Below the pieces are notes generated by a model. That model was not told the origin of the DNA. It saw only the letters and a list, made by a program, of their open reading frames with translations, and made no database searches. Source: a virus. From it: a DNA stretch of 34,947 bases. Positions 1 through 34,947 of the stretch are shown here, in pieces. Both the position numbers and the translations under genes were made by a program. Positions within the stretch are counted from its first letter, which is position 1. Every line of letters begins with the position of its first letter. Where the stretch lies: positions 1 through 34,947 of IMG/VR virus record IMGVR_UViG_3300037827_000247, one strand, 5' to 3'.

Positions 1-127
1 AAACGATTATGAAATTTAAAAAAAGAATAGCAATAAGACCAGCATATGATAAACGTGATTCTAATCCAAAGAAAAATTATGGAATTCATGGATGTGATAT
101 GCTTTTTACATTAATTGGTGAAAAAGG
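1..127. repeat. Terminal direct repeat (left copy) marking a circular contig
   Basis: Bases 1-127 are identical to bases 34821-34947. The repeat runs through the end of the 117-aa gene and the start of the 146-aa gene, so it is ordinary coding sequence and not a special terminus. A repeat of exactly 127 bases matches a common maximum k-mer of short-read assemblers, which favours a circular (or circularly permuted) genome of about 34,820 bp over a true physical terminal repeat. Confidence 0.95.
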
Positions 128-449
128 AGCAGTTACATTTTTGATTTATACAAGTTGGCATTTATCACATGTAAGACAAGAATTTGAAGGAAGGATGGAT
201 CATACTTTTTGTAATCCTATACCAGCTGATATTGGGTATCATTCTTATCATCCAATGTATGAAGGACATGAGCCACGCGAGAAAGTTTGTGAATATATAG
301 GTGTTCCATGTTATACAGATGGTTCATCATTTTATGCTGAAAATTTCTATAATGAGCTAGTAGAAAAAGGCTCAAAAGGTTTATGGAGAAAAATGATACG
401 ATATTATAAAGAAAGATTTGAGAGTAAAAATGAACAAACGACAAGCTAA
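9..449 (+). CDS. Hypothetical protein, 146 aa
   Basis: I do not recognise this protein. It is soluble and rich in aromatic residues and His, with a basic N-terminus (MKFKKRIAIRPAYDKRD) and a Tyr/His-rich centre (around residues 70-85, including YHSYHPMYEGHEP). It has no membrane segment and no Cys-pair motif. Its ATG overlaps the stop of the upstream 117-aa gene across the contig junction (ATGA), so the two are probably translationally coupled in one rightward operon. The next start (430) lies inside its 3' end, which also fits tight operon packing. Confidence 0.75.
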   Translation: MKFKKRIAIRPAYDKRDSNPKKNYGIHGCDMLFTLIGEKGAVTFLIYTSWHLSHVRQEFEGRMDHTFCNPIPADIGYHSYHPMYEGHEPREKVCEYIGVPCYTDGSSFYAENFYNELVEKGSKGLWRKMIRYYKERFESKNEQTTS

Positions 450-633
450 GTTTATCATGCAACTGCCAGATGGCTACGAATGGGAGTTTCTGAATGATGG
501 TAAATATCTTGCCGGATATTCTGGACATAATATTTTGCTTTATGAGATTGTAGGTGAAGAATTAATTCAACGTGAAGTTACAATGGAAGGGATGAACTAT
601 GAGTCTACCAAAAAGAGGCCACAAAATGAGTAA
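430..633 (+). CDS. Hypothetical small protein, 67 aa
   Basis: The protein starts MNKRQAKF and I do not recognise it. The ATG at 430 is preferred over the upstream in-frame TTG at 418 because GAGAG lies just before it with good spacing. The 5' end overlaps the preceding gene by 20 bases and the 3' end overlaps the next gene. The sequence is soluble, mixed alpha/beta in character, with no metal-binding motif. Confidence 0.65.
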   Translation: MNKRQAKFIMQLPDGYEWEFLNDGKYLAGYSGHNILLYEIVGEELIQREVTMEGMNYESTKKRPQNE

Positions 634-907
634 CGATGAACGAATAGCAGGATTGGAAATAACGATCAAACATATTGACAAAGGTTTAATGAGTGTCGTT
701 GATGAGATGAAACGAAATGCGTACAATCTTGATTTACGATTAGATGATATGACTACGAAAATAAATAAACGTATTGATGATAATTTTAATTTATTACATT
801 CAGGATTAAAGGATATTAATAACCGTCTATGGACTAACTTTACATTTACATTAGGCGTATGTGCCGCAGTCTTTGCAATTATGGCTCATGGTTTTCATTG
901 GTTCTAA
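626..907 (+). CDS. Small coiled-coil protein with C-terminal membrane anchor (XhlA-like)
   Basis: The 93-aa protein begins MSNDERIAGLE. Residues 1 to about 68 are an amphipathic, heptad-like helix with little Pro or Gly. A single hydrophobic segment follows (around WTNFTFTLGVCAAVFAIMAH) just before the C-terminus. This layout matches the XhlA/hemolysin-type phage proteins that sit next to holins, and many tail-anchored phage coiled-coil proteins. I infer a membrane-associated, possibly lysis-related role. AAAGAGG precedes the ATG at 626. An alternative in-frame ATG at 599 would add nine residues but has a poorer ribosome site. Confidence 0.6.
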   Translation: MSNDERIAGLEITIKHIDKGLMSVVDEMKRNAYNLDLRLDDMTTKINKRIDDNFNLLHSGLKDINNRLWTNFTFTLGVCAAVFAIMAHGFHWF

Positions 908-917
908 GGAAATAGTA

Positions 918-1112
918 ATGAGTAATAAATATCCTGATGGACAATTAAACGAAAATGATCGTGGTTCTTTAGCCATTGAACTATTAGTCAAAGATGACCG
1001 TTTAGTTATTAATTTTATGAAGTCAGTTATATGGATTGGTTTCGATAGAGAAGCAGCAATAAGATTTGGAGAAAAGATTGTAGAGATCGCAAAAACAATC
1101 AATGCACATTAG
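918..1112 (+). CDS. Hypothetical small protein, 64 aa
   Basis: The protein begins MSNKYPDGQLNENDRGSLAI and I do not recognise it. AAGGA at 906-910 supports the start at 918; the longer in-frame start at 861 would lie inside the previous gene. The C-terminal half (FGEKIVEIAKTINAH) looks helical. It is part of the run of small, tightly spaced rightward genes before the portal gene. Confidence 0.65.
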   Translation: MSNKYPDGQLNENDRGSLAIELLVKDDRLVINFMKSVIWIGFDREAAIRFGEKIVEIAKTINAH

Positions 1113-1133
1113 AGAGTAAAAACATGGAGTGGT

Positions 1134-1328
1134 ATGTTACAGGATATGACAAGGGAGCAGTTTGAGTATATACATTCAAGATTGGATAAGTGTAAATGTA
1201 AATGGATAGGTGATAGAGTCATTTGCAGATGGTGTAACACTGAAACATCGAAACGCGGATATGATATTTATTACAGCGCAATCTCATGGATGAGGTTAGG
1301 CAAAGATGGAAGACCCAAAAGCCGATAG
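1134..1328 (+). CDS. Small protein with zinc-ribbon-like Cys pairs, 64 aa
   Basis: Four cysteines arranged as CKCKW...VICRWC (residues ~20-34) resemble a treble-clef or zinc-ribbon knuckle. This suggests a metal-stabilised nucleic-acid- or protein-binding miniprotein, but no family is recognised. The start could be 1134 or the ATG at 1146; neither has a strong ribosome site. The 3' end overlaps the next gene by 23 bases. Confidence 0.5.
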   Translation: MLQDMTREQFEYIHSRLDKCKCKWIGDRVICRWCNTETSKRGYDIYYSAISWMRLGKDGRPKSR

Positions 1329-1761
1329 CTTAATCGCTATGTTTGTTTTTTATAGTTATTCATCGGGCGTCCAAGCCAAGCTTGCATTCAGCAAAGAATT
1401 TAAGCATTGTAATATCATCACCTACGATGGCCGAGACTGGATTGTGCTGGATTTTGACCGGACTGGTTTAATCGCTCGCACGATCCATTGCAAAGGCGCA
1501 GACTCTCTGCTTAAAACTTTGCCTATCATTAAAGAAGTGACAGCAATTGTTACAGTCGATATTATAGATCGAGCCAAATATGTATGGTCGCCATGGTGGG
1601 TGAGATCATGCAATGAAATTTGCCGATATAGATCAGGCATTGATCTTGGCTTTACGTTCAACCCTGTTCACCTGTATTATAAATTGTTGAAGGAACGCTA
1701 TAGACGGAACTACAGGATTTTAGCGCATTGGAGGCGTGATCATGGGAATATTCGGAAATGA
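1306..1761 (+). CDS. Conserved-type phage protein upstream of portal, 151 aa
   Basis: I cannot assign a function. A segment reading FKHCNIITYDGRDWIVLD (near residues 32-50) resembles a recurrent phage pattern 'F-x-H-C ... DG-x-W-x-x-x-D' seen in short proteins encoded just upstream of head genes. The His-Cys pair could suggest a cysteine peptidase or amidase, but this is speculation. The C-terminus is strongly basic and aromatic (YKLLKERYRRNYRILAHWRR). It overlaps the next start by about 20 bases. Since no endolysin is recognised elsewhere, this is one gene worth testing for lytic activity. Confidence 0.6.
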   Translation: MEDPKADSLIAMFVFYSYSSGVQAKLAFSKEFKHCNIITYDGRDWIVLDFDRTGLIARTIHCKGADSLLKTLPIIKEVTAIVTVDIIDRAKYVWSPWWVRSCNEICRYRSGIDLGFTFNPVHLYYKLLKERYRRNYRILAHWRRDHGNIRK

Positions 1762-1975
1762 TGATAGCAGCGAAGAGTCACCTCAAGCTGAAGCTATTAA
1801 TGAGCAAATCAGAACAAACGCCGCAGAGTTAGAAACCAAAAAACAAAATCTATATCAAACGCGCCTTGATATTATCAAGGGTGAGGGCGCGCAGACGTGG
1901 ACGCCTAACACAAACAGCCTTGTACCGCCAAGATCACCAACACAAAGGACTGGCATTTTTAATTCATTTAGATAG
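1742..1975 (+). CDS. Hypothetical protein upstream of portal, 77 aa
   Basis: The protein begins MGIFGNDDSSEESPQAEAIN, followed by a Gln/Glu-rich helical stretch and a Pro/Thr-rich tail ending in FNSFR. GGAGGCG at 1731-1737 gives ideal spacing to the ATG at 1742, so this start is preferred over 1736. Small helical proteins of this type often precede portal genes in podoviruses and may be virion components. The role here is inferred from position only. Confidence 0.65.
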   Translation: MGIFGNDDSSEESPQAEAINEQIRTNAAELETKKQNLYQTRLDIIKGEGAQTWTPNTNSLVPPRSPTQRTGIFNSFR

Positions 1976-2006
1976 TTAGATAACCAACCAAGGATGGTGG
2001 TATCAC

Positions 2007-3587
2007 ATGGAAGATTTACAAAAGCTTTATCGTCGTTTTTGGGAAGCCCGTCAATACAAGGATCGATGGCTTGCACTTTACAAGGACTTATATTTCTATG
2101 TTATTCCTGATCGAGATGCTTTTAATGTCAAGTTTAACTATCGGGATGACGGAAAACCCGTCACGCAGCAAATTTGGGACAACACGGCTATGCTGGCCGC
2201 TTATCAACGAGCTAACGATTTGCATGGACTCCTCTTGCCTAAAGATCGCGTCTGGGGAAAAATGGTTCTTGACCCGCACTTATACTCTCAAGAGCTAATT
2301 GATAAAGCTCAAACTACAATGGATGAAATCAATGACAGAATATTCTATTATCTTAACGAGTCTAACCTCAGCCGTGTTGTTAGTAGCAGCAATTTGGATC
2401 TTGTGGGCGGGACAGGAGCCATCTGGGTTGAATCACAATCAGACGAAGTGCCTTTATATTACCGGTCTATTCCTGCTGTTGCTTTGTATATTGAATATAG
2501 CACAGATGATGTAATTAATACTTGCTGGTTCGCTCAGAAGATGACAGCACGATCTATCATCGAAACATATCCAAACTATAGTGGAAAATTGAAAGCCACA
2601 TTGATGGAAGAGCCAGACGAAATTTTTACGGTTAACTTTGGACAGATTAAATATACGGAAGATAGTTTTTATATTTATGCTGTGATGGATGATGATCCAG
2701 AGAAATTATTATTTGAACGTGAAAGCACCTATCAGCAAATCATAGTCTATCGAGATCGTGTTAGACCGGGTGAAGCGGAAGGTCGTGGTATTGGTACTGA
2801 TATGTTGCCAACCATTAAAGACTTAAATTTAATGGTCTCATACAGCCGCGCTAACATGGCATTTAAAGCTAACCCTCCGATGTTCTACGATGCAGGATCA
2901 TACTTTAATCCTTATTCTGTAAGGCAGTGGTCAGGCGCTATGATTGCTCGAAGCCCGGGCGGTCGAAATCCATTAGAAGCATTAGAGATGCCAACGCATC
3001 CTGATGTGCTAGAACATATCTTGCATCTACAGGAAGCCATTCAGAAAGGTTTTCAGGTTGATCCGCTCGGTGAAATACAATCACCTGTACGCAGCGCAAC
3101 AGAAGTTTCGATCCGAGAAAATAGGGCGCAACGTACAAGTGCAACAGATATTAGCAGATTGATAAACGAACAGCCTAAACAAATATTTGATGTGGCCGCT
3201 AAGATTTTAAATGAGCGTGGATTACTGATCAAGAAGCGTCAATCAATACCCGGATTTTCTACAAAGAAATTACGCTTTGATTATGTTTCACCTTTGTATG
3301 ATATCCAGAACCAGCAAGATTTGAATCACTTCATCACTAATATGCAGATCAAGCAACAATTCTTTGGTCAAGGTGCAGCACTTGCAACCGCAAACATATT
3401 TGAGATCAATAAATTCTTAACAGATAAATTAAATTTACAAAGAAAATTATTCTCAAGTGATGATGAGTTGAGACAATTCTTAAAACAAATGATGCAGTCA
3501 AATGCAGCGCAGCAATTACCACCACCTAAACCTACAACGGCAGCCGGTGCAGTTAAATTCCCTGAACAACCACAGGTAACTATATAA
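2007..3587 (+). CDS. Portal (head-to-tail connector) protein
   Basis: The 526-aa protein matches the T7 gp8-type portal family (head-tail connector). The N-terminal block contains QQIWDNTAMLAAYQRANDLH followed by a short segment ending in LPKDRVWGKM, typical of these connectors. Its length is close to the usual 500-560 aa. Portals form the dodecameric ring at the capsid vertex through which the terminase pumps DNA, and they nucleate head assembly with scaffold. Mid-protein motifs such as RGIGTDMLPTIKDLN and the C-terminal Gln/Pro-rich tail also fit. The start at 2007 follows AAGGATGGTGG. The order portal - Bbp19 - scaffold - capsid is the conserved podovirus head order. Confidence 0.95.
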   Translation: MEDLQKLYRRFWEARQYKDRWLALYKDLYFYVIPDRDAFNVKFNYRDDGKPVTQQIWDNTAMLAAYQRANDLHGLLLPKDRVWGKMVLDPHLYSQELIDKAQTTMDEINDRIFYYLNESNLSRVVSSSNLDLVGGTGAIWVESQSDEVPLYYRSIPAVALYIEYSTDDVINTCWFAQKMTARSIIETYPNYSGKLKATLMEEPDEIFTVNFGQIKYTEDSFYIYAVMDDDPEKLLFERESTYQQIIVYRDRVRPGEAEGRGIGTDMLPTIKDLNLMVSYSRANMAFKANPPMFYDAGSYFNPYSVRQWSGAMIARSPGGRNPLEALEMPTHPDVLEHILHLQEAIQKGFQVDPLGEIQSPVRSATEVSIRENRAQRTSATDISRLINEQPKQIFDVAAKILNERGLLIKKRQSIPGFSTKKLRFDYVSPLYDIQNQQDLNHFITNMQIKQQFFGQGAALATANIFEINKFLTDKLNLQRKLFSSDDELRQFLKQMMQSNAAQQLPPPKPTTAAGAVKFPEQPQVTI

Positions 3588-3588
3588 G

Positions 3589-3879
3589 ATGATAGATGAA
3601 TTATTATCAATTCAGAAAATTACTCGACAAGATTATTTAATCTTTTCAATCTTCGAGTGTACAGAGCATGGACGCGAGCTTTTAAACAAGATGTTACAAG
3701 ATACCTATATGGAAGAACCCCACGCTATGGATAGCGGTGGTATCGAGCTTGCGTTTATTGATGGGCGGCGATCTTGGTTTAGGGATGTTCTAAGGTCGCT
3801 TAATTTTACAAAACAAAAACTTAAGGATGAAAATAATGACGGATCAAAACCAGAACCAAAACAATGGCGATCAGAATGA
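3589..3879 (+). CDS. Bbp19-like phage structural-module protein
   Basis: The 96-aa protein has the features of the Bbp19-like phage domain. An early segment around IFECTEHGRELLNKM (aromatic, then 'GR-x-L-L') is followed by GIELAFIDGRRSWFRDVL, where the 'F-x-x-GRR' block is the diagnostic part. These proteins lie between portal and scaffold genes in many podoviruses. Their exact role is unknown, although the position implies head morphogenesis. The gene starts two bases after the portal stop and overlaps the scaffold start by 44 bases. The Lys/Asn-rich C-terminus (about 15 residues) lies in this overlap. Confidence 0.75.
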   Translation: MIDELLSIQKITRQDYLIFSIFECTEHGRELLNKMLQDTYMEEPHAMDSGGIELAFIDGRRSWFRDVLRSLNFTKQKLKDENNDGSKPEPKQWRSE

Positions 3880-4501
3880 TGTTAAGTTATATGCGGGAAA
3901 ATTCAAAACAGTAGAGGAGTTGGAGGCTGGCTACAAAAACTCTCTGCCTACTTTTCAGGAAAACGAAACACTTAAAAAACAATTAGACGAAGTGACAAAG
4001 GTTCCAGATACCTACATGAACCCGGCCGACGTTCAGATAGAAGCAAATCGTGTAACCGATATTCAAGCTCGCGCCAAAGAGACAGGCATGACTCAGGCGC
4101 AGTATGAAAAGTTTTTACGTGGTGATAAGGCGCGTACTGAAAAACACCAACAAGCTTTTGATGCAGCTAAAAAAGAAGTGGGTGAGGAAACGATTAATAT
4201 CCTTCAGGATTATGTGAATAAAAATTATCCTAAAGAAATTGCTGACAATATGGTGCGCACTTTTATTGCCAATAAAGATGCAAGACAGGCAGCATTGAAT
4301 CATCGTGATAAATTATTGAGCAATCAAGTGCCGGGCATGAACAATGTTAGCGCGGGTGGCGGTTATACCGTGACACAGGAAGATGTGAACAAAGCTTATG
4401 CAGCAAAAGAAAATAGAAACTCTGATCCAAGGAATAGAGAAAAAGCCAGACAGCATTATATGAATTTGATTGCGGCACAGGCAGCACAGAAAGCGGGTTA
4501 G
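3836..4501 (+). CDS. Capsid scaffolding protein
   Basis: The 221-aa, hydrophilic, highly charged protein has the usual scaffold architecture. It has a disordered Gln/Asn-rich N-terminus, then the hallmark LYAGKFKTVEELEAGYKN segment found near the N-terminus of many podoviral scaffold proteins. A long helical middle follows (residues ~80-165) and an Ala/Gln/Lys-rich C-terminal helix. It would guide capsid protein polymerisation and then leave the procapsid. The ATG at 3836 has AAGGAT seven bases upstream, better than the ATG at 3827. It sits directly between the portal and Bbp19-like genes and the capsid gene, as expected. Confidence 0.85.
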   Translation: MTDQNQNQNNGDQNDVKLYAGKFKTVEELEAGYKNSLPTFQENETLKKQLDEVTKVPDTYMNPADVQIEANRVTDIQARAKETGMTQAQYEKFLRGDKARTEKHQQAFDAAKKEVGEETINILQDYVNKNYPKEIADNMVRTFIANKDARQAALNHRDKLLSNQVPGMNNVSAGGGYTVTQEDVNKAYAAKENRNSDPRNREKARQHYMNLIAAQAAQKAG

Positions 4502-4512
4502 GAAGAAACCTA

Positions 4513-4556
4513 GTATCTATAGATATCAAGTTTAAGTTGGTATCTATAGATATCAA
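4513..4556. repeat. Tandem 17-bp direct repeat with internal palindrome
   Basis: The two copies of GTATCTATAGATATCAA are 27 bases apart (start to start), directly after the scaffold stop. Each holds the palindrome TATCTATAGATA. The second copy can also form an extended hairpin with its flanks (GTTGGTATC...GATATCAAC with one wobble). Confidence 0.8.
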
Positions 4557-4636
4557 CAACTGCGGAAAATCCGCATCAGTATAGCAGTGAGTGCGGAGTT
4601 AGGCGTCAGCTAGCTGACGCGGTATATAACTCCCCA

Positions 4637-4666
4637 TTGACGTAGTGAATAAATAAGCAGTATGAT
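4637..4666 (+). promoter_or_regulatory. Sigma70-like promoter candidate upstream of the capsid gene
   Basis: TTGACG (4637-4642) and TATGAT (4661-4666) are separated by 18 bp, with an AT-rich spacer. A start near 4673 would give a long leader for the capsid gene, or a short RNA of about 125 nt ending at the terminator at 4797. It is inferred from consensus match only. Confidence 0.5.
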
Positions 4667-4747
4667 AAATCATCTTAATGACAGCCCGCTCCCTGCGATA
4701 ACCTTGACTTAAGATCACAGATAATGTCAGCCGGTCTCCGACCATAA

Positions 4748-4810
4748 CCTGATAGTTAATCAACGATGTTCCACATAGAACAATGTGGGGCTTTTTTGAA
4801 CACTATCAGG
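4748..4810 (+). promoter_or_regulatory. Inverted repeat able to mask the capsid ribosome site
   Basis: CCTGATAGT (4748-4756) is complementary to ACTATCAGG (4802-4810) over nine bases. The right arm contains the first bases of the capsid Shine-Dalgarno AGGAG (4808-4812), which is eight bases before the ATG at 4821. The terminator hairpin sits inside the loop. Pairing would reduce ribosome access. Confidence 0.45.
4771..4797 (+). terminator. Intrinsic terminator in the capsid-gene leader
   Basis: The stem CCACAT (4771-4776) with ATGTGG (4783-4788) has a six-base loop and is followed by GGC and six T residues (4792-4797). It lies just upstream of the capsid start, so it would separate head-assembly transcripts from capsid transcripts or act as an attenuator. 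Confidence 0.7.
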
Positions 4811-4820
4811 AGATGTCAGG

Positions 4821-5702
4821 ATGACTAACCAGATTAATTTAAATACAGCGTCACAACTATTTGACACTGAAGTAACCATAAAGTTTCAAAATCATCAATT
4901 CTTAATGAACACGATTGAGGAACGTCACGGTACAACCGGCGACGCGACCAACGTACCTGTTTCCGATATCATCGAAATGGAGCAACAGACTTTTGCCCCC
5001 GTTGATATCCCTGTAACACCCGTCAATCCAACTAACGTAATGATCGTGCCTTTCAACTACGCGTTGAAAACTGTCATTGGTGGTGGTGAGAAAACATTAT
5101 TTGCCTATGACAAGATCGTAGATCATGCGAAGCTGCACGCGAAAGCGGCTGGCCGTATGTGTGACTATATTAAGATCAATTCATTATTCACCTATTCTGG
5201 ATTTAGTAGCATCTTCACTGTACCTGTCACAACCGGCGTTAATACCGGTATGAACGAGGGCAAGATGGCGGCTGCATTATCCTACCTTGAAGATCAAGGT
5301 GTTGATGTAATGAATCATGCTTGTTCATTGTGGCTTGCAGCAATTGCAAAATCATCTATGTTGAATGATGACCGCGTTGTCTCTTTGTTCTATAACGACC
5401 GTCGTCCTTTAGTAGATAACCAGTTAGTGTCCTATTTAGGCGTAGATATTCGCACTTTAGGTAGCAACGGTATCAATACGATTCCTTTCACAACGTCAGG
5501 TAGCACTAATACATACCTCACGCCTTTAGTGAATAAGGAAGCCATGGTACAAATCTTTAACCGTGACGTATCAACCTCTATCACTTGGGTTCCCCAAAAT
5601 GATAGATGGGAATTACTCACTGTTATGACCTCTGGCGCACAGGTTGTCCAAGCCAATGGTATTGCATTGCTTACCACTAATAACCCATTTGTTGCGAATT
5701 AA
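4821..5702 (+). CDS. Major capsid protein
   Basis: This 293-aa protein directly follows scaffold and is the expected size for a small HK97-fold capsid protein. It has the typical layout: an N-terminal arm (MTNQINLNTASQLFDTEV), a mid segment of short beta strands with PVDIPVTPVNPTNV, and a helix-rich domain with GMNEGKMAAALSYLEDQGVD. The C-terminal beta region ends in LLTTNNPFVAN. It would assemble as hexamers and pentamers on scaffold. AGGAG eight bases upstream supports the start. Its leader is unusually structured, which suggests separate control from the scaffold. I assign it mainly by position, size and composition. Confidence 0.85.
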   Translation: MTNQINLNTASQLFDTEVTIKFQNHQFLMNTIEERHGTTGDATNVPVSDIIEMEQQTFAPVDIPVTPVNPTNVMIVPFNYALKTVIGGGEKTLFAYDKIVDHAKLHAKAAGRMCDYIKINSLFTYSGFSSIFTVPVTTGVNTGMNEGKMAAALSYLEDQGVDVMNHACSLWLAAIAKSSMLNDDRVVSLFYNDRRPLVDNQLVSYLGVDIRTLGSNGINTIPFTTSGSTNTYLTPLVNKEAMVQIFNRDVSTSITWVPQNDRWELLTVMTSGAQVVQANGIALLTTNNPFVAN

Positions 5703-5719
5703 TCACGGAGGATTAATCA

Positions 5720-7078
5720 ATGAGTAATTTTTCTACGTTAGCGTTAATTGACGGCACTTTAAACGGCACAGCACCTTGCCGATTTTTAGGTGCAACACCT
5801 GATTCCTTTGCCACAATGACTGCGGCAGGATATCTGAATGACATTGCCAAGAAAATTAAGACCAATGACGTTTTTGATGTGAACTATCTTGATACAAGCA
5901 CATTCCCTTTAAATGTTGGGGAAGCGGCTTTATTTGCATCATTTGTAGTTCAATATGATCCAACCTTAAGTAACTGGAATTTAGTACCCCGCTCTGCGGT
6001 AGTACCTAATATCAGCGCTTACGGTGTTGAATCTTCAGTTTTAGTAGGTAGCAGTGCCTCCGCTACATTTACTATTAATGATCCTTCAATCACACCGAAT
6101 AGTGTAGTGTTTGCACGATTCCAATTGAGCGTAACCTCAGCAAGAATAGAAACCGTAACGCCCGGTAACGGAACTTTGGCAATTACTGCCTCAGCCGCAC
6201 CCGGTGCATATACGCTTGAGTATATTTCTATTCTGCCATCAGTCGCATTGCAAAATGCGGGTGTGGTCGCGGCTAAAGCGTCAGTCGCCGGTGCCTCTGC
6301 AACTGTTGTTATTTCCAATCCGTTAATCACGGCGTCCAGTATTGTGAACGTAAACTGCGTAAGTCAAACAAACGCATCTTATGTTTTAACAGCAATAGCT
6401 GCCGCTGGTACTTTAACGATTGTATTTAATACAGCACCGGGTGCGTCCGTCATTGCATATAGTGCTGTCACTCCATCGAGTGCATTAACTGCATTGGGTT
6501 TATATGGTGCGTCTTATGCCAATGCTGGCGGTTCTGCAACCATTACAATTACTGATGCAAATATCACAGCATCCAGTGTTGTCATTGCTGGATTCGCATC
6601 CGAAGCTAATACTGCATCGATTTACAAGGTCACACCTTCTGCTGGAACATTAACCATTCTAGCGAGTGCTGATCCCGGCGTATCTGTTGTGAACTATATT
6701 GCAACTCCCGCTGCCGAACAAGGAAGCGCTTATCTGCCATTAGCAGGCGGTCAGATGACAGGCGAAGTCTCCTTGGTAAAAGGTGTTGCTACATTCTCAA
6801 CGAATGCTGCGACCCTGAATGCGCAGGCTGGTGTTGTCACAACGGCATCGTTAACCACTGCAAGTGGATCATCCGCAACAGCACAAGTATTGACTAACTC
6901 TTATGTCAATGCTAACTCTGTATGCGTCTGCTCACTCGCGGGCGGTACGAATACAACGCTTGGTGTCTCGGTAAGCGCAGTCTGTACAGCAGGAACCATT
7001 ACCTTCTCAATCTTCAACAATGGTATTGCAGCAGCGGCGTTAAACGGTACGGTAGCAATTGCATTCGCTGTACTTTAA
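5720..7078 (+). CDS. Capsid decoration or head-fibre protein with tandem beta repeats
   Basis: The 452-aa protein is Ala/Ser/Thr/Val-rich. Its N-terminal domain (about residues 1-100) contains LNGTAPCRFLGATPDSFATM and resembles virion-attachment domains of phage head fibres. Then come three diverged repeats of about 60 aa within ~80-residue units (roughly 111-170, 191-250, 271-328). Each follows a pattern like 'SATxTIxDPxITxxSVV...TPxxGTLTIxxSAxPG'. A segment YLPLAGGQMTGEV (338-350) is typical of phage fibre proteins, and a fourth weaker repeat forms the C-terminus. It lies directly after the capsid gene (17 bp) with CGGAGG upstream and ends at a strong terminator. Repeated Ig-like sandwiches suggest surface adhesion. 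The location on the head is inferred. Confidence 0.7.
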   Translation: MSNFSTLALIDGTLNGTAPCRFLGATPDSFATMTAAGYLNDIAKKIKTNDVFDVNYLDTSTFPLNVGEAALFASFVVQYDPTLSNWNLVPRSAVVPNISAYGVESSVLVGSSASATFTINDPSITPNSVVFARFQLSVTSARIETVTPGNGTLAITASAAPGAYTLEYISILPSVALQNAGVVAAKASVAGASATVVISNPLITASSIVNVNCVSQTNASYVLTAIAAAGTLTIVFNTAPGASVIAYSAVTPSSALTALGLYGASYANAGGSATITITDANITASSVVIAGFASEANTASIYKVTPSAGTLTILASADPGVSVVNYIATPAAEQGSAYLPLAGGQMTGEVSLVKGVATFSTNAATLNAQAGVVTTASLTTASGSSATAQVLTNSYVNANSVCVCSLAGGTNTTLGVSVSAVCTAGTITFSIFNNGIAAAALNGTVAIAFAVL

Positions 7079-7086
7079 TAAGTTTT

Positions 7087-7118
7087 GGGGGGAAGTCATG
7101 TCTCCCCCCCCTTTTTTT
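7087..7118 (+). terminator. Strong intrinsic terminator after the decoration gene
   Basis: The stem GGGGGGA (7087-7093) pairs with TCCCCCC (7103-7109), followed by CC and seven T residues (7112-7118). Placement after capsid and decoration genes parallels the terminator that follows the capsid gene in T7. Confidence 0.85.
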
Positions 7119-7129
7119 GAGGGGTAGCT

Positions 7130-7699
7130 ATGGCTGACTTATTAGACCTGACCAATCGTGCGCTCTCAGAATTAGGCCAATTACCGGTACAGGTATTGGG
7201 TGATACTCCGAACGCCATCATTTTGCAGAATAAGATTCTTGAATTAGCGCCTGAAGTTTTACAGGACTATAACTGGAATTTTGCTGTGGTCTATGTTGCA
7301 AACTATTCGCCTGAAACGACTAATTATAGTCCAGATTATTCCTATTCCTATCAGCTTCCGGGTGACTATGGAAAGTTTTTTAAATGGGCGACTACCGGTG
7401 CGCAATGGCCTATCTATGCAATCATAGATGGTATGTTGCTCGCAAATACGCTTCCAGTACAATATTACTACATTAGAAATGATGTACCTTTTCAATATTG
7501 GCCTCCCTTGGTCGCAAGAGCCTTGGTGCTTTATGCGGCTGCTAAGTCGGCACCTACTGTTACAAATAATATTAAATTGGCTGAATATCTTTATAAAGAA
7601 TATGAATTGGCGCGTGTTAAAGCAATTTTGCAAAACGATATGGAGCGCTCCGTACAAAGCACACCATACAACGATTTCGACCGTATCACGTTTGTTTAG
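7130..7699 (+). CDS. Tail tube/adaptor protein, T7 gp11-like
   Basis: The 189-aa protein matches the podovirus head-tail adaptor (tail tubular protein A). It begins MADLLDLTNRALSELGQLPV, where 'NxALSxLG' is a family signature. A helical segment follows (LELAPEVLQDYNWNFA, residues ~36-50, with the characteristic 'xxxWNFA'), then a beta-rich middle containing LPGDYGKFFKWA. Two C-terminal helices follow (VARALVLYAAAKSA and KLAEYLYKEYELARVKA). It would form a dodecamer under the portal. GAGGGG precedes the start. The last 14 bases overlap the antisense HNH gene. Confidence 0.9.
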   Translation: MADLLDLTNRALSELGQLPVQVLGDTPNAIILQNKILELAPEVLQDYNWNFAVVYVANYSPETTNYSPDYSYSYQLPGDYGKFFKWATTGAQWPIYAIIDGMLLANTLPVQYYYIRNDVPFQYWPPLVARALVLYAAAKSAPTVTNNIKLAEYLYKEYELARVKAILQNDMERSVQSTPYNDFDRITFV

Positions 7700-8168
7700 A
7701 TAAATATTTTATTGCTGATTTTAAAATTATAATTGAGTCATTTAATAACCCTATTGCCATATTACAACGGCTACATAATAGTCCACGAATAATATTATTT
7801 TGATGGCAGTGATCTACCGCTAATTTTTTTATTGATTGTAAGCGAGGATCATAAGCAGATTCAGATTGAAAGCAGATTGCACAGACATTATTTTGTTTCA
7901 ATAAAAAAGTATTATATTGTAACAGAGTAATGCCATGTTTTTTCTTTAACTTTCTCTCTTGGTTTTTTTCAGGATGATTTTTATTATAGTTTTGTAAATA
8001 TAAACTTTTTTTCTTTTTAAATTTATAATAAGACTTTAAAGATGCAGCATTTGAACAATATCTACACACAGTATGTGGTTTATGGTGGGGTTTTTTAGGT
8101 TTTCCAAAATGTACGAATTTTTTTGTTAGTTCACCATGTTTTTTGCATATTTTGATTATATCGTTCAT
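7686..8168 (-). CDS. Endonuclease VII-type HNH endonuclease, probable free-standing homing nuclease
   Basis: The 160-aa protein has the recombination endonuclease VII fold signature in its second half: CxxC at 96-99 (CAIC), the catalytic DHCH at 119-122 and CxxC at 132-135 (CSRC), followed by NxAIGLLND. An additional Cys/His set (C8, H11, CRYC 35-38) and a Lys-rich linker lie in the N-terminal half and probably bind DNA. It is antisense to all neighbours, lies between the gp11- and gp12-like genes, and is visibly more AT-rich. These are signs of a mobile homing endonuclease insertion. AGAGGAG supports the ATG at 8168 over a GTG at 8174. Confidence 0.85.
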   Translation of the reverse strand: MNDIIKICKKHGELTKKFVHFGKPKKPHHKPHTVCRYCSNAASLKSYYKFKKKKSLYLQNYNKNHPEKNQERKLKKKHGITLLQYNTFLLKQNNVCAICFQSESAYDPRLQSIKKLAVDHCHQNNIIRGLLCSRCNMAIGLLNDSIIILKSAIKYLSKQT

Positions 8169-8264
8169 ATTCACTCCTCTGGTGTCACCTCAAAGATTAG
8201 ACAAAACCAGATTAATTGAGGTAATTAACTTTTCGGGAGCTACCCTAGGTTTTGAGGGTGGAAA

Positions 8265-8273
8265 TGCTATACT
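8265..8273 (+). promoter_or_regulatory. Extended -10 promoter candidate before the gp12-like gene
   Basis: TGCTATACT has an extended -10 layout (TGn then TATACT) 28 bases before the gp12-like start. No good -35 is visible. It could restore transcription downstream of the antisense HNH insertion. Confidence 0.35.
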
Positions 8274-8301
8274 AGACAGACATTTAATGCAAGGACGCAT
8301 T

Positions 8302-10395
8302 ATGACCGAGAAAATGACTCGTCTTACAATATTCTCCACGGGCGAGGTGGATATTACGACGTGGAAACGCACTGATGTAAATGAGTATTTGTCGGCTGCA
8401 CAATCTTTATTAAACATGGAAGTAGGAACCACTGGTCTTACGAAAAAAAGGCCGGGTACGTCAGTGTTATTGAATGCCTCTCCTTATGCGAAATTTAATT
8501 CTCGAATGTATGATTTTGTTGATCAATTTGGCATTCATTATTTATTAATGTCATCGAGTGGCTTTTTCTATGTGTTTGGTGCGCCAACTGAGGAGACTCA
8601 AGTTATCACTAATACAGGTGCCGATGTTGTTACTGGATATGGTACAAATGTTGTCATAAATTCAAATAATTTATTATTCGTTCAAGCAATACCTACACCT
8701 TATTTAAGCGGTGATTTAGCAGCAATAGATTATACGCAAGATAATGATGTTTTTATTCTTTCACATCCTAGTTATCCACCAGCACGCATTTATATCAGTC
8801 AATATAATGGCTCAAGTCCTCCCACTTTTGCTTATATGCCACTTAATATTTATCCATTACCTTCCTACGATTTTAATACGATCAACTATAATAATTTTAC
8901 GGTGGCGCTCAGTGTTACTAATAATATTCTTACTTTTCAGTTTACCGGTCTTGGCAGTGATCCGGGATTTACCTCAGCGTGGATTGGCGGAGAAATTATT
9001 GGTGGAGGCGCTACAGACATTGATCCTGTGGGCTATGCTATTATTACTAACGTCTCATATTCTGGCGGCACTACCACATTTACTGCAACCGTCCAGATTC
9101 CCTTTCAAACTTCAGGCTACGCTACAATAGGCTCGCAATATTCTGTGCGGCAACCAGTGTGGAGTGCAGCATTGGGTTATCCTGCGAAGACTGTTTTTTA
9201 TCAAAGCCGTTTATGGTTTGCTAATACGCCTCAATTGAGTAACGGTATCTTTGGATCGAAAGTTAATAATCCAGTGAACTTTGATGTGGGTACAGGCCGT
9301 GATACAGATGCAATTGTTTATATCATTGGTCAAACTAATTCAGGTGCGATTCTTTGGATGAATGGTGGAAAGCAATTAGAAGTTTATTGTCAGAATTTAG
9401 AATTTGCATGTCCTCAGAATGAAAATGTTGCATTGACGCCTACGACTTTTGCAATCAGGCAGCAATCTGCCTATGGATCATCACCCTTATTAAAGCCGCT
9501 CACATATATTAATGATTCCTACTATGCGACAAAAACAGGAAAGGCATTCGTGAACTTCCATTTTAATGGCATAGGATTGACCTATACATCGAGTAATATC
9601 AGTGCTGCATCTTCGCATTTGGTAAAAAATCCAAGCAATAGGGCGCTCCTCCGTGGGTCTGACACCTCACAGGATAATTTTATTTACTATCTCAATCCTG
9701 ATGACGACACAATCACAGCATTTCAATTTGCAGCCGAATATAAGCTGGCAGCATTGACACCGATTACCTTCAATCAAGGCATACAATTGATTGATATAGC
9801 CACAATTGATAATTCTATATACATTTTGAAATACTATCCGCTTACTGATCAATTTACGGTTGAACAATTTGATGACAGTATTAGAGTGGATGCTGCATTT
9901 GATGCCGCAATGCAATCAAGCGGCCTTGTGACGGGGCTTTCATTGCTGAATGGCTATACTGTGCAAGTAGTATATAAAAATCAAGATTTTGGACAGTATT
10001 TAGTTGTTAATGGTCAGATCACAGTGACTAATCCGCAAAGTATCGCTGATACTGTATTGATTGGCATTTTGTATAGTAATAATGTAATCCCTATGTACCC
10101 CTTCTCAGGTGCCGCTGAATCGCCCTTTAAAAAGAAAGTCAGCCGTATCTATGTGGACTATTACAACTCGCTCAATTTTTCTGTCAATGGTAATCTTGTA
10201 CCATATCAGAATTACAAAGATATACAGGCAGGATTGCCATTAATGCCACAGACGAGTACCGCTATTATCACACCCATTTCAGGATGGAATCGATTTGATA
10301 ATAATGGCACACCTATCATCTCGATTACGCAATCCTCGCCCTTCGATTTGCAAATTTTAGGAATCGGCTATCAGATCGAATCTGAAGTCATATAG
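8302..10395 (+). CDS. Tail tube/nozzle protein, T7 gp12-like
   Basis: The 697-aa protein begins MTEKMTRLTIFSTGEVDITT. It is a large, beta-rich tail tubular protein B, the expected partner of the gp11-like adaptor. Features typical of the family are the early TWKRTDVNEYLSAAQSLLN segment, a short KKRPGT motif, the mid motif PAKTVFYQSRLWFANTPQLS, and VNFDVGTGRDTDAI. Its length is close to T7 gp12 (about 794 aa). The start at 8302 is chosen because AAGGAC lies five bases upstream. The open frame extends back to 8143, but those residues do not look like the family and partly lie over the antisense HNH gene. It would form the hexameric nozzle. Confidence 0.88.
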   Translation: MTEKMTRLTIFSTGEVDITTWKRTDVNEYLSAAQSLLNMEVGTTGLTKKRPGTSVLLNASPYAKFNSRMYDFVDQFGIHYLLMSSSGFFYVFGAPTEETQVITNTGADVVTGYGTNVVINSNNLLFVQAIPTPYLSGDLAAIDYTQDNDVFILSHPSYPPARIYISQYNGSSPPTFAYMPLNIYPLPSYDFNTINYNNFTVALSVTNNILTFQFTGLGSDPGFTSAWIGGEIIGGGATDIDPVGYAIITNVSYSGGTTTFTATVQIPFQTSGYATIGSQYSVRQPVWSAALGYPAKTVFYQSRLWFANTPQLSNGIFGSKVNNPVNFDVGTGRDTDAIVYIIGQTNSGAILWMNGGKQLEVYCQNLEFACPQNENVALTPTTFAIRQQSAYGSSPLLKPLTYINDSYYATKTGKAFVNFHFNGIGLTYTSSNISAASSHLVKNPSNRALLRGSDTSQDNFIYYLNPDDDTITAFQFAAEYKLAALTPITFNQGIQLIDIATIDNSIYILKYYPLTDQFTVEQFDDSIRVDAAFDAAMQSSGLVTGLSLLNGYTVQVVYKNQDFGQYLVVNGQITVTNPQSIADTVLIGILYSNNVIPMYPFSGAAESPFKKKVSRIYVDYYNSLNFSVNGNLVPYQNYKDIQAGLPLMPQTSTAIITPISGWNRFDNNGTPIISITQSSPFDLQILGIGYQIESEVI

Positions 10396-10414
10396 GTTAT
10401 AGGGAGATAACATT

Positions 10415-10858
10415 ATGGGATTGGAGACCGCGGCATTAGTATTGGGTGGCGTCATTGTCGGTGCTGAAGTATTTAAAGCCGAGGAGCAGACTAAAGCGGC
10501 TAATGCTGAAGAACATGCACTTGATTTGCAAGCTGAAGAAACGCAATTACAGACCCAACAAAAAACATTACAGAATTATTCTGTGATGGAGAAAGTATTA
10601 GATGCTCAAACTGCACATATGACCACTACGGGTGCCGCATTCTCATCACCTAGTTATAACGCCATTCAACGTAATACTTTAAATATCGGTGCCAAAAAGG
10701 AACGCAATACAGAAATTGAAGGCGGTCTTGAGGAAGAAAATATCAAGATTGAAAAAGAAAATGTACAGAATAAATTATATGCAGAATTATTTGGTGATGT
10801 CGCTGATACCGCCGGTAAAGCATTTTCTGTTTATTCAGCCGCGCCAAGCAAGGGGTAA
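10415..10858 (+). CDS. Internal virion protein, T7 gp14-like
   Basis: The 147-aa protein begins MGLETAALVLGGVIVGAEVF, a hydrophobic Gly/Ala-rich segment, followed by a long Ala/Gln/Glu-rich helical region. This is the usual layout of small ejection proteins (T7 gp14), which insert in the outer membrane during DNA entry. The fixed order after the gp12-like gene and before two or three large internal proteins supports this. AGGGAG precedes the start. Sequence conservation in this family is poor, so the call rests on position, length and composition. Confidence 0.75.
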   Translation: MGLETAALVLGGVIVGAEVFKAEEQTKAANAEEHALDLQAEETQLQTQQKTLQNYSVMEKVLDAQTAHMTTTGAAFSSPSYNAIQRNTLNIGAKKERNTEIEGGLEEENIKIEKENVQNKLYAELFGDVADTAGKAFSVYSAAPSKG

Positions 10859-10864
10859 TACATT

Positions 10865-12970
10865 ATGGCTGAGATACCTACATTAAATGATGACTCTCCT
10901 GTTTTAAACACCGTTAAAATTAATAGTACAGCGGAAGGATATGAAGCGTTTGCAAAGACGCTTGGACAACTTGCAACGACTGCAACCGATACAGCAACCG
11001 AGATTGAAAAAGATCAATCACAAACAATGTATATTAACTCCGTTGCGAATGTTGAGCAGTTAAAAACGACCGCTAGAATGAGAATGCTTGAACATCCTGA
11101 TCAAGCACCAAAGATTGCAGATCAAAATGATGATGCGCTCGATATTATAAAGAAAAATGCATTCGTTAATAATAAAGATCGTGCAAGATTAAATGCCTAT
11201 ATTAGCGGTGCTAGTGATGATGTCGCATTAGAGGCTACCAAAACTGAAGTGGAACAGAGGCAATTAGAGGCTGCTACCACGCACTATACTAACTGGCCTG
11301 ATCAACTCAAAGCCTATGCACAAGCCAATATCACGGATCACGAGCAAGCAGAACATTTAAAAGAAGCCATGATCGCTTCACTGCATGGCCTTGTGATGTC
11401 ACGTGCAATTACTCCTTATCAAATGGCAAGTGGATTAAAGGATATGGATGCAGCCGTTGATGCTGCAAGAGATACTTATGAAGTTTATGGTAATCCTGAT
11501 TCAACTGCAAAAGACTATCATACGGTGGCGGCTAACCCACTTAATGAAGGGCAAGATAAAACAGCCGCGCCCATTAATGAATCAACGAAATGGCTGACCG
11601 ATTATCATAATAATGATCTTTCATTTCAGAGTGTGCGTTCAGATATTTACAATAGACAGCTTCCTAATCCGCTCGCATTTAGTCGATTGGAGCCTGCACA
11701 AAGAAAGCAAGCAATACAGGAAATTCATGGTGTGCAAGCTGCCGATGGATTGATTAATTCTGGTGAGCCATTTCCTGCGATTGAGCATCTTTACAATACG
11801 TTAGATCGAAAAGGTGAAGTATTAAATTACCGTGATGACGCCCTTAAACATGCATTGGGTGGCTATATCAATAAATTAAAAAATGGCAATTATTTAGATG
11901 TAATGGCTCAAACACCGCAGGGTGATGCTATTATGAAAAAATTTGTCATGCAAAATACGGCTATTAAAAATTCATCGATTAGTAATGAACAAAAGAACCA
12001 GCAAATTTTGCAGAATAAAAATGATCTCGTTAATAATTCGGTCTCTTATGCGGAAGGTCATCATATTCCAAATCAATATGTACAACCTATACCACAAAAT
12101 GATGTTTCAATTGTTGAGAACTCATTCATTAAGGGGAATGACCCTAAGAATGCTTTAACTATTATGGGGCAATATACTAAACAAAATAAAACCTATGTAG
12201 CTAATGCTTTGAAAAATCCAGATCAAAGAATAGTGATGCAAGCATTAGCTTTTGCGCCGCCCACTATAAAACCTCAAGATCAATTAGATTTCATTGCAGC
12301 AAATCAAACAGGCGAAGATAAACAAGGTCAACCCAATGATAAGGGGCGTACCTATGAGCTTGATCATGATAAACGCATCCATGATGCCAAGGTTAAGATT
12401 GCCGCTAATCTTGATACACAAATGCGATTTATTAGTCAAAATTATGATCCTGAATCAGCGCAGATTTTGCAGAACTCAATGATTAATACAGCCACCAATT
12501 ATGTGAAATATCAGGCTCAGAAAGATAATAATATATTATCAACGGGTAGCTGGTCGCCTTATATAGATAAGGCAACACAGATGTACTCGCAATCCTTCGC
12601 GCCCATGACTGGATTAAATTATTCTATTAATCCTCAGCAACTCCCTATGCCCATGAGCAAAGGACAGCTTGATGTTGTCTCAAATTATGTCGTGGGCGAA
12701 GGTTACAAGAAATTAAAGACTGGACGATCTGATACAGAATATATGGCAGCAACGGATCGCAATCCGTTAAGGATGATTTTATCACCCACGAATCAATTTC
12801 AAGCCGTGGATGGCAATGGTCAGGTTTATTTTAGTACGCCAATTTCTGAGCGTTTAGTTCCTTATGCACAAAAAGTACAGAAAGAACATTTAGAGGCCGT
12901 TAAGAAATCAAATCAGCCATTGATAGAAAAGGCAAAGGCGAGAGAGGAAGCTTATGCTAACGCGCCGTAA
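10865..12970 (+). CDS. Internal virion protein, T7 gp15-like
   Basis: The 701-aa protein is soluble, Gln/Asn/Ala-rich and mostly helical, with no clear enzymatic motif. Its length is close to that of T7 gp15 (747 aa), and it occupies the same position between the gp14-like and gp16-like genes. It would form part of the trans-envelope ejection channel. Many 'ANxxTDxEQAEHLKEA'-style helical stretches fit a large helical-repeat assembly. It starts six bases after the gp14-like stop and overlaps the next gene by 17 bases. Confidence 0.7.
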   Translation: MAEIPTLNDDSPVLNTVKINSTAEGYEAFAKTLGQLATTATDTATEIEKDQSQTMYINSVANVEQLKTTARMRMLEHPDQAPKIADQNDDALDIIKKNAFVNNKDRARLNAYISGASDDVALEATKTEVEQRQLEAATTHYTNWPDQLKAYAQANITDHEQAEHLKEAMIASLHGLVMSRAITPYQMASGLKDMDAAVDAARDTYEVYGNPDSTAKDYHTVAANPLNEGQDKTAAPINESTKWLTDYHNNDLSFQSVRSDIYNRQLPNPLAFSRLEPAQRKQAIQEIHGVQAADGLINSGEPFPAIEHLYNTLDRKGEVLNYRDDALKHALGGYINKLKNGNYLDVMAQTPQGDAIMKKFVMQNTAIKNSSISNEQKNQQILQNKNDLVNNSVSYAEGHHIPNQYVQPIPQNDVSIVENSFIKGNDPKNALTIMGQYTKQNKTYVANALKNPDQRIVMQALAFAPPTIKPQDQLDFIAANQTGEDKQGQPNDKGRTYELDHDKRIHDAKVKIAANLDTQMRFISQNYDPESAQILQNSMINTATNYVKYQAQKDNNILSTGSWSPYIDKATQMYSQSFAPMTGLNYSINPQQLPMPMSKGQLDVVSNYVVGEGYKKLKTGRSDTEYMAATDRNPLRMILSPTNQFQAVDGNGQVYFSTPISERLVPYAQKVQKEHLEAVKKSNQPLIEKAKAREEAYANAP

Positions 12971-14933
12971 TACAGATGATCCAGCACAGCAAGGTTCACA
13001 ATCTGAATATTATGCTAATTCGCTTTTACAAAAGCCCGGCTATTTCCATTCAGCCTTTGATAATCTAGCCGCTGGGTTTGCAACCCCTCCGGCGGCAGCG
13101 GCTATTCTTGATAAGCAATACGCTCAATCCCCTGAAGGGCAAGCTATGACAAGCGCGCTCTCTGCGGTTGAACTTGAAAATGAAACGCCCGGTCTTGGCT
13201 GGCCTCAGAAAGCAACCAATACAGTCGCGAATATGGTAGGTTATGCGCTTAATCCGATGACTTATTTATTGGGTGGCGTGGGTGGGCTTGCGGCACGAGG
13301 TGTTGTAAGTGCGGCAGCGAAGATTGCACCAGATGCGGCCTCAATCTTTATGCGAAAGCCTATTAAGGATTTACTTGGTCAATCCATTGGAAAATATATA
13401 CCATCCATGGTTGGTAAAGAAGGGGCTGAGGAGCCGCTTTCAGCCAGTTTAATTGCCGATAAATCACTGCACGCATTCGGTAATTTTGCAGGGTTTAGCG
13501 TACCGCAGGCAATCGTTGATAATTATGAGCAAGATACTAGCCATATTAAATGGGGTGGTGTTGCTCGTGAAGCGGGTGAAATGGGCGCATTGGGTATTGC
13601 CATTGGATCGTTATCGTTTGCTTGGGGCGTCGTACGTGGAAAACTTAATCGAGGGTTGGGAAAAGAGGCGTCAGATGAGATTAACGAATCTATCGTACAG
13701 GATGGAGTAGATAAAGGTCATATTACACCCGATGAAGCCAATTGGTATGAAGAACTTAAAAAACTAGAGAAAGACCCTTCAAATAAAGAACTGTATGATT
13801 CTGTTGAGAGAAAAGGAACTGAAATAATAAATAAAAATGGTCATACTGCGAGTACCGTAACTAATGAAGCCCTTTTTGAGATACTAACGCCTGAGAATAT
13901 GAAAAATCTTCAGGGTGTTATTGCAGATCAGCTTGCGGGTGATGTGCCAGAGCGTTATAAAACCGCATTATCTGACTTTATCGTTCATAACCGACTAGAT
14001 GAAATTCGACAAAATCCAAAAGACTTGGACGGTGTTCGGGGCTATGTGGACTTTATTAATCAAAAGCTTGAGGCTATGCCATCCAAGATAGCAGAAGCGG
14101 ACAAGATTTTGGATGATTATTTAGAGAAAGGCGTTAAAGAAAATATGCCTTTATCTCAGAAAGAGTTATTTAAAAAATTGAAAGGCTCCGATCTTGCGGC
14201 GCATGTTACTCATTTACCTTTGAGTGTACCTGAAAATGTGATCGCTCATCTTAAACAATTAGGTGAGATAAAACGTATAGAGCGTTTGAATAACCAAATT
14301 TTTAAGGATTATGAGAAAACAGGTAATCCAAAAAATATTGAACGAATGAAACAAAATGAAGCAAAAATTAAAGAGCTTCAGGAAAATTTAACGCCTATAT
14401 TATCTGCCAAAGAAGAGCTGTTGCAATTAAGAAAAACCTTACTCGCAGAGAAGGGTCTTCCTGCCAATTGGGAATACTCGCCCTCATATCATCGATTAAT
14501 CGATCTATCCGCCGTTTCGCATAATGCTCGAACCCTTCTGGACAGGGTTCATTTAGAGCATGAATATAATCGTCAAACTGCATTCCGTGACCTCTCGGCT
14601 CATATATTAAAGGTTGCTGATTCTGACATGGGGCGCTTGGCAAAGCCAGATAGCGTTATCGATTATATGAAAAGCAGAATTGAGGGTAAACTGCAAAAAA
14701 TAGAACCTATCAGTGAGACTGAAAAGATTTTAAGTGAGCAACAAAAAGTACCAACAGATGCCGATGCCATTTTAAATGAGCAAGAATTACAAATACAAAA
14801 TACTAAGGCTGAAACTGCCAAAGAGGAATTTGTTAACTCAACAGACAAATTCAAAGAATTTAAACAATCAGAAAGCATATTTAAAAACTTTATTTCATGC
14901 GTCATAGGGGGATTAAGTGGCCAAGGTAAGTAA
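12954..14933 (+). CDS. Large internal virion protein, gp16-like part 1
   Basis: The 659-aa protein has an N-terminal region with hydrophobic Gly/Ala-rich segments (PMTYLLGGVGGLAARGVVSA near residues 101-121, and GEMGALGIAIGSLSFAWGVV near residues 207-226) that could enter the inner membrane. A long charged helical region follows. I see no lytic transglycosylase motif, unlike T7 gp16. The gene overlaps both neighbours by 17 bases. Together with the next gene (799 aa) it adds up to about 1,460 aa, close to the single gp16 of T7 (1,318 aa), so the function may be split across two polypeptides. The role is inferred from position and size. Confidence 0.65.
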   Translation: MLTRRNTDDPAQQGSQSEYYANSLLQKPGYFHSAFDNLAAGFATPPAAAAILDKQYAQSPEGQAMTSALSAVELENETPGLGWPQKATNTVANMVGYALNPMTYLLGGVGGLAARGVVSAAAKIAPDAASIFMRKPIKDLLGQSIGKYIPSMVGKEGAEEPLSASLIADKSLHAFGNFAGFSVPQAIVDNYEQDTSHIKWGGVAREAGEMGALGIAIGSLSFAWGVVRGKLNRGLGKEASDEINESIVQDGVDKGHITPDEANWYEELKKLEKDPSNKELYDSVERKGTEIINKNGHTASTVTNEALFEILTPENMKNLQGVIADQLAGDVPERYKTALSDFIVHNRLDEIRQNPKDLDGVRGYVDFINQKLEAMPSKIAEADKILDDYLEKGVKENMPLSQKELFKKLKGSDLAAHVTHLPLSVPENVIAHLKQLGEIKRIERLNNQIFKDYEKTGNPKNIERMKQNEAKIKELQENLTPILSAKEELLQLRKTLLAEKGLPANWEYSPSYHRLIDLSAVSHNARTLLDRVHLEHEYNRQTAFRDLSAHILKVADSDMGRLAKPDSVIDYMKSRIEGKLQKIEPISETEKILSEQQKVPTDADAILNEQELQIQNTKAETAKEEFVNSTDKFKEFKQSESIFKNFISCVIGGLSGQGK

Positions 14934-17316
14934 AGAGTGTATTGATGAAGCATTGGCGGCATTAAGAAATTTTAGCCGAGACGAGCTAGAGGAATATGCT
15001 AGAGATGTGTTTGTGCGTGCCAAAAGTTTTGATAACGTACAAAATGCTCGCGCTTTTGATCGCGCCATGAAAGAAATTAATGATGAGCGTGCCAAATCTT
15101 ATTTTGAAGATGCCACGATCAAAGCTAATAATGTGATGAAGTTTGAGAAAAATGCTAACGCCATTAAATCGGGCAAGCAAGATTTTAGGGGATTGCTGGC
15201 TGCTCGTGGTAAGTTTTTGGCTAATAATGTCTCGATGGCGCAGAAAGCAGAGTTTGAAAAAATAATCCGTCAGGTGCTAGGTGATCTAAGTCATGAGGAA
15301 GTTGAGCATTGGACGTCAGGCCAGTTTGACGAAAATATTACTGATATCCATGATGGTAAAACCATAAATGATCCCATTAGTAAAAAGATTGCTGAAAAGC
15401 TAAAAGATTATTTTATCTTTAGAAATGCACAATTGGTTATATCTAATGCATTGAAGTTTGATGAAATCAATGAAGATCGATTATTTAGGGCAATACATGA
15501 TCAACAAAAAATTATTAATGGTGCTAAAAGTTTAAAGAAAGCAGCATTAGAGCCAGCCAGTAAAAAATATAGCCTTGAAGGTAATAGGAATGGATGGCGC
15601 AATTTTATAAAAAAATTCTTAAACATGGATGATACTTTCAAGCATACCGATGCCGTGGATTTAGATGGTAATCTGGATGAAGCACGAGCCGATGAAATTT
15701 TGAACCGAGTATTTAATAATATCACCACAGGTAAATCTAATATATTTACACGCTCTCAGGTCGCTAATGATCGAGAAGCGGTACAGAGAAAATCACGGAT
15801 GTTTTTCAAGTGGGAGAACATGAGGGCGCAATATGAGTACAATAAAACATTTGGTCGCGGGAACCTGTTTAATATGTTTATGTCTGATGCTAAAGCAACA
15901 GCCAATAAGGTTGGTGCCGCAAAGATGTGGGGCGACAATCCATATTCGATGTTTAATGACTTGAGAGCTGTACAGGAATCGGTAGACCCAAAGGGTGCTT
16001 TCTGGTGGCATTATACAGACGCCTATTTTAAAGATGTCATGGGTCAGGATAAGGCGAGTATTGCACCTAATTTTAGCAATTTCTTTGCTAATCTTCGCAT
16101 GATATCAACCATGGCGAGACTACCATTCATTGCGATAGATAGTATTTCAGATATAGGTTATATAGCATCCTTTGCGCAGCGCATGGGTATTAATTATTCT
16201 CGTGCGTGGCTTAATCAAATTACCCATATCTTTGATTCATTTCCGAATGATGAAAGAGTACGGATTGCAAAATTGATGAAGACACAGGTTGATTCACATT
16301 TAGGCTACATGGGGCGCTGGTCTGATAACAATAGCGCAAGCGATTTACTTGCAAAAATTTCGACTAAGTTTTTTAAAGCCAATAGATTGGAATCATTTGA
16401 TCGCGGCAATAGGGTTGGTATCATGCACCTTATGGCAAAACATATTGCCGAAAACTCTAATAAAAAAATGGCTGATCTTAATCCTCAATTACAAAAATGG
16501 GTTAGTAAATTTCTTGATGAAAAGGAATGGAATTTGCTCAGAAAGAAAAATAAGCAGGGTTTATTTACCACGGATAATGTTGACGATTTAACAAATGATG
16601 AAATAAAAGAACACTATGCGTCAACTTCCAAAGATATTCCTTTAAGTGAAGTTAAAGACGATCTATATAGAAAAGTGCATTCCATGTTCACTATTGCTGG
16701 TGAAAATGCTGTGCTATCGCCCTCTGAATTTGAACGTGCCTTTTTATGGCATGGAACGCAGGCGGGTACGGTGCCGGGTGAATTTTGGAGGACAGTGACG
16801 CACTTTAAAATGTATGCGCTGGCCTATATAGATCGAGCCTTGGTGAAAGGTTTCCAAGAATCAGATGGCGCGACTCAAAAAATAAAGTGGGCGGCCTCAA
16901 TGTTGATGGGTACTATTCCGCTATCCATCCTCTCTACATATTTCCATAATTTATCTCAGGGTTTATCCATGCCAGATTGGGATCAAATGAATATACCTGA
17001 GAGATCAAAATATTTACTAACCATTTTAGCGCCGAGTCTCGCTATCTTTGCGGGCATTCTTGACCCTCGGAATCAGAACTCAAGTGGCGTATTTAGTTTG
17101 CTAGGATCACCCTCCACAAGCTTGATAGGGAATGCTATGTTTTCACCTATAGCCTTATTTGAGGGCAACCCCAAACATGCTGGTAAACTATTGGCAAATG
17201 CCGCAAACTATATTTTTCCAATTCAAACACTGCCCGGTATATCACCATTTATACGACAGGCATTAGGAGACGAGGCACATTTAGAGCCGGGTCAAACACA
17301 TTACTTTGGTCAATAG
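14917..17316 (+). CDS. Large internal virion protein, gp16-like part 2 (GTG start)
   Basis: The 799-aa protein starts with GTG at 14917, supported by AGGGGGA five bases upstream. It begins (G/M)AKVSKECIDEALAALRNFSR and is mostly helical and charged. The C-terminal third has membrane-like and structured stretches (AASMLMGTIPLSILSTYF, LTILAPSLAIFAGILD). The last residues (PGISPFIRQALGDEAHLEPG) fit the end of a large ejection protein. It overlaps part 1 by 17 bases, so expression is probably coupled. No catalytic motif is recognised. Identity as an ejection protein follows from its position before the tail fibre. Confidence 0.65.
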   Translation: MAKVSKECIDEALAALRNFSRDELEEYARDVFVRAKSFDNVQNARAFDRAMKEINDERAKSYFEDATIKANNVMKFEKNANAIKSGKQDFRGLLAARGKFLANNVSMAQKAEFEKIIRQVLGDLSHEEVEHWTSGQFDENITDIHDGKTINDPISKKIAEKLKDYFIFRNAQLVISNALKFDEINEDRLFRAIHDQQKIINGAKSLKKAALEPASKKYSLEGNRNGWRNFIKKFLNMDDTFKHTDAVDLDGNLDEARADEILNRVFNNITTGKSNIFTRSQVANDREAVQRKSRMFFKWENMRAQYEYNKTFGRGNLFNMFMSDAKATANKVGAAKMWGDNPYSMFNDLRAVQESVDPKGAFWWHYTDAYFKDVMGQDKASIAPNFSNFFANLRMISTMARLPFIAIDSISDIGYIASFAQRMGINYSRAWLNQITHIFDSFPNDERVRIAKLMKTQVDSHLGYMGRWSDNNSASDLLAKISTKFFKANRLESFDRGNRVGIMHLMAKHIAENSNKKMADLNPQLQKWVSKFLDEKEWNLLRKKNKQGLFTTDNVDDLTNDEIKEHYASTSKDIPLSEVKDDLYRKVHSMFTIAGENAVLSPSEFERAFLWHGTQAGTVPGEFWRTVTHFKMYALAYIDRALVKGFQESDGATQKIKWAASMLMGTIPLSILSTYFHNLSQGLSMPDWDQMNIPERSKYLLTILAPSLAIFAGILDPRNQNSSGVFSLLGSPSTSLIGNAMFSPIALFEGNPKHAGKLLANAANYIFPIQTLPGISPFIRQALGDEAHLEPGQTHYFGQ

Positions 17317-17327
17317 GGAAATTAACC

Positions 17328-18695
17328 ATGCCAACAATACCGCAGCAACAAACAATTGTTCAATATATAGCGAACTCCTCGCAAACCCAATATACGTTTG
17401 CTTTTTATGCATTCAATCAGGCAAATATTAATGTGTATTATCAGGCAGCGAATGCTACGCCTATTCCGTCAGCCGATATTTTAACATTGGGTTCGCAATA
17501 TACAGTTACATTTAACTCAGACCCAACGACTGGCGGTTATATTACATTATTGTTTACGCCAACATCCGGTTACTATTTAACGATTGCATTAAATTTAATC
17601 CCAACGCTCAATACTAATTTTGCAAATGCGCAGAATTTTAATGGTGCGAATCTCGATGCAGCACTCGATTATTTATTAATGCTCTGTCAGCAAAATTTAA
17701 ACTATGCGTTACAGCGTAATTTATCGTATGTCATTAATACTTATTTGCCGAATGCGGTGCCTTATACGCAGTTACCACCTTTACCACAGAATTACGTTTG
17801 GATGGGTAGTGGAAGTGGCGTGGTTGCGGCACAAATTGCAACGATACCGAGTGCGAGTGTATTGCAATCTTTATTAGCTAATAATTCACCCGGTACGGAT
17901 GGTGCTAGACTCGTCGGCTATTATGATACGTTGACATCGAGCGCAACCACTGTACATGCATTCCTTGCATTACTTTCACAATTTATGGCGACAACGAATG
18001 TGCAAAGCTATTCTGCAAATGATACGGGTACTGCAAATGCACTTGCTATTGCGGTAACGGCGTCTGGATTTGCATTAGCAAAATTTCAAGTATTTCTAGT
18101 GGATGCACTACATACTATTACAGGGGCATCTACGATTGCAATTAATGGTGGATCGCCTATTACCATTGTAGATGGTTTAGGAAATGCGACGACTAATAAT
18201 ATGATTGTGGCAGGGCAAATGTGTCTCTTTGTTTATGATGGCACGAATATGCAGCTTGTTAATCCAAATAAAATATTGTTTGGCGGCAGTATGTATATGG
18301 GAAACAGTCAATCTATTCCAGGAAATACAACAATACTTATTGCATTTAGTACAGCTAATATTAATCCGGTAGGTATTGTTAATGCGGGCGCTAATGGATT
18401 TACTATTAATAAAGCGGGTTATTATCGAGTAAATTGTAATGTGTATGCTCAACCTAGGCAAACGACAGGTGAATGCTGGATTGATCTTCATAAAAACACA
18501 GTTACTCTACTTGAACGATTAGCGGGCGCTAGTTATAACGCAGTTGATATTGTACTTTCTGGTTCGACTATTATTCAATGTTCTGTCAATGATCTCATTA
18601 CAGTTGTATTTGGAAATGGTAATTCAAATGCAATTACAATTGGCAATGCATCATCCTATTTAACCAATTTTGATATTGAATATTTAGGAAGCTAA
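17328..18695 (+). CDS. Tail fibre protein with C1q-like C-terminal domain
   Basis: The 455-aa protein begins MPTIPQQQTIVQYIANSSQTQ. The N-terminal ~110 residues, including the QYTFAFYAFNQANINVYY segment, match the T7-type tail-fibre attachment domain that binds the tail. A low-complexity middle follows. The C-terminal ~130 residues resemble a C1q/TNF-like jelly roll (a segment near GFTINKAGYYRVNCNVYAQ, and 'IQCSVNDLITVVFGNG'), a common receptor-binding head in phage fibres. It lies next to the terminase gene. Receptor specificity cannot be read. A second fibre gene at 20714 may act with it. Confidence 0.8.
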   Translation: MPTIPQQQTIVQYIANSSQTQYTFAFYAFNQANINVYYQAANATPIPSADILTLGSQYTVTFNSDPTTGGYITLLFTPTSGYYLTIALNLIPTLNTNFANAQNFNGANLDAALDYLLMLCQQNLNYALQRNLSYVINTYLPNAVPYTQLPPLPQNYVWMGSGSGVVAAQIATIPSASVLQSLLANNSPGTDGARLVGYYDTLTSSATTVHAFLALLSQFMATTNVQSYSANDTGTANALAIAVTASGFALAKFQVFLVDALHTITGASTIAINGGSPITIVDGLGNATTNNMIVAGQMCLFVYDGTNMQLVNPNKILFGGSMYMGNSQSIPGNTTILIAFSTANINPVGIVNAGANGFTINKAGYYRVNCNVYAQPRQTTGECWIDLHKNTVTLLERLAGASYNAVDIVLSGSTIIQCSVNDLITVVFGNGNSNAITIGNASSYLTNFDIEYLGS

Positions 18696-18701
18696 TAGAG
18701 G

Positions 18702-20174
18702 ATGAAGAGCCGTCTTTTAAAGGACATAAAAGGGTTAGCGGATGAAATTGCTATTATGGGTTTTAGCATTGAAGAATCTTATTATGAGAAATTTCACGAT
18801 AAAGAATTTAATCTTTATTTGAAGATGCAAAAAGAAGGTTTAATTAAAATACCGACTATTCCCTTGCGGCCTTATCAGGTTGATTTGCAGCAAGTGCTTT
18901 TTAGTGGTAAATCAAAACGTATATTAGTTGAATGGCCTAGACGTGCTGGTAAAGAGGTTGTTTCATGGAATATTTTAGTCCATGCAGCAATCATTGATCC
19001 GGGTATGTATATCATCACATACCCTACCAATGTGCGCGCTCGAAAAATTCTTTGGCAAGGTGCGGCACTCATTAATGGTATCAGCACTCGCTTTCTTGAC
19101 ATGATTCCAAAAAAGTTATTAGCTAGAAAACCCAATGACTCTGAAATGACAATTGAGCTTGTGAATGGCTCTATGATTTGGGTGGTGGGGTGCGATATTG
19201 ATCCAGAAAAATTACGCGGTACTAATCCTCGTGGTATGGTCTTATCTGAATTGGCCTATTCAGATCCACGTGTACTATATAGTATGTTGCCAGTGTTTAG
19301 GCAAAATGGTGGTTGGTTATTAGGACAATCAACCTATGATGGCATGAATCATTTTTACTGGATGATAAAAAATAACAGAGATAATCCAGCTTGGTATTGC
19401 AAAGAAGAAAGTATTTTGACGTTGGTTGATGAAAATGGAAATCCTTATATTACAGAGGATGATGTTAATGAAGATCGACGAGCGGGGATGCCTGAATATT
19501 TAATTCAGCAAGAATATTATGGCAATGTTCAGGTCAATGAGGAAACAAAGTATTTTGCGATAGCGATCAATCATATTTATGAATCGAAACGTATCATAGA
19601 AAATCTTTTCTTACCTAATAAAAATGTCTATTCATTTTTTGATATAGGTGTTAATGATTGCGCTGCCATTACCTTGGTACAGTTTGATCGCAAGGCCGGA
19701 AAGATGTGGCCTCATGTTATCGGTTACATGGAGAATAATAACCGTGATCTTCGTTTTTACGTGGATGAAATTAGGCGATTTTGCGCTCGCTATAATTTAC
19801 CCTTTCACTCTCACTTTATACCGCACGATGGAAAGAATCGTTCATTCAATGATGGTCTTAAAACGACAATCGATTATTTGCGAGAGATGGGTGAGACAGG
19901 AATTTTTGTGGAACGTCCGTCAAGTCATAAGATTGCAATCGAGGCTATACGGCAAAAGCTTTTCATGACGTCGTTCAATAAGGAAAACACAGGACGTTTA
20001 ATTGACTGCTTATCGAACTACGGAAAGGAATATGATGATAAGTTAGGCAGATATAAAGATGCGCCCGTACATGATTGGTCGTCGCATGGCGTCAAGAGTT
20101 ATCAGACAATGGCGCTTGCATTAGAAGCGGATTTAATCGTTGAAACTTGTTATGATGTGATTTATGTACAATAA
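18702..20174 (+). CDS. terL: Terminase large subunit
   Basis: The 490-aa protein contains the ATPase and nuclease features of large terminases. A Walker A-like motif WPRRAGKEVV lies at about 78-87, Walker B GMVLSELAY at 178-186 (catalytic Glu 183), and a coupling-type GQST at 208-211. The RNase H-like nuclease domain shows FFDIGVND (Asp 314, Asp 319), HDG (375-377) and the C-terminal HDWSSH (457-462). It would cleave concatemers and pump DNA into the head through the portal. It starts six bases after the fibre gene with GAGGATGAAG overlapping the start region. Its likely partner, the small subunit, is far away at 30019. Confidence 0.93.
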   Translation: MKSRLLKDIKGLADEIAIMGFSIEESYYEKFHDKEFNLYLKMQKEGLIKIPTIPLRPYQVDLQQVLFSGKSKRILVEWPRRAGKEVVSWNILVHAAIIDPGMYIITYPTNVRARKILWQGAALINGISTRFLDMIPKKLLARKPNDSEMTIELVNGSMIWVVGCDIDPEKLRGTNPRGMVLSELAYSDPRVLYSMLPVFRQNGGWLLGQSTYDGMNHFYWMIKNNRDNPAWYCKEESILTLVDENGNPYITEDDVNEDRRAGMPEYLIQQEYYGNVQVNEETKYFAIAINHIYESKRIIENLFLPNKNVYSFFDIGVNDCAAITLVQFDRKAGKMWPHVIGYMENNNRDLRFYVDEIRRFCARYNLPFHSHFIPHDGKNRSFNDGLKTTIDYLREMGETGIFVERPSSHKIAIEAIRQKLFMTSFNKENTGRLIDCLSNYGKEYDDKLGRYKDAPVHDWSSHGVKSYQTMALALEADLIVETCYDVIYVQ

Positions 20175-20217
20175 CAACAGGACGTTGTTAGCTATAAACA
20201 TGGAGGTTGTTAGCTAT
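20172..20217 (+). promoter_or_regulatory. Hairpin and 12-bp direct repeat between terL and the next gene
   Basis: TAACAAC (20172-20178, beginning at the terL stop) pairs perfectly with GTTGTTA (20184-20190). GTTGTTAGCTAT occurs twice (20184-20195 and 20206-20217), and the second copy flanks the GGAG ribosome site and the next start. Two alternative hairpins are therefore possible, one of which would place the ribosome site in a loop. No T-run follows. Confidence 0.45.
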
Positions 20218-20506
20218 GATTACGTGGGGATTTGTAGTCAGTTATTCTGATTTAGTCACAATTGGTTCACCTTTTACAATCAATGGCCTTACCCTGACAG
20301 CAAGCTATATTTACGTGAGCGGAAACTCCGGCGATATCGTATGGCTTAATGCGTTAGGTGAGCCACAATATCTTGCTAATGCACAATCTGGTCAATTTTA
20401 CCCTATCGGGGCATCTCAAATTGTAGCATCAGCAACGGTGAATGGATCGTCCAGAACGACGGCTGCGACCAATATGGTTTGGATGGCAAGTCCATCAGCG
20501 GCATAA
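20216..20506 (+). CDS. Small beta-rich protein between terminase and fibre, 96 aa
   Basis: The protein begins MITWGFVVSYSDLVTIGSPF and is rich in Ser, Thr, Ala and aromatic residues, with predicted short strands and no charged clusters. I do not recognise it. Its composition resembles virion proteins, so a fibre accessory or decoration role is plausible. GGAGG at 20202-20206 supports the ATG at 20216. Confidence 0.65.
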   Translation: MITWGFVVSYSDLVTIGSPFTINGLTLTASYIYVSGNSGDIVWLNALGEPQYLANAQSGQFYPIGASQIVASATVNGSSRTTAATNMVWMASPSAA

Positions 20507-20518
20507 GGAGATGCGACT

Positions 20519-20677
20519 ATGCATTTTTTAAAGCAGCTTGTGAATATCATGTTTCCTATTGTGAATTTCATTAATAGTGGAAGTGAGGATATACCTATAG
20601 GATTTAGTCGTGTCATTACCTCAAGAGGGGGTTTTGTCATAACTTCAACGAATGCATTTGTAATAGCAAAAAATTAA
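20519..20677 (+). CDS. Small hypothetical protein, 52 aa
   Basis: The product begins MHFLKQLVNIMFPIVNFINS and ends VIAKN. A perfect AAGGAG eight bases before the ATG at 20519 strongly supports translation. It has an amphipathic, hydrophobic N-terminal half and a beta-like C-terminal half. I do not recognise it. It sits between the 96-aa protein and the second fibre, so it may be a small virion or fibre-associated component. Confidence 0.65.
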   Translation: MHFLKQLVNIMFPIVNFINSGSEDIPIGFSRVITSRGGFVITSTNAFVIAKN

Positions 20678-20713
20678 TCAAGGATTGATTAAATTATCAA
20701 GGAGCGATAGACC

Positions 20714-22300
20714 ATGGCTAATGAACGATTATACCAATTTCCCTCGAAAGCATCCCCCGTACCCGCTGATATTATATTCGCTGGTGACTCTGCGGCAGCT
20801 TTCAACGAAGTACAGATCACCATTGCTGCATTAATAGGCGCTTATCCTAATTTATTAGGTATTGGTGGCCTGACTCTAGGTGCTAATACTTTCCCCTATT
20901 CCAACAACTCCGCTGTGATAAGTGCTGGTTCAATCACGGTATTAGGCGTTGCATTATTGGCTGATACTACAATCGCTGCTATGCAGACTACATTAGGTTA
21001 TACAGCAACCCCCGCAGCTACTCTGTTTGCTGGATGGGATGCTAATAAAAATATAGCTGCGAATAATATATTAGCTGCTTACGCTACCACTGTGACTGCC
21101 GGTGCCACAACGACATTGGTTGTCGGAAGCGCTTATCAGCAATTTTTCACAGGTTCCACAACGCAGACAGTATTATTACCAGTGACATCAACATTAGCGC
21201 TTGGACAAGCATTCTACATCGTCAATAATTCATCCGGTGCGGTAACTGTACAATCATCGGGTGGAAATAATATACAAGTGATGGCGGCTAATACCACATT
21301 ATTAGTGACCTGTATTTTAACCAGCGGTACAACTGCTGCATCTTGGTACGCTGACTATAATTTCCAAACAGCCCTTACATTGCCAATTTCAATTGCGAAT
21401 GGTGGTACAGGCGTATCATCAGTGACAGTGGCACCGGCTGCTACAGCATGGGCTGGATGGGATGCAAATAAAAATTTATCAGCTAATAATTTTAATCCAG
21501 CTTATGCAACTACTGCAACCGCAGGCGCAACTACTACTTTGGTTGTCGGTAGCGCTTATTATCAATTCTTTACTGGATCAACAACACAAACTGTTTTGAT
21601 GCCTGTGACTTCAACACTTGCACAAGGACAAAGTTTCTACATTGTTAATAATTCAAGCGGCGTTGTAACAGTGCAATCATCCGGTGCTAATACTATTATT
21701 GCTATGGCTGGCAATACAACTGCATTGCTAACCTGTATTTTAACCAGTGGTACTACAGCGGCCTCATGGAATGCTGATTATGTACAATCTGGTCTCTCAT
21801 TACCTGTTTCATTGGCGAATGGCGGAACCGGACAAAGTTTAAGCTCTGTTAATAGTGCTGTATTTAGCACGACAAGTGGTGGCGCTGCACAGTTAAGTAC
21901 AGTCTTGCCAACGGGTCTGACTGGCTATGCATTAGCGAATCTGAGTGATACAGCATGGACAGATATGTCAGGCACAATCGGTGTAACAGGATTTGTTGCA
22001 CCTACAGTGACAGTGGCAAAATATAAAAAGATAGGAAAAACATTATTTTTTAATATTCAAATTACAGGAACAAGCAATGCAAATACTTTTACAATAACTA
22101 GTTTACCGGCAACGTGTGCAACAACAGTGATAGGTGGATTAGGAAATGCGACTGATAATAGTTCATCGACCTACCAAGCTAATTGGACGATGGCTGCAAC
22201 AGGAACGACTATTGTCATGGCGAATGGTAATAATCCAGCAGGATGGACAAACTCAGGTCTTAAAGCAGCAAATTTCCAAGGCTTTTATGAAACGACCTAA
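20714..22300 (+). CDS. Second tail fibre or receptor-binding protein with tandem 141-aa repeat
   Basis: The 528-aa protein starts MANERLYQFPSKASPVPADI. After a ~99-residue N-terminal attachment domain it contains two copies of a domain of about 133 aa with a 141-aa period (residues ~100-232 and ~241-373). Each contains AGWDANKN, a repeated GSAYxQFFTGSTTQTVL, then FYIVNNSSG and ILTSGTTAASW, and ends in ANGGTG. The C-terminal ~130 residues differ and probably bind the receptor. AAGGAG precedes the start. 'ANGGTG' and 'YIVNNSSG' motifs recur in phage fibres. The gene ends the structural block. Confidence 0.8.
   Translation: MANERLYQFPSKASPVPADIIFAGDSAAAFNEVQITIAALIGAYPNLLGIGGLTLGANTFPYSNNSAVISAGSITVLGVALLADTTIAAMQTTLGYTATPAATLFAGWDANKNIAANNILAAYATTVTAGATTTLVVGSAYQQFFTGSTTQTVLLPVTSTLALGQAFYIVNNSSGAVTVQSSGGNNIQVMAANTTLLVTCILTSGTTAASWYADYNFQTALTLPISIANGGTGVSSVTVAPAATAWAGWDANKNLSANNFNPAYATTATAGATTTLVVGSAYYQFFTGSTTQTVLMPVTSTLAQGQSFYIVNNSSGVVTVQSSGANTIIAMAGNTTALLTCILTSGTTAASWNADYVQSGLSLPVSLANGGTGQSLSSVNSAVFSTTSGGAAQLSTVLPTGLTGYALANLSDTAWTDMSGTIGVTGFVAPTVTVAKYKKIGKTLFFNIQITGTSNANTFTITSLPATCATTVIGGLGNATDNSSSTYQANWTMAATGTTIVMANGNNPAGWTNSGLKAANFQGFYETT
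21011..21832 (+). repeat. Two tandem copies of a ~400-bp fibre domain
   Basis: Copy 1 spans about 21011-21412 and copy 2 about 21434-21832, a period of 423 bp. Protein identity between copies is high and the DNA is clearly related but diverged at third positions, which implies an old duplication. Such repeats can recombine to change fibre length. Confidence 0.8.
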
Positions 22301-22396
22301 CCAGCAGGGAAATTATAGATACCGCTGCAATGGCCTAAGATAAGGCAAAGGATCATTAAAGCAAGAATGGTTAAAATATCTTTCATTGAGTAACCC

Positions 22397-22435
22397 AAAA
22401 AAAACTTGCGCCCGTCCGACCATGGAGGGCGCAAG
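22397..22435 (-). terminator. Intrinsic terminator closing the leftward recombination block
   Basis: On the minus strand CTTGCGCCC (22435-22427) pairs with GGGCGCAAG (22413-22405) over nine bases, followed by a run of eight T (22404-22397). It separates the leftward block from the convergent rightward fibre gene. For rightward transcripts the hairpin lacks a T-run. Confidence 0.85.
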
Positions 22436-22447
22436 CAATTTCGCAGT

Positions 22448-22945
22448 TTAAATAAATGGAATGTCATCGTCAAACGGTTTTCCAGCATCGAAATTATTAG
22501 AAACCATTTGAAGCTTTGGTTTAATATAATCGACTACTGCGTTGATTTTTTTAACTTCGCCGGTCTTCTGATCTGTAAAATCTTGCATTGCAAGCTTCAC
22601 CACGCCATGTTTACCCGCGAAATCATACGCCTCTAATACGCCCGCTTCGTACTTATCAAGCAGATTACAGGTCGCTGCAAAGTGACGAAGCTTAAAGCCC
22701 ATAGGGTCTTCATCCGGCACAATCAAAACCCAATCCTTAACAGCGCGCTCCCCGCCTGTTGGAATGATAATTTTAAGAGTGATGGCTAACATATCGTATA
22801 TTTTTTTCACGTTTCCATTTTTATCAATGCCGCCTTTGCTCTTCGTCTGCGCGACCTCTGAGACATAGAACTCATGCTCGCCCGCGGGCAAGCATCGTAG
22901 GCGATCAATATCAGCTTCGGTTAACGGTTTGTAGGGTAAAGCCAT
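22448..22945 (-). CDS. SSB-like single-stranded DNA-binding protein
   Basis: The 165-aa protein begins MALPYKPLTEADIDRLRCLP and ends in the acidic tail FDDDIPFI. A C-terminal DDDIPF-type tail is the hallmark by which SSB proteins recruit replication and repair partners. The middle shows beta strands consistent with an OB-type fold (VKDWVLIVPDEDPMGFKL). It resembles the phage DUF669-like family encoded with Sak4-type recombinases. AAGGAG upstream of the ATG is ideal. It is the last gene of the leftward block after the ATPase and Gp157-like genes, fitting a recombination and replication role. Confidence 0.7.
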   Translation of the reverse strand: MALPYKPLTEADIDRLRCLPAGEHEFYVSEVAQTKSKGGIDKNGNVKKIYDMLAITLKIIIPTGGERAVKDWVLIVPDEDPMGFKLRHFAATCNLLDKYEAGVLEAYDFAGKHGVVKLAMQDFTDQKTGEVKKINAVVDYIKPKLQMVSNNFDAGKPFDDDIPFI

Positions 22946-22977
22946 TTTTATTTCTCCTTGATTTAATTGAACTAGAC

Positions 22978-23517
22978 TTAAATTTTATCAGTTAATATTT
23001 CCAGTTTTGTTTTTTGCTGGACGCTTGCACCCGGAATTTGCACGCCAGTTTTTAACACTTCCTCCTTGATTGCATTCTTGTCAGCCTTGACCTCTGTTTT
23101 AACTATTTCCCGTGTCCTCATGTATTTTTCTGGTATTAAACTTTCGTCAAATATATCAGTCGAATAGGGGTTTTTCTTTAAGCGGATTGTGAAGAGCGGG
23201 CATTTCACTTCTGTAATCTGCAAGCGTTCCATGTTGGATCGTAAATAGTTTTCCCATTTAGTAATTTCCTTATCGTATGCGGCCTCACGCTTTAATAATT
23301 CAGCTTTTAGATGTTCGACCTCGCGCTTATTGGCACGCATATTGTTAATCCACTGAGTAACAGCGATACACTTTTTCTCGGCGGATGGCTCAAGCGCATC
23401 AATCTGCGCTTGAATTTCCATGTTAATTTCACCCGTCTCAGGATCATAGAGTTGGTTAAAAAGCATTTGATATTCTGATGCTATTTTGTATAGGCTTAAA
23501 TTTTGTGTGCTAATCAT
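22978..23517 (-). CDS. Gp157-family protein
   Basis: The 179-aa protein fits the siphovirus Gp157 family. It has an N-terminal helix with LYDPETGEI, a central coiled coil (ANKREVEHLKAELLKREAAY), and a C-terminal part containing FTIRLKKNP and then IPEKY. The family signature 'KADKNAIKEEVLKTGVQIPGA' region follows (written here only as its key residues K, D, G, G, A), and it ends in LEILTDKI. Gp157 proteins occur with phage recombinases. Their biochemical role is unclear, and a link to phage resistance has been described for one member. The start overlaps the stop of the upstream ATPase (ATGA), so they are probably coupled. Confidence 0.85.
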   Translation of the reverse strand: MISTQNLSLYKIASEYQMLFNQLYDPETGEINMEIQAQIDALEPSAEKKCIAVTQWINNMRANKREVEHLKAELLKREAAYDKEITKWENYLRSNMERLQITEVKCPLFTIRLKKNPYSTDIFDESLIPEKYMRTREIVKTEVKADKNAIKEEVLKTGVQIPGASVQQKTKLEILTDKI

Positions 23518-24185
23518 ATTGCGATATCCTCATTATAGTATGCGTTCATTTTTTGTTTAACAAAGTAAAGATCATTAGGTATATTGCGCTCCTCAAACAT
23601 CCCCATTGGAGATTTTGCAATATGTCGCGCATCACCTTGAGTGATGAAGTTATAGGTGCCATTCATAAGCTCGGTTTGTAAGACCATGGCATACATACCC
23701 TCAATCGTTATCTTTTCATCCAGCATCTTGCCGATAGTCTTAATCTTCATTTTTCCAGACTCATTCGGTTCTGAGTGGGTTAAAATGAAAATATCCAGAT
23801 CGTCGCGCAGAGTGGGTAAGAACTTTAAAAGGTCATGTGCGTGCTGGCCAATTTCTGAAAACTTGTCATAACCTCGCTCTTTGGCGCGAGCCATGAACTC
23901 GTGAGCCATGAGATATTGAAAATCATCTATAATAAGCGTCTTAATTTCTGGACGCTTAAGGTTGAGTTTTCCAATGACCAAGCGAATATGATCATAGTTA
24001 TCTGAGGCATAATAATTACCCGCTGCGCCATCGGATGAGACCATCGTATAAGCTTTCTTGTAACCCCTAAAGGGTAGTGGCTTATTTAAAACATTGATGA
24101 TAAATGTTTCTTTAGGGTCTAAGTTTCTGATAGACGTACTTTTCCCTGTGCCTGACTCTCCCATGATGATTGATGTGTTAGACAT
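23514..24185 (-). CDS. RecA-like ATPase, Sak4-type recombinase
   Basis: The 223-aa protein has Walker A GESGTGKST at 9-17, Walker B IKTLIIDDFQY at 81-91 (Asp 87, Asp 88) and a sensor-like ILTHSEP at 134-140. Its size and motif spacing match the short RecA-fold ATPases of phages (Sak4 or 'AAA_24' type), single-strand annealing or strand-exchange proteins. The adjacent Gp157-like and SSB-like genes are the typical partners. It overlaps the upstream 44-aa membrane protein by eight bases. RecA-fold NTPases of this size can have other roles, so the recombinase call rests on context. Confidence 0.8.
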   Translation of the reverse strand: MSNTSIIMGESGTGKSTSIRNLDPKETFIINVLNKPLPFRGYKKAYTMVSSDGAAGNYYASDNYDHIRLVIGKLNLKRPEIKTLIIDDFQYLMAHEFMARAKERGYDKFSEIGQHAHDLLKFLPTLRDDLDIFILTHSEPNESGKMKIKTIGKMLDEKITIEGMYAMVLQTELMNGTYNFITQGDARHIAKSPMGMFEERNIPNDLYFVKQKMNAYYNEDIAI

Positions 24186-24312
24186 ACATACCCCCGATCA
24201 TTCCAATAACAAACATTAATAACGTCCATTCAATAAAAACAATGACGTCCTTTCTGTGCATTGATACTACGTTGAAGCTCAAACGCTCTTTTGCTGAAAT
24301 AAAATCCTTCAT
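24178..24312 (-). CDS. Small membrane protein, 44 aa
   Basis: The ORF starts MKDFISAKERLSFNVV and ends in a hydrophobic segment (VIVFIEWTLLMFVIGMIGGM). It would be a single-pass membrane protein. Its stop overlaps the start of the ATPase gene by eight bases and its start overlaps the preceding 136-aa gene by four bases (ATGA), which supports it as a genuine coupled gene. The function is unknown. Confidence 0.6.
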   Translation of the reverse strand: MKDFISAKERLSFNVVSMHRKDVIVFIEWTLLMFVIGMIGGMYV

Positions 24313-24719
24313 GATAATGATTCCCTGTATCGGTCATAAGCTGCGTCTGGATCACCATACTTTGCGGTATGATCTAACCATTCACGGCGAGATTGTTGAT
24401 AGTCTCTATAAACATAAGTAAAAAGTGATTTCATCGTATGTTCGTAGTAGTGGAGTGCGCTTGTTTTTATAGCATCGAGAAAGTTTTCACTATTATTGCT
24501 AGTGAGATATTTACGAAATGATTCCATCGTTGTATGGCTATCTTCACTAATGAAAGAAAGCTCGTCTATGACTCCGCCCGCTTCATTGAGAAGTGCTGCA
24601 AAGCTGAATAGATCGCTTTCTGATAGATCATCAAAAGAATTATATTCGTACTCAATGATGAGATCAGCGACAAAGGTTAGGACTTTTTTGGTTTTGTAAT
24701 CAGGATGAATGTTATACAT
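24309..24719 (-). CDS. Hypothetical helical protein, 136 aa
   Basis: The product begins MYNIHPDYKTKKVLTFVADL and is acidic and helical, with no recognisable domain. AAGGA lies eight bases before the ATG at 24719, which is preferred over far-upstream starts that would overlap the 50-aa gene. It ends WLDHTAKYGDPDAAYDRYRE, a Tyr/Asp-rich tail. As the second gene of the leftward early block it may be a regulator or a host-takeover protein, but nothing in the sequence shows this. Confidence 0.65.
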   Translation of the reverse strand: MYNIHPDYKTKKVLTFVADLIIEYEYNSFDDLSESDLFSFAALLNEAGGVIDELSFISEDSHTTMESFRKYLTSNNSENFLDAIKTSALHYYEHTMKSLFTYVYRDYQQSRREWLDHTAKYGDPDAAYDRYRESLS

Positions 24720-24864
24720 AAAAGTCATTCCTTTGACAGTTAGTGTTGTTCTCGTGCGTATCCTCGCACATAGGACAATATACCATTTCATCTTTGATAT
24801 ATCCAAAGGATAACCAAAATTGATTTTCATCCGTCGGCGTTACATTGACAGGTTGATCATTCAT
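24712..24864 (-). CDS. Small Cys-motif protein, 50 aa
   Basis: The ORF begins MNDQPVNVTPTDENQFWLSF and contains YCPMCEDTHENNTNC, a CxxC pair with a nearby His and Cys that could bind zinc. AGAGG nine bases upstream supports the ATG at 24864. It is the promoter-proximal gene of the leftward recombination block. The function is unknown. Confidence 0.6.
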   Translation of the reverse strand: MNDQPVNVTPTDENQFWLSFGYIKDEMVYCPMCEDTHENNTNCQRNDFYV

Positions 24865-24900
24865 AATTATTACCTCTTTACTATTTAATATCGAAATCAA

Positions 24901-24929
24901 ATTGTAAACTAGATATTACTTAATGTCAA
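24901..24929 (-). promoter_or_regulatory. Leftward early promoter
   Basis: On the minus strand TTGACA (24929-24924) and TACAAT (24906-24901) are separated by 17 bp, an almost ideal sigma70 promoter. The -35 lies in the 13-bp motif TAATGTCAACTAT (plus-strand orientation), which recurs at the J-domain operon promoter. It would drive the recombination block. Confidence 0.75.
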
Positions 24930-24970
24930 CTATCGAAAATCAAGAACGTAAATGATTATTTATAATATGG

Positions 24971-24998
24971 TTGACTTAATGTATATTATTGATATATA
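24971..24998 (+). promoter_or_regulatory. Rightward early promoter candidate
   Basis: TTGACT (24971-24976) and TATATA (24993-24998) are separated by 16 bp; TATAAA with 18 bp spacing is an alternative. It lies just upstream of the Cro-like gene and back to back with the leftward promoter at 24901-24929, giving a lambda-like divergent control region. Confidence 0.6.
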
Positions 24999-25025
24999 AA
25001 GCCAACACCAAATAAGGCGGCTAAA

Positions 25026-25232
25026 ATGAAAATAAAAGACACTATAAAGAATTTAAGACTCGCACTTTTATTAGAGCAAAAGGAGTTCGGTGATTTAATC
25101 GGCGTCGATAAAAGCTCTATTTGCAATTACGAGCGCGGCATACGTAGCCCTCGCTTACCTATTATTAGAAAAATGCTTGAACTCGCAAAACAACATAAAA
25201 TTAAAATCACGGTAGATGATTTTTTAAATTAG
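25026..25232 (+). CDS. Cro/XRE-type HTH transcriptional regulator
   Basis: The 68-aa protein is almost entirely a lambda-repressor-like HTH_3 domain. The core EFGDLIGVDKSSICNYERG (about residues 19-37) carries the recognition helix, and SPRLPIIRKMLELAKQHKI follows as the fourth and fifth helices. It lacks a C-terminal oligomerisation or autocleavage domain, so it resembles Cro rather than CI. Position between back-to-back promoters suggests it controls the leftward and rightward early blocks. AAGGCGG precedes the start. No separate CI-like repressor or integrase is visible. Confidence 0.85.
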   Translation: MKIKDTIKNLRLALLLEQKEFGDLIGVDKSSICNYERGIRSPRLPIIRKMLELAKQHKIKITVDDFLN

Positions 25233-25244
25233 GAATATAGATGC

Positions 25245-25586
25245 ATGACAAATTGGTTTTATTTTTTCGCAAACATGGGTGTGATGCTTATACTTGGAAT
25301 AGGTTGTTATTTAATGGGTATGTCTACCGGCATCCGTCAGGCTATCCGATGCGTTTCTCGCTCATTGGAATTTAGAGAAGCTATTCAAAATCCACAAATA
25401 TCTTGCATGGTCTGTAAGAATAAAAGACCGTGGAATAAAATCGATGTCATCTCTCATGATGTTAGCGGTTATAAAGGATTTGAACAAAGCGGTATGTGTA
25501 CGATCAATGTAAAATATTGCAACGATCAGCTTCATTGTTTTGAAGTAGCGCATGTTTTAGATAAGTGGAAGGACTGGCCAAAATGA
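25245..25586 (+). CDS. Membrane-anchored Cys-rich protein, 113 aa
   Basis: The product begins with a transmembrane segment (YFFANMGVMLILGIGCYLMG), followed by a soluble domain with CMVC, then C...C and LHC (residues ~55-98). The Cys/His pattern could bind zinc. I do not recognise the family. The ATG at 25245 is used. Its stop overlaps the next start by four bases (ATGA). Confidence 0.6.
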   Translation: MTNWFYFFANMGVMLILGIGCYLMGMSTGIRQAIRCVSRSLEFREAIQNPQISCMVCKNKRPWNKIDVISHDVSGYKGFEQSGMCTINVKYCNDQLHCFEVAHVLDKWKDWPK

Positions 25587-25735
25587 ATGAATGCTGCGAG
25601 GAGACTTTTCGGCTAGCTTTGGAGCAAGTTTTAATGTCTATTAAGGATAACAAACCCGCGACGATTCATGAGTTAATTCAGGTCTTAGAATATTGTATTG
25701 ATTTTCTGAAGAAAGCCAAAAAAAAGCCGCGTTAG
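25583..25735 (+). CDS. Small helical protein, 50 aa
   Basis: The ORF begins MNECCEETFRLALEQVLMSI and ends in a Lys-rich tail (KKAKKKPR). It overlaps the preceding stop (ATGA) and therefore is probably coupled to it. Its stop codon lies inside the stem of the terminator and overlaps the stop of the convergent Lys-rich ORF. The function is unknown. Confidence 0.6.
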   Translation: MNECCEETFRLALEQVLMSIKDNKPATIHELIQVLEYCIDFLKKAKKKPR

Positions 25736-25746
25736 CGGCCTTTTTT
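25726..25746. terminator. Bidirectional terminator shared by convergent genes
   Basis: GCCGC (25726-25730), loop GTTA and GCGGC (25735-25739) are followed by C and six T (25741-25746). On the minus strand the same stem is followed by a long T-run (the complement of the A-run at ~25717-25725). The loop and right arm contain the stop codons of both flanking genes. Confidence 0.8.
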
Positions 25747-25857
25747 CTTCTTCATTTCTTTCTTAACTTTTTTCACTTTCTTCGCTGCTTTCTTTTCCAC
25801 TTTTTTCTCTTCTTTCATTTCTGCTTTCTCATGCTTCATTTCCGCTTTCTTTTTCAT
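25732..25857 (-). CDS. Lys-rich basic microprotein, 41 aa
   Basis: The ORF begins MKKKAEMKHEKAEMKEEKKV and ends KKEMKKKKGR. It is roughly half lysine with alternating acidic residues, a histone-tail-like or single-helix composition. AGGGAAG lies six bases upstream of the ATG at 25857. Its TAA (25734-25732) overlaps the TAG of the convergent gene and falls in the terminator. Low complexity makes chance translation possible, but start, ribosome site and terminator agree. Confidence 0.5.
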   Translation of the reverse strand: MKKKAEMKHEKAEMKEEKKVEKKAAKKVKKVKKEMKKKKGR

Positions 25858-26116
25858 GACCGTCTTCCCTGTGAGTTAAAAGATTATCATACTGAATTTT
25901 GATCAAATTGCTAACATTATTTTCTGGTAAGCGGGTGATTTGAAAGTAGTTGTCTTAATTCGGGGTAGAGCTTACTATTTGAGACAGTCGGTAAGGGGAG
26001 GTCTAAAACTCCCCTTCGATGGAAACATCCGTTTTCAGAACTATTAATCCTCTAGGCAAGAGTTATTTTAATGGTTTGATGCGGGATTGCAATCATTAAT
26101 GTGACTCAGGATGAAC
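25858..26116 (+). promoter_or_regulatory. Leader region of the replication initiator gene
   Basis: No convincing gene lies in these 259 bases. TTTGATCAAA (a 10-bp palindrome) occurs near 25899-25908. A promoter-like pair lies at 25950-25978. Downstream, in what would be the 5' leader, AAGGGGAG (25993-26000) pairs with CTCCCCTT (26009-26016), followed at once by GATG-GAAA-CATC (26018-26029), a stem capped by a GNRA tetraloop. Neither hairpin has a T-run. The leader may be a regulatory RNA. Confidence 0.5.
25950..25978 (+). promoter_or_regulatory. Promoter candidate for the replication genes
   Basis: TTGTCT (25950-25955) and TACTAT (25973-25978) are separated by 17 bp. A start near 25985 would place both leader hairpins in the 5' untranslated RNA of the initiator gene. 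Confidence 0.5.
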
Positions 26117-26992
26117 ATGACAGAGAACAAAAAAGACATTCATATCGTTTTTCAAGTTTTAAACTTTCTCTGTCTTCCTGTTTTAGACGGCCTCAAATTA
26201 CTTCCGATTGATAAACTTTTACTTTTAGTCTTGGCTAAGCATCAAGGCGTTCGCGGTATATTTCCTTCCACTTCCACATTAGCTAAAGAATTAAACATAT
26301 CACCGACCTACCTTAAGCGGATTGTTAATCGTTTGGATAAGGCAGGCATCATTGGTGTTGAGCGAAAATTTGGCACTCGGCACCATTATCACCTTTTATT
26401 TTTATCCACAGACCGGACAACTACAGTTGACCGGTCAACCACAGTTGACCAGTCAACTACAGTGTACGCAACCGGTCAACCACAGGTTTTAAACCGGTCA
26501 ACCACAGTTGACACTATCAATAAAGAAGATCAGTTAAGAAGATCAAAACAGAGAGAGAGAGCGCAAAAAGATCGCGCCCCTCTCTCTGCTGATTTTTTTC
26601 CTACTGAAAAGACAAAAGCCATTATTGAAGAAATGGGTTATAGCGAAGAGGAAGCCGAAATAATATTTGAAGACTTTATGGATCATTTTTTAGACAGTGA
26701 CACCGTAAGCAACGCATGGAATAAGAAAGTGATTAAATGGTTCAATAACGAAAAAAGAGAACCTGGCTTTTTGGGTAGCCCTAAGAGCAACGGAAATGGT
26801 CATGCTAAAAATGGGTCTACCGGCTCCCTTAAAATCGATACCGTAGCCGATACCTATGTACGAACGGAAGAAAGCGAACGAACCGCGAAGGAAGCACTAG
26901 CCAAGATTTTAGGGAACTTGAAGGGAGTAAAACCAAATGGACTTTTGGGTACGTACACCGGAAATGATCGAGTGGATAAAGAAGGAACGTGA
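26117..26992 (+). CDS. Lambda O-like replication initiator with internal origin
   Basis: The 291-aa protein begins MTENKKDIHIVFQVLNFLCL. Residues ~30-92 form a winged-helix domain (FPSTSTLAKELNISPTYLKR followed by RIVNRLDKAGIIGVER), like the DNA-binding N-terminus of lambda O and other initiators. Residues ~97-131 are a Thr/Ser/Asp-rich tract encoded by DNA iterons. The C-terminal region is charged and would contact the replicative helicase or loader. AGG six bases upstream supports the ATG at 26117 over 26111. No helicase or loader is recognised, so host proteins would be recruited. The ori-within-initiator design is the lambda arrangement. Confidence 0.75.
   Translation: MTENKKDIHIVFQVLNFLCLPVLDGLKLLPIDKLLLLVLAKHQGVRGIFPSTSTLAKELNISPTYLKRIVNRLDKAGIIGVERKFGTRHHYHLLFLSTDRTTTVDRSTTVDQSTTVYATGQPQVLNRSTTVDTINKEDQLRRSKQRERAQKDRAPLSADFFPTEKTKAIIEEMGYSEEEAEIIFEDFMDHFLDSDTVSNAWNKKVIKWFNNEKREPGFLGSPKSNGNGHAKNGSTGSLKIDTVADTYVRTEESERTAKEALAKILGNLKGVKPNGLLGTYTGNDRVDKEGT
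26411..26509. repeat. Five 18-bp iterons: probable replication origin
   Basis: Near-identical 18-bp repeats with consensus (G/A)ACCGGTCAACYACAGTT start at 26411, 26429, 26447, 26470 and 26492. The first three abut exactly; the last two are spaced by 23 and 22 bp. The block lies within the initiator gene and encodes its Thr-rich tract. GTTGACCGGTCAAC (26426-26439) is a perfect 14-bp palindrome at the first repeat junction. An A-rich stretch follows. By analogy with lambda, the winged-helix domain of the host gene would bind these iterons. Confidence 0.8.
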
Positions 26993-27200
26993 TTATTTGC
27001 TTGGGATCAATGATCTTGATGCTTTGAAGTTATCGGCATCTGAGCGATATCAGCGGAATAAATACTTAGGCGAGATTGAATCGGCTAAGATGCTGGAAGA
27101 AACTAGACGCAAGCTTGCATTGTTGCCACCATCAACTAGACCGATTAAAAAACGCTATCAAGGAAAATTTAAACAATCCGATCACAATTCTCAAGGATGA
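26937..27200 (+). CDS. Hypothetical protein after the initiator, 87 aa
   Basis: The protein begins MDFWVRTPEMIEWIKKERDY and is helical and basic at its C-terminus (PIKKRYQGKFKQ). It overlaps the initiator gene by 56 bases in another frame; GGGAG about ten bases upstream supports the start. It stands where lambda P (helicase loader) would be but is much shorter and lacks loader motifs, so I do not assign that role. Confidence 0.6.
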   Translation: MDFWVRTPEMIEWIKKERDYLLGINDLDALKLSASERYQRNKYLGEIESAKMLEETRRKLALLPPSTRPIKKRYQGKFKQSDHNSQG

Positions 27201-27211
27201 GGAGTTTAATG

Positions 27212-27670
27212 ATGGATCGAAGATGGAAGCCAACGAAAAAGTATTGGAACGCGGTTAACAGCCTTTATGGTCAAACCACTACCCCTGACACCGGTGTCAT
27301 CGATGTCAGGGGTCAACCTAAACCGAAGAAGAAACGCCAGAATCTTGAACAGCAGCTCCAAATTCAATTCTCCACTTGGTTGAAGAAAAAGAATGTCGTT
27401 CACCACCACTCACCCAATGGAGGGCGTAGAGCTTACGTAGAGGGCTGCATATTTAAAGCTATGGGCGTTTCTGCCGGTTTCCCCGACATCTTCATACCCT
27501 ACAGTCGAAAAGGCTACCACGGGCTTTATTTTGAGTTAAAGGTGGGTAAGGGAACATTGAATGAGAACCAGATATGGTGGCGTGACTTTTTACTGCGACA
27601 GGGGAACCAGTGGCACGAAGGGCGAACACTGGATGAATGTATCAGGTTTGTAGAAAGTTACTTCAGGTGA
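27212..27670 (+). CDS. VRR-NUC domain nuclease
   Basis: The 152-aa protein shows the VRR-NUC (PD-(D/E)xK) core. An early Glu lies in NLEQQLQIQ (E46), then GVSAGFPDIFI at about 85-95 (Asp 92), FELKVGKG with the catalytic E108-x-K110, and the conserved Q120 in NENQ. This is the full expected set of catalytic residues. Phage VRR-NUC proteins are thought to resolve branched DNA (Holliday junction-type) before packaging. Length is typical for stand-alone versions. GAGGAG seven bases before the ATG at 27212 supports this start; 27209 and 27197 are alternatives. It follows the initiator region, fitting a role in replication intermediates. Confidence 0.88.
   Translation: MDRRWKPTKKYWNAVNSLYGQTTTPDTGVIDVRGQPKPKKKRQNLEQQLQIQFSTWLKKKNVVHHHSPNGGRRAYVEGCIFKAMGVSAGFPDIFIPYSRKGYHGLYFELKVGKGTLNENQIWWRDFLLRQGNQWHEGRTLDECIRFVESYFR
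27281..27313. repeat. Nested inverted repeat in the VRR-NUC gene
   Basis: ACCCCTGACA (27281-27290) is inverted as TGTCAGGGGT (27304-27313), and inside is the 12-bp palindrome GACACCGGTGTC (27287-27298). The 14-bp sequence ACCCCTGACACCGG also occurs at 27772-27785 in the next gene. It could be a protein-binding site or a recombination hot spot. Confidence 0.6.
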
Positions 27671-27715
27671 TACAGTTTAAGGGTTAATAATAATTACCTT
27701 CAAGGAGCTATACCC

Positions 27716-27970
27716 ATGTCCGACAAAGAAATGAACAAATCAATGCCATCCGCAGCGGTGCCACCTAAACCACCCCTGACACCGGCGGCAAACAATATCG
27801 GCTACGTCAGTAAAACCCGCGGCTTCCCCGTTGAAGCAGGCCAAACATGGCACGATATGACCATGCAACAGCGTAAACAATGGTTTTATGAACATGAAAA
27901 CCGCTGGAAGACACGTTTTAGCGCGCAGAATCGCGGTCTTGAAGCAAATTTAAACTGGACGCGTGGTTAA
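27716..27970 (+). CDS. Hypothetical protein, 84 aa
   Basis: The protein begins MSDKEMNKSMPSAAVPPKPP with a Pro-rich, probably disordered N-terminus. The C-terminal half contains MTMQQRKQWFYEHENRWK, a Trp/Gln/Arg-rich helix. AAGGAG upstream supports the start. I do not recognise the family. Confidence 0.65.
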   Translation: MSDKEMNKSMPSAAVPPKPPLTPAANNIGYVSKTRGFPVEAGQTWHDMTMQQRKQWFYEHENRWKTRFSAQNRGLEANLNWTRG

Positions 27971-27973
27971 TGG

Positions 27974-28246
27974 ATGGACTTTGACCAAATAGAAAAAGCG
28001 GAAATAGCGTTTAAAGAGATTCTGGAGGCCAAGGAGCCGTTTATTGAGGTGGCCGGTGATTTAGGCGGGTCAACTCGATTAGGGATATCCTTGCGCTTCC
28101 TGCGGTCTTTGCCGGTAGAGACATTGCGTATGGCCGGAATCTTCACTCAACCAGAAGCGCTTCAAATCGAACATCTCAAAGAATTGACGGAAGACCAGAT
28201 ACGCTGGATTTACATGTTAGGTGTCTGGGATTGTCCTTTGCCCTAA
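27974..28246 (+). CDS. Hypothetical protein, 90 aa
   Basis: The protein begins MDFDQIEKAEIAFKEILEAK and is acidic. A segment VAGDLGGSTRLGISLRFLRS precedes a helical C-terminus ending in GVWDCPLP. It starts three bases after the previous stop, so they are probably coupled. No ribosome site is strong, which also suggests coupling. The function is unknown. Confidence 0.6.
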   Translation: MDFDQIEKAEIAFKEILEAKEPFIEVAGDLGGSTRLGISLRFLRSLPVETLRMAGIFTQPEALQIEHLKELTEDQIRWIYMLGVWDCPLP

Positions 28247-28305
28247 AAAATGTCAAACTGATCTCGAATAGATTTTGGCCTTAATCATCACGGAGGATGT
28301 AGAAA

Positions 28306-28527
28306 ATGGACGGAATAAGTGTGAATGGTGCTGCAAAGCACGCAGTGTTAAATGACCCCAACCAAGGCGGCGACAAAGCGGCTGAGAGAGGCGGTGCTAA
28401 CAAAGGGATCGTTGAGCATCCCATGGTGGACAAGATTGACCACGCAGGACATGCCAGCCGAGCTAAGGCTGCTATGGCTGAAATGGGTCATACCAATGTC
28501 AGTTACCATAACGGCGGCGAGATGTAG
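28306..28527 (+). CDS. Hypothetical His-rich protein, 73 aa
   Basis: The protein begins MDGISVNGAAKHAVLNDPNQ and is rich in Gly, Ala, His and Asn, with a small HAGHASRAKAAMAEMGHTN segment. CGGAGG upstream supports the start. It is the last gene of the rightward early block, directly before the bidirectional terminator. The function is unknown; the composition suggests a small, flexible protein. Confidence 0.6.
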   Translation: MDGISVNGAAKHAVLNDPNQGGDKAAERGGANKGIVEHPMVDKIDHAGHASRAKAAMAEMGHTNVSYHNGGEM

Positions 28528-28545
28528 ATTCAGACTGTCAAAAAG

Positions 28546-28569
28546 AAAGGGGCTTAACGCCCCTTTTTT
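28546..28569. terminator. Bidirectional terminator between convergent blocks
   Basis: GGGGC (28549-28553), loop TTAAC and GCCCC (28559-28563) carry flanking A/T pairs, followed by six T on the plus strand (28564-28569). On the minus strand the stem is followed by TTTCTTTTTG. It ends both the rightward early block and the leftward J-domain block. The stop codon of the leftward 52-aa gene lies in the loop. Confidence 0.85.
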
Positions 28570-28712
28570 AACTCGTAACATTTTCGATGATATGCTTTCC
28601 ATCTTTTTAATGGATTATGTTTATCCCATGTCCTTGTAATGTATCCTTTTCGTTTTTGAACTATTTTATTGCATACGCAGCAAAGAGCATTATAGTCATA
28701 GTTAATTAGCAT
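28554..28712 (-). CDS. Cys-rich microprotein with HxKCY ending, 52 aa
   Basis: The ORF begins MLINYDYNALCCVCNKIVQK and has CCVC at 11-14 and HRKCY at 42-46. This 'CxxC ... H-x-K-C-Y' arrangement looks like a small zinc-binding treble clef and recurs in another small protein of this genome (31791). Its start overlaps the stop of the upstream 80-aa gene by seven bases, which supports coupling. Its TAA lies in the terminator loop. Confidence 0.6.
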   Translation of the reverse strand: MLINYDYNALCCVCNKIVQKRKGYITRTWDKHNPLKRWKAYHRKCYELKKGR

Positions 28713-28948
28713 GGACTTAAAGTCTTAGATTGATATCCTGTGTAAATATCTAATAATTTACGATTATAATCGACAATCTCGGTCAGCTTATCATCCATGA
28801 TTGAAAGGTAGGCGTGAATGATTTCTAGTCTATGGCTCAGAAAGTCTGTGCTAATGCATAATTGAAAGGCTAGGCTCACTTGATTTGTTTTGTCGTTTAG
28901 CTTGTTTATTAAAAATTCAATTTCGTTTATCATCGATCCAGCTATCAT
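28706..28948 (-). CDS. Hypothetical helical protein, 80 aa
   Basis: The protein begins MIAGSMINEIEFLINKLNDK and is helical and coiled-coil-like through most of its length. GAGG about eight bases upstream of the ATG at 28948 supports the start, and the downstream gene is coupled to its stop. It is part of the leftward J-domain block. The function is unknown. Confidence 0.55.
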   Translation of the reverse strand: MIAGSMINEIEFLINKLNDKTNQVSLAFQLCISTDFLSHRLEIIHAYLSIMDDKLTEIVDYNRKLLDIYTGYQSKTLSPC

Positions 28949-28979
28949 GTTATTACCTCATTAATAATGTTTTAGTCAG

Positions 28980-29011
28980 CGTTAACAGGATGTTAATGCA
29001 TCCTGTTAACG
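28980..29011. repeat. Perfect 13-bp inverted repeat (hairpin)
   Basis: CGTTAACAGGATG (28980-28992) and CATCCTGTTAACG (28999-29011) are perfect complements around a six-base loop. It sits between the 52-aa helical gene and the 80-aa gene of the leftward block. Neither strand shows a T-run directly after it, so it could be an operator, an RNA processing or stability element, or a weak terminator. Confidence 0.7.
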
Positions 29012-29024
29012 TGTTTAGTAATCT

Positions 29025-29183
29025 TTAAAAATCTTTAAACTCAGGGTGACAACCGCTTTCTTCAATGATTTTTTCAAGATAGGCTAAACGGCCTTTATAT
29101 CTTATAGTTGCTATTCTAATATCTTCCGCTAATTTTTTTGTTTCTTCATCAATTGAATTAACAAGTTGTTGTAAATGTGACAT
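29025..29183 (-). CDS. Helical microprotein, 52 aa
   Basis: The ORF begins MSHLQQLVNSIDEETKKLAE and ends GCHPEFKDF. It is strongly helical and charged. AGAGGAA upstream of the ATG at 29183 is a clear ribosome site, and a near-consensus promoter lies at 29219-29247. The function is unknown. Confidence 0.65.
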   Translation of the reverse strand: MSHLQQLVNSIDEETKKLAEDIRIATIRYKGRLAYLEKIIEESGCHPEFKDF

Positions 29184-29218
29184 TCTTAATTTCCTCTTTA
29201 ATAATTAATAACTTTACA

Positions 29219-29247
29219 ATAGTATACATTATGAAAATCAATGTCAA
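29219..29247 (-). promoter_or_regulatory. Leftward promoter before the 52-aa helical gene
   Basis: On the minus strand TTGACA (29247-29242) and TACTAT (29224-29219) are separated by 17 bp, close to consensus. The -35 is in TTGACATT, shared with the two other leftward promoters. It overlaps the end of the 38-aa gene by its last base. Confidence 0.65.
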
Positions 29248-29364
29248 TCACTGTGAATCACTTTCATTGATCAATTCTTTTTCGTGTTCCCACCATGTAT
29301 CAAAATCGCTAGGTTCTAAATCCGCTTCTAACTGTGCAATGCAATAATCAATATAGGCTGACAT
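29248..29364 (-). CDS. Acidic microprotein, 38 aa
   Basis: The ORF begins MSAYIDYCIAQLEADLEPSD and has the Trp-containing core DTWWEHEKELI. AGGAG lies upstream of the ATG at 29364, and it starts one base after the J-domain gene, so it is probably co-translated. The function is unknown. Confidence 0.6.
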   Translation of the reverse strand: MSAYIDYCIAQLEADLEPSDFDTWWEHEKELINESDSQ

Positions 29365-29365
29365 T

Positions 29366-29893
29366 TTATGCTCTCCTCTCAAGCTGGCTATGTGTTTTAT
29401 TTTTAATGATCTCGCTGCCGTGTGTTTCGCGTATCTTGCTCATATCCCACGTGCCACGGTTAAAGCTTTTATAGTCAGCGGGTCTGAAATGCCACATTTC
29501 TTTTTTAGGAGCCCATTTAAAACCAGCCGTTTTTAAAATTTCACGGTGTGGCTTCGTATTGCCTGAAACCCAAACCCATGACCCGCACACTTCAATAGTC
29601 AGACCTAAATTTATAATCATTCCTAAAGCGGTATTAATCTCGTCACCGTAATTTTCACTCCCTGCGATATTCTCATTTTTAACGCTACGATCAAATGCGC
29701 ACCCGTTGCAAACGTCCTCTAGTGCTGCGTATGCTGCATTGATTAGCTTCATCATTTCAAGGCCAGCGGGGTTTTTATCTGGATGATAAGCGGCGCACGC
29801 TTTACGATATGCGTATTTGATTGACTCGGATTTTGTTTCAAGGCCAGTGGTTAAGCCTAGAATATGGAGTGCATCGTTATGATTCATTTTCAT
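29366..29893 (-). CDS. J-domain (DnaJ-like) protein
   Basis: The 175-aa protein has an N-terminal J domain: HILGLTTGLETKSESIKYAY then the catalytic HPD at 37-39 (YHPDKNPAG), which stimulates Hsp70 ATPase, and a helix with LINAAYAALED. The C-terminal ~100 residues are not a DnaJ zinc-finger or client domain; they contain CGSWVWVSGNTKPHREILKTAGF and FKWAPKKEMWHFRP, a beta-rich block. Such short phage J-proteins could recruit the host DnaK for replication or head assembly. The start follows AAGAGA. It leads the leftward block under a very good promoter. Confidence 0.8.
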   Translation of the reverse strand: MKMNHNDALHILGLTTGLETKSESIKYAYRKACAAYHPDKNPAGLEMMKLINAAYAALEDVCNGCAFDRSVKNENIAGSENYGDEINTALGMIINLGLTIEVCGSWVWVSGNTKPHREILKTAGFKWAPKKEMWHFRPADYKSFNRGTWDMSKIRETHGSEIIKNKTHSQLERRA

Positions 29894-29926
29894 GTTTAAA
29901 TCTCTTACTGTGTTAATGAGTTTTCA

Positions 29927-29955
29927 ATAATACACAATAAGAAAACTAATGTCAA
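29927..29955 (-). promoter_or_regulatory. Leftward promoter for the J-domain operon
   Basis: On the minus strand TTGACA (29955-29950) and TATTAT (29932-29927) are separated by 17 bp, a near-perfect sigma70 promoter. The motif TAATGTCAACTAT (plus orientation) spanning its -35 is shared with the early promoter at 24901-24929. Confidence 0.8.
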
Positions 29956-29983
29956 CTATATTTTATTTATATCTTATTCACGC

Positions 29984-29989
29984 TATACT
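29984..29989 (+). promoter_or_regulatory. Rightward -10 element before the late block
   Basis: TATACT is a good -10 element 30 bases before the small terminase start. The -35 at optimal spacing (TTTTAT) is poor, so an activator may be needed. It would be divergent to the J-domain promoter. Confidence 0.35.
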
Positions 29990-30018
29990 TTAACTCTCGC
30001 TAACAGGGGAATAATAAA

Positions 30019-30480
30019 ATGTATAAACCAAATGTCGTTGGATTTCACACTACTTTAACGGATGAAGTACGAGAACATATTTTATCGTTTGCAGCACGTG
30101 GGCTTGTGATTGGGCAAGTCGCAAGATTATCGCGTACACCACGCGAAACATTAAGAAGATGGTTAAAAAAGGGCGAAGAAGAAGCAAATTTAGGAAACAG
30201 CACAATATATTCACAACTTTGGGTGGAATTTGAAGAAAGGCGCGGAGACGAGATTGATAAAATGCTACAGGATGTGAAAGCTAGAAAAACAAACTGGCAA
30301 GCATCGTGGGAATTGTTGCGCTCTGTAGCGCGTGAAGATTTTGGGATGGATAGTTACGAGTTTAAAGAACTGCTTGATATGTATTTAAAATTGAGAGAAG
30401 ATTTCAAACGGTTAAAGGATAAACCATTGCAAGGAACGGAGCATGTCAAGGAATTGGATAGCGTCGGCAACTGCCAATAA
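30019..30480 (+). CDS. Probable terminase small subunit
   Basis: The 153-aa protein has an N-terminal helix-turn-helix (IGQVARLSRTPRETLRRWLK, about residues 32-51), then IYSQLWVEFEERRGDEIDKM and ASWELLRSVAREDFG. The pattern of an HTH followed by 'W-x-L...R-x-x-F' is typical of phage small terminases that bind the packaging site. It lies far from terL (18702) but is first in the same transcription block on the circle. It could alternatively be an unrelated HTH regulator. AGGGGA is about ten bases upstream of the ATG. Confidence 0.65.
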   Translation: MYKPNVVGFHTTLTDEVREHILSFAARGLVIGQVARLSRTPRETLRRWLKKGEEEANLGNSTIYSQLWVEFEERRGDEIDKMLQDVKARKTNWQASWELLRSVAREDFGMDSYEFKELLDMYLKLREDFKRLKDKPLQGTEHVKELDSVGNCQ

Positions 30481-30628
30481 TAAAGGTTCGTTGCGCAAGG
30501 AACTTGGAGCAAAAAAGGGTAAACCCATCTCTTCTAAGAAACTCGATGTAGCAGCTAAAAAAGCCGGAAAAATTGGTAAACGAGCGCGCCTTGCAAAAAC
30601 ATTACGAAAGATAAACAAAAAGAAATGA
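30443..30628 (+). CDS. Small basic phage protein, 61 aa
   Basis: The product begins MSRNWIASATANNKGSLRKE and is Lys/Ala-rich, ending KTLRKINKKK. The layout 'W-I-x-x-A-x-x-N-K-G-x-L-R-K-x-L-G-x-K-K-G' is a recurrent small-protein pattern in phage genomes. The function is unknown. It overlaps the small terminase by 38 bases in another frame. Confidence 0.65.
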   Translation: MSRNWIASATANNKGSLRKELGAKKGKPISSKKLDVAAKKAGKIGKRARLAKTLRKINKKK

Positions 30629-30660
30629 TTTCTTTAATTTAACTCTATGGAGAGACAAGC

Positions 30661-31041
30661 ATGACAGAAATAGTGGATTCCTCGGTATCGTCAAAAATTG
30701 ATGAATTAATGCGGTCAGCACCACCTGAAGTAAAAATCGTTGATGCCGCAACACTCGGCGATCAATCATTACCGCCTCAGTTTACACCCCAACAAATCCA
30801 GCACATTAAAATGTCGCTCATTGAAAAGCTTCAGAAACAATACGTTGATTTCTTAAATAGTATTGCGCATTTCCCATGCTATCGAGAAGGACAACTGGAA
30901 GCATTCAAACACTTTGATACAGGGTTTCTATGGTACAAATCAGCAATTGAGAACCTTGTGATTGCGCCTATTGATCCTAATGCAGCACAAGCACCCGCAC
31001 CCGTAGCACCACAACAACCTGACGCGCCTGAAGCTGCCTAA
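30661..31041 (+). CDS. Acb2/Tad1-like hairpin protein (candidate cyclic-nucleotide sponge)
   Basis: The 126-aa protein has a helical core (residues ~40-95) containing FPCYREGQLEAFKHFDTGFL followed by WYKSAIENL. This resembles the conserved helical hairpin of Acb2/Tad1-type anti-CBASS/Thoeris proteins, whose pattern is roughly 'P-x-x-R-E-x-x-L-A-x-x-x-x-E-x-A-x-x-W-x-x-x-A-I'. A variable N-terminus and an Ala/Pro-rich, probably disordered C-terminus flank it. Such proteins bind signalling nucleotides released by host defence systems. The match is by eye, so a structural or unrelated virion role remains possible. GGAGAG precedes the start. Confidence 0.45.
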   Translation: MTEIVDSSVSSKIDELMRSAPPEVKIVDAATLGDQSLPPQFTPQQIQHIKMSLIEKLQKQYVDFLNSIAHFPCYREGQLEAFKHFDTGFLWYKSAIENLVIAPIDPNAAQAPAPVAPQQPDAPEAA

Positions 31042-31058
31042 TAAGGCTAAGGATTAAC

Positions 31059-31346
31059 ATGACCAACTATCAACCGCAAATTGATGCGCTATTTGAGCGT
31101 CTGCAAACTCTTGAGCAAGGCATTCAAACTACTGCGCATGGCTATCGTTGGAAATTCTGCCCTGAAGACGTAATTGATCGTTTGAATAAGCTTGAGAACA
31201 TGGTATTTCATAAGGCAGCGCCGCCCACATTAGCCGTTAGAAAAATGAATCTAAACGATAAGATTCGCAATCTAAAGGCTCAGATTGAATTGCTATACGA
31301 AGAGATTGCTAACTGTGAGAAGCAATACAATGAAATTCACGAATAG
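31059..31346 (+). CDS. Coiled-coil protein, 95 aa
   Basis: The protein begins MTNYQPQIDALFERLQTLEQ and ends with a long helical segment (LNDKIRNLKAQIELLYEEIA). It is unrecognised, with no catalytic motifs. AAGGATTAAC precedes the start. Its last codons overlap the next gene by 17 bases. Confidence 0.6.
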   Translation: MTNYQPQIDALFERLQTLEQGIQTTAHGYRWKFCPEDVIDRLNKLENMVFHKAAPPTLAVRKMNLNDKIRNLKAQIELLYEEIANCEKQYNEIHE

Positions 31347-31593
31347 CTTATACAGAAAGTCACCATTGGAACGAGAGATTGTGAAAATGATCTTTAAATT
31401 CTTAGAGCGCAAGCCTAATTCGGATCAATGGTGGCATTATAAAGGAGAGTTTAACTATGACGGCAAAGACTACGTGCTAGAGGTTGATGCGCGTATGGAT
31501 AATCAGATGTTAACGTATCGTAATATGTTCATTGAATTTAAACAGGTCACAATTGATCTGGATGAAATGGCAGCGAGAGGACTATTAAATTAA
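31330..31593 (+). CDS. Hypothetical protein, 87 aa
   Basis: The protein begins MKFTNSLYRKSPLEREIVKM, with a short helical start and a beta-rich centre (WHYKGEFNYDGKDYVLEVDA). GAGAAG upstream of 31330 supports this start over a longer one at 31285, which would overlap the previous gene more. It is not recognised. Confidence 0.6.
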   Translation: MKFTNSLYRKSPLEREIVKMIFKFLERKPNSDQWWHYKGEFNYDGKDYVLEVDARMDNQMLTYRNMFIEFKQVTIDLDEMAARGLLN

Positions 31594-31605
31594 AAGGCGG
31601 AGACT

Positions 31606-31788
31606 ATGGACGTGACAATTGAAATTAAAGATCATTATACAGAGTCTAAGGTTGAATTAGAAAATATAGAGCAGGATGATGAATATATTCTAATAACGCT
31701 AACATTTCATAATCAGGATATTTTTATGACTGCTAAAGTTTCAATCGAAGAATTAAAACACGCTATCCGTAAACTATCAGCGAGATAG
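31606..31788 (+). CDS. Hypothetical protein, 60 aa
   Basis: The protein begins MDVTIEIKDHYTESKVELEN. It alternates short strands with a C-terminal helix (EELKHAIRKLSAR). AAGGCGGAG gives a good ribosome site. The function is unknown. Small acidic beta proteins of this sort are common in the accessory late region of phages. Confidence 0.6.
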   Translation: MDVTIEIKDHYTESKVELENIEQDDEYILITLTFHNQDIFMTAKVSIEELKHAIRKLSAR

Positions 31789-31790
31789 TT

Positions 31791-31964
31791 ATGAATGAGT
31801 CAGTAAGATGCGAAGTATGCGGATTAGAGATTAAAGGTTATTTAGGGCTTGATGTAGATTTTAAGCAACTAGATATAGATGAGCAAATATTTCCTGCGAT
31901 ATTGCATCCTAAGTGCTATCGGGAAATAAGCGAAAAAGCATGGGCTTATGATAATTTAGGATAA
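31791..31964 (+). CDS. Zinc-motif microprotein, 57 aa
   Basis: The ORF starts two bases after the previous stop and begins [20 protein letters not shown]. CxxC at 7-10 and HPKCY at 39-43 give the same 'CxxC ... H-x-K-C-Y' pattern as the leftward 52-aa gene at 28554, which suggests a zinc-stabilised fold of a shared family. The function is unknown. Confidence 0.65.
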
Positions 31965-31972
31965 GGAGATTT

Positions 31973-32122
31973 ATGCCATTAAAGAAAGGGAAGTCGAAAA
32001 AAGTAATTAGCGATAACATACGCGCTGAACGCAATGCGGGTAAGCCAGAAGCTCAGGCGGTAGCGATTGCATTATCTAAAGCAGGGAAGGCAAAGGGTAA
32101 AAAGAAAAGGAGTAAAAAATAA
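31973..32122 (+). CDS. Small basic phage protein, 49 aa
   Basis: The protein begins [20 protein letters not shown] and continues with [20 protein letters not shown], ending in a Lys/Arg-rich tail. This '[10 protein letters not shown]-x-I-S-x-N-I ... Q-A-V-A-I-A-L-x-x-A' form is a widespread small phage protein (DUF6496-type). Its role is unknown; nucleic-acid binding is plausible. AAGGAG upstream supports it. Confidence 0.8.
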
Positions 32123-32301
32123 TGTTAGGAAGACAAGATAATATATGTTTGCCGACTTATGCAGATGAAGCCACTAAGTTAAAGTACCAAAGATGTATGT
32201 TTGCTGACATGAAGTTAGCAATAGATTATCTAAAAGAATTTAACGACAAGTTAAATCAATTACATCCCGATATTCTTTATAAAATTAAACAAATATTTTA
32301 A
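32122..32301 (+). CDS. Hypothetical protein, 59 aa
   Basis: The ATG shares a base with the previous stop (TAATG), so it is translationally coupled. The product begins [20 protein letters not shown] and is helical in its second half (MKLAIDYLKEFNDKLNQL). It is not recognised. Confidence 0.6.
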   Translation: MLGRQDNICLPTYADEATKLKYQRCMFADMKLAIDYLKEFNDKLNQLHPDILYKIKQIF

Positions 32302-32310
32302 GGATAAAAT

Positions 32311-32568
32311 ATGAAAACAATTAATTTCAGCGGTATGACATGCGATCAATTAGAAAAGATGTACAAGAAACTCGAATCATTCAAGCGTGAGTTCATCAAG
32401 CAATACAATACCGTATTATGCGTGATCAATGATGAAAAGGTGAATGAGAAGTTAGAACAGATTAATACCGAACTTGAAAACGCATTTAATGACGAGATAA
32501 AGAAAAGTAATGCTGCATGGACTAATCACATGAATAGAGTGCAGAGTATATTATGGAAGTCATTATGA
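32311..32568 (+). CDS. Coiled-coil protein, 85 aa
   Basis: The protein begins MKTINFSGMTCDQLEKMYKK. The rest is highly helical and charged, with two likely coiled-coil stretches. AAGGAT precedes the start. Its stop overlaps the next start by ATGA. The function is unknown. Confidence 0.6.
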   Translation: MKTINFSGMTCDQLEKMYKKLESFKREFIKQYNTVLCVINDEKVNEKLEQINTELENAFNDEIKKSNAAWTNHMNRVQSILWKSL

Positions 32569-32693
32569 TTGCTAGAATAGTATTAAAAAGTTTTTATAGT
32601 TTATTAGTTAAGATATTAATACTCATTTGCTTAATGGAAAGTGTTGTATTACTTAATGAGCTATTAGAATTAGTTCGTAGAATAATTGTATGA
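32565..32693 (+). CDS. Small single-pass membrane protein, 42 aa
   Basis: The ORF is coupled to both neighbours by ATGA overlaps at each end. It begins MIARIVLKSFYSLLVKILIL and continues ICLMESVVLLNELLELVRRI, an almost continuous hydrophobic helix flanked by positive charges. Size and shape would suit a small holin-like or accessory membrane protein, though nothing proves that. Confidence 0.6.
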   Translation: MIARIVLKSFYSLLVKILILICLMESVVLLNELLELVRRIIV

Positions 32694-32992
32694 AACAACA
32701 AGAACAGATAGTGCATAGTTATTACGGGTCATGGAAGATCGGCGAGAAAATTAAAACAGGAGTTCACTATCTCATGTTGGATGAACATATTAAGAAGACC
32801 GTAAACGCTGAGAAAGACAAGCTGGCAGTTGAGATTCAGACTATACTTAAAACCTATAGTGATAAGATCGCATCGATTGATAAACGTGTTTCAGAGTATT
32901 TTCAGTTCTTAGGACAATTGATCGAACTCAATAGCCTTAAGATGCCCATTAAAGGAAAAGGAAAGGCCAAGAAGAAGGAAGCCAAGAAATGA
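32690..32992 (+). CDS. Helical protein with Lys-rich tail, 100 aa
   Basis: The protein begins MKQQEQIVHSYYGSWKIGEK; the middle is helical and the tail is KGKGKAKKKEAKK. Both ends overlap neighbours by ATGA, so it is one of four consecutive tightly coupled genes leading to the exonuclease. The function is unknown. Confidence 0.6.
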   Translation: MKQQEQIVHSYYGSWKIGEKIKTGVHYLMLDEHIKKTVNAEKDKLAVEIQTILKTYSDKIASIDKRVSEYFQFLGQLIELNSLKMPIKGKGKAKKKEAKK

Positions 32993-33552
32993 ACGAAGAA
33001 ATACAGAACATTTTAATCATTGATACAGAGACCACAGGGCTTCATCCGGATAAAGGCGCAAAGTTAATCGAGATTGGTGCGCTGTTATACAATATCAAGC
33101 ATAAGAAAGTACTGCAAACCTTCTCAACATTTCTACCGTGTGAAGAAAATCCCGTCCAAGATATTAATAATATCGATCCAGCATGGACGCAGATTGTGAC
33201 GCCTATTGTGCCAGCCTTAGACTTTCTTGATAAGATGGCCTTTAATGCGGATTATCTAGTCGCCCATAATGCTCAATTCGACAAGAAGTTTATAGAACAT
33301 GCCTATCCTTTGGGCGACATCTTGCATTCTACATGGGTCTGTACCAAGAATGATTTTAAATGGCCTGTGACGCTGTATCGGAATCGGCTATCAGATATCT
33401 GCGAGGCCATGGGCGTACCTTACGTCAATGCGCATAGAGCGCTCAATGATTGCGCATTTATTGCTTCATGCTTTGATAAGATTCACGACCTTGAGCAACG
33501 ATTTGAAAGTGCAGCAAAATCAGCTATGATGTCGTCAAATAAATTTAGGTAA
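32989..33552 (+). CDS. DEDDh 3'-5' exonuclease
   Basis: The 187-aa protein has all exonuclease signatures of the DnaQ-like DEDDh family: ExoI IIDTETTG with Asp 12 and Glu 14, ExoII AHNAQFD with Asp 98, and ExoIII HRALND with His 149 and Asp 154. It would cut single-stranded DNA or RNA from the 3' end using two metal ions. Such phage enzymes act in proofreading, RNA turnover or degradation of host nucleic acid. No phage DNA polymerase is present, and the gene lies immediately upstream of the tRNA-like cluster, so a role in RNA 3'-end maturation is a plausible inference. Confidence 0.88.
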   Translation: MNEEIQNILIIDTETTGLHPDKGAKLIEIGALLYNIKHKKVLQTFSTFLPCEENPVQDINNIDPAWTQIVTPIVPALDFLDKMAFNADYLVAHNAQFDKKFIEHAYPLGDILHSTWVCTKNDFKWPVTLYRNRLSDICEAMGVPYVNAHRALNDCAFIASCFDKIHDLEQRFESAAKSAMMSSNKFR

Positions 33553-33561
33553 AGATTTATA

Positions 33562-33644
33562 GCAATCGTACCTCAGTTGGTTAGAGGAGGTGTTCAGCTT
33601 AAAACGCTAGCGCCAAGTCGTTGGTTCGAGTCCAACCGATTGCG
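33562..33644 (+). tRNA. tRNA-like gene 1 with expanded anticodon arm
   Basis: This 83-nt RNA has a 7-bp acceptor (GCAATCG/CGATTGC), D stem CCTC/GAGG with a 9-nt AGTTGGTTA loop, and a 5-bp T stem GTTGG/CCAAC with the canonical TTCGAGT loop. A 5-nt variable region AAGTC follows the anticodon stem GGTGT/GCGCC (33589-33593, 33610-33614; two wobbles). Between these strands are 16 bases rather than 7, forming a further AGC/GCT stem under a TTAAAAC loop. No CCA is encoded. The anticodon is ambiguous, so amino-acid identity is not assigned. It could be a tRNA, a degenerate tRNA or a decoy. Confidence 0.75.
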
Positions 33645-33653
33645 CTGATTTAT

Positions 33654-33730
33654 GGGAATCAGGTACAGTCAGCCTACACTCTGCAAAGAGTTCCAGTAGG
33701 TGGAAGCCATCGGCGAAGTGGTTGATTCCC
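33654..33730 (+). ncRNA. tRNA-like gene 2 (class II shape, non-canonical loops)
   Basis: The 77 nt are closed by a perfect 7-bp stem GGGAATC/GATTCCC. Inside are GTA/TAC (D-like), ACTC-TGCAAA-GAGT (anticodon-like, containing GCA), TCCA-GTAGG-TGGA (like a long variable arm) and GCCA/TGGT with a 9-nt loop (T-like). The T loop lacks TTCRA and the anticodon loop is six bases, so it is not a standard tRNA. It might be read as tRNA-Cys(GCA). A GATTTAT spacer precedes it, as for units 1 and 3. Confidence 0.5.
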
Positions 33731-33741
33731 TCTCGATTTAT

Positions 33742-33786
33742 GGCTATCCGAAAACTCTATGTAGACTTAGGGAAGATAGGCCACCA
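33742..33786 (+). ncRNA. tRNA-like unit 3, armless minimal form with CCA
   Basis: GGCTATC (33742-33748) pairs with GATAGGCC (33775-33782) with one bulge, enclosing CTCTA/TAGGG (33755-33759, 33768-33772) around an 8-base loop TGTAGACT. ACCA (33783-33786) follows the closing stem exactly where a discriminator plus CCA would be. D and T arms are missing. It is preceded by GATTTAT, like the two previous units. It could be a degenerate tRNA. Confidence 0.4.
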
Positions 33787-33819
33787 TATTGTTAAGCTCA
33801 ACAAAAAGGTAGTTATTAA

Positions 33820-33969
33820 ATGGATAATGAGCAAGCTGCTAGAGAGATAGTTAAGATACTTAAAAAGCCATTAATTGAATATATTGATTTAATCATAGAG
33901 CAAAGATGTGTGATTACTATCGCAAAAGTATTAGAAATAATGAAAGAAAAAAATAATAAAAAGGAATAA
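33820..33969 (+). CDS. Small helical protein, 49 aa
   Basis: The ORF begins MDNEQAAREIVKILKKPLIE and ends in a Lys/Asn-rich tail. It is helical and amphipathic, with no recognised family. AAGG precedes the start. It directly follows the tRNA-like cluster and a TTGTT/AACAA hairpin (33789-33804). Confidence 0.55.
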   Translation: MDNEQAAREIVKILKKPLIEYIDLIIEQRCVITIAKVLEIMKEKNNKKE

Positions 33970-33974
33970 TTAAA

Positions 33975-34184
33975 ATGCGGTCAATGACAGTTTTACTATT
34001 TTTCTTATCCATAGCTAGTTCATGCGCAATCTGCATCGTGATAGGCCATTGTATTTATATTTATACTGGAAGTTTAATTTACTCATGCATGTTTAATTTT
34101 TCATTTAGTTTTCTTTCAGGGTTAATTGTTAGCCAGTATGTGATTGATAGATTTGTACGGCCTATTTTCTCTTTAACAAGGTAG
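33975..34184 (+). CDS. Membrane protein with two transmembrane segments (holin candidate)
   Basis: The 69-aa protein has two hydrophobic segments (residues ~5-30 and ~33-56) with a short loop and a basic C-terminus (DRFVRPIFSLTR). This is the size and topology of class II holins. A holin role is inferred only, since no endolysin is next to it. AAGGA precedes the start. Confidence 0.6.
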   Translation: MRSMTVLLFFLSIASSCAICIVIGHCIYIYTGSLIYSCMFNFSFSFLSGLIVSQYVIDRFVRPIFSLTR

Positions 34185-34192
34185 ATGTAAAC

Positions 34193-34477
34193 ATGGTAGA
34201 TAAATCTATTACACTCACGGCTGGTGACTGGCAAATTGAGGGTAATGCCGAAGAGGGTATTACCAAAGTGATGCCTATGCCTCCGTTAGAGGGTAAAGGT
34301 TTAAACGCGGGTGAATATGATTTTATCATTGACAGTTTAATAGGTGAGTACGCAACGATTCATGGTGGAAAAAATTTAGTTATAAGAATCTCCTTGAACC
34401 GCAAAACGACATGGGAAGAAATACTAAAGGCTATACCGAAAGGTAGCTTGGTAAAAAGTTATAGAAGGGTAAGATAA
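34193..34477 (+). CDS. Hypothetical protein, 94 aa
   Basis: The protein begins MVDKSITLTAGDWQIEGNAE. The N-terminal half is beta-rich and acidic; the C-terminal half includes NRKTTWEEILKAIPKGSLVK. I do not recognise it. It is coupled to the next gene by close spacing (one base). Confidence 0.6.
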   Translation: MVDKSITLTAGDWQIEGNAEEGITKVMPMPPLEGKGLNAGEYDFIIDSLIGEYATIHGGKNLVIRISLNRKTTWEEILKAIPKGSLVKSYRRVR

Positions 34478-34478
34478 G

Positions 34479-34832
34479 ATGAGTATAGTTCACGATGATG
34501 ATTTGCCAGCGGGAATGAAAGAGCGTCAAAAGATAGCACACGAAATTGCGAAACAATCCTGTGAGCAAGTATGGAATATTGCAATTGATGCAGAACAAAA
34601 AATTGGTTTGCAAGTATCAGGTAACGAAGCTCTATCCTATATGGGAACAATTTTACAAGATTTTGCTGCTCGATGGATTATATTAATGGATGATATTAGA
34701 AGAGCCGACCATTCAATAGTTGAAAGAGAAGATTTAATTAAAAACGTAATAAATGGAATTTTGGCATCTATAGGGGCTTCCGCTACTTTTGAGAAAGAGG
34801 CTCCGCTACCATATGGTATAAAACGATTATGA
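34479..34832 (+). CDS. Hypothetical helical protein, 117 aa
   Basis: The protein begins MSIVHDDDLPAGMKERQKIA and is helical throughout, with no membrane segment. Its stop overlaps the next gene across the circular junction (ATGA at 34829), which confirms that the contig joins end to end in frame. The function is unknown. Confidence 0.65.
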   Translation: MSIVHDDDLPAGMKERQKIAHEIAKQSCEQVWNIAIDAEQKIGLQVSGNEALSYMGTILQDFAARWIILMDDIRRADHSIVEREDLIKNVINGILASIGASATFEKEAPLPYGIKRL

Positions 34833-34947
34833 AATTTAAAAAAAGAATAGCAATAAGACCAGCATATGATAAACGTGATTCTAATCCAAAGAAAAATTAT
34901 GGAATTCATGGATGTGATATGCTTTTTACATTAATTGGTGAAAAAGG
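34821..34947. repeat. Terminal direct repeat (right copy)
   Basis: This is an exact copy of bases 1-127. The start codon at 34829 begins a truncated second copy of the 146-aa gene at 9-449. On the circle that start overlaps the stop of the preceding 117-aa gene by four bases (ATGA). It should not be annotated as a separate gene. Confidence 0.95.

What the first reader, a model, noticed from the sequence alone, without database searches (positions are those of the whole stretch)
33556..33790. Three tandem tRNA-like RNAs with abnormal arms, each preceded by GATTTAT
Three structured units follow the exonuclease gene, each after the same GATTTAT spacer (near 33554, 33647 and 33735). Unit 1 is a clear tRNA cloverleaf, but its anticodon arm carries about nine extra bases. 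Unit 2 has a class II layout but a six-base anticodon-like loop and an atypical T loop. Unit 3 keeps only an acceptor-like and an anticodon-like hairpin, then ACCA. A graded series of tRNA mimics is unusual. They may be decoys for anticodon nucleases or other tRNA-targeting defence, processed at the common spacer, or tRNAs in decay.
Basis: partly seen in the sequence, partly recalled or inferred. Interest (0 to 1): 0.7.

Follow-up and report, generated by a model that had tools for sequence, protein, structure and literature searches.

The report
Phage array of tRNA-ended mimic RNAs
These three odd tRNA-like pieces are a small, partly eroded copy of an undescribed kind of phage gene array that makes strings of small structured RNAs, some with tRNA-like bodies and some with a copied piece of 5S ribosomal RNA, apparently cut apart as tRNAs are; what they do is unknown, but decoys for host RNA-binding or RNA-cutting proteins are a good guess.

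Summary
In detail: three structured units follow the exonuclease gene, each directly after GATTTAT. They are not a graded decay series of one tRNA but three different kinds of unit. Unit 1 is a tRNA body with a 9-bp anticodon arm; a relative phage has the same body with an unrelated 9-bp arm. Unit 2 is class II tRNA-like; it is 94-97.5% identical in relatives whose neighbouring exonuclease DNA is only 67-78% identical, with one compensatory pair change. Unit 3 is a degenerate member of a new RNA family ("class A").

Class A has about 50 members in roughly 40 IMG/VR phage contigs and none found in 84,980 cellular genomes. It has covarying helices, a TTTAT leader and an RCCA 3' end. Its 7x7 core is the loop E of 5S rRNA, letter for letter, with the adjoining helix pairs. 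The units sit in tandem arrays with true tRNAs and a second covarying tRNA-like family (class B). I found no Rfam family or paper for them.

Best explanation: a virus-specific array of mimic RNAs, cut out by the tRNA-maturation route, acting as decoys for host tRNA/rRNA-binding or -cutting proteins. Anatomy and selection are shown; processing and decoy role are inferred.

The parts
32989..33552 (+). DnaQ/RNase_T-type exonuclease gene directly upstream; the array probably shares its transcript
   Evidence: Pfam PF00929 and phrog_192; no promoter or terminator above chance in 32600-34300
33554..33560 (+). GATTTAT leader before unit 1
   Evidence: sequence; TTTAT leader enriched at unit starts in relatives
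33562..33643 (+). Unit 1: tRNA body (acceptor 33562-33568/33637-33643, D arm 33571-33587, T arm 33620-33636)
   Evidence: ARAGORN and RF00005 46.1 bits; relative unit in L203
33589..33614 (+). Elongated anticodon arm of unit 1: 9 bp with one bulged C, loop UUAAAAC
   Evidence: fold; L203 unit has a 9-bp arm of unrelated sequence
33647..33653 (+). GATTTAT leader before unit 2
   Evidence: sequence
33654..33734 (+). Unit 2 ('class C'): class II tRNA-like RNA, acceptor GGGAATC/GATTCCC, anticodon-like hairpin 33678-33691, variable arm 33692-33704, T-arm-like stem 33705-33723
   Evidence: 79/81 and 76/81 identity to L031 and L004 with a compensatory A-U to G-C; fold z -3.65
33735..33741 (+). GATTTAT leader before unit 3
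   Evidence: sequence
33742..33786 (+). Unit 3: degenerate class A RNA ending in ACCA; 5' strand of the loop E core missing
   Evidence: model R1 12.6 bits, E 0.0037 in 351 bases; 3' half aligns with a class A unit of L004
33789..33804 (+). Small hairpin TTGTTAAGCTCAACAA closing the array; also behind the array of L004
   Evidence: sequence; inside the block 33770-33811 aligned at 90%

Best explanation
The three units are one example of a virus-specific, fast-changing array of small structured RNAs ('mimic RNA array'). The array is probably transcribed in one piece with the neighbouring gene. Each unit is released at the T-rich leader (5') and at or after the discriminator/RCCA (3') by the host's tRNA-maturation route (RNase P, 3' trimming, CCA-adding enzyme). 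Units are built on frames copied from host translation RNAs: tRNA bodies (unit 1, class B, true tRNAs), class II tRNA-like bodies (unit 2), and the helix V/loop E/helix IV module of 5S rRNA closed by a tRNA-type end (class A; unit 3 is an eroded copy). The part that would decode (the anticodon arm), or the rest of 5S, is replaced by a variable domain. Most likely they act in infected cells as decoys or sponges: the tRNA-like ones for tRNA-cutting defences or tRNA-binding factors, the loop E ones for a 5S-binding protein, the obvious candidate being bL25. Shown: anatomy, covariation, loop E identity, virus-only distribution, tandem arrays, conservation of unit 2, array turnover. Inferred: co-transcription, processing route and decoy function; the target is a guess.
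For: Class A covariation: 90.3% of cells paired, 8 of 9 pairs with double changes, 0/500 shuffles, slid controls far lower. Loop E: class A core variants occur verbatim in genuine 5S rRNAs. Class B: acceptor + D-like + T arm covary. Virus-only: no acceptable match in 84,980 cellular genomes against about 40 virus records. Constant boundaries: TTTAT before 29/50, RCCA in 48/51. Unit 2 97.5% and 94% identical beside a gene at 67% and 78%. Elongated anticodon arm recurs with different sequence. Array turnover between phages with a 98% identical connector. Phage tRNAs are known to counter tRNA-cutting defences and may act as decoy or supplement (PMC11555353, PMC13096335).
Against: No expression, processing or binding data. 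Units 1 and 2 do not encode CCA. No phage record examined encodes bL25 or anything else that points to the target. The class A consensus loop E (C.A type) was not found in the 5S of 398 Pseudomonadota, 51 Bacteroidota or 51 Bacillota genomes, so whether it copies the host's own 5S is unknown. The inner domains could be the working part instead.
Confidence: 0.45

Rival explanations
1. Small regulatory or guide RNAs that merely borrow the tRNA pathway: the tRNA- and 5S-like frames are processing and stability caps, and the function lies in the variable inner domain, for example pairing with host or rival-phage RNAs.
For: The inner domain is the most variable part of classes A and B, while the frame is nearly constant.
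Against: Unit 2 is conserved throughout except for one loop. Some units (L018, 49 nt; window unit 3) have almost no inner domain. A plain cap would not need an exact 5S loop E with its neighbouring U.G pair.
Confidence: 0.25
2. Phage tRNA genes in decay, with no function.
For: Unit 1 scores as a tRNA but with an unusable anticodon arm; unit 3 has lost half of its core.
Against: Unit 2 is conserved far better than the adjacent gene. Classes A and B covary over dozens of phages. Unit 3 derives from a 5S-like family, not from a tRNA.
Confidence: 0.1
3. Functional tRNAs that decode unusual or extended codons.
For: Unit 1 keeps normal D and T arms and a 7-base loop UUAAAAC; ARAGORN proposes a 4-base anticodon. 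True tRNAs occur in related arrays.
Against: A 9-bp anticodon stem would misplace the anticodon; the L203 relative has a 4-base loop; class A has no anticodon; the loop of unit 2's hairpin varies in length.
Confidence: 0.05
4. DNA-level elements: cassette or recombination boundaries (TTTAT...RCCA) that let modules be shuffled between phages, with the hairpins acting in single-stranded DNA.
For: Rapid gain, loss and tandem duplication of units (L004 has four class A units in a row); constant short boundary.
Against: G.U pairs (33 U.G at one pair) and loop E non-Watson-Crick pairs point to RNA. T-loop and acceptor features are tRNA-specific. Flanking ORFs are mostly on the same strand as the units (92 against 28).
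Confidence: 0.08

Closest known systems
Phage tRNA gene clusters that counter tRNA-cutting defences (T5 and T6 against retron-Eco7, PrrC, Septu; PMC11555353, PMC13096335)
   Same: Tandem tRNA genes in a phage genome, turnover of the cluster, some units are true tRNAs
   Different: Most units here cannot decode: anticodon arm elongated or replaced, or no tRNA body at all; a 5S rRNA module is included; supply of a tRNA cannot be the mechanism for those
5S rRNA (RF00001), helix V / loop E / helix IV, binding region of bL25
   Same: Core letters, strand order, and flanking C-G and U.G pairs of class A identical to genuine 5S sequences
   Different: No other part of 5S; closed by a 4-5 bp stem and RCCA; opens into a variable domain; no RF00001 match
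tmRNA and YrlA (tRNA-like domain plus an extra domain)
   Same: Acceptor and T arm with an inserted domain, as in class B
   Different: No tmRNA found by ARAGORN in the loci scanned; Rfam matches to tmRNA and YrlA are partial or far below cut-off
Stable non-tRNA RNAs in the phage T4 tRNA cluster (RNAs C and D; from memory, not tested)
   Same: Non-tRNA RNAs cut from a phage tRNA transcript
   Different: Not compared here; T4 has two such RNAs, not a modular, widely shared family with 5S loop E

Membership tests
tRNA (RF00005) | Covariance-model score over the family cut-off | tested here: met
   Unit 1 only: 46.1 bits against 29. Units 2 and 3: no hit at E <= 5
tRNA (RF00005) | 5-bp anticodon stem with 7-base loop | tested here: not met
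   Unit 1: 9 bp plus bulge; unit 2: 4- or 6-base loop; unit 3: 5 bp with 8-base loop and no D or T arm
tRNA (RF00005) | Aminoacylation and decoding | not testable with these tools
   Needs experiment
5S rRNA (RF00001) | Loop E with its seven non-Watson-Crick pairs | tested here: met
   Class A family: verbatim identity with genuine 5S. The window's unit 3 lacks the 5' strand
5S rRNA (RF00001) | Whole 5S model match | tested here: not met
   No match on the L004 class A units at E <= 10 or on 20 array regions at E <= 3
Class A (defined here) | P1 + 7x7 loop E core + P2 + RCCA after a TTTAT leader | tested here: inconclusive
   Window unit 3: leader, P1, 3' core strand and ACCA present, 5' core strand lost; R1 12.6 bits against 28-63 in other members
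tmRNA (RF00023) | tRNA-like domain with tag reading frame | tested here: not met
   ARAGORN finds none in the window or the loci scanned
Anti-defence phage tRNA array | Protects against a tRNA-targeting defence | not testable with these tools
   Needs infection assays; host unknown

The most novel reading that the evidence does not exclude
Environmental phages carry hypervariable arrays of 'molecular mimic' RNAs that copy separate pieces of the host's translation RNAs (tRNA body, class II tRNA, 5S rRNA loop E), matured as tRNAs are. They form an RNA-based counter-defence or host-takeover system in which each unit titrates a different host protein, with bL25 or another 5S-loop-E-binding protein as a target not previously known in phage-host conflict.
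Probability: 0.3. Interest if true: 0.93.

Novelty: categorically new. Interest (0 to 1): 0.8.

Why it matters
It reveals several structured RNA families, absent from Rfam and not found in cellular genomes, in dozens of phages of different lineages, including a chimera of a 5S rRNA module with tRNA-type ends. If they are decoys, they name new host targets of phage conflict and offer a direct way to find which host proteins recognise 5S loop E or tRNA bodies during infection. The turnover between closely related phages marks the locus as one under strong, changing selection.

Tried and rejected
Hammerhead-like reading of class A (YGACGA...GAAA): rejected because there is no third stem or cleavage site and the 7x7 symmetric core fits loop E. 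Rfam at gathering and permissive thresholds on the window, ten loci and 20 array regions: only tRNAs and sub-threshold noise. BLAST of the window array and of class A and B units against 50,697 phage records: only tRNA fragments or noise. Class C search: two true relatives plus one doubtful stretch in L198. One-base-changed control patterns of class A: 0 and 1 hits, the single hit (L215) lacking leader and context. Host identification through 5S type: class A's C.A loop E was not found in 398 Pseudomonadota, 51 Bacteroidota or 51 Bacillota genomes but in three 5S of a Chloroflexota sample; suggestive only. bL25 gene in 20 array-bearing records: none. Promoter and terminator scan: nothing above chance. 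Literature: nothing on such arrays in the open-access library, which does not cover most subscription journals. tRNAscan-SE was not available; ARAGORN and Rfam were used instead.

Full report
WHAT IS THERE. The window is one IMG/VR virus contig of 34,947 bases, a podovirus by its connector and tail genes, only distantly like cultured Vibrio and Pelagibacter podoviruses (about 24% in the connector). Directly after the stop codon of a DnaQ-type exonuclease gene (32989-33552) lie three structured units, each behind GATTTAT. The interval 33553-33974 holds no ORF of 50 aa, and the region shows no promoter or terminator above chance, so the units are probably part of the exonuclease transcript (inference).

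UNIT 1 (33562-33643) scores 46 bits as a tRNA, but its anticodon arm is 26 instead of 17 nt: 9 bp with one bulged C and a UUAAAAC loop. ARAGORN cannot name it. A relative in L203 has almost the same D and T arms, a different 8-bp acceptor, and an arm of wholly different letters that again forms 9 bp, there with one mismatch and a 4-base loop. Two unrelated sequences giving the same elongated arm speak for selection on its shape. The acceptor letters GCAATCG/CGATTGC are those of class B below.

UNIT 2 (33654-33734), 'class C', has a class II tRNA layout. It recurs in the same array in L031 (79/81 identical) and L004 (76/81), while the DNA of the exonuclease next to it is only 67% and 78% identical. 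The changes are an A-U to G-C double change in the T-arm-like stem, an A-U to G-U in the acceptor, and changes in the loop of the anticodon-like hairpin, whose length varies. This is the pattern of selection on a structure that does not decode. The minimum-energy fold conflicts with the T-arm-like stem; the double change favours the latter, but one event is thin evidence.

UNIT 3 (33742-33786) is a degenerate member of a family I call class A (model R1: 12.6 bits, E 0.0037). Its 3' half matches the last class A unit of L004; the 5' strand of the core is missing.

CLASS A. The exonuclease protein led to L002, L003 and L004; the pattern scans added L031 and the rest. After its exonuclease, L004 carries a tRNA-Gln, a class B unit, the class C unit and four tandem copies of GGCY-GACRATA...GARRATA-GGCC-ACCA-type units separated by TTTAT. 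Pattern scans found the family in about 40 IMG/VR records. Two one-letter-changed control patterns gave 0 and 1 hits, and the scan of 84,980 cellular genomes gave no acceptable one. With the model R1, 32 of 44 records match. On 51 members, 90.3% of cells pair, 8 of 9 pairs change on both sides, and no shuffle reaches the observed scores. The outer helix takes the forms GGCC/GGCC, GGGC/GCCC, GGAC/GTCC, GGTC/GACC and GCCC/GGGC. The scan fixed part of the core and of the 3' strand, so core conservation is partly by construction; the matching 5' letters of the outer helix, the whole inner helix, and the members found by the model alone are the independent evidence. TTTAT directly precedes 29 of 50 units against 0.29% of all positions, and T-4, A-2 and T-1 are each present in 46 of 50. 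The 3' end is ACCA or GCCA in 48 of 51.

THE CORE IS 5S LOOP E. The symmetric 7x7 internal loop GACGAUA x GAAAAUA has the layout of the bacterial 5S rRNA loop E (seven non-Watson-Crick pairs; established knowledge). I read loop E from 60 distinct genuine 5S rRNAs taken from genomes with RF00001. The class A consensus occurs verbatim in three of them. Rarer class A forms do too: GACAATA x GAAGATA (L004 unit at 861; two 5S), GAAGATA x GAAAATA (L024; one 5S) and GATGATA x GAAAGTA (L205; twelve 5S). The central G.A to A.G swap and the C.A to U.G exchange are coupled changes on both strands, as the loop E model predicts. Neighbouring pairs agree as well: 5S L227 reads CCGACGATACT...GGGAAAATAGG, the class A consensus, and the U.G pair of helix IV that is invariant in 60 of 60 5S is present in 33 of 51 class A. 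Chance agreement of 12 of 14 letters would be 3e-6. The full 5S model does not match, so class A is not a 5S rRNA; it is one 5S module with a tRNA-type end.

CLASS B AND OTHERS. Class B (GGCAATCG-CGGCGTGGACAGTGACACGC-variable-T arm-CGATTGCC) has an 8-bp acceptor, a D-like hairpin and a T arm with a T-like loop. Its covariation score is 0.275 against 0.132 in shuffles, 0 of 500. Its anticodon part is replaced by a variable domain, mostly 50-150 nt. Further units between TTTAT and RCCA are visible, for example GGCTCTCGATGAC...GAGAGCC-RCCA in two different records and a 49-nt two-hairpin unit in L018. Ordinary tRNAs lie in several arrays.

TURNOVER AND SPREAD. L004's record has a connector 98% identical to the window's but a different array; between flanks of 77-85% DNA identity only unit 2 and the 3' end of unit 3 align. 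Class A also occurs in phages whose connector is 66-90% or about 25% identical to the window's, or in which no member of that connector family was found (some records are fragments). The arrays therefore look like modules spread across phage lineages.

MECHANISM. Shown: structure, selection, virus-only distribution, tandem organisation, constant boundaries, 5S and tRNA mimicry. Inferred from established tRNA biology: release by RNase P at the T-rich leader and maturation at RCCA; units 1 and 2 would need CCA addition. Inferred and least certain: a decoy role. Phage tRNAs are known to counter tRNA-cutting defences by supply, possibly as decoys (PMC11555353, PMC13096335). Units that keep the tRNA body but cannot decode, beside RNAs that copy the bL25-binding region of 5S, fit sponges better than supply. 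The main rival is that the frames are processing caps for variable guide-like inner domains. Decay fits only unit 3.

LIMITS. No host, no expression data, no cultured relative. The literature check covers open-access papers only. The chloroplast and cyanobacterial 5S resemblance that first suggested loop E was recalled from memory; the claim now rests. The rating 'categorically new' refers to the array with its 5S/tRNA chimeras; phage tRNA clusters as such are well known.

Noticed in passing
window 34449-34846 and 599-2805: In L004 the sequence matching the window's right end runs on into the sequence matching its left end, so the contig is probably a circularly permuted, near-complete genome.
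   Followed up: partly
L225, L227, L236 (5S rRNAs of a Chloroflexota sample): The C.A-type 5S loop E identical to class A was seen only in this sample and not in 500 genomes of three other phyla; it may hint at the host group.
   Followed up: partly
L011, L015 (class D); L012, L033, L117 (class E): Further recurrent unit types in the arrays: GGGGNGAGAAGGGNTAA...CCCAGCCA and GGCTYTCGATG...RAGCC-RCCA, with pairing ends; not modelled.
   Followed up: no
L003, L005, L029, L033, L197: Many array regions contain hairpins with a T-loop-like UGAAAGY loop (for example CGGTGAAAGCCCG), possibly tRNA-elbow mimics.
   Followed up: no
L018 minus strand 3464-3512: 49-nt unit of one 8-bp acceptor-like stem and one hairpin, then ACCA: a minimal two-hairpin unit like window unit 3 but intact.
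   Followed up: no
L203 minus strand, three units around 9316-9505: Class A variants in which the outer G.A pairs of loop E are replaced by U-A (TATGATA x TAAGATA), a possible step towards the fully paired form of window unit 3.
   Followed up: partly
window 29366-29893 (-): DnaJ-domain protein encoded by the phage.
   Followed up: no
record of L004 (G003), connector gene: The connector, 98% identical to the window's over 492 residues, is read in two pieces with a stop, so that contig has a frameshift or an assembly error.
   Followed up: no
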